NCBI GenBank assembly: GCA_012729765.1
Contig: JAAYCM010000090.1
Coordinates: forward strand, 1 to 64,000
Length of the DNA: 64,000 nucleotides
Origin: Chloroflexota bacterium
GTDB lineage: Bacteria; Chloroflexota; Anaerolineae; Aggregatilineales; Aggregatilineaceae
Reading direction: 5' to 3'
Every line of letters begins with the position of its first letter. Within the stretch, counting starts at the first letter, position 1. Of the stretch, positions 1-64,000 are shown piece by piece. The position numbers were made by a program, and so were the translations under genes. The notes beneath the pieces are model-generated. The model saw nothing but the letters and a program-made list of their open reading frames with translations. It had not been told where the DNA came from and made no database searches.

Positions 1-2
1 CA

Positions 3-671
3 ATCGCCGATCTCACCAAAGCGGTCGGGGACCTGGATATGGAGATCATCGAGAACGTGCTCGTGACACACACCAGCGGCCTTAAGGTGCTCACCGCGCC
101 GGGCCGCCCTGAGCAGGCCTATGATATCGTGCCGGATGACGTCAAGGAACTGCTGGTTTCGCTCGCTTCCTCGTACGACTTCGTGATAGTCGATACATCC
201 CCACAGTATGACGCCCTCACGCTCAAGCTGTTCGAGATCGCGGAGCGGATTGTACTGGTGTCGAACCCGACGATCCCTGCCGTGCGCAATACGCGCAAAA
301 TGCTCGACATCTTCGATGGCCTGGAATCGCCGTCGGGTCTGACCGAGAAGGTGATTTTCGTGCTCAACCGGGTCGTCAACGAGAAGGAAAAAGGACGGGG
401 CACCGTTCCGGCCAGCTCAATCGAAAATCATCTCAAGCAGCAGGTCAAGGGGTCGATCCCGCTGGACGAGCGCGCTGTGCTGACCTCGGTCAATCAAGGG
501 GTGCCGCTGGTGGCCAAGCTCAAGTCGCGCTCGCCAGGCCGTGAGCTGATCGATTTGGCCGAGCATATTCGGGGCGTGTGTGAAGCCGAACATGAACTGG
601 CCCGCCCGGCGCAGCGTGTCGCTGAAACGCCGTCCAAAGGTGGGCTGCGGGCCTTATTTGGCGGGGGCTAG
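3..671 (+). CDS. CpaE/TadZ-like pilus assembly ATPase (5' truncated by window edge)
   Basis: The reading frame is open from base 3, so the start and the Walker A loop lie upstream of the window. The visible part is the C-terminal two thirds of a MinD/ParA-fold ATPase. A Walker B-like strand (YDFVIVDTSP) is followed by a strand and helix (ERIVLVSNPTIPAVRNTRKML), an asparagine-containing strand (VIFVLNRV) and a basic tail. In Tad/Flp systems CpaE/TadZ localises the pilus machine at the membrane. This identity is supported by the immediately downstream cpaF, tadB and tadC genes, with 66 bases before cpaF. A methionine exists at base 39 but is internal to the domain. Confidence 0.85.
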   Translation: MADLTKAVGDLDMEIIENVLVTHTSGLKVLTAPGRPEQAYDIVPDDVKELLVSLASSYDFVIVDTSPQYDALTLKLFEIAERIVLVSNPTIPAVRNTRKMLDIFDGLESPSGLTEKVIFVLNRVVNEKEKGRGTVPASSIENHLKQQVKGSIPLDERAVLTSVNQGVPLVAKLKSRSPGRELIDLAEHIRGVCEAEHELARPAQRVAETPSKGGLRALFGGG

Positions 672-737
672 ACAGGTATCAGTAATGTGGGATGAGTTAT
701 CGTCACAGGGATAAACGGACCTGAGGAGGGCAATGCG

Positions 738-2141
738 ATGTCTTTATTGAGACGGATTGAACGTGGTGGGGGACAGGGGGGCGATAACGATCCCCAGGAA
801 GACTCCAAGCTGGCGCAGATGCGCCGCCGGACGCCTGTTCCGCCACCTACCAGCACGACGGTTGGCCGGCCCGACGGCAGCAATTATCTCGACCTGAAAC
901 TGCGCGTCCAGAATAAGCTGCTGGCCGAGCTGGATTCGAGTGTCGATCCGCGCTCGCCCGAAGTGCGCGCCACGATCCAGGAGCTTTTCTCGACCATTCT
1001 CTCAGAAGAAAGCATCGTCCTGGCACGAGCCGAGCGCGAGCGTCTGTTCGATGCGGTCGTGGCCGAGATTCTGGGCTTTGGCCCCCTCGAGCCGCTGCTG
1101 GCCGACGATACGATCACCGAGATCATGGTCAACGGGCCGAAGAACATCTATATCGAGCGCGCCGGTAACCTGAGCCGGGCGAACGTGACGTTCGAGGACG
1201 ATGACCACGTGCTGCGCGTGCTTGACCGGATCGTCGCGCCGCTGGGCCGCCGCATCGACGAAAGCTCGCCGATGGTGGACGCCCGTCTGCCCGATGGCTC
1301 GCGCGTGAACGCCGTCATCCGCCCGATTGCACTGTGCGGTCCGACGATCACGATCCGTAAGTTCTCCAAGCGGCCCTTCACAATTGAAGACCTGATCCGG
1401 TTTGGATCGCTGACGCCGGAGTTGGGCGAATTTATGCGCTCGTGCGTAATCGCCAAGCTGAATATCATCGTCTCCGGCGGTACCGGTTCCGGCAAGACCA
1501 CGCTGCTCAACGTGCTCTCCGGCTGGATCCCGAATGACGAGCGCATCGTGACGATCGAGAACGCGGCTGAGCTTCAGCTTCGGCAGGAACATGTGGTGTC
1601 GCTCGAAAGCCGCCCACCCAATATCGAAGGGCGCGGCGAGATCAGCATCCGCGACCTGGTGGTCAACGCGCTCCGTATGCGCCCCGACCGGATCGTGGTT
1701 GGGGAGTGCCGTTCGGGCGAGGCGCTGGACATGCTCCAGGCGATGAACACCGGCCACGACGGCTCGCTGACGACGGCACACTCCAACAGCCCGCGCGACA
1801 CGCTGGCCCGTCTGGAAGTGATGTGCCTGATGGCCGGGATGGACCTGCCGGTGCGCGCGATCCGCGAGCAGATCGCCTCGGCGGTGAATGTCATCATCCA
1901 TCAGGAGCGTATGCGCGACGGTACGCGCAAGATCGTCAAGGTGACTGAAGTGCAGGGCATGGAAGGTGATATCATCACCATGTCCGACATTTTCGAGTTC
2001 GAGCAGACCGGGCTGGAAGCGGGCAAGGTTATTGGCCGTATCCGCCCAACTGGCCTGCGCCCGAAGTTCATCGACAAGATCGAGCAGGCGGGCATCCGGC
2101 TGCCACCGTCGGTGTTTGGTATTGGCGTGTCACGCTATTAA
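738..2141 (+). CDS. cpaF: CpaF/TadA family type IV secretion-type ATPase of the Tad pilus
   Basis: A 467-residue hexameric secretion ATPase that powers Tad/Flp pilus extension at the inner face of the membrane. An N-terminal low-complexity stretch is followed by the N-terminal domain (about 45-210) and the RecA-like domain. The RecA-like part shows Walker A GGTGSGKTT near residues 246-254, an Asp/Glu box (NDERIVTIENAAELQL), a Walker B-like VVGECRSGEALDML and the His box (GHDGSLTTAHSNSPRDTLARLE). Length is normal for the family. The ATG is preceded by GGAGGG with about 7 bases spacing. It lies between cpaE and tadB/tadC as in most Tad loci. Confidence 0.96.
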   Translation: MSLLRRIERGGGQGGDNDPQEDSKLAQMRRRTPVPPPTSTTVGRPDGSNYLDLKLRVQNKLLAELDSSVDPRSPEVRATIQELFSTILSEESIVLARAERERLFDAVVAEILGFGPLEPLLADDTITEIMVNGPKNIYIERAGNLSRANVTFEDDDHVLRVLDRIVAPLGRRIDESSPMVDARLPDGSRVNAVIRPIALCGPTITIRKFSKRPFTIEDLIRFGSLTPELGEFMRSCVIAKLNIIVSGGTGSGKTTLLNVLSGWIPNDERIVTIENAAELQLRQEHVVSLESRPPNIEGRGEISIRDLVVNALRMRPDRIVVGECRSGEALDMLQAMNTGHDGSLTTAHSNSPRDTLARLEVMCLMAGMDLPVRAIREQIASAVNVIIHQERMRDGTRKIVKVTEVQGMEGDIITMSDIFEFEQTGLEAGKVIGRIRPTGLRPKFIDKIEQAGIRLPPSVFGIGVSRY

Positions 2142-2229
2142 ACCGTCTACGACAGCGGGGCGGCCACCGGTCAGTCTGCGGCAGGCTGCCCCGCTAGGTG
2201 TGAGCGCAGTGCTCAAAGCGCTTTACTGG

Positions 2230-2235
2230 TACAAT
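2230..2235 (+). promoter_or_regulatory. Possible extended -10 element upstream of tadB
   Basis: TACAAT is preceded by TGG (the TGn extended -10 signature) about 45 bases before the tadB ATG. No good -35 hexamer lies at the right distance. An 8-bp inverted repeat (AGCGGGGC / GCCCCGCT, 2152-2194) lies just upstream and could end the cpaF transcript, although it has no T-run. The same TACAAT -10 recurs elsewhere in the window. Confidence 0.35.
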
Positions 2236-2281
2236 GAGAAGTAAAAATGTGGGTTTCTGGTAGGGAAGGCTGGGTGCAAAC

Positions 2282-3253
2282 ATGGGTATGGAGTTCCTGA
2301 TCGCGGGCGGCGCTGGCGTGCTGGCCGTGCTGATTCTGATTATCGGCATTGTCAGTATCCGTAAAGAGCGCCAGGCTGAGATCGAGGATCGGCTCGAACG
2401 CTATACCAGCGAATATGGCAGCCTGCTCCTCGAAGAAGATGTGGACATTCAAGAGCCGAGCGCCCTGACCAGGCAGCTCGACAAGGCTCTGGCGAATCGT
2501 GGGTTTGCCCAGAAATGGCGCGTGCAGCTCGCCAGGGCGGACCTCAAGCTGACCGTCGCGGAATACTTTTCGCTGCATATCATCGCTGGTTTTGGTGCGT
2601 TTCTGGTCGGCTGGTTCATCATCTTCGGCAACCCGATCGCAGGCGCGATCGCCGGGGTGGCCGGGATGTTCTTCCCGCGCTTTTATGTGGCGCGCAAACA
2701 GGGCCAGCGCCTGCGCGGTTTTGAAAACCAGCTTCCCGACACGCTGTCGCTGTGGGTGAACGCGCTGCGCTCCGGTTTCTCGGTGCTGCAAGCGATGGAA
2801 TCGATCGGCAAGGAGTCGCCGGAGCCAACCGCGACCGAGTTCAAACGCGTGGTGCAGGAGGTCCAGCTCGGTATCCCGATGGAAGACGCGCTGGCTCACT
2901 TGATCTCGCGGTTGCCGAGCGAGGACATGGACCTGGTGGTGACGGCGGTCAATATCCAGCGCGAGGTTGGTGGTAACCTGGCCGAAATCCTGGACTCGAT
3001 CGGGCACACGATCCGCGAGCGTATCAAGCTCAAAGGCGAGGTGCGCGTGCTGACATCGCAGGGACGTATCACCGGCTGGGTGATCTCGATGATGCCCATC
3101 TTGCTGACCCTCCTGCTGATGGTCATCAGCCCCGACTACATGGGCGGCATGGTCGAGAACCGGATGTGCGGCTGGCCGATGTTGGGGTGCGGCCTGGGGC
3201 TGATCGGGACCGGGGCCGCCGTGATTCAGAAGATCGTGAACATTGATTACTAA
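2282..3253 (+). CDS. tadB: TadB-like inner membrane platform protein (type II secretion F domain)
   Basis: A 323-residue integral membrane protein with a hydrophobic N-terminal helix (about 5-25), a membrane pair near 100-135, the GspF/T2SSF cytoplasmic domain (about 160-290) and a C-terminal hydrophobic pair. The stretch from LPDTLSLWVNALRSGFSVLQAM through VVTAVNIQREVGGNLAEIL is the typical T2SSF core. With TadC it forms the inner membrane platform on which the CpaF motor acts. A second in-frame ATG at 2288 is an alternative start; neither has a strong ribosome-binding site. Only 32 bases separate it from tadC. Confidence 0.94.
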   Translation: MGMEFLIAGGAGVLAVLILIIGIVSIRKERQAEIEDRLERYTSEYGSLLLEEDVDIQEPSALTRQLDKALANRGFAQKWRVQLARADLKLTVAEYFSLHIIAGFGAFLVGWFIIFGNPIAGAIAGVAGMFFPRFYVARKQGQRLRGFENQLPDTLSLWVNALRSGFSVLQAMESIGKESPEPTATEFKRVVQEVQLGIPMEDALAHLISRLPSEDMDLVVTAVNIQREVGGNLAEILDSIGHTIRERIKLKGEVRVLTSQGRITGWVISMMPILLTLLLMVISPDYMGGMVENRMCGWPMLGCGLGLIGTGAAVIQKIVNIDY

Positions 3254-3285
3254 ACTGGGGAACGCAGTAGGTAGGAGCACCGGCG

Positions 3286-4230
3286 ATGAGTGAATTTGGC
3301 ATCATTGCGCTGGTTTTGGTGGCAGTAGTGATCCTGGTCGGGCTGCTGATCGCCGGCATGCGCGAGGAATCGGGGGAAGACCCGCTTGAAAAGCGCCTGG
3401 CCGAGTATGGTGATCGTGAAGTGCCGGCGACGCTCGAAGAGCTTGAGCTGTCGCTCAGCATGCAGGAGCGCGTCATCATACCCATGTACAAGGCGCTGGC
3501 GCGCTTTGTCGTCAAGTTTACGCCCGAAAACCAGATCGAGAGTGTGCGCCGCCAGATTGAGCTGGCCGGGAAGTCGCAGACAATGGAGCCTTCGACCTTC
3601 TTCGGGCAGCGTATCGCGCTCACGCTGGCGCTCGGTATCGGCGCGTTTGTGCTGTTCTTCTTCGTAACCAACTGGGGCCCGGTCAAGGGCCTGCTCGCAA
3701 CGGTCGTTGCCGCCTTGCTCGGTTACTACCTGCCGATGCTCCAGCTCAAGAGCCAGATCAGCCGCCGCAAGGATTCAATCATCAAGGCGCTGCCCAACGC
3801 GCTCGACCTGCTCACGATCTGCGTCGAGGCCGGTCTGGGCTTCGAGCAGGCGATGGGCAAAGTCTATGATAAATGGGATGACGATCTGGCGATTGCGTTT
3901 GGCCGTGTGCTGCAAGAGATCCAGCTTGGCAAGCGGCGCGGCGAGGCGCTGCGCGATATGGCGTACCGTATGGATGTGCCCGACGTCACCAGCTTCGTCG
4001 CGGCGCTGACCCAGGCGGAGCAGCTTGGTGTGAGTATCGCCAAGATTTTGCGTATTCAGGCCGACCAGATGCGTGTCAAGCGCCGCCAGCGTGCGCAGGA
4101 AAAGGCGCAGCAAGCCCCCGTTAAAATGATGATCCCGATGGTGCTCCTGATCTTCCCATCGATCTGGATCGTGCTGCTGGGGCCATCGGTCATCATCATT
4201 CTGGACACCGGGATTCTTGGGGGCATCTAA
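3286..4230 (+). CDS. tadC: TadC-like inner membrane platform protein (type II secretion F domain)
   Basis: A 314-residue paralogue of the upstream TadB, with an N-terminal membrane helix (about 5-25), a hydrophobic block near 105-150 and a T2SSF domain (LPNALDLLTICVEAGLGFEQAM ... FVAALTQAEQLGVSIAKILRIQADQMR). A C-terminal membrane segment ends in GPSVIIILDTGIL. It is predicted to pair with TadB. AGGAG lies 9 bases before the ATG. No prepilin (flp) or prepilin peptidase gene is present downstream, so those parts of the system must lie outside the window. Confidence 0.94.
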   Translation: MSEFGIIALVLVAVVILVGLLIAGMREESGEDPLEKRLAEYGDREVPATLEELELSLSMQERVIIPMYKALARFVVKFTPENQIESVRRQIELAGKSQTMEPSTFFGQRIALTLALGIGAFVLFFFVTNWGPVKGLLATVVAALLGYYLPMLQLKSQISRRKDSIIKALPNALDLLTICVEAGLGFEQAMGKVYDKWDDDLAIAFGRVLQEIQLGKRRGEALRDMAYRMDVPDVTSFVAALTQAEQLGVSIAKILRIQADQMRVKRRQRAQEKAQQAPVKMMIPMVLLIFPSIWIVLLGPSVIIILDTGILGGI

Positions 4231-4255
4231 CCGGCCTTGAGATAGAATCGACTTG

Positions 4256-5005
4256 ATGACGGAAGCCTATACACCGATTCGTCCGGGCCATGACGAGGCC
4301 CCAATGTCCGTACTGCCCGGACGGATCAGACTTCTCGCACAACGGCTGAGCACAGTCGCGCTGGACCTGCTCTTTCCGCCCCACTGCGTGCACTGTGACC
4401 GTGTGGGGAGCCTTGTGTGTCCGCGCTGCCTTGCGACAATTATCCCCGCTGTCTCTCGCAGTCTTCCCGAATTTGACGACGTGCGCGTTTATGCCGAATA
4501 CCGCGACGCGATCGCTGCTGCGGTTCAGGCGCTCAAGTACAAACGGCAGACCCGGCTGGCGCATGTGCTCGGCGGGCTGCTGAGCCGTGCGCTCGATGGG
4601 GCAGGCTGGCCGGTCGATCTTGTGACGGCGGTGCCGCTGCATGCCAGCCGCCTGGCGGAGCGTGGATATAATCAGGCGGCGCTGCTGGGTGCGGTCGTGG
4701 CGCAGCAGAACGGCTGGCCGTTTGCAGGGCGGGCGATCCGGCGCGTGCGCGAAACGCCAAGCCAGGTGCATCTCAGCGCGGCAGAGCGGCAGGTCAACGT
4801 CGCCGGAGCATTCGAAGCCGATCCGCTGATTGTGCGCGATCGGGCGGTGCTGCTGATCGACGATGTGCTGACAACCGGCGCGACGATGACAGCCTGTGCC
4901 GAAGCGCTGCGCGCAGCCGGTGCGGCGCAGATCTATGCGGCGGCGCTGGCCGGGGCGGTTTATTCTCACGATACGGCGGCAGGCGCACCAGACGCGCCCG
5001 TGTAA
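4256..5005 (+). CDS. ComF family phosphoribosyltransferase-like protein
   Basis: A ComF/GntX family protein with an N-terminal zinc ribbon made of two CxxC pairs (PPHCVHC ... VCPRC), then a PRTase-type I domain. The PRPP-binding loop is VLLIDDVLTTGATM near residues 200-213. ComF proteins are linked to late DNA uptake steps in competence and also occur broadly in non-competent bacteria; placement next to the Tad locus is suggestive only. Three starts are possible: TTG 4253, ATG 4256 and ATG 4304. The last has GAGG five bases upstream and gives a start closer to the family's usual N-terminus, so the protein may be about 16 residues shorter than given here. Confidence 0.88.
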   Translation: MTEAYTPIRPGHDEAPMSVLPGRIRLLAQRLSTVALDLLFPPHCVHCDRVGSLVCPRCLATIIPAVSRSLPEFDDVRVYAEYRDAIAAAVQALKYKRQTRLAHVLGGLLSRALDGAGWPVDLVTAVPLHASRLAERGYNQAALLGAVVAQQNGWPFAGRAIRRVRETPSQVHLSAAERQVNVAGAFEADPLIVRDRAVLLIDDVLTTGATMTACAEALRAAGAAQIYAAALAGAVYSHDTAAGAPDAPV

Positions 5006-5038
5006 TGTATTTTCGCTGCATGCTCAAAGGAGTGAATG

Positions 5039-5617
5039 ATGGAACTCAAGATCCACGCTCGAAACGTAGACGTAACTCCGCGCTTGCAGGATCATGTCGA
5101 AAAGAAAGTCAGCCGGCTGGATCGTTATTTACCGAATATCGATGAAGTGCGCGTGGACCTGGCGATTGAGAAGCGGAAGCAGGGACAGGATCAGTGTATC
5201 GCGCAGCTTACCGTGCGTAACACGCGCGGAGTCATTCTGCGCTCCGAAGAGAAGAAACAGAGCGATATTTATGCCGCGCTGGATATGGCGCTCGACAAGA
5301 TGTATCGCCAGATTCAGCGCTATAAGGGCAAGCGGAAGCGCCGTGGCGGGCGTGCCGCCGCCGCCGAGGTCGAGGCCGAGTTCGCGTCGGTCGAGCCGGT
5401 CCCGCTCGATGTGCTGCCCGAAGAGGACGAAGAGAAGATGTCGATTGTCCGGCGCAAGCGGGTCACGCTCGTGCCGATGACCGAGGAAGAGGCCATCGAC
5501 CAGATGGAGTTGTTGGGACACAGCTTCTTCATCTTCTATAATGCCGAAACGGCCAAGATGGGCGTGCTCTACCGGCGTGAAGATGGTAATTACGGCGTGC
5601 TGGAGCCGGAAGTCTAG
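5039..5617 (+). CDS. hpf: Long-form ribosome hibernation promoting factor
   Basis: A 192-residue protein with both domains of long HPF. An N-terminal RaiA/S30AE beta-alpha domain (about 1-100) is followed by a charged linker and a C-terminal dimerisation domain (about 130-192; VTLVPMTEEEAIDQMELLGHSFFIFYNAETAKMGVLYRREDGNYGVLEP). It binds the 30S decoding region and pairs 70S ribosomes into inactive 100S dimers under slow growth. ATG codons occur at 5036 and 5039; AAAGGAG ends six bases before the second, so 5039 is preferred. A strong terminator follows. Confidence 0.95.
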   Translation: MELKIHARNVDVTPRLQDHVEKKVSRLDRYLPNIDEVRVDLAIEKRKQGQDQCIAQLTVRNTRGVILRSEEKKQSDIYAALDMALDKMYRQIQRYKGKRKRRGGRAAAAEVEAEFASVEPVPLDVLPEEDEEKMSIVRRKRVTLVPMTEEEAIDQMELLGHSFFIFYNAETAKMGVLYRREDGNYGVLEPEV

Positions 5618-5636
5618 CCGTCACCGGGACGGCAAC

Positions 5637-5669
5637 GGGCCGGCGGCAGGTGACTGCCCCGGCCTTTTT
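5637..5669 (+). terminator. Rho-independent terminator of hpf
   Basis: GGCCGG and GGCAG (separated by one bulged C) pair with CTGCC and CCGGCC around a GTGA loop, followed by five T residues at 5665-5669. Placed 20 bases after the hpf stop. Confidence 0.85.
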
Positions 5670-5700
5670 GTTATCTGAGCAATCACGCGGAGAGAAAAGT

Positions 5701-6855
5701 ATGCGCCTGGAACGGATAGGGGCGGTGATTCTGATCGGGCCGGAAGGCGAGTCGCGCCCGGAGCGGCTGGTCCATCAGGCGACACAGGCTGCCGTGCTCG
5801 ACCTGTTGGATGTGCTCAACGCGCAGGGCATCGGGCCGGTGGTGCTGGCCGGGCCAAGACTGGATTGGCTGCCGGACGATACGCAGCAAGTTATGCGTGA
5901 TGTCGATCAGGCGCCGTTTCACTTCGGGGAGCGTCTGGCCGGGCTGATCGAGCAGTATGAGCTGTCGCCGGTGATCTACTTTGGGGCGGGGAGCGCGCCG
6001 CTGCTCAACCAGGAGATGATTGGCCTGATGCAGGGGATGCTCTACCAGTCGGCGTTTGGGCACGGCTCGCAGATTCCGTCGCATATTGCTCTCACCAACA
6101 ATCTCCATTCGAGCGACTGGATCGCGATCAGCCACGCGCACGACGCCCTGGCGATCATCCGGCAGGCCGAGCGCGATAACAGCCTGGCGTGGATGCTGCA
6201 GGAAAACTGGGAATTCGATGTGCGGGTGCTGTCGGGGGTGCGTCCCGCCTCAAGTATGGACATCGACACGCCCGCCGACCTGGCGATTCTGCGCGCGCAT
6301 CCCCTGTGCCCGCCGCACCTGGCCGAAGCCCTGCGCGACCCGGTGCTCGACCGTATTCCGGTCGAGGCGCTGGTGCGGGTTGCCGCGCAGGACGGCAGCC
6401 GGATCGCGCTGATGGGCCGCGTCGCGCCGCTGGCATGGCAGGCGCTCAGCAAGGCGACGCAGTGTTGGATTCGCGTCTATTCCGAGGAACGGGGGATGGT
6501 CGCCAGTGAGCGGCTGGTGCGGGGCGAAGTCCATTCACTGGTCAGCCGCCTGATCGACCTGCTGGGGCCGGACGGCTTCTTTGCTGAGCTGGCGACGATG
6601 GCCGATGGCGCGATCATCGATACGCGTGTGCTGATGGCCGCCAGCGGGCACTACCCCGGCGACGCCGAGCGTTTCGCGTCCGACCTGCGGCTGGTGGACG
6701 AGATCGCGGACGAGTGGCTGCGCGACCTGACCGCCGCCGCCGCCAATGCGCCGATCCCGGTACTGCTGGGGGGACATGGTGTGGTGGCCGGGGGGTTGTA
6801 TGCGCTGGCCGAGATCATAGCGGCGCGGCGCAGCGAGCGGAACGCGCGCCCCTAG
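5701..6855 (+). CDS. MobA-like nucleotidyltransferase-fold protein, function unknown
   Basis: A 384-residue protein. Its first ~220 residues read like a degenerate MobA/CofC-type NTP transferase. A hydrophobic first strand is followed by a long variable region and MDIDTPADLAILRAHP, the DxDTPxDL signature near the end of that fold. The usual N-terminal GGxSxRMG nucleotide loop is not evident (the sequence reads RIGAVILIGPEGESRPE). The C-terminal 160 residues resemble nothing I can name; they end in a glycine-rich segment (PVLLGGHGVVAGGLYALAEI). The start at 5701 has GGAGAG upstream and skips a 17-residue N-terminal extension. Its last four bases overlap the stop of the convergent glycosyltransferase gene. 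Confidence 0.55.
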   Translation: MRLERIGAVILIGPEGESRPERLVHQATQAAVLDLLDVLNAQGIGPVVLAGPRLDWLPDDTQQVMRDVDQAPFHFGERLAGLIEQYELSPVIYFGAGSAPLLNQEMIGLMQGMLYQSAFGHGSQIPSHIALTNNLHSSDWIAISHAHDALAIIRQAERDNSLAWMLQENWEFDVRVLSGVRPASSMDIDTPADLAILRAHPLCPPHLAEALRDPVLDRIPVEALVRVAAQDGSRIALMGRVAPLAWQALSKATQCWIRVYSEERGMVASERLVRGEVHSLVSRLIDLLGPDGFFAELATMADGAIIDTRVLMAASGHYPGDAERFASDLRLVDEIADEWLRDLTAAAANAPIPVLLGGHGVVAGGLYALAEIIAARRSERNARP

Positions 6856-7616
6856 CCGGTGCGGGTCAGCCGCCGCAGGTGCCGGTACTTTTGCAGCTCG
6901 TACCACGCCATGAGCAGGCTCAGCTGCAGACCGTGCAGGCCGTCGCGGTAGCCCTGGAGCGTGATATAGCGCCAGACGAACTGGCGGAGCGGCTGCGTCA
7001 GGAACTTATGCGGTTTGGGTTGGATGCCCTGCGCCTGCAAGATGCGCGCGTCGTACTGGACATAGCGGCCCTGCTTGGCGCGGAACTGCGCGAGATCACG
7101 ATAGTTGTAGTGGATCAGCGGCGTCTCCAGGTAACCTGGCTCGCCTTCGAGCAGCACCAGCTCGTGCACCTGCCGTTCCGGGTCATAGCGCGCCTGGCCG
7201 CGCCGCAGCAGGCGCATCTGGTAATCGGGATACCAGCCGGTGTGGCGGGTGAGTTTGCCGAAGATGTAGTTGTGGCGCGGAATCCAGTAGCCGTTGTGCG
7301 CGCCGCTGGCGATCATGGTGCGGACCTCGCCGGCCTGGGCCGGGCTGGAGCGCTCGTCGGCGTCCACGAACAGAATCCAATCCGCCTCGACTGCGGCCAG
7401 CGCGGCGTTGCGCTGCCCGGCGTAATTCTCGAAAGCGTGCTGGAGCACATCCGCCCCGGCGGCGCGTGCGATCTCGACCGTGCGATCCTGGCTGAACGAG
7501 TCGAACACGACGATCCGGTCGGCCCACTGCACGCTGGCGATACAGTCTGCGACGTGTTCTTCCTCGTTATAGGTCAGGATCACGGCGGCCAGCGTGGGGC
7601 CTGAGGGGGCGCTCAT
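6852..7616 (-). CDS. Glycosyltransferase family 2 (WaaE/KdtX-like)
   Basis: A 254-residue GT-A fold glycosyltransferase. The N-terminal LAAVILTYNEEEHVADCIASVQWADRIVVFDSFSQDRT binds the nucleotide sugar, and ILFVDADERSS carries the DxD-like metal site near residues 82-88. The C-terminal part (HNYIFGKLTRHTGWYPDYQMRLLRRG ... YRDGLHGLQLSLLMAWYELQKYRHL) is typical of the WaaE/KdtX-like branch. It probably adds a sugar to a cell-surface polysaccharide or lipid. The start overlaps the stop of the upstream glycosyltransferase by four bases (ATGA), so the two are translationally coupled. Confidence 0.9.
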   Translation of the reverse strand: MSAPSGPTLAAVILTYNEEEHVADCIASVQWADRIVVFDSFSQDRTVEIARAAGADVLQHAFENYAGQRNAALAAVEADWILFVDADERSSPAQAGEVRTMIASGAHNGYWIPRHNYIFGKLTRHTGWYPDYQMRLLRRGQARYDPERQVHELVLLEGEPGYLETPLIHYNYRDLAQFRAKQGRYVQYDARILQAQGIQPKPHKFLTQPLRQFVWRYITLQGYRDGLHGLQLSLLMAWYELQKYRHLRRLTRTG

Positions 7617-8578
7617 AGAGCCTGCACCGTGCGGTAGGCGTCGAGCAGGGCGTCACGCTGCGCGGCGGAGAGCTGGCCCGCGTCATAGGCGCGGCGGGTG
7701 AGCGTGATCTGGCGGCGCATCCCCAGCCGGATGATCTGCCGGGCCAGCGCCAGCCGGGGGCCGGAATAGTACTTCTCGAAGAGCAGCATCCGGCTGCGCC
7801 ACAGGTTGATCACGCTTTGCGGGCGGACCTGACTCGTGCTCTGCCCGCCGAGATGCGTCACGTGAGCAGCCGGTATACAGTAGATCTCCCACCCGGCGCG
7901 GCGGATGCGCATGCTCCAATCGATCTCCTCGACATACATAAAATACTGCTCGTCGAACAGCCCGGTCTGCTGGATCGCCTCGCGGCGCAGCATCATCGTC
8001 GCGCCCAGAGTGTGATCGACCGGGAAGGGGTCCGCGCCAGCATAGGCCGCACGGGGATAGCGTCCGTTGAGCGCGCTCTCGTAGAGGCGGCCCGGCACGG
8101 GGAACAGGTCGATGATCAACTGCGCCAGGCCTGGGAAGCGGAACGCGCTGTGCTGGAACGAGCCGTCATCGTAGGTCAGGCGCGCGCCGACTACACCCGC
8201 ACGCGGCAGGCTGAACAGCGTGTCATAGAGCGCACGGGTCGCGCCGGGATGCGTGCGCGTGTCGGAGTTGAGCAGGTAGACGGCGCGCGGCAGATCACTC
8301 CCCGTGTTTTGGCTGGGCTGATCGCTAAACCCGATCTGGCGCAGAGCGTGGTTATTGCCCCCGGCAAAGCCAAGATTCCGGTCGCTGGCGATTAGGTTGG
8401 CCTGTGGGAATTCGCGCCGGGTGGCCGCCGCGCTGTCGTCGGTCGAGGCGTTGTCCACCACCCACACCTGCGCCGCCGGGCCGTGCGCGTCCAGATCGGC
8501 ATAGAGCGTGCGCAGCGCGTCGAGAGTCAGATCGCGCGTGTTCCAGGAGACGATGACGACGGCCAGATCGTATGCCAT
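7613..8578 (-). CDS. Glycosyltransferase family 2 (rhamnosyltransferase-like)
   Basis: A 321-residue GT2 enzyme. Visible motifs are the N-terminal VVIVSWNTRDLTLDALRTL, the diversity loop VDNASTDDS, NLGFAGGNNHALR, YLLNSDTRTHPGA (the DxD-type metal site) and FMYVEEIDWSMRIRRAGW, which carries the acceptor-side acidic residues of the WbbL/rhamnosyltransferase group. It likely builds an exopolysaccharide or surface glycan together with the coupled downstream GT2. It is separated from the upstream binding-protein gene by 16 bases. Confidence 0.92.
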   Translation of the reverse strand: MAYDLAVVIVSWNTRDLTLDALRTLYADLDAHGPAAQVWVVDNASTDDSAAATRREFPQANLIASDRNLGFAGGNNHALRQIGFSDQPSQNTGSDLPRAVYLLNSDTRTHPGATRALYDTLFSLPRAGVVGARLTYDDGSFQHSAFRFPGLAQLIIDLFPVPGRLYESALNGRYPRAAYAGADPFPVDHTLGATMMLRREAIQQTGLFDEQYFMYVEEIDWSMRIRRAGWEIYCIPAAHVTHLGGQSTSQVRPQSVINLWRSRMLLFEKYYSGPRLALARQIIRLGMRRQITLTRRAYDAGQLSAAQRDALLDAYRTVQAL

Positions 8579-8594
8579 AGCAATTTAGAGCGCG

Positions 8595-9692
8595 CTAGGG
8601 GGTGTAGGCCATATCCCACCCGGCCTGGACCACCTGGGCGCGGAAGCCCTCGAAGGCAGCGGCATCCAGGCGCAGCAGGCCTGATGCATCCAGCACCTCG
8701 CGCAGCAGTTCCTGCCCGTCGCGCTCCCCGGCGAAGTCTTCCAGGCTCGTGACCAGTTGATCGCGCAGGGCGGCGGGGATGGCGCTGGTGGGCGGGAAGA
8801 CCAGGATATCGTAGGGGATCACGTTCGGCGGGTAGCCGGCCCAGGCACCCTCTGGGGCGGAGACATCCGCCGCAGGCACGAGCACCGTCAGCGCGGCAAT
8901 AAGCTGCTCGCTCGCTACCCGCTCCCCGGCGGCGTTTTCGAGATCGCGGGGCGGATTGTTCTGCAAATCCGCGAAGACATCCGGCACAAACGCCGCCGCG
9001 CTGCACTCGCCCCGGTAGAGCGCGCCGATCATCTCCTCGGCATCGGGATAGGTGTAGATCGGGCCGAGATCGGTGAATGGGTCCAGCCCTTGCGCTTCCA
9101 GGATCAGGCCGGGCGCGATCCAACTGGTCAGTTCTTCACCTTCGACGCGGCAGAAGGGGCGGCCCGCCAATTCGCGCACGGAAGGGATACCCGTCCGGGT
9201 GACGAGCTCGGCGCTGGTGCCGATGGTGGCATCGCTGCCGCGCCCGCGTGTGATGGTCAGCACCGGCTCCGCACCGCAGCGTTCGACCGCGCTGGCCGCC
9301 GTGAACGCATCCAGCCAGGCGGCAGCAGGCGCGCCGCTGCATACCGCGTCGAGGGCCTGCGACTGGTCGGACGCGAGTCTGACCTCGACTGCCAGCCCAA
9401 GCTCGTCGCCCAGATAATCGGCCAGGGAATCGGCGGCATCCGTGGCAGCGCGGCGGCTGCCTTCCGGCACGAAGAACAGCGTGAGTGGGCGCTCGGGCTG
9501 GCCCAGTTCTGGCGCGGGCGGCACATCGGGCAGGGCCGTCGAGCGCGGGGTCGCGGTGGGTGGGACAGCGGTGGCACGCTGCGCCGCGACGGGGTTGTCA
9601 TCTTCTCCCCCGCCGCCGCACGCGCTCAACAGCAGGCCAAGCAGCAGCCAGCCGGCCAGACAGGTCAGGATGGATAGGATTCGGCGGTTGAT
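8595..9692 (-). CDS. PhnD-like substrate-binding lipoprotein (phosphate/phosphonate type)
   Basis: A lipoprotein signal (RRILSILTCLAGWLLLGLLLSACGG) leads into a periplasmic-binding fold of the PhnD type: LTLFFVPEGSRRAATDAADSLADYLGDELGLAVEVRL, then SGAPAAAWLDAFTAASA and a second lobe with AAAFVPDVFADL. No permease or ATPase gene is adjacent, so the ligand and transporter are unknown. The start is uncertain. GTG 9728 and TTG 9713 are in frame but lack ribosome-binding sites. An in-frame ATC at 9692 sits six bases after a perfect GGAGG and would give the N-terminus INRRILSILTC, the coordinate used here. Confidence 0.75.
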   Translation of the reverse strand: MNRRILSILTCLAGWLLLGLLLSACGGGGEDDNPVAAQRATAVPPTATPRSTALPDVPPAPELGQPERPLTLFFVPEGSRRAATDAADSLADYLGDELGLAVEVRLASDQSQALDAVCSGAPAAAWLDAFTAASAVERCGAEPVLTITRGRGSDATIGTSAELVTRTGIPSVRELAGRPFCRVEGEELTSWIAPGLILEAQGLDPFTDLGPIYTYPDAEEMIGALYRGECSAAAFVPDVFADLQNNPPRDLENAAGERVASEQLIAALTVLVPAADVSAPEGAWAGYPPNVIPYDILVFPPTSAIPAALRDQLVTSLEDFAGERDGQELLREVLDASGLLRLDAAAFEGFRAQVVQAGWDMAYTP

Positions 9693-9776
9693 GGCGCACC
9701 TCCGCAGGTTCAAAACGCGCTGCCCCACAGGATACAGCAGTTGGCGGAGCGCGGCAAGCAGCGGCGCGTGGGACGG

Positions 9777-11162
9777 TTAATCAACGTCAGTTGGGACAAG
9801 CTCGACCTCGCGCGCGCCGACGCGGCTTTGCAGCGCCGGGATGCCCACATCCTCATGAATCAACCCGGCCCAACACGCCTGCGGGTTGCGCGCCCGCACG
9901 AGTTCGGTCATGCGGATCGCGCCCCAGACCTCGGCGCGCTGGCCCGGCTGGAGATAGTAGTAAGTCTCGCCATTCTTCTCGTCGTAGACCTCGGTCAGCT
10001 CGTCTTGCGGCGCGATCGCCCAGCGCCAGGGAAAGTCGCTCAGTGATGTATCGCAGTTAATCCCGACGCGCCACGCGCCGGATTCTTCATACGCGCCGAG
10101 CGTGCTGGCCACCTGATCGTACTGGTAGACGGTGCCGGGGAAGGGGCCGGTGGTGCGGATTGGCGTCGAGCCGTAGTTATCGACGGTCAGCTTGAAGACC
10201 AGCATATCGCCGACCGGCATCGTGAAGGTGGTCAGCTCCGAGGCGACGCCTTCCGGCTTGGGGATGCGCTCGCCCGGCGCGTCGCGGTCGGTGTAATACG
10301 CCTCGTCGTAGGGCTGCGTATCGAAGAAAACCAGCGCGCCGGTAGTCTGGACCGTGATCTCGACCTGGGGCAGACCGCCATCCTCGATCCCAAGCTGGCC
10401 CTCACGCACGATGCGCTGGCCCTCGGCATCCTGCGCGACGGCATAGACGGTATACAGGCCATCGAGCGGCGGCTCCATGCCCTGATCGACGCCGCCATCA
10501 TAGTCGTACTCGTGGTTGCCCGGCTCGCCCGGCTCGCGGCCTTCTTCGCGCTCGTCCAGGTAATAACGCTGCCCGGCGGCATCTTCGAGATAGACGCTGA
10601 GGTTGGCCGCTTTTTCGAGATAGACGTTGATGCTCACGCGGTCGTCGATGCCGTCCTGATTGGGTGTGAAGACCGGCGGGTGAATCTCGAAGGCGCTGAT
10701 CAGCGGCAGGGCACTGTCGGCGTTGGCGATCTCCAGCGCGCCGCTGGTGCTGGCCGTTTCGCCGTCGCGCGCCGCTTCGATGGTCCAGGTGTAGCGCCCG
10801 GCTGGGATCAGCCGCTTTTCCACCCGGCCCGCGATCTCCTCATCGGGCAGGGTATAGCCGCCAACGATGCCGCTGAACAACACGGCATATTCGCCAGAGC
10901 TGCGCCGTTCCTGCTCGCGGAAGTAATAGCGCTGGCCGTCCTCGTTTTCGAGATAAATGCTGATCGTGGCGGGGCGGGCCAGCTTGTAGCGAATTGTCGT
11001 CACGTCGTCCACGCCGTCGGCGTTGGGTGAGATCTGGGCGTGATCAAATCCGGCGTCGTCCAGTAGGGGCAGCGGCGGTCGCAGAATCAGGTATCCGGCC
11101 ACGCCGACCACGATCAACGAAATAAGCGCAACCATGACAGTCAGTAATTTTGGCGGAAACAT
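9777..11162 (-). CDS. Membrane-anchored protein with FlgD-like Ig repeats
   Basis: A 461-residue protein with one N-terminal membrane anchor (LLTVMVALISLIVVGVAGYLIL) and an extracytoplasmic region. Two related modules each open with a calcium-site-like SPNADGVDD or TPNQDGIDD, followed by a beta sandwich with YLENEDGQRYYFREQE or YLEDAAGQRYYLDERE. These resemble FlgD/gliding-motility Ig-like domains. The C-terminal ~170 residues are a separate beta-rich region with no motif I recognise. ATG 11162 has GAGGGTG upstream, which favours it over an upstream in-frame ATG at 11195. Its neighbours are envelope genes, so a surface-structural role is plausible. Confidence 0.72.
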   Translation of the reverse strand: MFPPKLLTVMVALISLIVVGVAGYLILRPPLPLLDDAGFDHAQISPNADGVDDVTTIRYKLARPATISIYLENEDGQRYYFREQERRSSGEYAVLFSGIVGGYTLPDEEIAGRVEKRLIPAGRYTWTIEAARDGETASTSGALEIANADSALPLISAFEIHPPVFTPNQDGIDDRVSINVYLEKAANLSVYLEDAAGQRYYLDEREEGREPGEPGNHEYDYDGGVDQGMEPPLDGLYTVYAVAQDAEGQRIVREGQLGIEDGGLPQVEITVQTTGALVFFDTQPYDEAYYTDRDAPGERIPKPEGVASELTTFTMPVGDMLVFKLTVDNYGSTPIRTTGPFPGTVYQYDQVASTLGAYEESGAWRVGINCDTSLSDFPWRWAIAPQDELTEVYDEKNGETYYYLQPGQRAEVWGAIRMTELVRARNPQACWAGLIHEDVGIPALQSRVGAREVELVPTDVD

Positions 11163-11281
11163 CACTAGACACCCTCGCTTCCAAAGCGCCGTCATTATGC
11201 CATGTCCGGCCCAGTTCGCCCACTCCCAGATACACGCCAGGCCGGGCTGTCAGCCAGACGTTGTACAGTCGCCGGGCGAGC

Positions 11282-11372
11282 GTGGGATAATGTGCGATGA
11301 AATTGCATTCGGCGGCAAAGTTTACCCTTGTAAGCAGCCTGTTTCAGCGGTACCATGTGGGATATGTGGGAT
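11282..11372 (+). repeat. GTGGGAT motifs upstream of folC
   Basis: There are three GTGGGAT copies, at 11282-11288, 11357-11363 and 11366-11372. The last two form a tight TGTGGGATA direct repeat with a nine-base period. The same heptamer forms a large array at 19331-19508. A terminator-like hairpin follows in both places. Confidence 0.6.
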
Positions 11373-11390
11373 AATATGTGTCCACTTGCG

Positions 11391-11410
11391 GGCGCTCGCG
11401 GCGCCTTTTT
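11391..11410 (+). terminator. Small terminator-like hairpin before folC
   Basis: GGCGC and GCGCC pair around a TCGCG loop, followed by TTTTT. It lies 55 bases before the folC ATG and after the TGGGAT pair, so it would act on transcripts arising upstream of it (attenuation or a short RNA). Confidence 0.5.
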
Positions 11411-11465
11411 CCTTATCGACCGGCAAGTTAACCTGAACACACACCCATCGAGGGACTGAATCTGG

Positions 11466-12857
11466 ATGACGCTACCTACGCTGCGCAATTTTACGGAAGC
11501 GGTTGACTATCTCTACAGCTTTATCAATTGGGAAGTAGAACGACACGTCCGCTACTCGCCCGAAGCTATGACGCTGGACCGCCCGCGCCGGGTGCTGACG
11601 GCCTTCGGGAATCCACAGGATCGCTACCCGGTCGTTCACATCACCGGCACCAAAGGCAAAGGCTCGGTTGGGGCGATGTGCGCGTCGGCTTTTCAGGCGT
11701 CGGGGCTGCGCACCGGGTTGTATTCTTCGCCTCACCTGCAAGACTTCCGCGAGCGATTCCGCATCGACAATGCGCTGATCAGCCCGGAAGATTTCACCGC
11801 GCTGGTCAACGATCTGCGTCCCGTGATCGAGGCCGAGCCGGACATCACCTGGTTCGAGATCACGACCGCGCTGGCGTTCCTCTACTTCGCGCAGCAGCAG
11901 GTCGATGTCGCCGTGATCGAAGTCGGACTGGGTGGGCGGCTGGATGCCACCAATGTCGTGACTCCGGTCGTTTCAGTGATCACCAGCCTGAGCTATGACC
12001 ATATGCACCTGCTGGGCGATTCGCTGGCGTCGATCACGACCGAGAAGGCCGGGATCATCAAGCCGGGTGTGCCGGTCGTCAGCGCGCCGCAGCCGCTCGA
12101 AGCGCTTGAGGTGCTGGAGCGCATCGCTGCCGAACGCCACGCACCGCTGACGTTGATCGGGCGCGACTGGCTCTTCACGCCTGAAGCGTCCACCCTGAGC
12201 GGCGAGCGCTTCCTGGCCGGGCCGGTGGGTGCGCCGCTGCAGCCCTATGTGACGGCGCTCTCCGGCGAGCATCAGGCACTCAACGCGACGGTGGCTCTGG
12301 CTGCGCTGGAACACGTGCGCGCGGCGGGTGTTCCCGTGACGCCGCAGGGCACCCGCGATGGCTTCCGCCAGGTGGACTGGCCGGGTCGACTGGAGGTGCT
12401 CCCCCACGATCCGCCGCTGGTGCTGGACGCCGCCCACAACGGCGCGTCCGCGCAGCGTCTGAGCGCGGCTCTTGATGAACTCTTTCCGGGTCGGCGTGTG
12501 GTGCTGGTCTTTGGCGCGTCGTCGGATAAGGATGTGCCGGGGATGTTCGATGCGCTGCTGCCGCAGGTCAGCCACCTGATCGCGGCGCAGGCCGTGCACC
12601 CGCGCGCGCTCTCGCCGGACGAGATCGCCGCCGCTGCCGAACAGCAGGGCTTCAGCGGGTCGATCCACCGCATTCCCGATGTACGCGAGGCGCTGGAGCA
12701 GGCGAGCGTGCTGGCTGCCCCGGACGGCGTGATCTGTACGACCGGATCACTGTTCATCGTGGGCGAGGTCCGCACGATCTACGGCCTGCCGCCGGGTCAT
12801 GTGCGCCGCGCCGCGCAGGATGATGTTGCGCCGCTGCGGGCCGACTTCCGCGATTAA
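11466..12857 (+). CDS. folC: Bifunctional folylpolyglutamate synthase / dihydrofolate synthase
   Basis: A 463-residue Mur-ligase-fold enzyme that adds glutamate to (dihydro)folates. The ATP loop is VVHITGTKGKGSVGAM near residues 56-70. Further family signatures are YSSPHLQDFRERFRIDN, VAVIEVGLGGRLDATNVV (Mg site) and SYDHMHLLGDSLASITTEKAGIIKPGVPVV, followed by the C-terminal ligase domain with LDAAHNGAS. Length is typical. GAGGGA precedes the ATG by 11 bases. The gap to lon is 45 bases in the same direction, so the two may share a transcript. Confidence 0.96.
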   Translation: MTLPTLRNFTEAVDYLYSFINWEVERHVRYSPEAMTLDRPRRVLTAFGNPQDRYPVVHITGTKGKGSVGAMCASAFQASGLRTGLYSSPHLQDFRERFRIDNALISPEDFTALVNDLRPVIEAEPDITWFEITTALAFLYFAQQQVDVAVIEVGLGGRLDATNVVTPVVSVITSLSYDHMHLLGDSLASITTEKAGIIKPGVPVVSAPQPLEALEVLERIAAERHAPLTLIGRDWLFTPEASTLSGERFLAGPVGAPLQPYVTALSGEHQALNATVALAALEHVRAAGVPVTPQGTRDGFRQVDWPGRLEVLPHDPPLVLDAAHNGASAQRLSAALDELFPGRRVVLVFGASSDKDVPGMFDALLPQVSHLIAAQAVHPRALSPDEIAAAAEQQGFSGSIHRIPDVREALEQASVLAAPDGVICTTGSLFIVGEVRTIYGLPPGHVRRAAQDDVAPLRADFRD

Positions 12858-12902
12858 ACTTGCCCGGTCAGGACCGGGAATGCCGAAAGATAGAACCGGG
12901 CG

Positions 12903-15338
12903 ATGATAGGACACGGAATCAACGATTTCTACGGCGTACACGACGCCGCACCGGATGCTGAGGGGCTGATCGAGATCACGCTGATCCCGCTGATCGATCT
13001 GGTCGTGTTCCCCAACATGGTGACACCCCTGTTCATCCAGCGCGATCAGGATGTGACCGCGATCAGCGAGGCCCAGGCGCAACACCTGACGGTGTTGGGG
13101 GTGGCGCAGCGCGATGCCACGCTCGACACGCCAGAGCCGGATGACCTTTACCCGATCGGCGTCGAGATGGCGCTGGGGCGTCTGATGCACCTGCCGGAAG
13201 GCGGCACCAGCGCGCTGGCGCAGGGGCGGCGGCGGGTGCAGGTGGTCGAGTATCTCCAGACCAGCCCCTATTATCGCGTTAAGGCCCGCCCGATCGTGGA
13301 AGACTCCGAGCAGACGCGCGAGATCACGGCTTTGATGCGGGTCGTGCTCAATCTGTTTCAGAAGTGTGTGCAGCTTAACCCCAACCTGCCGGAAGAAGCC
13401 TACGTCTATGCGATGAACATCGACGAGCCGGGCTGGTTGGCCGACCTGGCCGCTTCCACCCTCAACCTGACGGTCGAGGAGCGGCAGGAGCTTCTGGAGA
13501 TGGCCGAGCCGCTGCAGCGGCTGCAGCGGATCAGCACGCTGTTGGGGCGCGAGCTGGAAGTGCTGGAGCTTGAGGAGCGTATCCAGTCGCAGGTGCGGCA
13601 GGAAGTCGATCGGGGCCAGCGCGAGATGTTCCTGCGCGAGCAGATGCGCGTGATCCAGAACGAGCTGGGCGAGATGGATATCTTCCAGCAGGAACTGCTC
13701 GATCTGCGCGAGCGAATCGAGCGGGAGCAGATGCCGGACGAAGTGCGCGACAAGGCGCTCAAGGAGCTGGGCCGGTTGCTGGTTATCCCGCCGATGGCTC
13801 CCGAAGTCGGCATGATCCGCTCCTATCTCGACTGGCTGCTCGATCTGCCCTGGCTCAAGACGACCGAAGACAATCTGGACCTGGCGCACGCGGCGAAGGT
13901 GTTGGACGCGGAGCACTACGGGCTGCCCAAAGCGAAAGATCGCATCCTGGAGCATATGGCCGTGCGGCAGCTTGCGCCCGACACGATGCGCACGCCGATT
14001 CTATGCTTCGTTGGACCGCCGGGCACGGGCAAGACTTCGCTGGGGCAGAGCATCGCCAGGGCGCTGGGGCGCGAGTTCGTGCGCGTCAGCCTGGGCGGGG
14101 TGCACGACGAGGCCGAGATTCGCGGCCACCGCCGGACGTATATCGGCGCGCTGCCGGGGCGGATCATCCAGACGATGCGCCGCGCGGGCACGATCAACCC
14201 GGTGTTCATGCTGGACGAGATCGACAAACTGGGCGCGGACTTTCGCGGCGATCCGGCGGCGGCACTGCTCGAAGTCCTCGACCCGGAGCAGAATCATGCC
14301 TTCTCGGATCACTACCTGGACGTGAATTACGATCTCTCGAAGGTCTTTTTCATCACGACGGCCAACTATCTCGACGTGATCCCCTGGGCGCTGCTCGACC
14401 GGATGGAAGTGATCGAGTTCCCCGGTTATGTCGAAGAAGACAAACTCAGCATCGCCCGACAATTCCTGATCCCCCGCCAGCTCGAACAGCACGGCCTGCG
14501 CGATCGCAAGCTGCACTTCGAAGAAAAGGCGCTGCGGGCGATCTGCCGCGAGTACACCTACGAGGCCGGGGTGCGCAACCTGGACCGCGAGATCGCCAAA
14601 ATCTGCCGCAAGCTGGCGCGCCGCGTGGCCGAGAAAAAGCCTATTCCGCACCGCATCACCGTCGAGAGCCTGGATAAGTATCTGGGGCCGCCGCCTTTTG
14701 CCCAAACGCTGGCCGAGGAAGAGGACGAGGTCGGCGTGGCGACCGGCCTGGTGTGGACCGAGAGCGGCGGCGACATCACCGCGATCGAAGTCTCGCTGAT
14801 GCCGGGCAAGGGCGGCCTGATGCTGACCGGGCAGCTTGGCGATATCATGCAGGAGTCGGCCCAGGCGGCGCTGAGCTATACCCGCTCGCGGGCGGCGCAG
14901 CTTGGCATCGACCCAGACGAATTCGAGCAGATCGACGCGCACGTCCACCTGCCGGAAGGCGCCGTGCCGAAGGAAGGCCCGTCGGCGGGTATTACCCTGG
15001 CGACGGCGATGATCTCGGCGCTGACCCAGCGCCCCATCCGGCGTGAGGTCGCCATGACGGGCGAGATCACGCTGCGCGGACGGGTCCTGCCGGTGGGCGG
15101 CATCCGCGAGAAGATTCTGGCCGCGCACCGGGTCGGGATCAAGAAGGTGCTGCTGCCGCGTCGCAACGAGAAAGACCTGGCCGAGATTCCCAAACGCAGC
15201 CTGCGCGGGCTGGAAGTGGTGCTGGTGGGGCATATGGACGAGGTGCTGGAGCACGCGCTGCTGCCGGCACGGCGTTCGACCCAGACCGGCAAGCCGCAGC
15301 CTGAAGCCGGGCGTGAGGAACCGCACGATGAGCGTTAG
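12903..15338 (+). CDS. lon: ATP-dependent endopeptidase La (Lon)
   Basis: An 811-residue LonA protease that degrades misfolded and regulatory proteins in the cytoplasm. Order of domains: LON substrate-binding domain (about 25-215, starting [22 protein letters not shown]), coiled-coil region, AAA module with Walker A GPPGTGKT (about 371-378) and Walker [12 protein letters not shown], and the C-terminal S16 protease domain. The catalytic Ser is in PKEGPSAG (about residue 694) and the Lys in [14 protein letters not shown]. The first ~20 residues ([15 protein letters not shown]) and the polar tail are variable. The ribosome-binding site is weak. The next gene starts 18 bases after the stop. Confidence 0.97.
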
Positions 15339-15356
15339 GACGGGTGAACAGGGCGC

Positions 15357-16778
15357 ATGACCGAAGAGGATATTCTGGACCTGCTGCGCAGCGGGCGCAC
15401 TGACGTGCTGGACTGGCTGCCGGGGCGCGCCCCGGTGAGCGATATCGCGGTCACGCTGGCGGCGATGGCGAACACCGCCGGCGGGACGCTGCTGTTGGGT
15501 GTGACGCCGCGTGCCGAGAAGCCGGTGGGTGTGGACGACACCGAGAACGCGGTCGGCCGTGTACTGGAAGCGGCCCTTTCCCTCGACCCGCCGCTGATCA
15601 TCCCACTGCCGCAGGTGGTCAGGGTCAAGGGCTCGCCGATGGTTGTGATCCAGGTGCCGCGCGGGATGCCCTATGTCTACGCGCTGGAAGGGCGCTATCT
15701 GCGACGCGACGGTGAGGCCAATCATCCCCTGACGCCGCAGATGCTGCGCCGGTTGTTTCTGGAACGCGGCGATGTCACGTTCGAGGCTGAGCCAGCGCGT
15801 AACGCGCACAAGGACGATCTCGACTGGGGGCAGGTAGAAGCCTACTATGCTAACCTCAGTGGGATGGGCAGCCTCTCGGCAGAGCAGCTGCTTCTCAAGC
15901 GCGGCTGCCTGGTGATGCACGATGGCGCGGTCCGCCCGACGAACGCCGGAATCCTGCTGTTTGGCAAAGACCCGCAGCCGCTCATTCGTGGGTCGGATAT
16001 CACCGCCGCGCGTTTCGCCGGGCAGGAGATGAGCGATGTGTTCGTGCGGCAGGACATCGGCGGGACACTGCCCCAGCAGATCCGGCGGGTCGAGACATTC
16101 CTGGTCGATAACCTGCGTAAGGGCGTGCAGTTGGGTCGAAATATGGCACGCACCGAGCAGTTGGAATATCCTTTGCAGGCTGTGCGCGAGCTGGTGGTGA
16201 ACGCGGTCGCCCACCGGGATTACAGCATCCAGGGCGACGGCATCCGCCTGTACCTGTTCAGCGACCGGCTGGAGATCACCAGTCCCGGTGGGCTGCCGGG
16301 GCCGGTCACGATCGATAATATTGTGGACGAGCGTTTTTCGCGCAATTCGGCGATCGTGCAGGTGCTCTCGGACATGGGCTTTATCGAGCGCCTGGGCTAC
16401 GGCGTCGATCGCGTGTTGGCGCTGATGCACGAGTATCACCTGCCAGAGCCGGAGTTCACCGAGACGGCGGGCGGTTTTCGCGTCACACTGTTCAATACGC
16501 CGGTGGATGACGAAGGGCCAGCCGAGCCGACGCTGTTCGGGGGCGTCTTCCGGGGCGAGCCGGTCAACCGCCGCCAGGAATATGCGCTGGACTTTCTGAT
16601 CAACCGGAAGAACGCGCGCATCACGAATAAGGACCTGCAAGAGATGTGCCCCGACGTGCACTCGGAGACGATCCGGCGCGACTTCGCCGATCTGGTTAGC
16701 CGGGGCATCCTGGTCAAGATGGGCGAGAAGCGCGGCTCGTACTATGTGCTAAAGAAGCCGAGCGGTGATGCCTACTAG
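15357..16778 (+). CDS. AlbA_2/Schlafen-type ATP-binding transcriptional regulator
   Basis: A 473-residue protein of the family often annotated as a RecG-like ATP-binding or putative DNA-binding protein. It has an N-terminal AlbA_2/Schlafen-like domain (about 10-130; ...MANTAGGTLLLGVTP ... PMVVIQVPRGMPYVYALEGRYLRRDGEAN), the conserved PTNAGILLFGKDPQ, a GHKL-like segment (YPLQAVRELVVNAVAHRDYS ... RLEITSPGGLP ... IERLGYGVDRVLALM) and a C-terminal winged helix (ITNKDLQEMCPDVHSETIRRDFADLVSRGILVKMGEKRGSYYVL) similar to DeoR-type readers. Targets are unknown. The 18-base gap after lon suggests co-transcription. Confidence 0.86.
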   Translation: MTEEDILDLLRSGRTDVLDWLPGRAPVSDIAVTLAAMANTAGGTLLLGVTPRAEKPVGVDDTENAVGRVLEAALSLDPPLIIPLPQVVRVKGSPMVVIQVPRGMPYVYALEGRYLRRDGEANHPLTPQMLRRLFLERGDVTFEAEPARNAHKDDLDWGQVEAYYANLSGMGSLSAEQLLLKRGCLVMHDGAVRPTNAGILLFGKDPQPLIRGSDITAARFAGQEMSDVFVRQDIGGTLPQQIRRVETFLVDNLRKGVQLGRNMARTEQLEYPLQAVRELVVNAVAHRDYSIQGDGIRLYLFSDRLEITSPGGLPGPVTIDNIVDERFSRNSAIVQVLSDMGFIERLGYGVDRVLALMHEYHLPEPEFTETAGGFRVTLFNTPVDDEGPAEPTLFGGVFRGEPVNRRQEYALDFLINRKNARITNKDLQEMCPDVHSETIRRDFADLVSRGILVKMGEKRGSYYVLKKPSGDAY

Positions 16779-16832
16779 CAGCGGGCAGGACCCGCACGTT
16801 TACCCTGATCGTATGGATTCGAACGCCGTGCT

Positions 16833-18410
16833 ATGCTGAAACGGACTGTTATTCGACCCACTCTGGCGCTGGCCCTGTTGAGCCTGGGGCTGGCAGCCTG
16901 TAACTTTGCCATCCAGACACCGACCCCCACGCTGGAACCGTCATCCACGCCCGCGCCGACGCTGACCGCGACGGCAAGCGCGACGCCCAGCATCACGCCG
17001 ACGCCAACCACGCCTGCGACCCCTACGCCCTCGGCCACACCCACGATCACGCCCACGCCGAGTGTGACGCTGCTGCCCTCGGCTACACCGTATCCCTCGG
17101 TCGGGTTTGCCAACGACCAGTGGCGGAATGTCGATGTGCCCGACGATCTGCGTGATGGGCTGGATACCCCCTGGTTCGCGCTGGTGCTGGTCAATGAGCG
17201 GACCGATACCACCAACCTGCAAACGCCGATTCCCGCCTCGGAGATGGAAACGGTCTATCTGATCAACCCGGCCAACGGCGAGGCCCGGCCCGTGATCGAG
17301 CTGCCCGCCAGCACCGGCACGCGGATCTACTGGGCGCCTGATGGGAACAAGCTGGCCTACTTTGTCGAGCCGGCGCTCCAGGCGGACGGCACACTGGTTG
17401 GGGGCGTCTACCTGCTCAATCTCAGCGTCGGGATCAGCCTGCGACTGTTCGATATCCCCGGCCTCAACCCGCGCGGCCTGCCCGATCACGCGCCGGTGTG
17501 GTCACCAGACAGCTCCACACTGGCGATCGCGCTGCCGACCGGGTATGACGTCGATATTTTCACCGTCTCGGCGGATGGCTCGGTTTTCCAGAATCTCACG
17601 GCGCATGGCGCGTATGACTTCTGGCCGGCGTGGTCGCCCGATGGCCGGCGGCTGGCGTTCGTCTCCGACCGGCGCGACTGCCCGACCTGGACGCCGGGCG
17701 AGCCGGATACCTGTGCCGGGCCGGATGCTGTCGCGCCGACCGGGGGCCAGCTTTACGTGATGGACGTCGAGACGGGCACGGTGCGCATGGTGTCCGAGCA
17801 GGCGCTTGATGGGCCGCCGGTGTGGGTCAGTAATTTGCAGGTCACATACACGACCGGGTTGTCGGACCTGCAGGCAGGCGAGTCACAGGTCTGGCTCGCC
17901 AACATCCAGTCGGGCACGGTGCGCGAGGTCACCGGCGATGAAGCGGCGTTGAACCTGGGCGCAGCCTGGGCACCCGGCGGCCTGCAGGTGCTCTATCACC
18001 GTGCCTCGGAACCGGCAGCGATCGAGCTGCGCGACGCCAACGGAAACCTGATCGTATCGACCGATCAATTTGCCTTCGCGCGGTTTGGATTCGCGGCGGA
18101 CTGGTCGCCAGAAGGGGATTATGTGGCTTTCGGCGGGCGCAACGGCCAGTGCCCGCAAGGGCTGATCGTCGCCCGCAACGACCTGACGGTGGTCTATGGC
18201 CCGACGAACTTCCCGCGCGCCTGCGAGCCATCCTATTCGCCGGGCGGGCGCTGGCTGGCCTATGCCGGGATCACGGTCCGGCCCGGCGTGGACGATGGGC
18301 GGCTGGACCTGTTCGTGGCCCAGCGCAACGGCTATGGCGGGACCAATCTCACCGCCCGGCTGCGGGGTGAGATTCGCCTGCTCGGCTGGGTGGGACCGCC
18401 CGCCTCGTGA
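16833..18410 (+). CDS. Lipoprotein with Thr/Pro-rich linker and TolB-like beta-propeller
   Basis: A 525-residue lipoprotein. The signal peptide ends in lipobox LAAC, followed by ~60 residues of TP/TPTP-rich linker (about 30-90). The rest is a beta-propeller built from PD40/WD40-like blades: VWSPDSSTLAIAL, AWSPDGRRLAFVSDRRDCPT, AWAPGGLQVLYH, DWSPEGDYVAFGG, SYSPGGRWLAYAG. Such proteins are usually extracellular binding scaffolds on the outer leaflet. The linker keeps the propeller away from the membrane. No partner is obvious from the neighbours. Confidence 0.83.
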   Translation: MLKRTVIRPTLALALLSLGLAACNFAIQTPTPTLEPSSTPAPTLTATASATPSITPTPTTPATPTPSATPTITPTPSVTLLPSATPYPSVGFANDQWRNVDVPDDLRDGLDTPWFALVLVNERTDTTNLQTPIPASEMETVYLINPANGEARPVIELPASTGTRIYWAPDGNKLAYFVEPALQADGTLVGGVYLLNLSVGISLRLFDIPGLNPRGLPDHAPVWSPDSSTLAIALPTGYDVDIFTVSADGSVFQNLTAHGAYDFWPAWSPDGRRLAFVSDRRDCPTWTPGEPDTCAGPDAVAPTGGQLYVMDVETGTVRMVSEQALDGPPVWVSNLQVTYTTGLSDLQAGESQVWLANIQSGTVREVTGDEAALNLGAAWAPGGLQVLYHRASEPAAIELRDANGNLIVSTDQFAFARFGFAADWSPEGDYVAFGGRNGQCPQGLIVARNDLTVVYGPTNFPRACEPSYSPGGRWLAYAGITVRPGVDDGRLDLFVAQRNGYGGTNLTARLRGEIRLLGWVGPPAS

Positions 18411-18469
18411 TGGAAGAAGGGATTTTCTCTCGGTAACCTGACAGGCTCTGCACAAGGAGAAAGCTGACT

Positions 18470-19321
18470 GTGACACGCACCGCCTTAGTCACCGATAGTA
18501 CTGCTAATCTGCCCGCCTCGCTGGCCGAAGCCCACCGGATTTATGTCGCGCCGCTCTATTTGCTGTGGGGCGATGAAACCTACCGCGATGGGGTAGACAT
18601 CACCGAAGAAGTATTTTACGAGCGTTTGAGCACCTCAAAAGTTATTCCCAAAACTTCTCAGGTTTCGCCGCAGGATTTTATCACCCTGTTCGAGCAGGCC
18701 CGCCAGGCCGAAAACGCCGACGAAGTGGTCTGCGGCGTCATTTCGAGCGATCTCAGCGGCACCTATGCCTCGGCTATGCAGGCTAAGGCGAACGTGGATT
18801 TTCCGGTCCATGTGATCGACTCGCGCCAGGCCACGTGGGGCCTGGGGCATGCCATGCTGAGCGCCGCTCAGGCGCGTGACGCCGGAGCCAGACCGGATGA
18901 GATCGCGGCGGCTATTGCTGAATCGGCGGCCCGCCAGCGACTCACATTCACCATCGACAGTCTGGAATTTCTGCATCGCGGCGGGCGCATCGGCAACGCG
19001 CGCCTGCTGCTCGGCTCGGCGCTCAATGTCAAGCCGGTGTTGGAGCTGCGCGACGGCGTAGTTTCGGCGGTGGGTAATGTGCGGACGCGCAAGCGCGCAG
19101 TCGAGCAGCTGCTCAAGGTGGCCGAGAACCATATCGGCAAACGCCCCATGACGCGTCTGTCCGTGATCCATGCCGCGCGTGAGGAAGAGGCCCAGGCGCT
19201 GCTGGCGCAGGCCATCGAGCAGTTCCACCCACAGGAAATCCACACATCCCTTATCGGCGTGGTACTGGGCGTGCATACCGGGCCGGGTGCGCTTGGCCTG
19301 GTGGCAGAGTACGCGGAATAG
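18470..19321 (+). CDS. DegV family fatty-acid-binding protein
   Basis: A 283-residue DegV fold protein. The N-terminal ALVTDSTANLPASLAEAHRIYVAPLYLLWGDETYRDGVDI carries the DSTAxL fatty-acid carboxylate site. It continues with KTSQVSPQDF, ISSDLSGTYASAMQAK and IDSRQATWGLGHAML, then FTIDSLEFLHRGGRIGNARLLLGSALNVKPVLELRDG. In other bacteria DegV-like proteins (FakB) present fatty acids to a FakA kinase; no FakA is visible here. GTG start with AAGGAGAAAG upstream. Ends ahead of a bidirectional terminator within the TGGGAT array. Confidence 0.93.
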   Translation: MTRTALVTDSTANLPASLAEAHRIYVAPLYLLWGDETYRDGVDITEEVFYERLSTSKVIPKTSQVSPQDFITLFEQARQAENADEVVCGVISSDLSGTYASAMQAKANVDFPVHVIDSRQATWGLGHAMLSAAQARDAGARPDEIAAAIAESAARQRLTFTIDSLEFLHRGGRIGNARLLLGSALNVKPVLELRDGVVSAVGNVRTRKRAVEQLLKVAENHIGKRPMTRLSVIHAAREEEAQALLAQAIEQFHPQEIHTSLIGVVLGVHTGPGALGLVAEYAE

Positions 19322-19330
19322 CGCCCCGCT

Positions 19331-19508
19331 GTGGGATAGTTCAGGTTAATCCCACACGTGGGATAAATGTGGGATTGTTTGGGATAGTTGGGATAAAAGC
19401 GCCGGAGAGGCGCTTTTTCATTCCCTCAGGGCTGGCTTATCCCACATATCCCACCACTATCCCACACACGGCGGTGGGCAGTGGGATATGTGGGATTATG
19501 GGTGGGTT
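19331..19508. repeat. Array of helically phased TGGGAT/ATCCCA motifs between degV-family gene and mfd
   Basis: I count eight or nine exact GTGGGAT/ATCCCAC copies plus several TGGGA/TGGGT variants. Forward TGGGA starts lie at 19359, 19370, 19380 and 19389 (steps of 11, 10 and 9). Reverse copies lie at about 19440, 19449 and 19460. Forward copies follow at 19482 and 19491, then two TGGGT at 19499 and 19503. The array surrounds a bidirectional terminator. The roughly one-helical-turn spacing suggests a binding array for a protein that recognises TGGGA. MraZ is a known factor that binds TGGGN direct repeats, but nothing here proves that link. Confidence 0.75.
19395..19418. terminator. Bidirectional terminator between degV-family gene and mfd
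   Basis: AAAAGCGCC and GGCGCTTTT form a 9-bp stem around GGAGA. T-runs flank it on both strands (TTTTT on plus, TTTT on minus), so it can end both the degV-family and the mfd transcripts. Confidence 0.8.
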
Positions 19509-22500
19509 AACTGGTCGCCGTTTGGATTTGATCGACCTGAAGTTTTTCCAGCACGTCAAGCAAACTGCGCTGCCAGATGGTTTCTTCGGGTGTCTCGTGC
19601 GAGAGCCAGATCGCGGTGCGGCTGACGCGCACATCGTGGCCGAGACGCGCCTGCAATCCCGGACGATCAACGCCGGAAAGGTAGGGCAGGCGGATCGCGA
19701 TCTGCCCGTTCTCGCTGCCGATGGCGGTTACGTTGGCGGCCTGGGCCAGCAGCTTGACACGCAGTTGGAACAGCAGCCCCTTGATCGCGCGCGGCAGATC
19801 GCCAAAGCGGTCGAGCAGCTCGGCTTCCATCTCGTCGATGCTTGGCATATCCTCAAGCTCGGCCAGCCGCCGGTAAAGCTGGATGCGCAGCGATGTTTCG
19901 TTGACAAACGTCGTGGGGATATAAGCCGGCAGCGGCAGATCGATGGTGACGGTTGGCGTGCTGATCGGCAGGTGCGGCGCTTCGCCTTCGCCCTTGAGAT
20001 GGCGCACCGCCTGGGCGAGAAGCTGCGTGTAGAGGTGGAAGCCCACCGCCGCGATATGCCCGCTCTGGCGGATGCCGAGCAGATCGCCCGCACCGCGAAT
20101 CTCCAGGTCGCGCATCGCAATCGAGAGGCCCGCGCCCAGCTCGGTCTGCTCACCGATCGTCTCCAGGCGGGCACGCGCTTCGGGCGTGAGGCGGCTGCTG
20201 CGCGGATGGAAGAAATAGGAATAGGCCTGATGCGCGCCGCGCCCGACCCGGCCTCGAAGCTGGTAAAGCTGCGCCAGTCCAAACCAGTCGGAACGGTCTA
20301 CGATCAGCGTGTTGGCGTTGGGGATATCCAGCCCGCTCTCGATGATCGAGGTCGAGATCAGGACATCATATTCACCCTTGGCAAAGAGCGTCATGATCTC
20401 CTCAAGCTGCTGCTCGTCCATCTGACCGTGCCCGACGGCGATCGAGGCTTCCGGCACCAGGCGGCGCACACGCTCGGCGATGGTCTGGATGGTCTGCACC
20501 CGGTTGTGCACAAAATAGACCTGCCCGCCGCGATCGACCTCGCGCAGGATCGCCTGCCGGACCAGCTTGTCATCGTAGACGCCGACATAGGTCACTACCG
20601 GCAGGCGCTCTTCGGGCGGCGTCTGGATCATGCTGATGTCGCGGATTCCGGTCAGGCTCATGTAGAGCGTGCGCGGGATGGGCGTCGCAGTCAGCGTCAG
20701 CACATCGACCTCGGTACGCAGCGCCTTGAGCCGTTCCTTGTGCGTCACGCCGAAGCGCTGTTCCTCGTCGATGATCAGCAGGCCCAGGTCCTTAAGCTGG
20801 ATATCGGACTGCAAGAGGCGATGGGTACCGATGATGATGTCAACCTGGCCCTGGGCCAGTTCGTAGAGGATCGTTCGCTGTTCCGCCGGGCTGCGGAAGC
20901 GCGACAGCATCTCGACCTTGACCGGGAAGGGCAGCAGCCGCCGCGAAAACGTGTTGTAGTGCTGCTGAGCCAGGACCGTCGTCGGGACCAGGATCGCGAC
21001 CTGTTTGCCGTCCATCACAGCCTTGAACGCCGCGCGCAGGGCGACTTCGGTTTTGCCATAGCCTACGTCGCCGCAGATCAGGCGGTCCATCGGGCGCGGG
21101 CGCTCCATATCGGTTTTGACCTCATGCAGCGCCTGAAGCTGATCGTCCGTCTCGACATAGGGAAACGACGCTTCCAACTCGTGCTGCCAGGGTGTATCGG
21201 GGCTGAAGGCGTGCCCCTGGACCTCGGCCCGCACGGCGTACAGCTCCAGCAGCTCGCGCGCCACCTCTTCGACCGCGCGCTGCGTGGTTTCTTTGGTGCG
21301 CACCCAGTCCTGCGTGCCGAGCCGGTTAAGCTGCGGGGCCGAATCGTCCGCGCCGATATAGCGCGAGATGCGGTCGGCCTGGTGGATCGGCACATAGAGC
21401 AGGTCGGTCCCGGCGTACTCGATCACCAGGTATTCGCGCTCGATCTCGTCCAGCACGCGCTTGCGCAGCCCGGCAAAGCGCCCGATACCATACTCGACGT
21501 GCACCACGTAATCGCCGATTTGCAGATCGGCGAAGCTGGATTCCGGGGGCAGGGCGCGCGGCTGCTGGCGGCGGCGCGGCTCCGGGCGCTTCCAGCCGAA
21601 GATTTCGGCGTCGGTCAGCAGATGATAGCCAGTTCGCTCGTCGCGCAGCGCCCAGCCTTCGCCGAGCGAGCCTTCCACGAAGATCAGCCGCCCGATATCG
21701 TCAGCCGGGGCAAGGTGCGACACCGGCGGGCGATACGTTTCCTGCTCGCCCCACAGCTCCGCGATGCGCTGTGCCTGCTGCGTGACGACGACCACCGGCT
21801 CGCCCCGGTCGTAGAGGCCGAACAGGTCTTCCAACAGCATCCGGAGCTGGCCGCCGTGACGCGGCCCTGGCACGAACAGATCGCCCAACACCGCCCCTTC
21901 GACAATTGGGAACTCCGGATTGGTGCCGAGGTGGAGCACCTGGCGGGTCGAGAGGTCATCCTGAAGCTCATCCCAGGTGAGATAGGGCAGGGGCATATCG
22001 GGTGGAAGCTGACCAGACGCGACCTTGTCCTGGCGGGCGCTGAGCGCCTGCTCTTCGAGATCGGCCATGCTGTCTTGCAGCGTGCCCCAGTCCTCGACCA
22101 CGAGCAGTGCATCGTCGGGTACGTAATCGAGCAGCGTGGCCGGGTAGCTGTAGAGATAGGGCAGGTAGAATTCCAGCATTGGGAACGGGACCGCGTTCTG
22201 AAGCTGTTCCTGATCGGGCAGCGGCGAGGTGACATCCTCAGCCGGATCGGGACGCGCCGCGAACCACGCTGCCAGCCGGTCGGCCACATCCGGCGTAAAA
22301 CGCGGCAGCGCCTCGCGTGCCGGGGTGATGATCACCTCTGATACACTGTCTAAAGAGCGCTGTGTCGCCGGGTTGAAGGTGCGCAGGCTTTCGATCTCGT
22401 CTCCGAAGAACTCGATTCGCACTGGCCAGCCGGCGGACATGGGAAACACGTCCAGAATCCCACCGCGCCGGCTGAAGGTGCCCGGCCCCACCACAATCGA

Positions 22501-23025
22501 TGCCGGGGCATAGCCGATTTGCAGCCAGTGGCGCAGCAGCGCATCCGGCTCGGCGCGGCCCCCGGCGCGCAGCACGCGTGACCCGGCGCGGAATTCGCGC
22601 ACCGGCATCGTCTTTTGCATCAGCGCATAGGCCGAGCTGACGACGATAGGCGCGGGGGCGTCCGGCTCTGGGCGCGTGCCCACCGGCTTGACCAGCGTCG
22701 CCAGCGTGTCGAGGCGGCTGCGGATCGTGGTTTCGGTCCAGGGCGCGCGCTCGTAGAAGATCGCGGTCGGCTCGGCGAAGCGCTGCACCGGCAGATCGGG
22801 CACCCAGACCGGCATCTGCTCGGCGACATTATAGGCGCGGTCAACGCGCCCCGTCAGGACGATGACCGGGCGGCCCAGATCGGCGGCCAGCGCCGCGACG
22901 ACGTAGGGCCGGGCGGCGCGCAGCAGGTGTTGATCCGCGACCGGCTGGCGCTCGCGCAGGCTGCGCAGCAGGTCTTGATAGGCTTGAATCTGGCGCAGAC
23001 GTTCCAGCAAACCTGTAAGGTGCAT
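19507..23025 (-). CDS. mfd: Transcription-repair coupling factor
   Basis: A 1172-residue Mfd ATPase that removes RNA polymerase stalled at DNA lesions and recruits UvrA. The N-terminal UvrB-homology region (1-~350) is followed by a variable domain and the CarD-like RNA polymerase interaction domain (about 490-560; [20 protein letters not shown]). The RecG-like motor has Walker [19 protein letters not shown] (near 650), DEEQ in [28 protein letters not shown], and motif VI-type [21 protein letters not shown]. It ends in the TRCF C-terminal domain. Length is normal. It follows pth by 18 bases, a likely transcriptional unit. Confidence 0.97.
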
Positions 23026-23043
23026 AGCGAGTGTGTGTCCTGG

Positions 23044-23733
23044 TTACTCGTTTGGTTGAGCAGGATCGGGTGTGGAGTCGGGAGCTGACTCGCGGCGCGG
23101 CAGGCCCTCGACCGCGCCGTTATAGCGGTTCATGGCGATGTCGATTCCGTCGCGCAGCCAGGTTTCGACCGCCTCGACGGTTGTGGCGACCGCCGCGTTG
23201 ACCAGGTCAAGCTCGGCGGGCGAGAAGCGCTGCAGGACGAAGGCGGCGGGGTCCATACGGCCCGGCGGGCGGCCAATGCCAAAACGGATGCGCGGGAAGT
23301 CCTGCGTGCCGAGCCGCTGGATAATATCGGTCAGACCCCGGTGGCCACCGGAGCCGCCCTTCTGCCGGATGCGCAGCGTGCCAAGCGGCAGGTCGAGATC
23401 GTCGAAGATCACCAGGATGTGCGCCGGTGGAATCTTATAGAAGGTGGCGAGGCCCTGCACCGTTCCGCCGCTCAGATTCATATAGGCCTGCGGCTTGGCG
23501 AGCAGCACCCGCCGGCCCGCAATCGTGCCATCCGCGATCTTTGCCTTCGACTGCTTCTTGGGCTGGAAGGACAGGTGATAGGCGCGCGCGACGGCATCGA
23601 CACAGCGGAATCCGACGTTGTGCCGCGTGTCCTCATATTCCCGGCCCGGATTGCCCAGGCCCACCAGCAGATAGCGCTCGGTCATGTCTGCGTGCTGTCC
23701 CGTTCGTTTCGGCCAGCGCCAAAAGCGTCTCAT
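23044..23733 (-). CDS. pth: Peptidyl-tRNA hydrolase
   Basis: Pth recycles peptidyl-tRNA released from stalled ribosomes. Motifs are LLVGLGNPGREYEDTRHNVGFRCVDAVA (with the catalytic His of TRHNVG), KPQAYMNLSGG, ILVIFDDLDLPLGTLRIRQKGGSGGHRGL (catalytic Asp region) and FPRIRFGIGRPPGRMDPAAFVLQRF. Two starts are possible. ATG 23733 overlaps the upstream stop as ATGA, favouring translational coupling but adding 16 residues. ATG 23685 gives the family-standard N-terminus but has only a weak ribosome-binding site. A short Ser/Asp/Pro tail extends beyond the domain. Confidence 0.95.
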   Translation of the reverse strand: MRRFWRWPKRTGQHADMTERYLLVGLGNPGREYEDTRHNVGFRCVDAVARAYHLSFQPKKQSKAKIADGTIAGRRVLLAKPQAYMNLSGGTVQGLATFYKIPPAHILVIFDDLDLPLGTLRIRQKGGSGGHRGLTDIIQRLGTQDFPRIRFGIGRPPGRMDPAAFVLQRFSPAELDLVNAAVATTVEAVETWLRDGIDIAMNRYNGAVEGLPRRESAPDSTPDPAQPNE

Positions 23734-24500
23734 TGATCGTCGTAGTCGTCGCGGCTGGTCCAGGCAGTGCGCTGGGTATAGGGCTGGAGCCGCCGCCGCA
23801 CCACCAGGTAGCCGAGCATGATCGCAAACAGAATCACGGCCAGATAGGCTCCAGCGCAGAACGCGCTGCGCACTCGCCCCAGATTGATCCGCGCCTGTGG
23901 CTCGCTGGCCGGCTCGATATTTGCGGCGGCAGGCTCTACCGGCTCGCTGCCCGGATCGTCCAGCCCGGCCAGGCTTTCAGGGGCCGGATTGTTGCTCGGC
24001 GGCTGTACGATCGGTGAAGTGGGCGAGGGGCCGGGGGTTGGCTCGACGGCGCTTGCGCCCAGGCCCGACGCGGTCGGGATCGGAGTCGGCCCGCTGTTGA
24101 TCACGCGCAGGTTCGAGACGACAAACTCACCGATCTCGCCGGTGGTCATGACGACGCGCAGCCGGAGCTGGTATGCACCATCGGGCACCAGGCTCGTGTT
24201 CCAGGCCCCCAACACGCCGTCCTGTACCTGCTGCGTGACGCGCTCCTGCACCAGGAACCACTGCTCGGCTGGCTCGTTGAGATTGTCGTATTCCAGGGTA
24301 TAGCTGGCAAACGCGGTCGGGTGGGCGGCGCTGCCGACGATGTTGATCTGTCCGAAAAGCTGCTCGCCGCTGCCCGGTGAGGTGATCTCCGCGATCAGGC
24401 CATCGGGACCCTGGGCGAAGAGCGGGCCGGGCGGCAGCAGGTTCAGGCCGCCGAAGATGAACGCTGCCGCAGCCAGGAAGATGCCCAGCCGTCGCACCAT
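23730..24500 (-). CDS. Exported protein with N-terminal signal and C-terminal membrane anchor
   Basis: A 256-residue type I membrane protein. A signal peptide (MVRRLGIFLAAAAFIFGGLNLLPPGPLFAQ) leads to a beta-rich domain (about 30-135; ITSPGSGEQLFGQINIVGSAAHPTAFASYTLEY ... GAYQLRLRVVMTTGEIGEFVVSNLRV) that looks like an Ig/fibronectin fold. Next come a Pro/Ser/Thr/Glu-rich stalk (about 140-205), a membrane helix (AYLAVILFAIMLGYLVV) and a short basic and acidic cytoplasmic tail ending in DDYDDQ. I do not recognise a family. The four-base overlap with pth places it first in the pth-mfd unit. Confidence 0.7.
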   Translation of the reverse strand: MVRRLGIFLAAAAFIFGGLNLLPPGPLFAQGPDGLIAEITSPGSGEQLFGQINIVGSAAHPTAFASYTLEYDNLNEPAEQWFLVQERVTQQVQDGVLGAWNTSLVPDGAYQLRLRVVMTTGEIGEFVVSNLRVINSGPTPIPTASGLGASAVEPTPGPSPTSPIVQPPSNNPAPESLAGLDDPGSEPVEPAAANIEPASEPQARINLGRVRSAFCAGAYLAVILFAIMLGYLVVRRRLQPYTQRTAWTSRDDYDDQ

Positions 24501-24662
24501 CTCAACCGTCCTTAGAATCGTTTTAACACCGGCAATGTAACCTGTCTAGTCTAGCAATCCCGCGCCGAAGATGCAACCCTTTTTGCCGCGTCACAACAGG
24601 TTTTCGGCAGCCGTCAGCCGCCTAATGTATTGGGCTTAAGCCCCTCACTACCCACTCGTATA
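24501..24662. other. Upstream intergenic spacer, AT-rich toward the right
   Basis: This is the first part of a 453-base gap. It would hold the promoter of the 24500 minus-strand gene, but I see no confident hexamers. Base composition becomes clearly AT-rich from about 24570 compared with the flanking genes. Confidence 0.4.
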
Positions 24663-24687
24663 TTAGAATAGCAACAGATTGTTCTAA
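24663..24687. promoter_or_regulatory. Inverted repeat just upstream of the strong promoter
   Basis: TTAGAA at 24663-24668 and TTCTAA at 24682-24687 are inverted arms, ending 15 bases before the -35 hexamer. The position suits an activator or repressor site. I cannot name the protein. Confidence 0.4.
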
Positions 24688-24702
24688 ACTTTGTAAAAAC
24701 AA

Positions 24703-24731
24703 TTGACAGCCCTGATGTTCTATGCCATAAT
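24703..24731 (+). promoter_or_regulatory. Strong sigma-70 type promoter
   Basis: Perfect -35 TTGACA (24703-24708), 17-base spacer and -10 CATAAT (24726-24731), predicting transcription start near A24738. It is the best promoter match I found in the window and feeds the hairpin-rich element immediately downstream. Confidence 0.8.
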
Positions 24732-24804
24732 CAGACTACGTTGTTCGGAAAAACAGAACAACCTCCTTCAACTTGCCATCCCAAGCAAAAAGGAGGTGGT
24801 GTCG

Positions 24805-24861
24805 ATGCATGATAGTAGTACCAAACGTGGCGTTGTGACACCCCTCCTTTCTGTGAAATAA
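24805..24861 (+). CDS. 18-residue small ORF in the structured RNA
   Basis: ATG with AAAGGAGGTG eight bases upstream (end of GGAGG to ATG) encodes MHDSSTKRGVVTPLLSVK and stops at TAA 24859-24861. Its coding sequence runs through the left arm of the 14-bp inverted repeat and the inner hairpin, so ribosomes on it would disrupt those folds. This suits a leader peptide that controls structure, or a free small protein. A second ATG at 24809 in another frame gives only nine codons. No homologue is recognised. Confidence 0.5.
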   Translation: MHDSSTKRGVVTPLLSVK

Positions 24862-24891
24862 CAGAAATCGGTGTCACAACGCCCAAAAAAC

Positions 24892-24922
24892 AAGGTCCCC
24901 TGCACGGGGACCTTACCTTTTC
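24892..24922 (+). terminator. Hairpin terminator at the end of the structured RNA
   Basis: AAGGTCCCC (24892-24900) and GGGGACCTT (24906-24914) form a perfect 9-bp stem around TGCAC, followed by ACCTTTTCT. The T-run is interrupted, so it may be partial. It lies 32 bases before the next gene's ATG. Confidence 0.65.
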
Positions 24923-24953
24923 TACACCCCAAGATGATCAAAGCGCGCTGCCG

Positions 24954-25967
24954 ATGAACCCTTTACCCCTGGGCAAGCTTCCCGCCAAACTTCTCAGCGA
25001 GCTGTTCACGCTGCTGCCGGGCGGGCCGCGCGTGGTGCTGGGGCCGCGCACCGGCGAGGATGCCGCCGTGATCGACCTGGGCACGCGCTATCTCGTGCTG
25101 AAAACCGACCCGATTACCTTTGCCACTGAACAGATCGGCTGGTACGCCGTCCAGATCAACGCCAACGATATTGCGACCACTGGCGCGCAGCCGCTCTGGT
25201 TTCTCGCTACGATCCTGCTGCCGGAGCGCACCGCTACTGAGGAAATGGCGCGCGCGATCTTCACGCAGATCGCGGACGCCTGCCGCGAGATGAGCGTCGC
25301 CGTCGTGGGCGGGCATACCGAGATCACCGCCGGCCTCGACCGCCCGATTGTGGTGGGGTGCATGGTGGGTGAGGTGGCTAAGGACAAGTTGATCCGCACC
25401 GGCGGCGCGCAGCCCGGCGATCTGATTCTGCTGACCAAAGGCGCGCCGATCGAAGCCGCCAGCATTATCGCTCGCGAGAAGCGGGATGCGCTTGCCGGCC
25501 AGTTTTCGGCTGAAATGCTGGAGCACTGCGCTAACTTCCTGTACGATCCGGGGATCAGCGTGGTGCGGGATGCGCGAATTGCGGCGGAAGTAGGCGGCGT
25601 GACCTCGATGCACGATCCGACCGAGGGCGGCGTCCTGACGGCGCTGTGGGAACTGGCCGAGGCGAGCGGCTGTGCGCTGGAGGTCGATCTCTATGGCGAC
25701 CGGCAGCCCTGGCTGCCCGACGCGGTGGCGCTGTGTGCGGCGCTCCAGCTCGACCCGGCAGCGGCGATCGCATCCGGCGCGCTGCTGCTGACCGTGCGCC
25801 CCGACCGTTTGGCAGCTCTTCAGGCAGCTTACCGGCAGGCTAATATCCCCATTTTTCACCTCGGCCAGATCGCCGCCGGTGCGCCCGCTGTGCGCGACCG
25901 GACACGCGGCGTCTTGGCGCGGCCCCTGCGCGACGAGATCGCACGTCTGTTCGACTCCAACGATTAA
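24954..25967 (+). CDS. AIR synthase-related protein (HypE/SelD/ThiL superfamily)
   Basis: A 337-residue PurM-like ATP-binding protein. The N-terminal half has GEDAAVIDLGTRYLVLKTDPITFATEQIGWYAVQINANDIATTGAQPLWFLATILLP, with the conserved Asp residues that bind Mg-ATP, and VVGGHTEITAGLDRPIVVGCMVGE. The C-terminal half has MHDPTEGGVLTALWELAEASGCALEVD. It is closest in pattern to HypE-like 'hydrogenase expression/formation' homologues, but the C-terminal PRxC(I/V) tail of true HypE is absent. No hydrogenase genes are nearby, so the substrate is unknown. No clear ribosome-binding site precedes the ATG. The structured RNA lies directly upstream. Confidence 0.82.
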   Translation: MNPLPLGKLPAKLLSELFTLLPGGPRVVLGPRTGEDAAVIDLGTRYLVLKTDPITFATEQIGWYAVQINANDIATTGAQPLWFLATILLPERTATEEMARAIFTQIADACREMSVAVVGGHTEITAGLDRPIVVGCMVGEVAKDKLIRTGGAQPGDLILLTKGAPIEAASIIAREKRDALAGQFSAEMLEHCANFLYDPGISVVRDARIAAEVGGVTSMHDPTEGGVLTALWELAEASGCALEVDLYGDRQPWLPDAVALCAALQLDPAAAIASGALLLTVRPDRLAALQAAYRQANIPIFHLGQIAAGAPAVRDRTRGVLARPLRDEIARLFDSND

Positions 25968-25993
25968 ATCTGTCTCAATTGACCAACAAGGTT

Positions 25994-26023
25994 TTGGCCC
26001 TTCCAGTTGCTTCGCGGTAGAAT
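25994..26023 (+). promoter_or_regulatory. Predicted promoter of the membrane pyrophosphatase gene
   Basis: TTGGCC (25994-25999), 18-base spacer, TAGAAT (26018-26023). This predicts a 5' untranslated region of about 160 bases before the start at 26192. Confidence 0.5.
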
Positions 26024-26079
26024 TCACGCTGTTGTCTGGTTGACTCTCCGCGCGACCCTTGTTGCGCATAAGAGGCTGC

Positions 26080-26179
26080 GAGGATGCGCTATCAAGCCAT
26101 CCTCCTGGGGGAACAGCCACCAACAAAATCTTCATGTCGCGTACTTTGAAGCTTCTTGAGAGCCTTGCACTACAGGAGG
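26080..26179 (+). promoter_or_regulatory. Candidate SD-sequestering leader of the pyrophosphatase gene
   Basis: GAGGATG (26080-26086) pairs with CATCCTC (26098-26104) as a hairpin. CCTCCTG (26101-26107) is also the exact complement of CAGGAGG (26173-26179), the ribosome-binding site of the pyrophosphatase gene. The two pairings share 26101-26104 and so exclude each other, the arrangement of an on/off translational switch. I see no match to riboswitch classes I know, including fluoride. Confidence 0.4.
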
Positions 26180-26191
26180 GGTACGGTTCAA

Positions 26192-28627
26192 ATGTTTCAA
26201 ATGGAGAATGTTAAGACTTTTGAGGAGGTGATGATATTCATCGTCCTCGCTACCGCCGGGGTGGCGCTCGCCTATGCCCTCTGGCTTCGCAACTATATCC
26301 TGGCTGCCGACAAAGGGACCCAGGAAATGCAGCGCATTTGGGGCTATATTCGTGACGGCGCGAACGCCTACCTGCGCACCCAGCTTCGGACGGTCGCCAT
26401 CCTGATCGCTGTGATCACGGTGGCGATGTTCCTGAGTGTGTTTGTGGTGGCGCCCACCCCTGAGGCGAATGAGTACTTTGATGGCAACGAAGATACCGCC
26501 CGGATCGTGATCGCGTTTGCGCGCGCGCTCGCGTTCGTGATGGGGGCGTCGTTCTCGGCGATGGTTGGCTTCTTCGGCATGAATATGGCCGTGCAGGGCA
26601 ACGTGCGCGTGGCGGCTGCTGCTGAGCGCGGCGGCTATCAGGAAGCGCTAAAGATCGCCTACCGTTCGGGCACGATCACCGGCATGCTGACCGATGGCCT
26701 CGGCCTGTTGGGCGGCACGCTGATCTTCATTATCTTCGGCAAGGCGTCACCCGATGTACTGCTCGGCTTCGGCTTCGGTGGTACGCTGCTGGCGCTGTTC
26801 ATGCGTGTGGGCGGCGGTATCTATACCAAGGCGGCGGACGTCGGCGCGGACCTGGTGGGTAAGGTCGAAGCGGGGATGGAAGAAGACGATCCTCGTAACG
26901 CGGCGGTAATCGCGGACCTGGTCGGCGATAATGTTGGCGACTGCGCGGGCATGGCCGCCGACATTTTTGAGTCCTACGAAGTGACGATTGTCTCCAGCCT
27001 GATCCTGGGCCTGGCTCTGACTGCGATCAATGGCGAGCTGTACTGGATCGTGCTGCCGCTGCTGGTCCGCGGCATCGGCGTTGTCAGCTCGATTGTCGGG
27101 ACCTATGCTGTGTCGCTCTGGAATGTAGACGACGCCGAAGAGGCGATGTACAAGAGCTACGAAGTGTCGAGCGGCATCACCATCATCTCGACCTTCCTTC
27201 TGGCGTGGCTGTATGCGGGCCAGTTGTCGCTCGCAACCCTGGTTGCTGTCGGCGTAGCGCTGGCTGTCGTCTTCAACCCGCTGACCTCGTATGCGACCAG
27301 CGCGAAGAGCGGACGCGTCCAGACTATCGCGGCTTCGACCCGTTTTGGTCCGGCTTCGGTGATCCTCGAAGGTCTGTCGCTGGGCTATCTGTCGAGCGTG
27401 TGGGCGCTGTTCGTGATCGTCGCCAGCCTTTCCGCGGCGATCCTGGTCTACAGCTTCGACTTCCCAGACGAGTATGAGTTGATCGCCGTTCTCGTCGGTG
27501 TCGGCCTCTCGCTGATCCAGATCGTGCGTGGCCAACTGCGCGGGCATCTGGTCGAGGGCTTCTTCTCGGCGCTGTGGATCATGGTCCTGGCGCTGTTCAT
27601 CGTCAGTATGCACGAAGTGCCGGAAATCCATCGCTACAGCTATGTGCTGTTCGGCGTGTCGCTGATTGGTGTCGGGATGCTTTCGCATACCGGCAACAAC
27701 GTCAGCATGGACACCTTTGGCCCGATCTCGGACAATGCCAACGGCATCGGTGAGCTGGCGGGCATGGGACCTGAGGCGCGCCAGATCATGGCCGACCTGG
27801 ACGCGGCGGGCAACACCACCAAGGCGATCACCAAGGGTGTCGCCATCGGCTCGGCTGTTATTGCGGCGGTGTCGCTGTTCGGCAGCTTCTTCACCGATAT
27901 CCAGCGCGTCAACCCCGACTTCGAGAAGGTGATCAACCTGGCCGACCCGACCGTTTTCGTCGGGATGCTGATCGGCGGCTCGCTGCCGCTGCTGTTCAGC
28001 GGCCTGCTGATCAAGGCCGTGAACCGCGCCGCTGGCCTGATCATGGCCGAGGTGCGCCGCCAGCTCCGTATTCCGGAAATCGCCAGCGGTGCGAAAACCC
28101 CGGACTATGCCAAGGCCGTGACGATCTCGACGCAGTCGGCCCAGATCGAGCTGATTCCGCTCGGCCTGATCGCTGTGCTGGCCCCGATCGCGGTCGGGCT
28201 GCTGCTCAAGGAACAGGCACTCGGCGGCTTCCTCGCCGGTGTGATCCTGACCGGGCAACTGCTGGCCGTGTTTATGTCGAACGCGGGTGGCGCCTGGGAC
28301 AACGCCAAGAAGCACGTCGAGGACGGCTACTTTGGTGGCAAGGGCAGTGAGAATCACAAGGCCAGCGTCGTAGGTGACACGGTTGGTGACCCGCTGAAGG
28401 ATACGGCTGGTCCGGCCCTGAACCCGATGATCAAGGTGATGAACCTGGTCGCGCTGATCATGGCCCCGATTGTAGTCGAGTACACCGGCTATGGCGCAGG
28501 CATTATCGTTGGTGCGGCGGTCGCAGTTGGCCTGATCATATGGGCTGTGCGCCGCAGCGACCGTGAAATCGTGATGGAAGAAAGCGTGGCAGTCGAGCGC
28601 GTGGACGCGGTGCCGGTTAAGGAATAG
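26192..28627 (+). CDS. hppA: Membrane-bound proton-translocating pyrophosphatase (K+-independent type)
   Basis: An 811-residue polytopic pump (about 16 membrane segments) that couples pyrophosphate hydrolysis to ion export. Signature loops are [47 protein letters not shown] and, near the C-terminus, [14 protein letters not shown] ... [28 protein letters not shown]. The diagnostic GNTTKA (Lys where K+-dependent enzymes have Ala) points to the K+-independent, H+-pumping class. The start at 26192 has AGGAGGGG 10 bases upstream. TTG 26156 and ATG 26201 are alternatives. The long leader may be regulatory. Confidence 0.95.
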
Positions 28628-28671
28628 CCTTCCGGCGCGCTTGCGCGCGACCTGAGTTAAGCTCTGTGACG

Positions 28672-28713
28672 GGCGACCTGCGGCAGAAAGTGCGGCGCAG
28701 GTCGCCTGTTTGT
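28672..28713 (+). terminator. Terminator after the pyrophosphatase gene
   Basis: GGCGACCTGCG (28672-28682) and CGCAGGTCGCC (28696-28706) form a perfect 11-bp stem with a 13-base loop, followed by TGTTTGTT. Confidence 0.8.
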
Positions 28714-28779
28714 TAAGATCGCTAGTGTGGTTCGTTCCCCGGCGATCTGGCTGTCCATGCCGATCAGGAAGAAAATGCT

Positions 28780-29811
28780 ATGCCTACGGCTTATATCACC
28801 GATTCCCGATTCGAGCGTCACAACCTGGAAGGCCACCCCGAACACGCGGGGCGGCTGCGTGCGATCCAGCGCCGGATGGGTGAAGCAGGGTTGTTGGAAC
28901 GCCTGACGCATCTCGAAGCGAGTCCGGCCACCGACGAGGACCTGCGCGCCGTGCACAGCCCCGCCTATCTGGACCGGCTGGCGACGACGGCTAAGCAGCG
29001 GGATGGCGTCATGTTCGGGCCGGATACATACGTCCAGCCGGAATCGTATGCGATTGCGCGGCTGGCGGCGGGGGCGGTGCTGCGTGCGGTCGATGCGGTG
29101 ATGCAGGGTGCGGCGGATAATGCCCAGGCGGCGGTGCGCCCACCCGGACATCATGCCACAACCTCGCAGGGGATGGGCTTCTGCCTGCTCAACAATGTCG
29201 CCATCGCGGCGCGTTATGTGCAGCGGGTGTATGGCGTGGAGCGGGCGCTGATCGTGGATTATGACGTGCATCATGGCAACGGCACCGAGGAGATTTTCTA
29301 CCGCGATCCCTCGGTGTTTTATCTCTCAACGCACCAGTCGCCGCTCTATCCGGGGACGGGATCAGTCTACGAGATCGGGGAAGGTGCGGGTGAAGGGTAT
29401 AACCTCAATGTGCCGCTGCCACCCGGCACGGGCGACGACGGTTTTGCGCAGGTGGCCGATGCGATCATCGGGCCGGTAGTCGAGCGCTTCAGGCCGCAGA
29501 TTATGTTCGTGTCGGCGGGCTTCGATGCTCACTGGTCCGATCCGCTGGCGCAGCTCCGGCTGACGCTCTCCGGTTATGACCGGCTGACCCGCGCGCTGAT
29601 TGAGATGGCAGCGCAGTGGTGTGAGGGGCGCCTCGTGTTTGTGCTCGAAGGCGGCTATAACCTGCCGGCGCTCAGTCTGGGTTGGTCCAATGTTACCTAT
29701 GCGCTGCTCGGCGAGCCGATCTGCCACGATCCATTGGGCACAATAGGCGGCAGCGAGCCGTCAGTTGCACGCATAGTTGAGGCCGTGAAACAGGTCCATA
29801 AGTTAATTTAA
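28780..29811 (+). CDS. Histone deacetylase family protein (AcuC/APAH-like)
   Basis: A 343-residue arginase/deacetylase-fold hydrolase. The Zn and catalytic motifs are all visible: RPPGHHA (active-site His pair), GFCLLNNVAIAARY, VDYDVHHGNGTEEIFY (Zn-binding Asp and His), and FVSAGFDAHWSDPLAQL (Zn-binding Asp). It is predicted to remove acyl groups from proteins or small amines such as acetylpolyamines. It likely has its own transcript, since a terminator separates it from hppA. AGGAAG lies about eight bases before the ATG. Confidence 0.93.
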   Translation: MPTAYITDSRFERHNLEGHPEHAGRLRAIQRRMGEAGLLERLTHLEASPATDEDLRAVHSPAYLDRLATTAKQRDGVMFGPDTYVQPESYAIARLAAGAVLRAVDAVMQGAADNAQAAVRPPGHHATTSQGMGFCLLNNVAIAARYVQRVYGVERALIVDYDVHHGNGTEEIFYRDPSVFYLSTHQSPLYPGTGSVYEIGEGAGEGYNLNVPLPPGTGDDGFAQVADAIIGPVVERFRPQIMFVSAGFDAHWSDPLAQLRLTLSGYDRLTRALIEMAAQWCEGRLVFVLEGGYNLPALSLGWSNVTYALLGEPICHDPLGTIGGSEPSVARIVEAVKQVHKLI

Positions 29812-29828
29812 TACAACCTTCAGTCGTC

Positions 29829-29857
29829 TTGCACTTTTATTCTAGGCATAGCATAAT
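29829..29857 (+). promoter_or_regulatory. Predicted promoter of the acidic TPR gene pair
   Basis: TTGCAC (29829-29834), 17-base spacer, CATAAT (29852-29857). Predicted start near 29864, about 35 bases before ATG 29899. Confidence 0.65.
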
Positions 29858-29898
29858 GAGGAAAAATCAAGATTGAATATGTGGGAAATGAGCCGGCC

Positions 29899-32800
29899 AT
29901 GGCAAACACCGTTACCCTTAAGTCGTACCTGCATGATCTCAACGCCCTGCTAGAGCGGTATGCTTCGACAGAGGTAGTGAGCCACTGCCGGTATATTCTG
30001 CAGCGCTTCCCGCAGAACGTGGCGACGTATCGGCTGTTGGGTAAGGCTCTGCTCCAGAAAGCCCAGCAGGAAGGGACGGAGCAGTATTACCACGAGGCCG
30101 CCGAGGTCTTCCAGCGCGTGCTGAGTGTGCTGCCAAACGACTATGTCGCGCATATCGGCCTGAGCGAGCTTCGGGCAGAGCAGGGGGCGCTGGAACAGGC
30201 GATCTGGCATATGGAGCGGGCGTACGAGCAGCAGCCGAATAATCCGGCGCTGCAGGATGCGCTGCGCGGCCTGTATGCCAAACGCGGCGGTGTGGAAGGC
30301 GTGCCGCCCAAGCTTCAGCTCACACGCGGCGCGCTGGCGCGGCAGCACATCAAGGCGCAGCTCTATGATCAGGCGTTGATCGAGCTGCGCTCGGCGTTGG
30401 AGCAGTCGCCCCAGCGCTACGATCTGAAAGTGCTCCTGGCCGAGACGCTGTGGGAGAGCCAGCATCCGATCGAGGCTGGCGAAATGGCAGTTCAAATCCT
30501 GAAGGACCTGCCCAACTGCCTGCCGGCGAATCGCATCCTGGCGCAGTTGTGGCTGCACTACGAGCGCCCATCCGAAGCGCAGGTATTCCTGGATCGCGTC
30601 GCGGCGATCGATCCGTATGAAGCGGCACGCGTGCTCCAATCGGAAGGCATGGTGCACGATCCAAACCGGCTGGAACGCCTGGACTATACGACTGAAGCGG
30701 CGGCAGCGCTTTCGTCTGAAACCCCCGATTGGGTCCAGGACCTCGACCAGCCTGGTAGTTTTGCCGAAACCTTCCGCAGCCCGGAACCCCCTGCCGATGA
30801 CGAGCCGAAGCTGGATACCGAGGCCCTGTTTGGCTCCGACCTGGAGATGGATGGTGAACCGGACTGGGTGCGTGGTTTGGGCACGGCAGACGACGCGGCT
30901 GCGCTTCCTGATTGGTACAGTGGGCTGGATGAAACTCCCGCACCGGCTGAGTCTGCACCCGATCAGCCGGTCAGTTCCGATTGGCTGCTGGACGATCTCG
31001 ACCTGGCGGCTGAGTCCGGTGCTGGCGAGCCGCTGGCCCCGGCGGACATTCCCGATTGGCTGATGGGGTCTGCCCCTGACGAGCAACCGGCTGGTGCAGC
31101 CTTTTTTGAAACCGAGGCTGCCGCCGAAGAGACAGCCACCGAGGATGATTTCTTCGCGGCGTTCGAGGCGCTGCAAGGCCCCGAAGCGGGCACGGAAGCG
31201 ATCATGCCTGATTCGCAGAGCGATTTCGCCGAATTTCTACAAGGGATCGAGTCGCCCCCTGGCACAGCACCGCAAGCAGACGAGCCGGGTACCTTTGACT
31301 GGTTCGCGTCGTTTGACGAGTCGCCTGCTGAGCCGGAACCGGCGAGCACACCGCCGGAGAGCTTCGAGCCTGGATCGCTGTCGTGGTTGGAAGAGGACGC
31401 GGGAGTAGAGGATTCCTCGCAGGGCACGCCCCAGGGATCGACGGGTGCGCTGCCACCGGCTGAGAACTGGGACGATTTCTTCCCGGTCGAGGCAGACGAG
31501 ACGGAACCCGCCGGGGAAATGCCACCCTGGCCCGTCGAGCAACCAGCGGAAACCGGGCAGGCCGAGCGCGAGCCTGCTGCCGACGAGTTAGACTGGCTGG
31601 CCTCGTTTGAGGAAACGCCCGCCGAAGCTGCGCCAGAACCGGAGTGGGGGGCGCCGCAGACCGAAGCCGAAGCGGCGTCCGCCGAAGAGATTCCCGACTG
31701 GCTGACCGAAGCCCAGTCCGCGCTTGAGGGCGAAGTCCTGCCGGAGCAGCCCGCCGAGCCAGAATCAGAGCCGGAGTGGGGCGCGCCGCAGACCGAAGCC
31801 GAAGCGGTGCCTGCCGAGGAGATTCCCGACTGGCTGAGCGAGGCGCAATCCGAGCTTGAAGGTGAGGTTCTGCCGGAACAACCCGCCGAATCTGAACCAG
31901 AGCCGGAATGGGGCGCGCCGCAGACCGAAGCCGAAGCGGTGCCCGCCGAAGAGATTCCCGACTGGCTGAGCGAGGCGCAAACCGAGCTTGAAGGTGAGGT
32001 TCTGCCGGAACAACCCGCCGCGCCGGAAGCAGAGCCGGAATGGGGCGCGCCGCAGGCTGAGGCCGAAACGGTGCCTGCCGAAGAACAATTCTGGACGCCT
32101 GAGCCACAGGCCGAAGCGCCCGATTGGTTCACCGAACTGGAAGAGTACGGCGGCACCGATCTATTGGAAGCCGTGCCGGGCTTCGAGCAGATGCCGCCCG
32201 AAGCGCTGCCCGCCGCTCAGCCGCCCGCCAGGGAAGACGAGTCCTGGCTGGCAGATATCGAGGAACCGGTAGCAGAGATGCCGGTCGAGGCCGAAGCTGC
32301 TGCCGCGCTTGAGGACGAGGCGTGGATGTCTGCCCCTGTCGAGATCGAAGGTGTCCCGACCGGCGAAGCGGCCCCGGCGGAAGCCGTCACTCCTGAGCTG
32401 CGTGATGAGCCGCCGGTTGAGGCGCTGTCGGCAGAGTCCGAGTTGGACACGATAGTGATGCCGGAAACGCAGGCGGAAATGGATACCGGCACACTGGACT
32501 GGATGCAGGCTGAGGCTGCCCAGGAAGACGACTGGCTGACCTCGTTTGCCAGGCCCGCCGACGAATCGGCGGCACCGGCTGAGTTCGAAGCGGCGGAAGC
32601 ACCGGAAGAGGCTGCCGGATGGCCTGCTCCCGCGCCAGAAGCTGATATCCAGCCTGCGTGGGAAGCTGCCAGCCTGCCGGATGAGGAGCCGTCCCTGCTC
32701 GACGCCACCGGCGAAGACCTGTTCGAGGTGGCGGCGATGGATGGCGACGCCGAGACGCTGGCCTACCTGCCGCCCGAAGAGGCATCCGATCTGGCGGCGG

Positions 32801-34287
32801 AAGTGCCGGGGACGGCGGCAGAACTGGAGCCAGCCGAGGCAGAGGTCGAAGCGGGCGAGATACCGTCGTGGCTGGCTGAGATGCAGCCATTGGAGACGTC
32901 TGAGCCGACCGGGGCGGAGTTCGAGGTGAGCGACGAAGAACCGGCCTGGATGTCGGAACTGCCCCCGCTGGAGACGACAGCACCAGCAGCCGAGTCAGAG
33001 GCGGATGAGGAACTGTCGTGGTTGACAGAGATGCCGCTCCTGGAGTCGGCAGCGCCACCTGAGGCGGGAACTGAAGCCGATCTGAGTGAGGAGCCGGCCT
33101 GGCTGGCAGAGATGCCGCCGGTCGAGACAGCCGGGCCCCAGGATGAGCTGGCCGATTTGCTGAGCCAGCCGTTGGATCCCTTCGCGGAAGATGAAATGCC
33201 CGACTGGATGGGGGCTTTCACCGGCGAAACTGAGGATATTGAGCTTGAGGAGCCGGAGCTCGCGCTGGAAATTGCGCCGGAGCCGCAGGCCGAGGTCGAG
33301 AGCGTGGACAGCCAGCCGCAGTCTGAGGCCGAATGGGAACCGCTCGACGAGGCGGATCGCGGCGTGGAAGAAGAAGCGCCTGGTGAGCCTACTCCGGCGG
33401 CGGTGCAGGACGAAGGCGCGATGCCGGACTGGCTGGCCGCAATCACGACGGGCGAGCCGGGCATGCTGGATGATGAACTGGCCGAGCTGGACCTTCCGCC
33501 CGCTGCCCAGCCAGAAGCAGACCTGGGTCTGACCGATGAATGGGCGCTGGAAACCGAATCGGCTGAAGTGCCGGACTGGCTGTCGGAGATGCGTGGTGAG
33601 CCAGCCGGCGCGGACGACGATCTGCTGGCCGAGTTGAATGCTGCCACAAGCGCCGAGGAAGATCGGATTGAGGCCGGTGAGGTGCCGGGCTGGCTGGCCA
33701 ACATGCGCGAAGATTTGAGCGAGACGGCGGATGATGTGCTGGCCGACCTGGATCGCGTGCCGGCAGCGCCGCCCTCGGATGAAGCGTGGCTGGTCGATAA
33801 TCTGGAAGCCAGCCCAGCCGAGGATGATTTTCTGGCGGAACTGCGCGGTACGGATTTCGAGCCGGAGCCGAACGATGCCGAGTCGCCTACCCTGGACTGG
33901 CTGCGCGAGCCGGTAGAGAATGAGGTCGAAACGCTGCAGCTTGAGGTCGATCGCGACAGCCTGTTCGAGGAGATCGAGCGGCGCAGGGCGCTTGACGAAG
34001 CTTCCGCCGATACGGAAGAATATGGCGCGCCGGAAGTGTCGTATACCGGCGGCGCGCTTGCGGAACACGACGATCTGGCACATACTAATGAGCCTGAATC
34101 CGAAGTCGCAGCCGGGCCTGATGTGTCCGAGGACTTTGACTTTTCGTTTGACGATGTGCTCCCGGTGTGGCAGCGCTCGGCGGCTGATCGGCATCCATCC
34201 TCTGCCACCGACCGGCAGGATGACTCCGATTCGTCGTCGGAGCCGCCCGATTGGCTGCGCGACGCCTTTGAAGATGACCGTTTTTAA
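29899..34287 (+). CDS. Giant acidic protein: N-terminal TPRs plus array of Trp-centred PDWL motifs
   Basis: A 1462-residue, strongly acidic protein without signal peptide or membrane segment. Residues 1-~270 hold TPR-type helices (VATYRLLGKALLQKAQQ, YVAHIGLSELRAEQGALEQAIWHMERAYEQQPNNPALQDAL). The remaining ~1190 residues are Ala/Glu/Pro/Asp-rich low complexity, punctuated by roughly 30 short motifs of the form (I/L/M/V)P(D/S)WL or xxWL, among them IPDWLSEAQ, VPDWLSEMR, IPSWLAEMQ and the C-terminal PPDWLRDAFEDDRF. Part of this is a 44-residue tandem repeat. GTG 29881 is an alternative start; neither start has a strong ribosome-binding site. The following gene has the same motifs. Function unknown; a multivalent scaffold is my inference. 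Confidence 0.8.
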   Translation: MANTVTLKSYLHDLNALLERYASTEVVSHCRYILQRFPQNVATYRLLGKALLQKAQQEGTEQYYHEAAEVFQRVLSVLPNDYVAHIGLSELRAEQGALEQAIWHMERAYEQQPNNPALQDALRGLYAKRGGVEGVPPKLQLTRGALARQHIKAQLYDQALIELRSALEQSPQRYDLKVLLAETLWESQHPIEAGEMAVQILKDLPNCLPANRILAQLWLHYERPSEAQVFLDRVAAIDPYEAARVLQSEGMVHDPNRLERLDYTTEAAAALSSETPDWVQDLDQPGSFAETFRSPEPPADDEPKLDTEALFGSDLEMDGEPDWVRGLGTADDAAALPDWYSGLDETPAPAESAPDQPVSSDWLLDDLDLAAESGAGEPLAPADIPDWLMGSAPDEQPAGAAFFETEAAAEETATEDDFFAAFEALQGPEAGTEAIMPDSQSDFAEFLQGIESPPGTAPQADEPGTFDWFASFDESPAEPEPASTPPESFEPGSLSWLEEDAGVEDSSQGTPQGSTGALPPAENWDDFFPVEADETEPAGEMPPWPVEQPAETGQAEREPAADELDWLASFEETPAEAAPEPEWGAPQTEAEAASAEEIPDWLTEAQSALEGEVLPEQPAEPESEPEWGAPQTEAEAVPAEEIPDWLSEAQSELEGEVLPEQPAESEPEPEWGAPQTEAEAVPAEEIPDWLSEAQTELEGEVLPEQPAAPEAEPEWGAPQAEAETVPAEEQFWTPEPQAEAPDWFTELEEYGGTDLLEAVPGFEQMPPEALPAAQPPAREDESWLADIEEPVAEMPVEAEAAAALEDEAWMSAPVEIEGVPTGEAAPAEAVTPELRDEPPVEALSAESELDTIVMPETQAEMDTGTLDWMQAEAAQEDDWLTSFARPADESAAPAEFEAAEAPEEAAGWPAPAPEADIQPAWEAASLPDEEPSLLDATGEDLFEVAAMDGDAETLAYLPPEEASDLAAEVPGTAAELEPAEAEVEAGEIPSWLAEMQPLETSEPTGAEFEVSDEEPAWMSELPPLETTAPAAESEADEELSWLTEMPLLESAAPPEAGTEADLSEEPAWLAEMPPVETAGPQDELADLLSQPLDPFAEDEMPDWMGAFTGETEDIELEEPELALEIAPEPQAEVESVDSQPQSEAEWEPLDEADRGVEEEAPGEPTPAAVQDEGAMPDWLAAITTGEPGMLDDELAELDLPPAAQPEADLGLTDEWALETESAEVPDWLSEMRGEPAGADDDLLAELNAATSAEEDRIEAGEVPGWLANMREDLSETADDVLADLDRVPAAPPSDEAWLVDNLEASPAEDDFLAELRGTDFEPEPNDAESPTLDWLREPVENEVETLQLEVDRDSLFEEIERRRALDEASADTEEYGAPEVSYTGGALAEHDDLAHTNEPESEVAAGPDVSEDFDFSFDDVLPVWQRSAADRHPSSATDRQDDSDSSSEPPDWLRDAFEDDRF
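31639..32078 (+). repeat. 132-bp in-frame tandem repeat inside the acidic TPR gene
   Basis: Units begin at 31639, 31771, 31903 and 32035, exactly 132 bases (44 codons) apart. There are three full copies and a decayed fourth. Each unit carries EPEWGAPQTEAEA, then EEIPDWL and ELEGEVLPEQPAE. Near identity at DNA level suggests recent duplication. Confidence 0.9.
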
Positions 34288-34357
34288 CTGAACTGCTGCC
34301 GAACCGTTTTATGTCCCGTGCCCTGCTAAGCAGAGAGGCACTCGAGGAGGATAGGGT

Positions 34358-36787
34358 ATGGTACCGCCCCCCGACAACACGGGCGATGAATTCCCCGACT
34401 TCGAAAATATGACTCCGGAACAGCAAATGGCCTGGCTGGAAAGCCTCGCCCGCCGTCAGGGGGCCAAAGCTGAGGAATTCACCACCAGCGCCGATATGGA
34501 CATCGCTGTTCCCGATAATCCCGTGATCGATGAGCCGGGGTATGTACCCTTTTCGGTCCGGGAAGGGCTGCGCAAACCGCAGCCGGACCAGCCCCAGGAA
34601 CCCGAACAACCCGCCGCCTTACCTCACGACGTGGAGCAGCCTCAGTGGTCAGCCCGGGTCGAGGAATTTCCCGCCGAGGAAGAAGCGCCGGCCCCGGTCG
34701 AAGATGCGGCTGATCCGATGCACTGGCTCAACAGCCTGGCGGCCCGGCCCGCCGAAGAACTTGACGATCTGGCGCTGGACCTCGATCTGGAGCAGGAGCC
34801 AGAGCCGGCTGACGAAGGCGCACAGGTCGGCGCGCGGGGCGAGATTCGCTTCGAGTCCGAAGAAGAGGCCGGGGCGTTCGAGTTTGATTTTGGCGTGGAC
34901 GAGTACGACGTCGGGCTGGATGAGGAGTTCGAGTTGCAGGCCGACACCGGGATTCCGGCCATGCCGGGCAGCGTGCCCGAAGCTTACGGCGAGTCGTTTG
35001 AGCAACCCGCACCTGAGCCGGAAGCAGCCGAGCCTCCGGTCATCGAGCCGGCTGCCGGCCTCTCCGACGATCCACTCGGCGGCATGGACCCGATGAAATG
35101 GCTGGAAACCCTCGCGGCGCGCCAGGGTGCGTCCCGCGAAGAGCTGACCACATCCGCCGATCTTGAAATCCCCGAAGTCAGCGGCGACGTGACGATCGAT
35201 GAGCCGGGCTATGTGCCCTACGATGTCACCGAGGGCGCCCGACGGCAGCGAGCGTGGCACGAAGAAGAGGAAGCGCCGCCCGCTGTCCAGCCAACCGATC
35301 TGCGTCCTGAGCCGGAAACCGCCGAAGGGGCCGGCCTGGGCGAGGGCGCGGAGTTCGAGCCGGTTGAGGCCGATCTGGCCGACGAGTCGCTCTCGTGGCT
35401 GGCCGATCTGGCCGCCGGGGGGGATGCCGACGTGTCGGGCGAGCTTCTGGCGCTGGACGAGGATTTCATGAGCGAGATGACCGGCGCTGGTGCAGATGCG
35501 TTCCCGGCCCCGGCTGCCGACGATCCGCTGGCCGGTATGACCGACGAGGAAATCGCGCGGGCGCAGGCGCGGGGTGAGCTGACCGGCGCGCAGGAATACG
35601 CCTGGCTGCAGCGTCAGGCTGCCAAGCTGGCTGAGACACGCCAGTATGAAGAGGTAGCCCCTGAAGTGCTCGAAGAGGAAGAGATCGAGCCGGCTGAGCC
35701 TGCCGTGCTGCCCGATTGGCTTCAGGAAATGCGCGCGACGATGGAAGCCGAAACCGAGCAGGATATTCCAATCGAAGAATTGCCCATCGAGCGCGCCGAG
35801 CTGCCGGATTGGCTTGCCGAGGCTGCGCCCGAAGAGACGGGGTTGGCGCTCGAAGCGGACGTCGATTCCCTGTGGGCCGAGACGCCCGCCGCCGAAGAGG
35901 TGAGCGCTATCGAGGAACCGATCCCGGATTCGGAGCTGGCCGCGTATCTGGCCGGTGAACTGCCCCAGGAACCCGATCAACTGGCTGAAGCGCTGGACGC
36001 CGAATTTGAGCGGGTTCAGGTCGGGGACGACAGCGAGCCGGAATGGTATGCCCAGGCGGTGCAGGGGGCCGAGGCGCAGCTGGCAGCAGCACCCGAAGTG
36101 CCTGAGGAGCCGCTTGTCGAGGCGGAACCTGAGCTGACAGAGGCGGAAATGATCGATATGCCCGACTGGCTCAAGGCGAGCATTGAGGAGCCGGAAGCCG
36201 AGCCAGCCCCGGCGGAGCCGCCTTCCTGGCTGGCCGAACCGGCTGCCACGCAGGAAGCCGTGCCCGCGATTGAGGCGGAAGACCTGCCGGACTGGCTGCG
36301 CGAGATGGTGGATCAGCCGGAAGCCGAGCCGGAGCCGGATATTTTCGGCGCCACTCCGCCCCCAATCGCCGTCAGCACGCCGCCCGTCGAGCCGCAGCGC
36401 GCGCCGACGCCAGAGCCTGAACTGGTGTCGTTTGCATCAGTTGAAGCCGAGATCGTACCCGCCCCACGTGAGGCTGCGATCCCGTCCGGCGAGTTGTTCC
36501 AACAGTATCGTGAGCGGCTGGAAGGCAATCCGAACGATGCAGCGGCCCGCCTGGGCCTGGCGCGTGCCCTGAGCACGAATCAGCAGGTGCCGGCCAGCCT
36601 GGATCATTACGACGTTCTGATCGATACGCAGCAGTTGTTGCAGGATGTACTCGGTGATCTCACGGGGCTGATGAGCAGCCAGCCGGAGAATCCGCGCGTC
36701 CGCCGGCTGCTGGGCGATGCCTACATGCGGCTCGGACGGCTGCAAGACGCGCTCGACGCTTACCGGAGTGCGCTCGATCAGCTCTAG
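34358..36787 (+). CDS. Acidic protein with PDWL motifs, duplicated N-terminal module and C-terminal TPR
   Basis: An 809-residue partner of the preceding gene, 70 bases downstream with a good GGAGGATAGGGT ribosome-binding region. It has the same Glu/Ala/Pro-rich composition and at least 10 Trp motifs (LPDWLQEM, LPDWLAEAA, MPDWLKASI, LPDWLREMV). A ~55-residue module occurs twice (about 25-75 and 243-300): MxWLExLAxRQGAxxEExTTSAD, then IDEPGYVPxxVxEGxR. A TPR-like repeat lies at the C-terminus (FQQYRERLEGNPNDAAARLGLARALS ... RLLGDAYMRLGRLQDALDAYRSALDQL), the reverse order to its neighbour. No signal peptide. Function unknown. Confidence 0.78.
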   Translation: MVPPPDNTGDEFPDFENMTPEQQMAWLESLARRQGAKAEEFTTSADMDIAVPDNPVIDEPGYVPFSVREGLRKPQPDQPQEPEQPAALPHDVEQPQWSARVEEFPAEEEAPAPVEDAADPMHWLNSLAARPAEELDDLALDLDLEQEPEPADEGAQVGARGEIRFESEEEAGAFEFDFGVDEYDVGLDEEFELQADTGIPAMPGSVPEAYGESFEQPAPEPEAAEPPVIEPAAGLSDDPLGGMDPMKWLETLAARQGASREELTTSADLEIPEVSGDVTIDEPGYVPYDVTEGARRQRAWHEEEEAPPAVQPTDLRPEPETAEGAGLGEGAEFEPVEADLADESLSWLADLAAGGDADVSGELLALDEDFMSEMTGAGADAFPAPAADDPLAGMTDEEIARAQARGELTGAQEYAWLQRQAAKLAETRQYEEVAPEVLEEEEIEPAEPAVLPDWLQEMRATMEAETEQDIPIEELPIERAELPDWLAEAAPEETGLALEADVDSLWAETPAAEEVSAIEEPIPDSELAAYLAGELPQEPDQLAEALDAEFERVQVGDDSEPEWYAQAVQGAEAQLAAAPEVPEEPLVEAEPELTEAEMIDMPDWLKASIEEPEAEPAPAEPPSWLAEPAATQEAVPAIEAEDLPDWLREMVDQPEAEPEPDIFGATPPPIAVSTPPVEPQRAPTPEPELVSFASVEAEIVPAPREAAIPSGELFQQYRERLEGNPNDAAARLGLARALSTNQQVPASLDHYDVLIDTQQLLQDVLGDLTGLMSSQPENPRVRRLLGDAYMRLGRLQDALDAYRSALDQL

Positions 36788-36824
36788 TCGCTAGCCTTGC
36801 ACTCCATACGTTGTCCGTCAGGAT

Positions 36825-36846
36825 GGGCTGGGTTGTCACCCGGCCC
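36825..36846 (+). terminator. Hairpin between the acidic TPR pair and ndk
   Basis: GGGCTGGGT (36825-36833) and ACCCGGCCC (36838-36846) pair over nine positions (one G-T) around TGTC. The following T-run is weak (ACTTGTTGTC). Confidence 0.5.
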
Positions 36847-36884
36847 ACTTGTTGTCTGCTTACCTAACCATCAGGAGAGGATTT

Positions 36885-37340
36885 GTGGAACGCACACTCA
36901 TTATCATCAAGCCCGACGCCGTACAGCGCGGGCTGATTGGCGAGATTATCCGCCGGTTTGAGAATCACGGGCTGCGCATCGCGGGCATGAAGCTCGTGCA
37001 GGTCAGCCGCGAGCTGGCCGCCGAGCATTACGGTGAGCACGAGGGCAAGAGCTTCTACGAGGGCCTGCTCGACTACATCACCGCGTCGCCGGTGGTCGTG
37101 ATGGCGCTCGAAGGCCATGCCGCTGTGCAGATTGCGCGCAACACGATCGGCTCAACGAAGCCGGCTGAATCCGCGCCGGGCAGCATCCGGGGCGATTTCG
37201 GCGTCGATGTGGGGCGCAACCTGGTACACGGCTCCGACAGCGTGAAGAGCGCCGAGCGCGAGCTAAAGCTGTGGTTCAGGCCGGAAGAACTGCTCGACTG
37301 GCAGCGCGATACCGACCGCTGGATCTTCGAGGAAAACTAG
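36885..37340 (+). CDS. ndk: Nucleoside diphosphate kinase
   Basis: A 151-residue NDK that transfers the gamma-phosphate between nucleoside tri- and diphosphates through a phospho-His. The sequence opens VERTLIIIKPDAVQRGLIGEIIRRFE. The catalytic His lies in NLVHGSDSV, and IRGDFG and the C-terminal WIFEEN are as in the family. The start is GTG 36885 with AGGAGAGG just upstream, which restores the standard length; an upstream in-frame TTG at 36849 would only add 12 unrelated residues. A strong terminator follows. Confidence 0.97.
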   Translation: MERTLIIIKPDAVQRGLIGEIIRRFENHGLRIAGMKLVQVSRELAAEHYGEHEGKSFYEGLLDYITASPVVVMALEGHAAVQIARNTIGSTKPAESAPGSIRGDFGVDVGRNLVHGSDSVKSAERELKLWFRPEELLDWQRDTDRWIFEEN

Positions 37341-37369
37341 CGGGGCCGCCCCTGCATCCAAATAGCTAT

Positions 37370-37415
37370 GCGCGAGGCATCATCGAAACGACGCCTCGCG
37401 CTTATTTTTGTTATT
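37370..37415 (+). terminator. Terminator of ndk
   Basis: GCGCGAGGC (37370-37378) and GCCTCGCGC (37393-37401) form a 9-bp stem, followed by TTATTTTTGTTATT. Confidence 0.85.
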
Positions 37416-37447
37416 CAACTGCGTCCGCAGGGGTGGTGTGCCCGCTG

Positions 37448-37795
37448 CTACTGCATCCGCACCATGACCGGCGCCTCGCGCCACAAGCCTTCCAGATCAT
37501 AGTAGGCACGCCGTTCGGGCAGAAATGCGTGGACGACGACATCGCCGTAGTCCAGCAGCACCCAGCCGGTATCTGAGCCGCCTTCAACGCGCCACGGGGG
37601 AACGTTATGCTGTTTCTTCGTCTCTTCCCCGATATGATCCACGATGGCTTTGAGCTGCCGGTCGCTGCCCCCACTGATGATGACGAAGAAATCCGTCACC
37701 GGGGAAACGCGCCGCATGTCCAGCAGGACGATGTCTTCACCCTTTTTGTCGGACGCCAGATCGATGATAGTCCGGGCGAGATCTATCGGTTCCAG
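37448..37795 (-). CDS. rsfS: Ribosome silencing factor RsfS (apparent CTG start)
   Basis: RsfS binds L14 and blocks subunit joining in starvation. The conserved core is VLLDMRRVSPVTDFFVI, SGGSDRQLKAIVDHI, and a C-terminal WVLLDYGDVVVHAFLPERRAYYDLEGLW. The first in-frame ATG (37717) would cut off ~26 residues of the fold. The frame stays open upstream, and CTG 37795 gives the N-terminus MEPIDLARTIIDLASDKKGEDIVLLDM, which matches the family's usual start. GGGAGG lies exactly nine bases before that CTG and an extended -10 lies about 40 bases upstream. No in-frame ATG, GTG or TTG is available there. Length is then 115 residues, typical for the family. Confidence 0.88.
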   Translation of the reverse strand: MEPIDLARTIIDLASDKKGEDIVLLDMRRVSPVTDFFVIISGGSDRQLKAIVDHIGEETKKQHNVPPWRVEGGSDTGWVLLDYGDVVVHAFLPERRAYYDLEGLWREAPVMVRMQ

Positions 37796-37834
37796 TGGTG
37801 TAATCCTCCCAATGCAACTGCCGATACTACCTCC

Positions 37835-37843
37835 ATTGTAGCA
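37835..37843 (-). promoter_or_regulatory. Extended -10 promoter element of rsfS
   Basis: On the minus strand TGCTACAAT combines the TGn extension with a TACAAT -10. No -35 is apparent. The identical nonamer lies upstream of the GNAT gene (57009-57017). Confidence 0.55.
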
Positions 37844-37892
37844 CGCGTTGGGCTGCTTGCGCCACCCGGCCCGCCTCCAGAATTGAGGGGTA

Positions 37893-38483
37893 TTACTCAG
37901 CCACCAGCGGGGCGTGCAGCAGCGCGGTATAGACCGCTCCGTCCGGTTTCAGCTCGCTGCGCATCAGGCTGATCGCGTCCGCCTGCCAGCGCGCGGATGG
38001 GGCAGGCTGGTAGTTCGCGACCAGCGTCCCGACGCGGCCCACGTCACCAGGACTGGCCTCACGCCCGGCACGGCCCAAGGTCAGGTGCGGGCTGAAGGGG
38101 CGGTTCTCGGTGGGATAGCCCAGCGGCGCGATCTGCGCTTCGACCGCGTCGCGCAGCGTGAGCAGTGCCCCGCTTGGCTCGTGGACTCCCGCCCAGACCA
38201 CGCGCGGGCGGCGGCAGTTGGGGAAGCAGCCGAGTCCCTGGATTGCGATCTCAAGCGGCGCGGTCTGCCGGGCAATCTGTGTGAGCCGCTGCTCGATCTC
38301 GGCCCGTTGGTCGAGCGGGACATCGCCCAGGAACTTGAGCGTGAGATGGATGCCGTTGGGGTTGACCCAGCGGACCGCGCGCGGCGGAGAGTCGCGGCGC
38401 AGGCGTGCTTGCGCCTCGGACAGCACATCCAGCACGGACCGGGGAAGCTCAATTGCAATGAACAGCCGCCACATTTCGGCCAT
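37893..38483 (-). CDS. thpR: RNA 2',3'-cyclic phosphodiesterase (2H phosphoesterase)
   Basis: A 196-residue 2H-fold protein with both catalytic HxTx motifs: HLTLKFLGDVP near residues 46-56 and HLTLGRAGRE near 134-143. Members open 2',3'-cyclic phosphates on RNA and were formerly called 2'-5' RNA ligases. A methionine three codons in (MWRLFIAIELP) is an alternative start, matching the usual N-terminus. It is followed on the same strand by rsfS, which has its own promoter. Confidence 0.93.
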   Translation of the reverse strand: MAEMWRLFIAIELPRSVLDVLSEAQARLRRDSPPRAVRWVNPNGIHLTLKFLGDVPLDQRAEIEQRLTQIARQTAPLEIAIQGLGCFPNCRRPRVVWAGVHEPSGALLTLRDAVEAQIAPLGYPTENRPFSPHLTLGRAGREASPGDVGRVGTLVANYQPAPSARWQADAISLMRSELKPDGAVYTALLHAPLVAE

Positions 38484-38616
38484 CGGGATTCCTCTTTCTC
38501 ACATACTGCATGCCAGCTGCTGCGAGTATAGCGCGGGGCGGCCAACTGTTGATCTAGATAATGTTGATGTACAATGACGACATGATCCACTCCACACAAG
38601 TAGGGTTAGGACGCGC

Positions 38617-41004
38617 ATGGCTCAGGAACAAGCCCGACAGTTGCTCCAACAGGGCGTAGCAGCGGCGCGCGCCGGGCGTGCCGATGAAGCGCGCGATCTG
38701 CTGCAGCAGGCAATCCGCTATGATCCGCGCAGTGAAGCGGCCTGGTTGTGGCTCAGCAGTGTTGCCCGCGACGACAAAGAGCGCCTGTTTTGTCTGAAGC
38801 AGCTTGTGACGATCAATCCCCAGAACGAATTCGCGCTCAAGGCGCTGGCCGCGCTGGGCGTCAGTCCCGCCGCTGCCGAAGAGACACCCGCTGCCGGTGC
38901 GACCTCGGTGCCGGTGTTGGACGAGGACAAATACACGCGCATTCAATCGTCGCTCGATGATCTGCTGCGGCGCTACAGCGTCGAGCCGTTGGACACGTCC
39001 GGCGTCGAGTGGGTGCGCAAATCGCGGCGGCGCTACGGCGAGAGCGGGGCGCGCCGTTTGCAGCAGCTAACATATGTTTCAGCGGCAGCAGCGGTGGTGC
39101 TGGTGGTCGGGTTGGTGGCGGTGCTGCTGCTGGTGCTGGGCGTCTTCGATGGCGACGGCATCCAGATCGCGGCCCGTGCGACACGCGTCCCGACCAACAC
39201 GCCGACGCCAACGATCACGCCGACCCCCGGCGGGGCGACGCCGACGCCATTTCCGGAGTCGATGGATATCCCGCCCACCGCGCCGCCGAGCGGCTTGAGT
39301 CAGGGCAGCATCTACGCCAACACCGCGACCCCGGTCCATCCCCAGGTGCACCCCAATATCGCCGGTCAGATCGGGGACGCGATCGATTACTATGCCATCG
39401 CTGACTATCCGCGCGCAATCGGGACGCTGGAAACGCAGCGCGAGCGCGAGGGCGACCACTGCTACGAGTCGCTGGTGTATTTCGAGGCGATGAGTTATGC
39501 GGAGCAGGGGGGCACGCAGAATCTCAACCGCGCCGCGCAGCTTTTGCGGGATGCGTTGAACTATGAGCCGCCACGTGGGTATGAAACCTGCCAGGATTCG
39601 GCGCTGCTGCTGGCCGGGATGGCCGAAGTATTTTACCGCCAGGGCCAGCTTGATCTGGCCGCGCAGTACAGCCAGCAAGCGCTGATTGAGGACCCGGATG
39701 TTGTGCAGGCGTCGATGGTACTGGCACGCGTCGCGCTGGCGCAGGGCGATGCTGCTGGGGCGCGCCGGACCGCCGCCGAGGCGCTGATCCGCAACGGGGA
39801 TGATGCCCGGCTGCTGCTGCTGGCTGCCGAGATCGAGCTGGCCGATAACCAGCCGGCTGCCGCGCTGGAGCAGGTCGGTCGGGCGCTGTATGTGAATCCC
39901 GTGCTCCAGCCCGCACTGGTGCTCCAGGCGCAGAGCTATCTCGCGCTGGCCGGTCAGCCCGGTTTGGAGCCTGACCAACGGCTGCAATATTACGGGCTGG
40001 CGGTCCGCAGCGCGCAAACGCTGCTGCTGTACTATCCCGGCGACCCGGCTGGATATTTGTATCTGGCACAGGCGCGGCTGGGCGAAGGCAACGACAGCCT
40101 GGCCGAAACGGCGCTGACGCGCGTGCTGGAAGCGCGCGACGACCTGCCCGACAGCGCCGAGCCGGTGGTGCTGGCCGTCTATCGCACGCGCGGCGAGCTT
40201 TACTACCAGCAGGGCCGCTACGAGGCGGCGCGGGCCGATCTGGAGCAGGTCCAGTTTGTGGACGAATACCGCGAGGGCGTGCTGGTCCGCCTGATCGCGA
40301 TCATATTGGAGCAGGGCGAGCCGGGCGATTACGGTGAGATCGAGGACCTGATCGACGAGCTGCTCACAATCGCGCCGGATAACCGCGATTATGTGCTGCT
40401 GCAAGCCAGGGCGCAGTCTGAGTTGTGCACGTTCTATCCGCGCGCGCTGGATTGTGCCTATGATGACGTGGTGGAAACACTCAGCGATTCGTTCATCGCC
40501 GGGCTGAGCGCGCAGGCGCAGGCCGAAGCCTACACGTACCGGGCGCTGGCCCGCTATCACCTGCTTCAGGATGAAGGCGCACCCTCTGAGGACGAAGCGC
40601 AGCAGCCGACGTATGAGATCGCGCTGGACGACATCGAGGAAGCGCTGGCCCTGCGCGATACGGCGCTCGGCCACTATTATCGCGGCCTGATTCTGGAAGC
40701 GCTGGGGCGCTACGACCTGGCGCTGGAAGAATTCCGGTGGGTGGCCTACTGGAACGAGCGCTATGCCTATCCGTTTGTGGATGACGATTTCGAGGATCGG
40801 ATGGACGAGATCAGCGATCTGGCCGAAGAGTTGGCCGAGCAGGCGGCAGCGAGCCTGACCCCGACCGCCGAGCCGCCGACCGCGACTCCGCCGGCCACTG
40901 ATACTGCCGTGCCGAGCCAGACGCCGACCGCAACACCGACATCCAGCCCGACGCCGACTCCCGCGCCGACGGCAACGCCTGCGCCGCTGCCGGAACTGCC
41001 ATAG
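38617..41004 (+). CDS. Membrane-anchored TPR protein with Thr/Pro-rich C-terminus
   Basis: A 795-residue protein in three parts. The cytoplasmic N-terminal module (1-~95) is ARQLLQQGVAAARAGRADEARDLLQQAIRYDPRSEAAWLWLSSVARDDKERLFCLKQLVTINPQNEFALKAL, a TPR unit seen fused to many partners in Chloroflexota. One membrane helix (about 155-178, VVLVVGLVAVLLLVLGVF) follows. A large extracytoplasmic domain with many TPR helices (about 240-745) then ends in a TP-rich tail. The TP tract just after the membrane helix works as a stalk. It likely organises envelope partners. TACAAT at 38570-38575 may be its -10. It ends at a strong terminator. Confidence 0.83.
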   Translation: MAQEQARQLLQQGVAAARAGRADEARDLLQQAIRYDPRSEAAWLWLSSVARDDKERLFCLKQLVTINPQNEFALKALAALGVSPAAAEETPAAGATSVPVLDEDKYTRIQSSLDDLLRRYSVEPLDTSGVEWVRKSRRRYGESGARRLQQLTYVSAAAAVVLVVGLVAVLLLVLGVFDGDGIQIAARATRVPTNTPTPTITPTPGGATPTPFPESMDIPPTAPPSGLSQGSIYANTATPVHPQVHPNIAGQIGDAIDYYAIADYPRAIGTLETQREREGDHCYESLVYFEAMSYAEQGGTQNLNRAAQLLRDALNYEPPRGYETCQDSALLLAGMAEVFYRQGQLDLAAQYSQQALIEDPDVVQASMVLARVALAQGDAAGARRTAAEALIRNGDDARLLLLAAEIELADNQPAAALEQVGRALYVNPVLQPALVLQAQSYLALAGQPGLEPDQRLQYYGLAVRSAQTLLLYYPGDPAGYLYLAQARLGEGNDSLAETALTRVLEARDDLPDSAEPVVLAVYRTRGELYYQQGRYEAARADLEQVQFVDEYREGVLVRLIAIILEQGEPGDYGEIEDLIDELLTIAPDNRDYVLLQARAQSELCTFYPRALDCAYDDVVETLSDSFIAGLSAQAQAEAYTYRALARYHLLQDEGAPSEDEAQQPTYEIALDDIEEALALRDTALGHYYRGLILEALGRYDLALEEFRWVAYWNERYAYPFVDDDFEDRMDEISDLAEELAEQAAASLTPTAEPPTATPPATDTAVPSQTPTATPTSSPTPTPAPTATPAPLPELP

Positions 41005-41027
41005 GCCCGGCAACTCAGATGTACATC

Positions 41028-41061
41028 ACGGGCGGCGCTCACCAGAGGCCGCCCGTTTTTT
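41028..41061 (+). terminator. Terminator of the membrane TPR gene
   Basis: ACGGGCGGC (41028-41036) and GCCGCCCGT (41048-41056) pair around an 11-base loop, followed by TTTTT. It abuts the stop of the convergent DUF4129 gene. Confidence 0.85.
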
Positions 41062-42538
41062 ATGGATGATGGCTATTCGACACCTGTTCAGGATCAGGGC
41101 TGGAGTCCAGGCGATCCCACGCCGCGCGCACCTGATCCAGCTCAGCGCGCGATTCGGGTACGTCGCCATAGCGCACCGCGACATACGCCTCGGTGATGGT
41201 CTGGACGTCACTATCCATGCCGGGGAAGGCGAGATGCAGCTCGCGGCGGTATTCGTAGGGTGTCTCGGAGAGCGTGCGCGGATAGCCGCGTTTACCCGCC
41301 AGCTTCTCCATGCGCGCGTAGATGCGGCGAATCGTCAGGGCGGCGAACAGATCGCGCCCCAGGCCGAACTGCTGGAACAGCCCCAGCGCGCCCATCAGCC
41401 GCCGCAGGCTGTCGCGCAGGGCGGTACGCAGCCCACCGACGACCTCGCCCGTGCCGATCGATTCGCGCTCCTCGTGATTCTGTTCCTGGCGGTCGCCGCG
41501 CGCGATGAACAGGAACCAGATCAGCGCCAGGACCATGATGGCGACCAGCAGCAGCACGATCACCACCAACGCATCGCCCAGGACGGTGAATACATCGGCC
41601 AGCCAGGGCGTACTGATCTGGTCGGGCGGCTCGCGCTGCCCGGTTTCGAACTGCACCGGCGTGCCGGAGCCTCTGGGGATCAGGTCGTAGATCGCCTGGG
41701 CCAGCAGCAGCAGCGGCGAGAGCAGCAGAAATATCAGTGTCAGCAGCCCGCCGCCGATGGTCGCCAGCGCCTCGGCAGCCTGAGTCGTATCCAGCCCGGC
41801 CAGCCACAGCGCGGCGACATAGCCGCTCGCCGTCAGCGCGAGCGTGATGACGAACAGGGATGCGATCCAGCCGCGCCCGAAGGGGCTGTCGCGCCCGGCG
41901 CGGTCGAGATTCAGGCTGTCGGCGCGTGCCAGGCTGGAAGCCAGCAGCCCGAAGAAGAAGAAAAACGGCAGCAGGCTCAACACGTCCGCGCGCAGATCGC
42001 CACCGGCGGCCAGAATCACGATGAAGAACGATAGAATTCCCAGCCGCATCCCAAAGCTGGCGCGCACCAGGGTCATGTAGGCGCTGCCGAGCCGGTAGCC
42101 GCGCCACCACAGCACCAGCACCCAGACGATCACGATTGGCCCGGCAGGGACGCGCTGCTGCGGATCGAAGTAGAACAGATCGCGCAGCGCGAGCCGCTCT
42201 TCACTGCCATGCACCCGCGCCAGCGAGGGCATCAGCACCAGCACAATCGCGGCGGCCAGCCACATCATCAGCAGCACCATCGCCAGTTCGACCCGGCTCT
42301 CGACCCGGCGATATTGCAGCCAGCGCACCAGCAGCATACTCGCCAGCAGATTCATGGCGGTCAGGCCCAGCGCCGCCGCGAGATCGATTGACATGAACCA
42401 CGACAGCGAGAGCGCGACCCAGGGCGCGAGCCAGCAGGCCGTCATCATGATCACGGCCAGGTGCAGATACTCCTGCCGCCAACTGATCCGGCGCGCGGGG
42501 CGGGCTTCAGCCGGAGACACGATCGGTTGGGCGGGCAT
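41060..42538 (-). CDS. DUF4129-containing membrane protein
   Basis: A 492-residue polytopic protein with about eight hydrophobic segments in the first ~360 residues, then a soluble C-terminal DUF4129 region (RRIYARMEKLAGKRGYPRTLSETPYEYRRELHLAFPGMDSDVQTITEAYVAVRYGDVP). DUF4129 usually sits at the C-terminus of TgpA-like transglutaminases. Here the transglutaminase core (Cys-His-Asp) is not visible, so only the membrane and DUF4129 parts are present. GAGGAAGAGG precedes the ATG, inside the upstream DUF58 gene (32-base overlap). It forms one operon with DUF58 and MoxR. Confidence 0.85.
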   Translation of the reverse strand: MPAQPIVSPAEARPARRISWRQEYLHLAVIMMTACWLAPWVALSLSWFMSIDLAAALGLTAMNLLASMLLVRWLQYRRVESRVELAMVLLMMWLAAAIVLVLMPSLARVHGSEERLALRDLFYFDPQQRVPAGPIVIVWVLVLWWRGYRLGSAYMTLVRASFGMRLGILSFFIVILAAGGDLRADVLSLLPFFFFFGLLASSLARADSLNLDRAGRDSPFGRGWIASLFVITLALTASGYVAALWLAGLDTTQAAEALATIGGGLLTLIFLLLSPLLLLAQAIYDLIPRGSGTPVQFETGQREPPDQISTPWLADVFTVLGDALVVIVLLLVAIMVLALIWFLFIARGDRQEQNHEERESIGTGEVVGGLRTALRDSLRRLMGALGLFQQFGLGRDLFAALTIRRIYARMEKLAGKRGYPRTLSETPYEYRRELHLAFPGMDSDVQTITEAYVAVRYGDVPESRAELDQVRAAWDRLDSSPDPEQVSNSHHP

Positions 42539-43922
42539 GGGCGGCCTCTTCCTCGCTGCGGCGCAGCAGGTAGCGCTGGCGGGGTGTCAGATCGGCATAG
42601 GCGGACTCGTCATCGGCACTGTCCTCGTCCGGGATGGGCGGCTCATCCTCGCTGATAGGCAGGTGATAGGTCAGCACGCCGGGGATATAGGGCGGCCCGG
42701 TTTTGGCGAGCGCGAGCAGCACCACGCGGCGTCCGCTGTCGCGCAGGCGCAGGATCGAGGCCGCGATCGCGTCGTTGAGGAATGGTGTGATCAGGACCAG
42801 CGTCGCGCCCCAGGGGATGCGCGGACTCTCGTCGAGCAGGAAGCGGTCGTAGCTGCTGCTGACGAAATAACTGACGGCGGCCAGCGCTTCGAGCAGGCGG
42901 GTTAGCTGCTCCGGACTGCGGCTGGGCGGGATGCGGAAGGGCTGATCGGCGTGGGCCAGCGTGCCATTGGCGATCATCCCGACCGAATGGCCCTGTTCCA
43001 GCCCCCAACTGGCGAGCGAGGCGGCCAGTTCCATCTCGTATTCGAGCATGGCGGGCCACACGCCGCGCCAGTACTGCTCGAAGGTGGCGACGTTGAGGCA
43101 GAGCACCGTGCGCTGGCTGCGCGTCGGCTCATAGACGCGCGTCTGCAAGCTCCCGACGCGGGCCGTAGCCTTCCAGTGGATGTGGCGGAAGCTGTCTTGC
43201 GGGGCGTAGTCGCGCACACCCATCGTGCGGCTGGGATCCTCGAACAACCGCTGCTGCACGCGCCGATCACCGAACGGGTCCTTGAGCGGCAGGCCCAGTT
43301 CCGGCAGCGGGCGGATGCGCGGGTAGACGATCAGGACTTCGCGGCGGCTGGTCAGTACGATCTTACGGTCGAACAGGCTGAACAGGTCGCCCGACACCAG
43401 TTGGACCGGGCCGATCTCGTAGACGCCGCGCTGCCGGGCCAGCAGGGCGGTTCGCCGCCGGATGCGCTCATACGAGCGCAGCGAATAGGTGTTGATCAGG
43501 TAGCCCGCGTCGGGATCGTGCTCGGTGCGCGCCAGGCTCAGATCGTTCGCCGGACCGACATTGATCGGCCACTCGTCTTCGGCCTGAAGCCACGAGATCG
43601 GCAGCAGCTTGCGGTTTTCGACGCGAAGCTGTACGTCGAACTGCTCGTCGGGGAAGAAGCGCCGGTAGGGGAACTCGCGCGAATAGACCAGCCTGCGCAG
43701 TGAGCTGCGGCTCCACAGCCACGACACCAGCAGCACGACCAGCATAAACGCGACCGCCGCCAGCAGCGCTTTGATCTGCGCCAGGACCGCGACCACCAGC
43801 ATGATCACGGCCAGGCTGAGCCAGCGGTGATCGAGCAGCGCGCGCAGCGTATCACCGCGCCCCTGGATCGGTTGGACGCTCAGTTCTTCCCGCTCGGCGG
43901 ATTCGAAGTCGAAAAAGCCCAC
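42507..43922 (-). CDS. DUF58 domain protein (vWA-like, MoxR partner)
   Basis: A 471-residue protein with an N-terminal membrane pair (about 30-75), a middle beta-rich region (RRFFPDEQFDVQLRVENRKLLPISWLQAEDEWP) and the DUF58 signature DPSRTMGVRDYAPQDSFRHIHWKATARVGSLQTRVYEPTRSQRTVLCLNV near residues 230-280, followed by a vWA-like fold. DUF58 proteins act with MoxR AAA ATPases in cofactor insertion or envelope assembly. GTG start with GAGAGGGG eight bases upstream, 15 bases after the moxR stop. Confidence 0.92.
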   Translation of the reverse strand: MGFFDFESAEREELSVQPIQGRGDTLRALLDHRWLSLAVIMLVVAVLAQIKALLAAVAFMLVVLLVSWLWSRSSLRRLVYSREFPYRRFFPDEQFDVQLRVENRKLLPISWLQAEDEWPINVGPANDLSLARTEHDPDAGYLINTYSLRSYERIRRRTALLARQRGVYEIGPVQLVSGDLFSLFDRKIVLTSRREVLIVYPRIRPLPELGLPLKDPFGDRRVQQRLFEDPSRTMGVRDYAPQDSFRHIHWKATARVGSLQTRVYEPTRSQRTVLCLNVATFEQYWRGVWPAMLEYEMELAASLASWGLEQGHSVGMIANGTLAHADQPFRIPPSRSPEQLTRLLEALAAVSYFVSSSYDRFLLDESPRIPWGATLVLITPFLNDAIAASILRLRDSGRRVVLLALAKTGPPYIPGVLTYHLPISEDEPPIPDEDSADDESAYADLTPRQRYLLRRSEEEAAHARPTDRVSG

Positions 43923-43937
43923 GCCGCGCCCCTCTCG

Positions 43938-44873
43938 CTAGCGCTCGACCGGGACAGGCACGGTATTGACCAGATCGCTGACGACTTCTTCCGGGCGGCG
44001 ACCGCGCAGGCGCGTCTGCGGATCGATCTGGATGCGGTGCGTCAGTACATACGGGGCCAGCAGCTTGACATCGTCGGGCAGCACGAAGTCGCGCCCGTGA
44101 ATCCCGGCGCGTGCCTGCGCGGTGCCGTAGAGCGCGAGGCTGGCGCGCGGGCTGGCTCCCAACTCGATCTCCGGATGATCGCGCGTGCGCCGGATGATCG
44201 CCACGATGTAGTTTTGCACCGGCTCGGCGACGTGGATTTCGCGCACCTGCCCGATAAGCTGGTTGATCGTCTCCGGCTCGGTGACCGGCTCCAGGGCCTC
44301 AAGCGGGTCGTCGGCGCGGAAGCGCAGCAGAATGCGGTTTTCCTCGTCCTCGTCGGGATAGCCGATGGCGACGCGCATCAGGAAACGGTCGAGCTGCGCT
44401 TCAGGCAGGGGGAAAGTGCCTTCCAGCTCGATCGGGTTCTGCGTCGCCAGCACCAGGAACGGGCGCGGCAGGCGGTATGTCTCGCCATCCACCGTCATCT
44501 GGCGTTCCTGCATCCCTTCGAGCAGGGCGCTCTGGGTGCGCGGTGTCGCGCGGTTGATCTCGTCGGCCAGCACGATCTGGCTGAGGAGCGGGCCGGGGCG
44601 GAACTCGAAGGCCTGCGATTGTTGGTTGAAATAGTTGATGCCGGTCACGTCGCTGGGGAGCAGGTCGGGGGTGAACTGGATGCGGCGAAAGGTGCAGCCC
44701 AGCGATGCCGCCAGCGATTTCGCCAGCATCGTTTTGCCGGTGCCGGGAACGTCTTCCAGCAGCACATGCCCTTCACTCAGCACGGCGATCATCATCAGGT
44801 CGATCACGTCATCCTTGCCGACGATCACGCGCTGGATGTTGTCGCGCACACGGGCGGCGACTTCTGCAATCAT
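43938..44873 (-). CDS. MoxR family AAA+ ATPase
   Basis: A 311-residue MoxR chaperone ATPase. Visible motifs are the N-terminal IQRVIVGKDDVIDLMMIAVLSEGHVLLEDVPGTGKTMLAKSLA (Walker A), FTPDLLPSDVTGINYFN, PLLSQIVLADEINRATPRTQSALLEGMQE (Walker B and sensor) and VLATQNPIELEGTFPLPEAQLDRFLMRV. The start is ATG 44873, with AAGGAG five bases upstream; the frame is open further upstream but that extension is not homologous. It heads the MoxR-DUF58-DUF4129 operon. The substrate is unknown. Confidence 0.95.
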   Translation of the reverse strand: MIAEVAARVRDNIQRVIVGKDDVIDLMMIAVLSEGHVLLEDVPGTGKTMLAKSLAASLGCTFRRIQFTPDLLPSDVTGINYFNQQSQAFEFRPGPLLSQIVLADEINRATPRTQSALLEGMQERQMTVDGETYRLPRPFLVLATQNPIELEGTFPLPEAQLDRFLMRVAIGYPDEDEENRILLRFRADDPLEALEPVTEPETINQLIGQVREIHVAEPVQNYIVAIIRRTRDHPEIELGASPRASLALYGTAQARAGIHGRDFVLPDDVKLLAPYVLTHRIQIDPQTRLRGRRPEEVVSDLVNTVPVPVER

Positions 44874-44995
44874 GGTGACTCCTTGCGAGGGTGGAAGCCG
44901 TTTGGCATGAGGTCCATAAAAACTACTGGTGAGGGGGAGCGTGGGTTCAAAACCGACGGCAGGTGGTGCCGCACACGGAAGGGATACGGCGGCAG

Positions 44996-45775
44996 CTACA
45001 CAGGCGGCCAGGGATAGTTTGGCCCCGGCCCCGGCTGCGGAAAGGTTTTGCGCTCCAGCAGGTGGCGCGTGCGGCGGATCAGGGCGGTGATCTCGGCGGA
45101 CGAGAGCAGGGGGTTGATCTGGCAGCGCAGCGGGCTGTCGGCTACTTCGAGCTGCTTCAGCAGTGTGCCGACCGGCTCCAGCAGATGTTCGGGGATGCAG
45201 TCGCCGGCAAAATCCCAGATCACGGTCCGCAGCTTGGGCATGGTATTGAAGGTCAGCCCGTGATCGATGCCCCACAGCTTGCCGTCGGCAGCCAGCAGCA
45301 GGTGCCCACCTTTGCGGTCGGCATTGTTGACCAGGTAATCGAAGATGGCGTACTGGCGGAGCTGCTCGATATATTGATCATCGAGCGCGAAGTAGTTGAT
45401 CTCCGGATTGTGATCGATGAAAAGCTGGAACGAGCCGATGCCATGTGGCCCGTCGCGCAGAACAGTCGGCGGGACCAGATACCAGCCCAGGTGCTTGGAG
45501 ATGACATAAGCAATGACTTCCCGGTAGCACAGCGTGCCGTCCGGGAAGTCCCACAGCGGGCGCTCGCCGCGCTGCGGCTTATAGACTGCTGTCGCCTGCA
45601 GCTCGTCATCGGTGATGGTGACGAGCGCGGCATAGTTCGAACCCCAGCGCATGACGCCGTGCAGATTGGAGATTTCGCCATGCAGAAGCAGGGCCTCCAG
45701 GCGGGCAAGCTGCGCGGCCTGCCGGTCTGGGCTGGATGGATCGGGCGGTGACGAAGGCTGCGGATGATCGATCAT
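44996..45775 (-). CDS. SCO1664 family protein (PI3/4-kinase-like fold)
   Basis: A 259-residue protein of the SCO1664 family, related to HipA/PI3-kinase folds. LHGVMRWGSNYAALVTITDDELQATAVYKPQRGERPLWDFPDGTLCYREVIAYVISKHLGW holds the putative ATP-contacting Lys (AVYKP). The catalytic-like segment is AIFDYLVNNADRKGGHLLLAADGKLWGIDHGLTF. The activity is not known to me. The start overlaps the upstream DUF3090 stop by one base (TGATG). In actinobacteria the same kinase-like, DUF3090 and phosphatase genes sit together, often near mshC (from memory). Here they stand without mshC. Confidence 0.87.
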   Translation of the reverse strand: MIDHPQPSSPPDPSSPDRQAAQLARLEALLLHGEISNLHGVMRWGSNYAALVTITDDELQATAVYKPQRGERPLWDFPDGTLCYREVIAYVISKHLGWYLVPPTVLRDGPHGIGSFQLFIDHNPEINYFALDDQYIEQLRQYAIFDYLVNNADRKGGHLLLAADGKLWGIDHGLTFNTMPKLRTVIWDFAGDCIPEHLLEPVGTLLKQLEVADSPLRCQINPLLSSAEITALIRRTRHLLERKTFPQPGPGPNYPWPPV

Positions 45776-46284
45776 CAGGTCCAGTAATAGATCATATGCC
45801 CGTTACTTTTCGGATCGGCACGGCCCTGTTTCACGACACCGAAGGTGTGCTCGCTGAGCGCGCGCATCTGCTCGCGGGTCGCCCACAGCCGCACGACTTG
45901 CGGCTCACCGCCGGGGGCCGGATCGGCTTCGTCGCTGGCGACAAGCTCTTGCGCCACCAGGATCACCCGGTTCTGCTCCTCGTTATAGCCCAGCCCCATC
46001 TGCGCCACGCGGAAGAGCGGGTCGATCGGGTCGCGCAGGGACATATCCCACTGCGAGAGGTTCAAATCGCTCTCAGGCTGGTCGGGGAAGCGCTCCTTGA
46101 GATTATCCAGCATCTCGCGCACCGCTTCGGCCAGCGCGCGTGCCTGTTCCTTCTCGATAATCAGCGTGACCACCTGGCTGCTCTGGCCGGCTTGCAGATG
46201 GAAAAGCCGCTGACCTTTCGGACCGACCGTTCCGATGGTTACAAAATCGACCGGGTTGAGTTCTGTTTCCGTGCCTGCCATCAT
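45775..46284 (-). CDS. DUF3090 family protein
   Basis: About 169 residues. The core VDFVTIGTVGPKGQRLFHLQAGQSSQVVTLIIEKEQARALAEAVREMLDNL and the middle FRVAQMGLGYNEEQNRVILVAQEL match DUF3090. The C-terminus is short and reads VVKQGRADPKSNGHMIYYWT. The Cys-rich 'CPxCGxPLxPxGHxCPRxNG' tail I associate with actinobacterial members is absent. ATG codons 46284 and 46281 are both preceded by AAAGGTGA; the open frame extends further upstream but is unconserved. It is coupled to the SCO1664-family gene. Confidence 0.8.
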   Translation of the reverse strand: MMAGTETELNPVDFVTIGTVGPKGQRLFHLQAGQSSQVVTLIIEKEQARALAEAVREMLDNLKERFPDQPESDLNLSQWDMSLRDPIDPLFRVAQMGLGYNEEQNRVILVAQELVASDEADPAPGGEPQVVRLWATREQMRALSEHTFGVVKQGRADPKSNGHMIYYWT

Positions 46285-46378
46285 GCATTCACCTTTCACG
46301 ATCTGTTTTATCACAGACAAGTCCGGCACTGCCAAACTTTCTGTGCGCCACACACCTGGTTCGGGATATTCATGCTGC

Positions 46379-47047
46379 CTAGCGATTGAAAAACGCGACA
46401 ATCCGCTGCCACAGTGACGGGCTGGAGTTTGCCCGCTGGATCACCGGCAGATAGCTGGTATCATTGACGCGTACAATATAAGGCCGATCGGAGCCGAGCC
46501 GGATGATGCTCATGGACGCCGGCGAAATATCGATCCGCTGGAAAAAATCGATATGCGCACCAAGATAGTAGGCCAGGATCAGCTTGATCACATCGCTGTG
46601 CGAGACGACGGCCACGCGCTGATTGGGATGGCGCTGGACCAGCATTTCCAGCGCATCGACGGCGCGGAGCTGCGCCTGCCGAAAAGTCTCCCCATTGGGA
46701 AATTGGGTCCGGCTGGGATACACCTGCACGCTCTGCCACAGCGCCTCGCGGCGCAGCTTGTTGAGCTTCTGGCCCTGCCACGCGCCAAAATCGACTTCAC
46801 CGACGCCTTCGAGCAGCTGGATGATTAGCGCTGGATGGCGCGCTGCGACGGCGCTTGCTGTCTCCATCGTGCGCTCTAGCGGGCTGGAATAGATCGCGGC
46901 GAGGGTTGTGTTTGCCAGACGCTCGGCCAACGCCTGGGCCTGTGCCTGCCCGTCGGTGTTGAGGTGAATCCCGGCGGTCCAGCCCGCGAGCCGGCCCGTG
47001 CTAACATAATCGTTGGTTGCGTGGCGAATCAGGATAATTTCTGTCAT
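46379..47047 (-). CDS. Histidine phosphatase (MSMEG_4193-like phosphoglycerate mutase family)
   Basis: A 222-residue histidine phosphatase superfamily enzyme. The phospho-accepting RHG-type motif is LIRHATNDYVSTGRLAGW, in which the usual Gly after His is Ala. Also present are IYSSPLERTMETA, a Glu-containing EVDFGAWQGQKL and the second catalytic His in VAVVSHSDVIKLILAYYLG. The fold acts on phosphomonoesters; the substrate is unknown. It leads the DUF3090/SCO1664 trio, 94 bases before DUF3090. GAGG lies upstream of the ATG and TGCTATCAT provides an extended -10. Confidence 0.9.
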   Translation of the reverse strand: MTEIILIRHATNDYVSTGRLAGWTAGIHLNTDGQAQAQALAERLANTTLAAIYSSPLERTMETASAVAARHPALIIQLLEGVGEVDFGAWQGQKLNKLRREALWQSVQVYPSRTQFPNGETFRQAQLRAVDALEMLVQRHPNQRVAVVSHSDVIKLILAYYLGAHIDFFQRIDISPASMSIIRLGSDRPYIVRVNDTSYLPVIQRANSSPSLWQRIVAFFNR

Positions 47048-47290
47048 GCGGTCCTCGTGAGTGGGTGCCGATCAAGATGATAGCATAAACGAGTCGGGCA
47101 TCCTAGCCAGGGAGTGTTGATTCGTAGCAGTGAACTAACTGCCCTTAAAACAGCGGACCAACAGCTTCCGAATATCGTTTAGAATGCTTTTATACTAAGT
47201 TTTTGTGCCGTTTTTATTGCTAACTTGAGCAACCTGAACTAATGTTATGTCGTAAGAACAGTATGATGACAATGAATGAGTTAGGTAGCT
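47048..47290. other. Divergent intergenic region, AT-rich
   Basis: The phosphatase promoter (extended -10 TGCTATCAT on the minus strand, about 47073-47081) and the histidine kinase promoter lie back to back here. TATACT at 47191-47196 is a possible -10 for the kinase, with no convincing -35. No ORF or strong hairpin. Confidence 0.35.
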
Positions 47291-48358
47291 ATGGACCAGT
47301 TACAGCTCGCGGCCCTGTCTGCATGGTGCAATAGCTCGAACGAAGGCGTGCTCATTGTGGATCGCGCGGGGATGATCTGCGCGGTGAGCCAGCGCTTCAA
47401 GCAGATGTTGCAGCTTAAGAAGACGCCACAAACATTACAGGAGTTACTATCCCTGGTGGGCAGCGCCTCGCCCGAATTGCGCGCTATCTTCGCGAACACG
47501 GCCAGACTGTCCCATTCGCAGTGGGGTACCCTTCGGGTCCAGCGCCGCCCGGTTTTGCGTGTTACCTGGGAGCAGAAGCCGCTGCATGATGACGCGGGAA
47601 ATCTGATCGGTACGCTGACGATCCTGCGTGACACAGCCGATCAGGGGCAGCTCGAAGTCGTCAAGCATTCATTTCTGGGCATGATCTCCCACGATCTGCG
47701 CACCCCGCTCAGTAACATCGTTGGGTTTGCCGACTTGCTGAATCAGAGCGCTGCAAGTTTCTCGGTCGAAGAGCAGAAAGAATTTATCCAGCACATCGTC
47801 AAGAACGCCAACGACCTGAACCGTTACACCCAGATTGCCCTCGATATCCTGTTCCTCGAGGCGAACATTGAAAGCTTTGAGGTCGAGCCGATTGCACTGC
47901 CGCGCTTTATCAAAAGCTGGCTGAGCGATGCCTGGCACCGTTTTCCGCCCAACCGTCTGGTCTTTAAGAACGGGGTGGAAGAAAGCGAAACCATTGCGAA
48001 TGCGGCTGCTCCCGCGCTCCACAAGATTCTGCATATCCTCGCCGAATTTGCACTGGAAGAAGCGGCTCCGAATGACCAGGTGGTGATCTGGCTGGAGCAC
48101 GATCCGCTCCAGGCGCATCTCGTGGTCGAATATCGCGCGCCAGAACTGGACAGCGCCGATGCGGCGAGTCTGTTCCGGCTGATGCATCCACGCGATCTCA
48201 GCCAGGCTGGGCGGCCTAACCTGGCACGGATGCAACTCTATGTAGCGACACTGCTGGCCGAGCGCCAGCAAGGCTATCTCACCATGAGCGGGCGTCCCGA
48301 CCAGCACTACCAGATGCATCTGGTGCTGCCGCTGGCTCCCCAGCTTGCCGTCAGTTAG
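47291..48358 (+). CDS. PAS-HisKA sensor histidine kinase with degenerate ATPase domain
   Basis: A 355-residue soluble sensor. The PAS-like domain (about 8-115) starts LSAWCNSSNEGVLIVDRAGMICAVSQRFKQML. The HisKA dimerisation helix follows, with phospho-acceptor His near 135 in MISHDLRTPLSNIVGFADLL. The C-terminal ~150 residues occupy the place of a HATPase_c domain, but the N box (NLxxNA), the DxGxG and GxGxG boxes are missing (RAPELDSADAASLFRLMHPRDLSQAGRPNLARMQLYVATLLAERQQGYLTMSG keeps only the general shape). No response regulator gene is adjacent. It may act as a non-catalytic dimer partner or phosphotransfer protein. Confidence 0.82.
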   Translation: MDQLQLAALSAWCNSSNEGVLIVDRAGMICAVSQRFKQMLQLKKTPQTLQELLSLVGSASPELRAIFANTARLSHSQWGTLRVQRRPVLRVTWEQKPLHDDAGNLIGTLTILRDTADQGQLEVVKHSFLGMISHDLRTPLSNIVGFADLLNQSAASFSVEEQKEFIQHIVKNANDLNRYTQIALDILFLEANIESFEVEPIALPRFIKSWLSDAWHRFPPNRLVFKNGVEESETIANAAAPALHKILHILAEFALEEAAPNDQVVIWLEHDPLQAHLVVEYRAPELDSADAASLFRLMHPRDLSQAGRPNLARMQLYVATLLAERQQGYLTMSGRPDQHYQMHLVLPLAPQLAVS

Positions 48359-48482
48359 CCATCCGCCGGCGGGACTTTCTGCCGCTTGACATGAATCCCG
48401 ACTGCAAGTAAGGTTCAGTGTATTGGCCGATGGCTCTCCCACGCCACCGGCGCTTGCCGCATACAGACTGGAGTAGAGTTTT

Positions 48483-48905
48483 ATGGGACGTGTCGTGAAC
48501 GTCAACAATCCCGCCAAGCAGCGCAACCAGTTGATGCGCACGGCTGCTGAGCTGCTGCGTCACCTGAGCCAGAAGCAGGAGCTGGATGACGAAGCGATGG
48601 ATATGGCCGCGCTGCTGGTCTACTGCCTGCGCGAGATCGATGACGGTATCGAGGCTTCGGCACAGGCTTGGGAAAAGCGCGATTACTGGATCAAGGCCGA
48701 GCAGCTTCGGCAGCGCTGGGTATGGACCGGGAACGCATCAGCCCGGCTCGAAAATCTGATCCGCAGCGAAGCCTGGGAACGACTGCCGGCGGTGCTGGTC
48801 GAACTGTTCCCGCATTTCTCCGACATCAAGATCACGAAGTTCACCCGGAATGCCAGCGAATGGCAAGGGGCTTACGAGCGCCTGCGGGACGAATTCAACG
48901 CCTAG
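48483..48905 (+). CDS. Hypothetical protein, mostly alpha-helical
   Basis: A 140-residue protein: MGRVVNVNNPAKQRNQLMR, then helices (AAELLRHLSQKQELDDEAMDMAALLVYCLREIDDGIEASAQAWEKRDYWIKAEQLRQRW) and a C-terminal part (RLENLIRSEAWERLPAVLVELFPHFSDIKITKFTRNASEWQGAYERLRDEF). It is soluble, Trp- and Arg-rich, without Cys-based motifs beyond a single Cys. I do not recognise a family. It lies 124 bases after the histidine kinase in the same direction and is convergent with the LCP gene. Confidence 0.7.
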   Translation: MGRVVNVNNPAKQRNQLMRTAAELLRHLSQKQELDDEAMDMAALLVYCLREIDDGIEASAQAWEKRDYWIKAEQLRQRWVWTGNASARLENLIRSEAWERLPAVLVELFPHFSDIKITKFTRNASEWQGAYERLRDEFNA

Positions 48906-48920
48906 CCGGGCCAGCCGCTC

Positions 48921-49910
48921 TCAGTCGAAGCGTGCTTCGATCCAGGGCAGCAGTTGATCGTAGTCGGGCACCCAATAGCCCGCCTGCCTGCCGATCAGGT
49001 CTTCGCGCTCCAACACACGGCGATCGCTGCCCGGCCAGCCCAGGAACAGGCCCGGCCCCAGGCGCAGCATCTCCAGGATGGATAGATCGGTATCCATATT
49101 GGACTGAATGGCGCTTAGCGCCGCCGGCCAATAGATCACATAGCGCGGATCGGCCAGCTTCTTGACCAGGGCGTCGAGCACCTGCTGCTGGCGCTCGGTG
49201 CGGCGGTAGTCGTCGTCCTGGTGGCGCGTGCGCGCATATTGCAGCGCTTCTTCGCCGTTCATGTGCTGGCGGCCCGGCTCAAACCGGATCGTGGTCGTAC
49301 CGCCCCCCGCGGTGGGAAAGGCGTAATCCACGATCAGCTTGGGCACGTCGATTGTCACCCCGCCCACCGCGTCGATCAGGCTTGCGAAGCCTTCGAAATT
49401 CAGGCGCACATAATGATCGACGCCAATGCCAAAGCTCTCGGCCAGACTGGCCTTGACCAGGTCCGGGCCGCCGCCAACTGCATCCTGCTCGCCCAGCACA
49501 TTGATCGTATTGATGCGCTGCTCACCGTAGCCGGGGACGCGGACAAACACGTCGCGCGGGATCGAGAGCAGGCTCACGTCCAGGCTGCCCGGCGTGATGT
49601 TGAGCAGCATGATACTGTCGGTGCGCGTGACGTAGCCCTCACCGGGGCGCGCGTCGAGGCCCAGGATCACGATATCGGTCGGGCTGGGCGGGAAGAGCAG
49701 ATAGGTGAGCAGGAACGTCAGCACGCAGAACACGGGGACGGCCAGCGCCGCCAGGCATCCGAGCACACAGCCGCGCCGCCGCCAGGGGGGTATCCGCCGG
49801 CGCGGGATGCGGTGATGATAGACAGGTGGGATGGGTCGCCCATCCGGGGTATAGTACATAGGACTGCTGTTCAGCCTCGCCTTGTTAATCCAACCTGTTG
49901 ATTTTGACAT
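48921..49910 (-). CDS. LytR-CpsA-Psr (LCP) family protein
   Basis: A 329-residue type II membrane protein. A basic, Pro-rich cytoplasmic N-terminus is followed by a membrane helix (about 45-68) and the LCP domain: TDSIMLLNITPGSLDVSLLSIPRDVFVRVPGYGEQRINTINVLGEQDAVGGG, VDHYVRLNFEGFASLIDAVGGVTIDVP and GEEALQYARTRHQDDDYRRTERQQQVLDALVKKL. LCP enzymes transfer lipid-linked glycans to the cell wall or other acceptors outside the membrane. ATG 49859 (MYYTPDGRP) is a possible shorter start. It may serve the surface glycans made by glycosyltransferases such as those at 7-8.6 kb. Confidence 0.92.
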   Translation of the reverse strand: MSKSTGWINKARLNSSPMYYTPDGRPIPPVYHHRIPRRRIPPWRRRGCVLGCLAALAVPVFCVLTFLLTYLLFPPSPTDIVILGLDARPGEGYVTRTDSIMLLNITPGSLDVSLLSIPRDVFVRVPGYGEQRINTINVLGEQDAVGGGPDLVKASLAESFGIGVDHYVRLNFEGFASLIDAVGGVTIDVPKLIVDYAFPTAGGGTTTIRFEPGRQHMNGEEALQYARTRHQDDDYRRTERQQQVLDALVKKLADPRYVIYWPAALSAIQSNMDTDLSILEMLRLGPGLFLGWPGSDRRVLEREDLIGRQAGYWVPDYDQLLPWIEARFD

Positions 49911-50060
49911 GCGGTGCCGCCTATCGCAAGGGTGACAGGCAGCGATCGGCCACCGGCCAGCCCACGCTGGCGGCCTGGGGCGGGTGGGCTGTTGCCCGTT
50001 TGGCCCCTATAATTACAGTTAGTTGTACCCGGAACCCCTGATGCAAATCTGGAGCCTCGC

Positions 50061-51290
50061 TTGTCTGCCGAAGATGCTGTTATAACCCTGGTGGCGGTTG
50101 TGATGCTGGCGGTGATCGTCGTGGCGGCAAATTATGCCGACCGCCACCGGTCCGGCCAGATGCAGCGCGCGGTCTATGGCACGCTGATCCTGATTAATCT
50201 GCTGATTCTTGTGACGTATGGGCTGGCCCCTAGCGCGCTCGACGAAAATGATGGCATCGGGGAATCTGAAGCGCTGGGCGCGCTGGCACTGGCCGTGATC
50301 GTCGCGGCGCTGGCATCGGCGGTTTTGCTGCGGCGGGTGCGCCAGGTGCTTATGCCGCTGTTCCCACGCTTCCGGGGCGATCCAGGCCAAGCGAGGACTG
50401 CGGCCCCGCGCGTGAGCGATCCGCCCGCACCCGCTGCGCTCGCACCCGATCCCGAAGGCGCGCCGCTCTTTCCCCAGATGCTCAACTATTACACCGAGCG
50501 CTCCGCCCCACCCACGCGCCCGGTTGAAGCAGGCGCGGTTGCCGCCCCGGTTCAGGACGCAGCGCGAGATTATCTGCGCGGCTTCAATCCGGACTCGACC
50601 GTTCACACTGTCGCGCTGGTGTACGTGATCTACCTGCTCGGCACGCAGTTGATCAACTTTGTGTTGGGCGGCGGGCTAGAAGGCGTGGCCGAGAGCTTCG
50701 CCGTCGGGCTGTCGGCATGGGATCTGCTGTTGAACGCCTTGCCACAGGTCGTGATTCCGCTGCTGGGCGTGGGGCTGGGGCTGCGGCGCGCCTGGCCGCA
50801 GATCATGCGACGGCTGGGCCTGATGCGCCCGACCCTGGAAGGAATCGCCGTTTCGTTTGCGGTGACGATTGGGCTGTTCATCTTTGTTACAGCTGTGAGC
50901 GCGATCTGGCAGGGGCTGGTATCGGCGGAGACGTTCGAGGAGCAAACGGAAGCCTCGAACGCGCTGGCCGAGTCTGTAGATACGCTGGGGCTGGCGTTCT
51001 TGCTGGCGGCGACGGCGGCGGTCGGTGAAGAGATCGCGTTCCGAGGGGCGCTCCAGCCCGTGTTCGGATTCTGGCCGACCGCGATCCTGTTCGCCCTGAC
51101 GCACATGCAGTATACGCTGACCCCTGCTGCGCTGATCATCTTCGGCGTGGCGATTGTGTTCGGCTGGATTCGCCAGCGTTTCAGCACCACGATGGCGATC
51201 TTCACCCATTTTTTCTACAACTTTATCCCGCTGGCGCTGACCGTCGCGCTGCCGGAAGAAGCATTTGCCCTGACTCTGGGGCTGTTCTAG
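50061..51290 (+). CDS. CPBP family intramembrane glutamic protease
   Basis: A 409-residue polytopic protein. Two membrane helices at the N-terminus (about 8-55), one near 75-95, a loop of ~80 Pro-rich residues, then the CPBP (Abi) domain (about 185-400). The catalytic motifs are EEIAFRGALQP (Glu-Glu and Arg), HMQYTLTP and FTHFFYN. The start is TTG 50061, with GGAG upstream; a TATAAT at 50008-50013 provides a -10. CPBP proteins cleave membrane substrates such as CAAX proteins or signal peptides; the target is not evident. Confidence 0.9.
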   Translation: MSAEDAVITLVAVVMLAVIVVAANYADRHRSGQMQRAVYGTLILINLLILVTYGLAPSALDENDGIGESEALGALALAVIVAALASAVLLRRVRQVLMPLFPRFRGDPGQARTAAPRVSDPPAPAALAPDPEGAPLFPQMLNYYTERSAPPTRPVEAGAVAAPVQDAARDYLRGFNPDSTVHTVALVYVIYLLGTQLINFVLGGGLEGVAESFAVGLSAWDLLLNALPQVVIPLLGVGLGLRRAWPQIMRRLGLMRPTLEGIAVSFAVTIGLFIFVTAVSAIWQGLVSAETFEEQTEASNALAESVDTLGLAFLLAATAAVGEEIAFRGALQPVFGFWPTAILFALTHMQYTLTPAALIIFGVAIVFGWIRQRFSTTMAIFTHFFYNFIPLALTVALPEEAFALTLGLF

Positions 51291-51303
51291 GGCGCACGAG
51301 GGC

Positions 51304-52140
51304 ATGCAACAAGGCAGCGTGCACGACGACGTGATCGAGAGCCGGGCAGTGGGCCGCCCGATGCTGATCAAAGTGATCCTGCCGCCGGGCTACCAGCCAG
51401 ACGCAGACACGCCGTACCCGGTGCTCTATTTTCTGCATCCCTGGGGCCTCAGCCCGCGCTATCTCACCGACAAGCTGCGGATTCAGCAGCACCTGTGGGA
51501 TGGGATCGCACGTGGCGCGCTGCCCCCGATGATCGTTGCGCTGCCAACCGGCGAGCGGAGCTTCTACCTCAACGCCGCCGATCCGTCCGGCCAGGACTGG
51601 TCCGACGTGATGAACCGCGCCGAGCGCTTTTTTCACAACGCGCTGGAGCAGTATGGGCGTTACGGCGATTACCTGCTGGGCGAAGCGATCCCGCATGTCG
51701 AGCAGCGTTATCGCGTGCGGCGCGACCGGGCCGGGCGCGCGATGGGCGGTATCTCGATGGGCGGGGCTGCTGCTGCCGTGCACGGCTTCAGCGATCCGTC
51801 GCGCTTCAGCGCGATTGGAATTCACAGCCCGGCAGTGTTCGAAGGGCCGCCGGAAAAGAATGGGCCACCCTGGATTTTTGGACTGGATCAGGCCAGCTTT
51901 GCCGCGCGCAACCCGGCGGACCAGGCACGACGTTTGACCCCGCAGACGCAGCCACGCATCTATCTTGACTGCGGCGATCATGACGCGCTGTTGCCGGCGG
52001 TCGAGCTGGTGCACCGCGCGCTGGACGAGTGCGGGATCGCGCACCAGTACATCATCCATCCGGGCGGCCACGACAAGACCTATTGGGAACCGCACATGCC
52101 CGAATATCTGGCGTTCTATGCGCAGGCGTGGCAGGCGTAG
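51304..52140 (+). CDS. Alpha/beta-hydrolase esterase (esterase D-like)
   Basis: A 278-residue serine hydrolase. LLIKVILPPGYQPDADTPYPVLYFLHPWGL opens the fold. The nucleophile is in RAMGGISMGGAAAA (GxSxG near residues 150-156), the acid Asp in CGDHDALLPA and the His in HPGGHDKTYW. This looks like the esterase D/Fes family (feruloyl or S-formylglutathione-type substrates). ATG 51304 lies 13 bases after the CPBP stop and overlaps GAGGGC, so the two may be co-transcribed. No signal peptide. Confidence 0.85.
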   Translation: MQQGSVHDDVIESRAVGRPMLIKVILPPGYQPDADTPYPVLYFLHPWGLSPRYLTDKLRIQQHLWDGIARGALPPMIVALPTGERSFYLNAADPSGQDWSDVMNRAERFFHNALEQYGRYGDYLLGEAIPHVEQRYRVRRDRAGRAMGGISMGGAAAAVHGFSDPSRFSAIGIHSPAVFEGPPEKNGPPWIFGLDQASFAARNPADQARRLTPQTQPRIYLDCGDHDALLPAVELVHRALDECGIAHQYIIHPGGHDKTYWEPHMPEYLAFYAQAWQA

Positions 52141-52208
52141 AATCAAACGGCGCAGCCGCTATGCTAAGCGCCGCGCCGGTGGGTGGTCGGGTAGGGGAGT
52201 AGCCGGGG

Positions 52209-52787
52209 TCAGAGATCGCGGCCCGGCACGATGTGATGCTCGCGGCAGCGCGCCTCGTAGGACTCGGACGCGCCGACCATGATGATCGGGTCATGATAGT
52301 TGGCCGGCTCGCCGTTGACAAGCCGCTGCGTGCGGCTGGCTTCCTCGCCGCAGCAGACACAGATCGCGTGCAGCTTCTGCACCTCGTCGGCACAGCTCAT
52401 CAGCAGGGGCATCGGGCCGAACGGCTCGCCGCGAAAATCCATGTCCAGCCCGGCCACGATCACACGCAGGCCCCGGTCAGCCAGACGCTCAGCCACCGCG
52501 ACGATGCCGGGATCGAAGAACTGCGCCTCGTCGATGGCGATCACGGTCGTCTCTGGCTCGACACGATCCCATAGCTCGTGCGCGCTCTTGACCGGGATGG
52601 CGTGGAAATCCTGCCCGTTGTGCGAGGTCACGCGCTGGATCGAATAGCGTGTGTCGATGTCGGGCTTGAAGACCTGAACATGCCGCTTCGCGATGGTGGC
52701 GCGGCGCACGCGGCGGATTAGCTCTTCGGTCTTGCCGCTAAACATGCTGCCGCAGATTACCTCGACGCGTCCCGCGTGGTGGTTCAT
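52209..52787 (-). CDS. tdk: Thymidine kinase (TK1 type)
   Basis: A 192-residue type II thymidine kinase for pyrimidine salvage. The P-loop is [16 protein letters not shown] (about 10-25) and the DE motif is [41 protein letters not shown] is the lasso/substrate region. Zn-binding residues come from ICVCCGEEA and the C-terminal [10 protein letters not shown]. Length and motif order are standard. It lies downstream of the rpmE terminator. Confidence 0.97.
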
Positions 52788-52814
52788 CCCCGTTCCTCTT
52801 CTGCAATTCGTGTG

Positions 52815-52848
52815 AAATGAAAAGGCAGGTTATAGCGGATAACCTGCC
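52815..52848 (-). terminator. Terminator of the L21-L27-L31 operon
   Basis: GGCAGGTTAT (52824-52833) and ATAACCTGCC (52839-52848) form a perfect 10-bp stem around five bases. On the minus strand it is followed by TTTTCATTTC. Confidence 0.85.
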
Positions 52849-52879
52849 CAGCATCCTGATCTGTTGGCCTGGTGTGCGC

Positions 52880-53347
52880 TTAGGCCTCTTCGGGCTCAGG
52901 GACTTCGTAGCCCCGCGCGCGCAGCAGTTTCTTGGTGTCGGCCAGGACCTTGCGCCCGATGCCCGGAATATCCAGAATGGCGCGATCGCCACCTTCGTTC
53001 CAGCGCGCCAGCAGGTCGCCCACCACTTCGATTCCGGCTTCGGCAAAGACGTTGACGTAACGCTTTTCGAGGCCCAGATCCGCCACCGGCACATCCGGCG
53101 AGGTGCGTTCCTGCTCGCGGGCTTCCAGTTCGGTGATCCGCTGGTCGCGCACGCGCAGCCGCTTCATGAAGCGGTCCACCTGGCCTTCGGTGTCCACGAT
53201 ACGCTGCTCGCCCGTAAAGAACGGGTGGCAGGCCGAGCACACATCGGTCCGGATTTCAGGCACAGTCGAGCCGACCGTCCAGGTATTGCCGCAGGCGCAG
53301 ACGACCTGCGCTTCGGGATACCACTTGGGATGGATGTTTTCACGCAT
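52880..53347 (-). CDS. rpmE: Ribosomal protein L31 with C-terminal helix-hairpin-helix extension
   Basis: A 155-residue protein. Residues 1-~70 are bL31: MRENIHPKWYPEAQVVCACGNTWTVGSTVPEIRTDVCSACHPFFTGEQRIVDTEGQVDRFMKR, with the zinc Cys pairs CAC and CSAC. A charged, likely coiled segment (LRVRDQRITELEAREQE) follows. A ~50-residue domain (VPVADLGLEKRYVNVFAEAGIEVVGDLLARWNEGGDRAILDIPGIGRKVLADTKKLLRARG) resembles an RNA polymerase alpha-CTD/helix-hairpin-helix nucleic-acid-binding fold. Typical L31 is ~70 residues, so this is double length. Located with L27 and L21. Confidence 0.92.
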   Translation of the reverse strand: MRENIHPKWYPEAQVVCACGNTWTVGSTVPEIRTDVCSACHPFFTGEQRIVDTEGQVDRFMKRLRVRDQRITELEAREQERTSPDVPVADLGLEKRYVNVFAEAGIEVVGDLLARWNEGGDRAILDIPGIGRKVLADTKKLLRARGYEVPEPEEA

Positions 53348-53446
53348 GATGTTTTGATCTCAACCTTTCCAGCCACGGTTCCCCGCCGGGCGGGGTGATG
53401 CGTAGCGGTTGATGGAAACTGACGATAAGGTTAAGTCCCGATCAGG

Positions 53447-53725
53447 CTAGGCCTGGGTTGGCTCGGCCTGGGGCAGCTCAGGGTAAACGCTGATGCGACG
53501 ACGCCCGCCCGTCCGCTCGAAGACGACATAGCCTTCAATCGTGGCGAAGAGCGTATGATCGCGGCCCATGCCCACATTCGCGCCGGGGTGGAACTTGGTC
53601 CCACGCTGGCGGATGATGATGTTGCCGGGGATGACGAACTCGCCGCCGAAGCGCTTCACGCCCAGGCGTTTGCTTTCACTATCACGACCGTTACGAGTGG
53701 ATCCGCCACCTTTTTTGTGCGCCAT
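53447..53725 (-). CDS. rpmA: Ribosomal protein L27
   Basis: A 92-residue bL27. It starts [70 protein letters not shown], the full conserved N-terminal segment that reaches the peptidyl transferase centre. No Firmicutes-type N-terminal cleavage extension. Downstream of rplU by 28 bases. Confidence 0.98.
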
Positions 53726-53753
53726 GACTCGCTCCCTCTCTTAACTCTTCCTG

Positions 53754-54071
53754 CTAGACGCCCGAAATGCTGTCAATGCGCAGCCGGGTATAATATTGGC
53801 GATGCCCCCGGCGGCGGCGATAACGCTGCTTCGGCTTATACTTCCAGACAAAGATTTTCCGGCCACGTCCCTGCTTGACGACGGTCGCCTTGACGACTGC
53901 GCCCTCAACGAGCGGCTGGCCGATCACCGGATCGCCGCTGTCGGGCACGACCAGCAGGACATCGGTCAGATCGATGGCCTCGCCCTCTTCCTGGGGCAGC
54001 CGTTCCACGTCGATAGACATGCCGGGTTCCGCGCGGTACTGACGCCCGCCGGTTCGAACAATTGCGTACAT
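53754..54071 (-). CDS. rplU: Ribosomal protein L21
   Basis: A 105-residue bL21: MYAIVRTGGRQYRAEPGMSIDVERLPQEEGEAIDLTDVLLVV, ending in KIFVWKYKPKQRYRRRRGHRQYYTRLRIDSI, which binds 23S rRNA. The start is ATG 54071, preceded by GGAG; the frame extends upstream 20 codons but that is leader sequence. It leads the L21-L27-L31 operon. The predicted promoter at 54200-54228 gives a ~120-base 5' leader, long enough for autoregulation as seen for L21 leaders in other phyla. Confidence 0.97.
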   Translation of the reverse strand: MYAIVRTGGRQYRAEPGMSIDVERLPQEEGEAIDLTDVLLVVPDSGDPVIGQPLVEGAVVKATVVKQGRGRKIFVWKYKPKQRYRRRRGHRQYYTRLRIDSISGV

Positions 54072-54199
54072 GAGTGCGATTCTCCAATCTTCGCTTCGCC
54101 ACCGCGGGAACAACCAACTCAAAAGCGGCATTCCAACGGGGAAAATTGGTGGTTTATAAGCGAGCTTACCAGCCGGAACGGCCAGTATACCGGCAGGTT

Positions 54200-54228
54200 A
54201 TTATAGCGGCAGGCAGGGGGGGCGTCAA
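54200..54228 (-). promoter_or_regulatory. Promoter of the L21-L27-L31 operon
   Basis: On the minus strand: TTGACG (54228-54223), 17-base spacer, TATAAT (54205-54200). Confidence 0.75.
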
Positions 54229-54260
54229 TGGCGCGTCCGGTAAGCGGCGGGGATCAGCCG

Positions 54261-54289
54261 TTGGCATCTGGGGTGGGGTGGAGTATGAT
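54261..54289 (+). promoter_or_regulatory. Promoter of the M1-like lipoprotein gene
   Basis: TTGGCA (54261-54266), 17-base spacer, TATGAT (54284-54289), 29 bases before the ATG. Divergent from the ribosomal promoter. Confidence 0.65.
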
Positions 54290-54317
54290 TCCGACCTTGA
54301 CCGAGTGAGAGGATGTC

Positions 54318-55925
54318 ATGCTGCTGAAACGAATGATCGCGCTGCTGATGCTGACCGCTGTGAGCGCTGTCGCCTGTGCGCCGCAGTTCCAATCCCAGGA
54401 CTCATCGTCAGAGGCGACGGTCGTCACGGCGACGCTGAGCACGCGCGCTGCACTGCCGGAGACTGCTGGCCTGGCGCTGGGTCCGGCACGAACTGAGGCG
54501 AGCGGCGATCCGACCCCAACCCGTGTTCCCTGCCCGATGAACACATCCGGCCCGGCGCTGAATTACGAGATCGAAGCCACGCTGGACTGGCCGGCACGCA
54601 CGCTTGAGGCGCGCCAGCAGGTCAGCTACCGCAACGAGACGGGCCGCACGCTGCGCGAGATTGTGTTCAGCGTGCCCGCCAACCACGAGCCGGATCAGTT
54701 CCGCCTGACGCGCGTCACCCTGGCCGATGGTCGCCCGCTGAGCGATTATGAGCTGGCTGGCGAGCGGCTGACCGTTCCGCTGCTGGAGCGGCTGCACGCA
54801 CACTGCGCGGTCGGGCTGGTGCTGGAGTTTGACCTGGCGCTGCCCGCGCTTGAGGGCGGCTACAGCACCGGCAGCACGGGTTATCGGCTCGGCTACTGGG
54901 GATACAGCGAGCGCCAAGTCAACCTGGGGTTGTGGCTCCCGTTGGTGGCGGCCTACGCGGCGGGCGAAGGCTGGATCACGCCGCGCCATCACGCGGTGGG
55001 CGAGCAGACGGCGCTCCCGGCGGCGGATTTCGTGCTGGAGCTGGCGGTCGAGGGTGCATCTGACAAACTGCGTGTCGCCGGGCCGGGTGTCGTGCGCCAG
55101 CCGGACGACGGTATCTGGCGCTTTGAGCTGACCGGCGCGCGCGAGATCACGCTCTCGATCTCGGAAGCGTTTCAGATGCTCAGTACGCTCACCACCAGCG
55201 ATGTAGCCGTCGAGCTGTACTACTTCGATAACCCGCAGGCGGCCAGCGCCCTCAACGCGCCGCGCCATGCTTTGCTCACTGCGGCGGATGCGCTGGCGCT
55301 GTATGAGGAATTGTTCGGCCCCTATCCCTACCCGCGCGTGGTGGTGGTGCAGGGCGATTTCCCCGATGGGATGGAGTTCAGCGGGCTGGTCTTCGTGGGC
55401 GATGCCTGGTTCAAAATCTGGGGGGGCGGCGTGGCCGAATGGCTGACCGTGATCACCGCGCACGAGATCGCGCACCAGTGGTGGTATGCACAGGTCGGCA
55501 GCGACCAAGGGCGGCATCCCTATCTGGACGAGGCGCTATCGATCTACTGCGAGCTGCTGTTCTTCGAGCGCTACTATCCGGAGAACCTGGACTGGTGGTG
55601 GGATTTCCGCGTGCGGCAGTACGAGCCAGCCGGCTATGTGGATGCGGCGGCCTATGATTTCTACTCGGTGCGCGACTATATCAACGCGATCTATCTGCGC
55701 GGCGCGCTGATGATCGAGGCGCTGCGCGACGACCTGGGCGACGAGGTCTTTCTGGCGTGGCTGCGCCAGTATGCAGGGCAGGGGCGGGGCCGGATCATGA
55801 CGCCGGCAGATCTGTGGAGTCTGCTGCCAGACAGCCAGTACCGGGCGACGGAAGCTACCCGGCGGGCCTATCTGCGCCAGCCCGACATCCTGCCAGACCT
55901 GCCGGCGGTCAGTGAGATTCCTTAG
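54318..55925 (+). CDS. M1 family metallopeptidase-like lipoprotein
   Basis: A 535-residue lipoprotein. Signal and lipobox are LLMLTAVSAVACAP. The N-terminal beta domain (YEIEATLDWPARTLEARQQVSYRNETGRTLREIVFSVPANH) is that of M1 aminopeptidases. The catalytic domain has HEIAHQWWYAQVGSDQGRHPYLDEALSIYCELLFFE: the HExxH zinc site and the downstream Glu (YLDEAL) are intact. The GAMEN substrate motif is replaced by PDGMEFSGLVFVG. It is predicted to digest peptides outside the cell membrane. Its stop overlaps the convergent GNAT gene by four bases. Confidence 0.88.
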   Translation: MLLKRMIALLMLTAVSAVACAPQFQSQDSSSEATVVTATLSTRAALPETAGLALGPARTEASGDPTPTRVPCPMNTSGPALNYEIEATLDWPARTLEARQQVSYRNETGRTLREIVFSVPANHEPDQFRLTRVTLADGRPLSDYELAGERLTVPLLERLHAHCAVGLVLEFDLALPALEGGYSTGSTGYRLGYWGYSERQVNLGLWLPLVAAYAAGEGWITPRHHAVGEQTALPAADFVLELAVEGASDKLRVAGPGVVRQPDDGIWRFELTGAREITLSISEAFQMLSTLTTSDVAVELYYFDNPQAASALNAPRHALLTAADALALYEELFGPYPYPRVVVVQGDFPDGMEFSGLVFVGDAWFKIWGGGVAEWLTVITAHEIAHQWWYAQVGSDQGRHPYLDEALSIYCELLFFERYYPENLDWWWDFRVRQYEPAGYVDAAAYDFYSVRDYINAIYLRGALMIEALRDDLGDEVFLAWLRQYAGQGRGRIMTPADLWSLLPDSQYRATEATRRAYLRQPDILPDLPAVSEIP

Positions 55926-56887
55926 CCGGCGCCCGCGCGAAGCTGCTTGCCGTAGATCAGATAGCGTTTATCAACGTGCATCCCGGCCCGCTCATAGAGC
56001 GCGACGGCATTGGTTTGATTCTCCGAGTCGACTTCCAGCCCGGCCTGTGTAAACCCGTGCTGCTGTAAGGTGTGCAAGCCGTGCAGCAGCAGCGTATGGC
56101 CCAGGCCGCGCCCGCGCAGGTCCGCACGCACGCCCAGCGTATCGACCCAGCCCAGTTCCGGGCGGACGTTTCCCCAGGGCTTGTTCAGACACAGCCCCGC
56201 GATGTGGCCCTCTGCATCGTAGGCGACCAGCCACAGCGCCGGGTCGAAGTGTTCATCGAAGGCGTAGTGCGTCCAGACCTCGTGCGGCGCAGACAGCCAG
56301 CCCCAGTTATCCCGAAAGACGTCGTCCTGGGCTTCATGCACGGCCAGCGCGTCACGCTCGCGCACGAAGGGCCGCAGGGTGATGCCTGCGGGCAGGGGCG
56401 GGGCTTCGACCGGCATGTCGAGCGCCATCTGCATGAACCACGTCACACGGACGACGGAGTAGCCGCTCGCTTCCAGGAGTGGCCCGGCGGCTCCAGCGCT
56501 GTCGCGGCAGAAGCGCGTGACCTCAATCGGCACCTCTGGCGCGACCTCGACGGCGGCGCGTTCCAGGTGCCGGGCATCGGCGGCGTGCAGCAGCCGTGCC
56601 CCGACGCCCTGATTGCGCCACGCGGGATGGACCTGTCCAAACCCCCAGCCGCGCCCGTAGCGCGGGTCCATCTCTGCCGACACACAACCGACAATCGCGC
56701 CGCCCGGCTCAACGGCTACCAGCACATTTTGCAAGGGGAAGAAATAGGGTTGTTCGAAGCGAGTCCGCAGGTCGTCCAGCGTGGCAAACTGGTCCTCGCC
56801 GTTGGCCTCAACCGAGGCGTTGATTACATCGACCAGCGCGGGTAAATCATCCCAGACAAAGGGGCGAATGGTGATTTTGTCGTTCAT
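55922..56887 (-). CDS. Tandem GNAT-domain N-acetyltransferase
   Basis: A 321-residue protein of two GNAT folds. The first (about 1-150) has QVHPAWRNQGVGARLLHAADARHLERA as its acetyl-CoA loop. The second (about 165-320) has WVDTLGVRADLRGRGLGHTLLLHGLHTLQQHGFTQAGLEVDSENQTNAVALYERAGMHV. Paired GNAT domains of this length resemble the mycothiol synthase (MshD) group as well as other tandem GNATs; no other mycothiol gene is present, so I keep a general call. ATG 56887 has AAAGGA upstream. A short upstream ORF overlaps its start. Confidence 0.86.
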   Translation of the reverse strand: MNDKITIRPFVWDDLPALVDVINASVEANGEDQFATLDDLRTRFEQPYFFPLQNVLVAVEPGGAIVGCVSAEMDPRYGRGWGFGQVHPAWRNQGVGARLLHAADARHLERAAVEVAPEVPIEVTRFCRDSAGAAGPLLEASGYSVVRVTWFMQMALDMPVEAPPLPAGITLRPFVRERDALAVHEAQDDVFRDNWGWLSAPHEVWTHYAFDEHFDPALWLVAYDAEGHIAGLCLNKPWGNVRPELGWVDTLGVRADLRGRGLGHTLLLHGLHTLQQHGFTQAGLEVDSENQTNAVALYERAGMHVDKRYLIYGKQLRAGAG

Positions 56888-56951
56888 GGAGTCCTTTTTG
56901 CTTTGCATTCCGGTGAAATAAGCGCAGGTTGAGTGGGGTTTTGGTAGTCAT
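56847..56951 (-). CDS. Possible 34-codon upstream ORF overlapping the GNAT start
   Basis: ATG 56951 has GAGGAG eight bases upstream and encodes 34 residues (MTTKTPLNLRLFHRNAKQKG at the N-terminus) in a different frame from the GNAT gene. It stops 41 bases inside that gene. It lies between a TGCTACAAT extended -10 and the GNAT start, so it may be a translated leader coupled to GNAT expression. No homologue recognised; it may be fortuitous. Confidence 0.3.
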   Translation of the reverse strand: MTTKTPLNLRLFHRNAKQKGLHERQNHHSPLCLG

Positions 56952-57008
56952 AGGTCGTCTCCTCGGAATGCAGAAATTGCGGCGCGGTGGAGCATGACTC
57001 CAGGCGCA

Positions 57009-57017
57009 ATTGTAGCA
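57009..57017 (-). promoter_or_regulatory. Extended -10 element of the GNAT gene
   Basis: Minus-strand TGCTACAAT, identical to the rsfS element at 37835-37843. It lies about 60 bases upstream of the 34-codon ORF and 120 upstream of GNAT. Confidence 0.5.
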
Positions 57018-57142
57018 CCGGATGTGCGGGGCGTGAAGGTCCGATGATGACCTTATTACGGCATACTTTCCCGGTTTGAACATTTGCGCTAGGATTAATA
57101 TCTGCTGCGCCTGCTTCTCGTATCCTTAACTGGTTATCAACG

Positions 57143-58678
57143 ATGCTATCTCAAGTTTTCTCTTGCGCGGTGGTGGGGCTGGATGGCGAGATCGTGCAGG
57201 TCGAGGTCGATTACAACCCGCACTCTCTGCCCGCGTTTACCGTCGTGGGGCTGCCGGATGCTGCCGTGCAGGAAAGCCGCGAGCGCGTCCGCTCAGCCAT
57301 CCGCAATAGCGGGTTGCAGTTTCCCAACAAGCGCTACACCGTGAATCTGGCCCCGGCTAGCCTGCGCAAGGAAGGCCCGGCCTACGATCTACCGCTGGCG
57401 ATCGGTGTGCTGGCTTCGACCGATCAGGTACCGCTCGACAAGCTGATCGGCGCGATCTTCGTCGGCGAACTGTCACTGGATGGCAGCGTGCGGCATGTCA
57501 GCGGGATTCTGCCGATTGTGCATCGCGCCTGGCAGGAAGGCTTCGAGCGTATCTTCGTCCCGGTAGAAGACGCGCCCCAGGCGGCGCTCGTGCCGGAGAT
57601 CGAGATCATCCCCGTGCCCTCACTGGGGCACTTGGTCGAGCACCTGTACGAGTTGCAGGTGATCCCGGCCTATGTGCGCGACGAGCTTGATCTCGCGGTG
57701 CCGCCGGATCTGGACGGGCTGACGGATTTCGCGGATGTGAAGGGGCAGGAGCACGTCAAGCGGGCGCTGGAAGTCGCGGCGGCGGGCAGCCACAATGTTC
57801 TAATGATCGGGCCGCCGGGCGTGGGCAAAACGCTGCTAGCACGGGCGCTGCCGGCCATCCTGCCGACGATGACGCTGGAAGAGGCGCTGGAAGTGACGCG
57901 GATCTATTCGGTGGCCGATCTGCTGGCGCAGGACAAGCCCCTGCTGCGTGTGCGGCCCTATCGCGCGCCGCACCATACCATCAGTGAGGCCGGGTTGGTC
58001 GGCGGCGGATCGTGGCCGCGCCCCGGCGAAGTCTCTCTGGCGCATCGGGGCGTCCTGTTCATGGACGAGCTGCCGGAGTTCGGCCAGCACACGCTGGAAG
58101 TGCTGCGGCAGCCGATCGAGGACAAGCATGTGACGATCAGCCGGGCGAAGGTGACGCTGACGTTTCCCGCCAATTTTATGCTGGTAGGTGCGATGAACCC
58201 CTGCCCATGCGGGTTCTACGGCGACCCGGTGCGCGAGTGCACCTGCTCTCCGGCGGCAGTGCGCCGCTACCAACAGCGTCTCTCCGGCCCGCTGCTGGAC
58301 CGCATCGATATTCATGTTGAGGTGCCGCGCGTTGATTACGACAAGCTGACCGACGACCGGCGCGGCGAGCCGTCGGCGGCGATCCGGGCGCGTGTGGAAG
58401 AGGCGCGTGACCGTCAGCGGGCGCGTTTTCGCGCTGAGGCGCGTTTGCAATCGAACGCCGATATGGGGCCGAGCGAGATTCGCCACTACTGCCAGGCCGA
58501 CGACGCGGGGCAGCAGCTTCTCAATACGACGCTGCGCCAGATGCAGCTCAGCGCGCGGGCCTATCATCGCATCCTCAAGCTGAGCCGCACGATTGCCGAT
58601 CTCGCCGGATGCGACATCATCAGCGTGACACATCTGGCCGAGGCGATCCAGTATCGCCCGCGTAAGGTGCTGTATTAG
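57143..58678 (+). CDS. YifB/ComM family Mg-chelatase-like AAA ATPase
   Basis: A 511-residue protein. The N-terminal ribosomal-S5-like domain (about 1-190) begins [61 protein letters not shown]. The AAA domain has Walker [21 protein letters not shown] (about 222-240), Walker [11 protein letters not shown] and the Cys-containing [19 protein letters not shown]. ComM hexamers promote branch migration during natural transformation in Gram-negative species. With the ComF-like gene at 4.3 kb it hints at DNA uptake, although both families are very widespread. Confidence 0.95.
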
Positions 58679-58698
58679 GTATTCAGGCAGCCGGGTCA

Positions 58699-58728
58699 TG
58701 GACGCCGCGCCGCCTGTCGCGCTATAAT
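58699..58728 (+). promoter_or_regulatory. Promoter of lipA
   Basis: TGGACG (58699-58704), 18-base spacer, perfect TATAAT (58723-58728), 46 bases before the GTG start. Confidence 0.6.
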
Positions 58729-58773
58729 CTGGCTGGTAACACCCTGAGCCGAAGTATTTCACGGAGCGACTCT

Positions 58774-59724
58774 GTGACTGACCTTATCCACGTAGACGAA
58801 ATTTCCGACAGCGAAACCGAAACCATTGAGACACGGCCCAAGCGCCGCCCCGACTGGATCAAAGTGCGCGCGCCGAGCGGCGAAACGTATGAGATGGTCC
58901 GCAGCCTGATGCGCAGCAAGCAGCTTCACACCGTTTGCGAAGAGGCGATGTGCCCGAATATGGGCGAGTGCTGGGGCAGCGGCACGGCGACTTTTCTGAT
59001 GCTGGGCGATACCTGCACGCGCTCGTGCCGGTTTTGCGATATCAAGACCGGGCGACCCGCTCCGCTCGACTGGCAGGAGCCCAACCGCGTCGCGCAGTCG
59101 GTCAAGGCGATGAACCTGCGCCACGTCGTGATCACCAGCGTGAACCGCGACGAGCGGCCCGACGGCGGCGCGCCGATCTTCGCGATGGTCATCCGCCGCA
59201 TCCGCCAGCTCCAGCCGGGATGCAGCATCGAAGTCCTGATTCCGGACTTCAAGGGCAGCCGCCACGCGCTCAAAACCGTGATGGATGCCCAGCCGGAAAT
59301 TCTTAATCACAACGTCGAGACGGTGCCGCGCCTGTTCCGTAAGGTGCAGCCCCAGGATCACTACGAGTGGGCGCAGGCCACGTTGAGCAACGCCAAAGAG
59401 ATGGACCCGCTGGTACTGACCAAGAGCGGGATCATGGTCGGCCTGGGCGAGACGTTCGACGAAGTGGTCGAGGTGATGCGCGATCTTGCCTCATGGGGTG
59501 TCGATATTCTGACCATCGGCCAGTATTTGCAGCCGAGCAAGAAGCACATGGCGATCGATCGCTACTACACGCTCGAAGAATTCGAGGCGCTCAAGCAGAT
59601 CGGCCTGGAGTTGGGCTTCAAGTGGGTTGAGTCCGGGCCGCTGGTGCGCAGCAGCTACCATGCCGAGCAGCAGGTCCGCCAGCTTTCGCAGCTCAACCAC
59701 TTCCGGCTGCGTGAAGGCGCTTAG
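58774..59724 (+). CDS. lipA: Lipoyl synthase
   Basis: A 316-residue radical SAM enzyme that inserts two sulfurs into protein-bound octanoyl chains. The auxiliary cluster motif is [12 protein letters not shown] near residues 54-65, and the radical SAM motif [13 protein letters not shown] lies near 80-92. The C-terminal [10 protein letters not shown] carries the conserved Ser ligand of the auxiliary cluster. GTG start with GGAG nearby. No lipB is adjacent. A terminator follows. Confidence 0.97.
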
Positions 59725-59754
59725 CGCTTCGCGTAGTCAATCACAGGAGACATC

Positions 59755-59779
59755 AGCCGCTCATGTTCGAGCGGCTTTT
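59755..59779 (+). terminator. Terminator of lipA
   Basis: AGCCGCTC (59755-59762) and GAGCGGCT (59769-59776) pair around six bases and run into TTTT. It lies 40 bases before the next ATG. Confidence 0.75.
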
Positions 59780-59819
59780 CATTCGCGCGGCGATCTGCGT
59801 GACGCAAAAGGAGCGCACC

Positions 59820-60704
59820 ATGAGCGTACATCCAGGCTTGTTCCGGCGGGTGGGGAGCATCGCCCTTGTGATCCTGATCGCAGCCCTGAGCGGCTGCAAC
59901 CTCTCGCGTGGGGAAGAGGAGACGCCGATCTTCACGCTGGAAGCCGGTGACGATACCACGACGCCGCAGGCGACGCTGGGAGCCACCAGCCAGATCACCA
60001 GCCAGCCCGCTACCCCGTCCAGCCCCGCAATACCCGGTGCGGCGACCGCTACCCCGCTGTCACTGGCCGCGACGCCGGGCCTCACGCCGGATGCGCCGGG
60101 CGGAGCCGCCGGACTGCCGCCCAGCCCCAACCCCTCGGAAGTGGGCGCGGTTTACGTTGCGAGCAGTTTCGACACGCCCCAGACGACCTGGAGCACGGCC
60201 AGCGACGAGACGGTTACACGGGCGGTCGAGAATGGCGCATATGCCCTCGGCGTGACTTCGCCCGACACCACGCGCTGGGGCTATACGCTCGCGCCCGGCA
60301 GCACGTCCAACCCGCGCGACGTGGTAATCGAGGTCGATGCCCGTCTGAGCCAGAATCCGGGCAATGCCGCCTATGGGCTGTTCTGCCGCCGGACCGAGGG
60401 CGAGAACTACTACTATTTTCTGCTCAACGCGGCGGGGCAGGCCCAGATCGGGCGTATGAGCGGCAATGATCGTGTCATGCTGACGAACTGGCAGCCGGTC
60501 GCCAGCATGAATCCGTCGGACCAGTTCAACCATTTGCGGGCGGGCTGCGTCGGAAGTGTGCTCTGGCTGGAAGTCAACGGGATACTGGCAGTGCGCACCG
60601 AGGATACGGCCAACAGTGCGGGCGGCTTCGGGCCGTATGTCGTGGCCGATCCCGCCGGAACCGCGCGCGCCGATTACGACAACATCCTGATCGTGGGACG
60701 CTAG
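59820..60704 (+). CDS. Lipoprotein with LamG/DUF1080-like C-terminal domain
   Basis: A 294-residue lipoprotein. The signal peptide ends in ALSGC, followed by ~90 residues of Thr/Pro/Ala-rich linker, then a ~185-residue beta-jellyroll-like domain (YVASSFDTPQTTWSTASDETVTRAVENGAYALGV ... DVVIEVDARLSQNPGNAAYGLFCRRTEGENYYYFLLNAAGQAQIGRM ... LRAGCVGSVLWLEVNGILAVRTED ... YDNILIVG). The pattern fits DUF1080/LamG-type carbohydrate-binding folds. The start is ATG 59820 with AAAGGAG six bases upstream, not the ATG at 59763, which lies inside the terminator. Confidence 0.8.
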   Translation: MSVHPGLFRRVGSIALVILIAALSGCNLSRGEEETPIFTLEAGDDTTTPQATLGATSQITSQPATPSSPAIPGAATATPLSLAATPGLTPDAPGGAAGLPPSPNPSEVGAVYVASSFDTPQTTWSTASDETVTRAVENGAYALGVTSPDTTRWGYTLAPGSTSNPRDVVIEVDARLSQNPGNAAYGLFCRRTEGENYYYFLLNAAGQAQIGRMSGNDRVMLTNWQPVASMNPSDQFNHLRAGCVGSVLWLEVNGILAVRTEDTANSAGGFGPYVVADPAGTARADYDNILIVGR

Positions 60705-60713
60705 GGGCGTACA

Positions 60714-60738
60714 AAGTAACAACGCCGGTTGCCCGGCG
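60714..60738 (-). terminator. Terminator of the DnaB-like gene
   Basis: CGCCGG (60723-60728) and CCGGCG (60733-60738) pair around TTGC. On the minus strand TTGTTACTTTG follows. Confidence 0.55.
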
Positions 60739-60770
60739 CTGGTGAGAGTTTCCAATACTGGCTGTGAGGG

Positions 60771-61967
60771 CTAGCTCTCGATGATTTTGTCGTCGATAAG
60801 CTGCTGCTGCACGCGCTGGCCGCGCGGATCGAAGGCGAAGTAGGGCGCGTGAAGCTGAAATTCCATATCTTGCATGGCGCGCCCGGCACGGTTCTTCTCG
60901 ATGGTGAACACCACCCAGTCACGATACTGGCGCGCCTGATAGGGGTTGAAGGCCACATGTTCTTTAGAGAGGATGTGATATTTGTTGTTCATGATGAGCG
61001 CGATATCGCACTCGTAGTCGAGCGCCGAGCTGCCGCGCAGATGGAAAAGATGCAGGCGGTTGGCCTTGAGGCCCTCGCGGTCGGCGGCCACAATCGACCA
61101 GACCGGCACGCCCAGCGCCAGCGCAATATCTTTCAGCCCCTCGACCACAATCGTAACCTTTTCGTTCTCGTCGGTGGCGCGCTCTGGGTGGATAGCAATC
61201 TTTTGCAGGTAGTCCACAAAAACGGTCACATTGCCGCCGGTCGCATCGCACAGGCGCGCCGTCATCTCGCGGATGGCACGCAGCGTGGTAACAGCCGGGC
61301 TGGCCTTGACCAGGATCAGCCGGTCGGCATAGCGATTCATGCGGGCGAGCGCCATCGCGGTTTTGGCATTCTCGCGCAGGATCGATTGCAGTGAGCCACC
61401 GGCCTCGCTGCCGCGCAGCGTGCTTTTGGCCCGTTCCGCGATAATGATGTCGTACAGGTCCTTGAGCCGGATGCCCTGCTTGAGATCGACCTCTGGCGGG
61501 TTGATGCTCTCCAGGCAGAGCAGGCGGTTCATCAGGTGCGTTTCGGTGTGCTCGTAGGAGAGATAAAACGCGAACTGGCCGCTGCGCATGGCGATATTGC
61601 GCGCGATTTGCAGAGTGGCAATCGTCTTGCCGATGCCCTGCGCCCCGCCGAGCAGAACCAACTCCGTTTTGCGCAGCCCGCCGCCAATCATGCCATCCAG
61701 GGGATCGAAGCCGGTGGAGAGCGGCACATACTCGGTCAGATCACCACGCACGACCATATCATTAGCTTCGTTCATGACCTGGGCCAGCGTGCGCGGCATA
61801 TGGGCCGTGCTGCGGCTGCTGCGTCCACGCGGGGGAGCCGTGCGCCGGGCTGGATCAGATTGGGAATCGCCATCCGCCGGGTAGTGGGGTGGGGCGGGGA
61901 CCGGCGGTTGGGATCCGCCCAGGGGCGGCTGATCGGCCATATCGTCATGGAAACGGCGAGTTGACAT
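60771..61967 (-). CDS. DnaB-like helicase/RecA-fold ATPase lacking the DnaB N-terminal domain
   Basis: A ~398-residue protein. A ~60-residue Pro/Arg-rich N-terminus is followed by a RecA-fold domain like the DnaB C-terminal half: MVVRGDLTEYVPLSTGFDPLDGMIGGGLRKTELVLLGGAQGIGKTIATLQIARNIA (Walker A GGAQGIGKT), FAFYLSYEHTETHLMNRLL, a Walker B-like VTVFVDYLQKI and LKDIALALGVPVWSIVAADREGLK. Strands that form loop contacts in DnaB are present, but there is no DnaB N-terminal or primase-interacting domain. ATG 61967 is preferred over an upstream open frame. It may be a second DnaB-like ATPase rather than the replicative helicase. Confidence 0.78.
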   Translation of the reverse strand: MSTRRFHDDMADQPPLGGSQPPVPAPPHYPADGDSQSDPARRTAPPRGRSSRSTAHMPRTLAQVMNEANDMVVRGDLTEYVPLSTGFDPLDGMIGGGLRKTELVLLGGAQGIGKTIATLQIARNIAMRSGQFAFYLSYEHTETHLMNRLLCLESINPPEVDLKQGIRLKDLYDIIIAERAKSTLRGSEAGGSLQSILRENAKTAMALARMNRYADRLILVKASPAVTTLRAIREMTARLCDATGGNVTVFVDYLQKIAIHPERATDENEKVTIVVEGLKDIALALGVPVWSIVAADREGLKANRLHLFHLRGSSALDYECDIALIMNNKYHILSKEHVAFNPYQARQYRDWVVFTIEKNRAGRAMQDMEFQLHAPYFAFDPRGQRVQQQLIDDKIIES

Positions 61968-62156
61968 AACGTTTAGTATCCCTTGATTGGCATGTTTAGG
62001 CGATTTTACTGTCTCCTCAATTTTCACGCAATATGACTTCTGCAATTTGTGCCGCAGCGCTAGACTGGACGGCGGTAGGTTATAAATTTATATCGGACCT
62101 GTGCTATACTCCGGGCATAATGTGCAGCACTTTTTATGAGATAAGTGTGCCGATCA

Positions 62157-64000
62157 ATGGAACAGATAAAGCCAGCGGTGAGCCTGGAATCTGCCTCACC
62201 CGATACGATTGATTTACGCGACCCCAGCCTGTATATCAACCGCGAGCTGAGCATGCTGGAGTTTAACTATCGCGTGCTGGAAGAAGCGCTCGATCCGACG
62301 ATCCCGCTGCTGGAGCGCGTCAAATTTCTGGCGATCTTTGCCAACAACATGGACGAGTTTTTCATGATCCGTGTTTCGGGGCTGCGCGAGCAGGTGGCAG
62401 CTGGCGTCATCGAAACGCCCGCCGATGGCCTGACGCCCGCCCAGCAGCTTGCCGCGATCCGCAAGCGGCTGCTGCCGATGCTGGAGACACAGTATCGCTA
62501 CTTTCGCGAAGAGATCGTGCCCGAACTTCAGCGCCATAATATCTTTATGTCGAGCTACCGCGAGCTGGGTGATGATCGCAAAGAAGCGCTGCAGCTTTAC
62601 TTCGACCAGGAGATCTTCCCGGTCCTGACCCCGCTGGCGGTTGATCCGGGGCGGCCTTTCCCTCACATCTCAAACCTGAGCCTCAACCTGGCCGTGCTGA
62701 TGCTGGACGAGAACCGGCAGGAACGCTTTGCGCGCGTCAAGGTGCCAGGGCTGCTGCCGCGCATCGTGCCGGTGCATGATATTTTGCAGCGCTATCTTGG
62801 TAAACGGATCGGCAAGCGTAAACGCTTCGTATTCCTGGAAGAAGTGATTGCCGCTAACCTGCCCAAGCTCTTTCCGGGGATGCAGATTCTGGAGTCGCAC
62901 CCTTTCCGCGTGACGCGCAACGCCGATATGGAGATCGAAGGCGACGAGGCATCGGACCTGCTGGAAACAATCGAAGCGGGGGTGCGCCAGCGGCGGTTTG
63001 GCCGGGTCGTGCGCCTGGAAGTCCGCGAGGATATGCCGCAGCCGCTTCTGGACCTGCTGAAGGGCTATCTCCACATCGAGCGGTCGGATGTCTATTCGGT
63101 GAACGGGCCGCTGGGCATGAGCCAGCTTTTCGAGCTGGCCGATCTGGATGTGCCCCACCTCAGGTACCCGCCCTTCATTCCGCAGCGGCCCTCGGCCCTC
63201 GGCCCGAACGAGAATATCTTCGCCGTGCTCAAAAATCAGGCGGTGCTGCTGCATCACCCGTATGACTCGTTCATCCCGGTGATCGACTTCATCCGTACTG
63301 CGGCGCGCGATCCGCAGGTGCTTGCGATCAAGATCACGCTCTACCGGGTGGGCAGCAATTCACCGATCGTCAAGGCGCTGCTCGAAGCGCAGGAGAACGG
63401 GAAACAGGTCGCGGTGCTGGTCGAGCTAAAGGCGCGCTTCGATGAGGAGAATAATATCGTCTGGGCGCGCAAGCTGGAAGCGCAGGGCGTGCACGTGGTC
63501 TATGGGCTGCTGGGCCTGAAGACGCACTGCAAGGTGGCGCTGGTGATCCGCAAAGAGGACGACGGGCTGCGCCGCTATGTGCACCTGAGCACCGGCAACT
63601 ATAACGCGACCACCGCGCGCATCTATACCGACATCGGGATGCTGTGCAGCGAGCCGGAGTTGGGGATGGATGCCAGCGAGGTTTTCAACCGGCTAACGGG
63701 TTATGCCCCGGCGGCGACTTACCGTAAGCTGCTGGTCGCCCCGGAACACCTGCGCGAGCGCTTCGACCGGCTGCTCAAGCGCGAGATCGATCACGCCCGT
63801 GAGGGTCGCCCGGCACGCCTGATCTTCAAAATGAACTCGCTGGTCGATCCGAAGATCATCCGGCGGCTGTACGAAGCATCGATGGCCGGGATCAAGATCG
63901 ATCTGCTGGTGCGTGGGATCTGCTGCCTGCGGCCCGGTCTGAAAGGGATCAGCGATAATATCCGCGTAACGAGCGTCGTCGGGCGCTTTCTGGAGCATTC
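62157..64000 (+). CDS. ppk1: Polyphosphate kinase 1 (3' end beyond window)
   Basis: The first 614 residues of PPK1, which polymerises phosphate from ATP into polyphosphate and can reverse. The N-terminal domain starts LYINRELSMLEFNYRVLEEALDPTIPLLERVKFLAIFANNMDEFFMIRV. Later landmarks are HHPYDSFIPVIDFIRTAARDPQVLAIKITLYRVGSNSPIVKALLEAQENGKQVAVLVELKARFDEENNI, the phospho-accepting His in LKTHCKVAL, VHLSTGNYNATTARIYTD and MNSLVDPKIIRRLYEASMAGIKIDLLVRGICCL. The frame stays open to the last base. With the membrane pyrophosphatase at 26-28.6 kb it implies use of inorganic phosphate polymers and pyrophosphate. Confidence 0.97.
   Translation, partial: MEQIKPAVSLESASPDTIDLRDPSLYINRELSMLEFNYRVLEEALDPTIPLLERVKFLAIFANNMDEFFMIRVSGLREQVAAGVIETPADGLTPAQQLAAIRKRLLPMLETQYRYFREEIVPELQRHNIFMSSYRELGDDRKEALQLYFDQEIFPVLTPLAVDPGRPFPHISNLSLNLAVLMLDENRQERFARVKVPGLLPRIVPVHDILQRYLGKRIGKRKRFVFLEEVIAANLPKLFPGMQILESHPFRVTRNADMEIEGDEASDLLETIEAGVRQRRFGRVVRLEVREDMPQPLLDLLKGYLHIERSDVYSVNGPLGMSQLFELADLDVPHLRYPPFIPQRPSALGPNENIFAVLKNQAVLLHHPYDSFIPVIDFIRTAARDPQVLAIKITLYRVGSNSPIVKALLEAQENGKQVAVLVELKARFDEENNIVWARKLEAQGVHVVYGLLGLKTHCKVALVIRKEDDGLRRYVHLSTGNYNATTARIYTDIGMLCSEPELGMDASEVFNRLTGYAPAATYRKLLVAPEHLRERFDRLLKREIDHAREGRPARLIFKMNSLVDPKIIRRLYEASMAGIKIDLLVRGICCLRPGLKGISDNIRVTSVVGRFLEH

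Follow-up and report, generated by a model that had tools for sequence, protein, structure and literature searches.

A widespread single-copy element of Chloroflexota with a micro-ORF and two competing RNA pairings: a putative stand-alone attenuator-like mini-mRNA

The window analysed here is a 64,000-nucleotide stretch of the genome of a Chloroflexota bacterium of the family Aggregatilineaceae. It carries a compact element which, according to an original prediction made from the sequence, comprises a promoter, a 5' hairpin, a Shine-Dalgarno (SD) sequence, an ORF of 18 codons and a terminator, and all of these parts were indeed found at the places assigned to them (Table 1). The transcript would start at approximately 24738, a position derived from the promoter alone. 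The arms of regions 2 and 3 constitute the perfect 14-bp inverted repeat that had been described, and the hairpin that they form spans the end of the ORF. Two partners had been proposed for the SD, and both are present in the sequence; the downstream one, described as a 14-bp partner with one bulge, is counted here as 13 pairs with one bulged U. The upstream partner, ACCTCCTT, with which the SD is paired in the minimum-energy fold, is, however, not conserved as such in the family alignment, and what is conserved upstream is instead the box GCCATCC (region 0), which is able to pair back onto the SD. Region 1 would complement, over ~12 nt and with one G.U, the 3' tail that is usual for bacterial 16S RNA.

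Table 1. Positions of the element's features and of the two following genes in the window
Feature	Positions	Strand	Basis or remark
Sigma-70-type promoter, TTGACA-17-CATAAT	24703-24731	+	Sequence
TTGACA and CATAAT, spacer of 17 nt	24703-24708 and 24726-24731	+	Read from sequence
5' hairpin, GTTGTTC...GAACAAC	24741-24762	+	Sequence and fold; by the predicted transcript start
Window-specific upstream SD partner, ACCTCCTT	24761-24768	+	Minimum-energy fold
Region 0, conserved box GCCATCC	24775-24781	+	Local pairing with AGGAGGTG possible
Region 1, extended SD and spacer, AAAGGAGGTGGTGTC	24789-24803	+	Sequence, family alignment
Micro-ORF, MHDSSTKRGVVTPLLSVK, ATG...TAA, 18 codons	24805-24861	+	Sequence
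Region 2, within the micro-ORF	24829-24849	+	Sequence, fold, pairing comparison
Region 2, 5' arm of the 14-bp hairpin	24829-24842	+	
Region 2, partner of region 1, GACACCCCTCCTT	24837-24849	+	
Region 3, 3' arm past the stop codon, GGTGTCACAACGCC	24870-24883	+	Sequence, fold, covariation
Intrinsic terminator, AAGGTCCCC TGCAC GGGGACCTT ACCTTTT (stem and T-run)	24892-24921	+	Sequence, fold
AIR-synthase-like gene	24954-25967	Same as element	PF00586/PF02769
Membrane pyrophosphatase gene hppA	26192-28627		Conserved promoter-like GCGGTAAAAT and SD AGGAGGGGTAC upstream (family)

The element is real, and it is spread far more widely than the earlier reading of one sequence could tell. Homologues were found once each in 16 of the 18 genomes of the family; a second match in the window's own genome is the hairpin read in reverse, which leaves a single copy there. 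A covariance model based on the family identified the element in 196 of 396 genomes from the class Anaerolineae, most with one match each and with scores of up to 72 bits outside the family, where these counts, as those below, are of sequences and not of independent events. A repeat or mobile element is ruled out by the one copy in this genome and by the occurrence of mostly one per genome elsewhere. The predicted RNA fold of the window element has a z-score of -7.4, with none of 200 shuffles being as stable, and these values, combined with conservation in 16 of 18 family genomes, place the element beyond chance. A search at the level of the order produced convincing matches in just 18 of 154 genomes, and it is therefore probable that some of its families have lost the element.

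Matches to a class-wide model, which has the minor flaw of including three weak opposite-strand rows, occur in 75 of 400 genomes of the phylum. When 84,980 named genomes were scanned for the sequence pattern, 83 stretches were returned, 74 of which belong to Chloroflexota (Anaerolineales, Caldilineales, Thermoflexales, Ardenticatenales and Roseilinea). The nine genomes from outside this phylum look like chance matches, since model R2 found nothing in them better than an E-value of 0.2; the same run produced values of 1e-12 to 1e-14 for three genomes from Chloroflexota. When the weak class-model matches in other Chloroflexota classes were read, they revealed a diverged form (AAGGAGGTGATGCCCATG...AGTAAGCGTATGGGTGTCACC...) built to the same plan. 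The model of this form, R3, matches 52 of 400 phylum genomes at E <= 0.001, among them the majority of the members sampled in some families, and none of 119 genomes of another phylum. The two weak matches that the class model gave among 119 other-phylum genomes proved, on reading, not to be the element.

Conservation is uneven along the element. Both TTGACA and the AAGGAGGTGGTGT of region 1 are invariant in the family (16 of 16), and the box GCCATCYCA is conserved in its alignment, in which the terminator sequence is free to change. At the class level, G[CT][CTA]AT[CT][CTA] is present at box 0 in 109 of 116 members, an upstream promoter-like site (at least 10/12) in 97 of 116 (versus 2 of 116 when shuffled), and a terminator-like hairpin with a T-run within 75 nt in 88 of 116 (versus 6 when shuffled). 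Hairpins resembling that at the 5' end of the window element occur in other members, though with no conserved hairpin sequence. The statement that no described RNA family matches the element holds: Rfam 15 at its gathering scores returned nothing across the whole window, and a search of seven element loci at E-values of up to 1 returned no match on the element itself, the matches elsewhere in these loci being to 6S RNA, to tRNAs and weak ones due to chance. A search of the available literature likewise produced no paper on such an RNA in Chloroflexota.

Two mutually exclusive pairings, one between the SD and the ORF (1:2) and one between the ORF and the arm past the stop codon (2:3), are supported by sequence change of the compensatory kind that the original prediction had called for. 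For 2:3, 98.2% of cells in the family comparison are paired and four pairs have changed on both sides, which is reached by 1 of 500 shuffles; the window copy itself possesses U-A at a 2:3 position where its relatives hold C-G. All 116 class members retain 2:3 helices of 9-16 bp with no mismatch (G-U allowed) despite the change in sequence. The 1:2 pairing is invariant within the family, and such invariance says nothing on pairing. In the class, one base of the spacer varies (GTG[A/G]TG), and together with its partner it is A-T in 61 members, G-C in 38, G.T in 9 and A-C in 1, and since A-T and G-C both occur inside each of the families f42, f52, f58 and f11, this change happened more than once. 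Furthermore, a 1:2 duplex is stronger when its two strands are cognate than when they come from different families (-21.3 versus -18.7 kcal/mol), and in the one family genome (G007) where GACACCCCTCCTT has changed to GACACCACCCCTT, pairing with the SD is still possible, with the bulge moved. The 2:3 pairing is predicted to be the more stable of the two in 114 of 116 class members. In its hairpin, CCUCC is predicted to sit in an asymmetric internal bulge, and a small RNA that exposes CCUCCUU, as had been suggested, is possible.

The comparison argues strongly for translation of the micro-ORF. All 16 family members possess it, with 18 codons (19 in two of them) and a TAA or TAG stop, and ORFs of 14-21 codons are present in 112 of 116 class members. 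The frame relative to region 2 is maintained throughout, except in three flagged members and one family. Across the class, the distance between the start codon and region 2 is 18, 21, 24 or 27, given the right start, with the exception of L199 (from G182, 77% complete, one contig), L207 and family f32. In three f32 genomes, whose start codon is GTG or ATG, region 2 lies in a different frame and encodes APRRHL and not AVASP; both pairings and the ORF length are kept despite this frame change. Micro-ORF stops in the class are TAG in 67 cases, TAA in 43 and TGA in 5, and TGA thus ends 5 of 115 micro-ORFs versus 297 of 670 (44%) long frames nearby, a bias for which the pairing role of the TAG G, as part of region 3, accounts only in part. 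TAG makes up 58% of these stops; the stop of the window copy lies at 24859-24861.

The peptide itself is weakly constrained, and differs widely among members. The dN/dS ratio is ~0.6 before region 2, ~1.4 within it and ~1.0 after it, and the difference between region 2 and the upstream part of the ORF indicates that region 2 is constrained as RNA. From the kept frame, the avoidance of TGA and the dN/dS values, it seems that translation which crosses region 2 and stops close to region 3 has been preserved more than the peptide. A peptide start of the form DSS.KR recurs across classes. Early serines of the micro-ORF are encoded by AGT in 168 of 206 cases class-wide (82%; the counterpart in the window is at 24814-24819), and such use of one codon points to a constraint at the nucleotide level. 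An approach by way of peptide families was dropped because so short a peptide is unsuited to profile searches and its conservation is weak.

Folding was modelled in stages from the predicted start in 90 members, all of it being prediction on naked RNA. Before region 2 is made, the SD is predicted to be paired upstream with a mean probability of 0.85, versus 0.66 with shuffled leaders, although a G-rich SD pairs easily; the 0:1 pairing exhibits no covariation, both of its sides being nearly invariant. Once region 2 is out, the SD pairs with it (P 0.84), and once region 3 is out this pairing falls to 0.02 and the SD is paired upstream again (P 0.85). The simple reading of an open SD in the full-length RNA was tested and failed: its mean unpaired probability is 0.14, a low predicted openness that arises because the SD folds back upstream, and 'released' therefore means moved to a weaker hairpin, not open. 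For the diverged form, 29 of 30 RNAs cut after region 2 are predicted to mask the SD. At 115 nt the model frees it in just 7 of 30, and release is thus less certain for this form.

With regard to the neighbouring genes, the next gene in the window had been called an orphan AIR-synthase-like gene. That likeness is confirmed, with the protein falling below all NCBIfam cut-offs for ThiL, HypE and SelD; however, six of the 16 element-bearing family genomes lack any AIR orthologue. The gene adjoins the element in the other ten and, in the window, starts ~30 nt past the terminator, which leaves no room for another promoter. AIR orthologues are present in 154 of 337 class genomes, mostly elsewhere, on a contig other than that of the element; in family f1, AIR was only found adjoining it. 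Adjacency is also observed in f2, f7, f12, f35 (3), f41 and one f52 genome, and by coordinates in f31. AIR is the main recurrent same-strand neighbour common to several families, approximately eight and a minority of lineages, and its proximity on the same strand leaves room for a cis role there. In one genome (G022), a 6S RNA above the Rfam gathering score lies just past the AIR gene (L078:211-389, minus strand); the window itself has no Rfam match to 6S RNA.

The next conserved gene in the family is hppA, with AIR sometimes between it and the element. A role as leader of hppA was rejected, the link being limited to family f1, where hppA has a promoter-like sequence and an SD of its own. The hppA SD region (AGGAGGGGT) is complementary to the ACCCCTCC of the element in most family members; pairing of the two in trans was also rejected, for G007 has lost most of it and kept the pairing with its own SD, and G006 carries a different hppA SD. 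A downstream ORF could be called at 98 class loci; its strand is that of the element in 47 of them and the opposite one in 51, and the combinations of upstream and downstream orientation are about equal (24, 23, 22 and 20). Together with mostly unconserved neighbours, these numbers argue against a cis-leader in general, and control of the next gene finds no support as a general rule. The comparison of genomes recovers a conserved unit with both pairings, a reading frame, a promoter and a terminator, and, judged by these loci, the element is a stand-alone unit without a fixed neighbour. An HNH-endonuclease-like gene, so annotated by eye from the sequence (loci L119-L218), is a recurrent convergent downstream neighbour in six families (f22, f26, f27, f33, f37 and f38).

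We consider it fairly probable that the element is an independent small gene of ~190 bases for a stand-alone, attenuator-like mini-mRNA of ~185 nt, in which the SD is passed between partners and ribosome access is thereby timed. Four segments would compete, namely box 0, region 1 with the SD and spacer, region 2 within the micro-ORF and region 3 past the stop codon. Early in transcription, the SD may fold back weakly onto box 0, to be locked by the ~13 bp of 1:2 when region 2 emerges. Region 3 would then pair with region 2, starting at those of its bases that are free in 1:2, and the released SD would return to the weak 0:1 hairpin, which a 30S subunit could open. Ribosome access, and hence translation of the micro-ORF, would be timed against transcription and ribosome supply, and a ribosome on the micro-ORF would in turn govern the choice of pairing open to region 2. 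That folding in the cell follows this order, and that the switch acts on translation, is what we infer.

Other explanations deserve to be weighed against this one. The element might be an attenuator acting in cis, in which a ribosome on the micro-ORF would decide whether polymerase passes the terminator and goes on to transcribe the AIR-like gene and then hppA. The short promoterless gap to AIR in the window, and the same arrangement in the ten family genomes and the other families named above, are as this would require, yet most members have another or a convergent downstream gene, six family members have the element without an AIR orthologue, class AIR orthologues lie mostly on a contig other than the element's, and the terminator and the switching regions have no sequence in common; we regard this explanation as quite unlikely. 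Transcription attenuation, as first proposed, is itself unlikely because the terminator is a separate hairpin whose sequence differs by family and of which region 3 is no part. Overall, the original interpretation is partly supported. It is also unlikely, in our view, that the element is a small mRNA made for the sake of its 14-19-residue peptide, with the RNA switch merely preventing untimely translation. The kept frame, the avoidance of TGA, the moderate constraint on the first codons (dN/dS ~0.6) and the recurrent DSS.KR start would all suit such an mRNA; wide variation of the peptide, a dN/dS of ~1.0 in its C-terminal part, the different peptide that f32 makes from the same RNA positions and the nucleotide-level constraint seen in the AGT serines do not.

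A type I toxin mRNA of the aapA3 or hok kind, in which metastable hairpins mask the SD, is suggested by the two successive anti-SD partners, in the 5' leader and inside the ORF, which are arranged as in aapA3 (PMC6733600). However, the peptides are not hydrophobic (the best 12-residue window has a mean of 0.45, with 2% of peptides above 1.6), and promoter scores on the opposite strand equal those of shuffles, with no enrichment of antisense promoters. Conservation of a single copy over a phylum is, moreover, unusual for type I toxins, and we give this explanation hardly any credence. Slightly less remote, but still very improbable, is a ribosome decoy or sensor, an RNA that would titrate or measure free 30S subunits. 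Region 1 complements almost the full length of the 16S 3' tail, which region 2 mimics; the extended SD AAGGAGGTGRTG is nearly invariant, and region 2 reads ATCACCTC(C) in most members. Any SD partner, however, must resemble the 16S tail, and the 1:2 pairing alone suffices to explain this mimicry.

For the mini-mRNA that we favour, we consider it more probable that the RNA acts in trans, by exposing regions 2 and 3 according to its state, than that the sequence of the peptide has a function. A broader proposal, towards which our doubt outweighs our confidence, is that the element is a novel type of single-copy regulatory RNA, a phylum-wide, free-standing translation switch without an attached gene that reports the state of the translation machinery via its own micro-ORF and acts in trans. 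If this were true, the state reported would be that of free 30S subunits, initiation or termination, and an attenuator would have become a gene in its own right, perhaps with a role in Chloroflexota as central as that of 6S RNA or tmRNA in other bacteria. Attenuators, like switches that mask an SD, are known to form part of the genes under their control. A single-copy version that runs from promoter to terminator, has no fixed gene and is kept across several classes, while the sequence diverges and the reading frame changes once, would imply a basic cellular role yet to be described. The results also supply a ready family model and clear mutants to make.

Of the systems compared, the aapA3/IsoA3 type I toxin mRNA of Helicobacter pylori, with its metastable hairpins MeSt1 and MeSt2, resembles the element, as predicted here, in the successive SD-masking hairpins formed during transcription, where the anti-SD lies first in the 5' leader and then in the ORF and where covariation backs both hairpins (PMC6733600). 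The element differs in its third segment past the stop codon, which takes region 2 away again, in having no visible 3'-end anti-SD lock, and in its short non-hydrophobic peptide (GRAVY mean -0.14, unlike the membrane type of such toxins), with no antisense RNA apparent from sequence. As in ribosome-dependent attenuators, a short ORF overlaps exclusive pairings; the fixed same-strand downstream operon of attenuators is absent (47 versus 51, with AIR in a minority), and the terminator, a separate hairpin of unrelated sequence in each lineage, is not among the alternative pairings. It seems, therefore, as far as these comparisons reach, that the element belongs neither to the aapA3-type toxins nor to the attenuators, given the lack of a hydrophobic peptide, of an enriched antisense promoter and of a fixed cis gene, and the separate terminator.

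The rnTrpL/peTrpL system of Sinorhizobium meliloti shares with the element a promoter, a leader ORF of <20 codons, exclusive pairings and a terminator, and its small RNA doubles as an mRNA able to act in trans (PMC7298713), as is proposed here for the element. In contrast, rnTrpL is derived from a leader that remains joined to trpE(G) (PMC7298713), whereas the element possesses no fixed downstream gene, no run of regulatory codons matching a pathway and no terminator among its alternatives. Its own promoter and terminator make it one small transcription unit, as expected of a dual-function small RNA on sequence grounds. SgrS and VcdRP (PMC4021124, PMC8672173) are also single-copy regulatory RNA genes of ~200 nt with a small ORF; they have known targets and a conserved peptide, and in the element it is the ORF that overlaps the switching segments. 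Finally, the yfr6 and Downstream-peptide RNAs of cyanobacteria (PMC2864571) are likewise independent small transcripts with a short ORF, discovered by comparative genomics. The conserved RNA of these is a 5' UTR, whereas the structure of the element runs through its ORF and past it.
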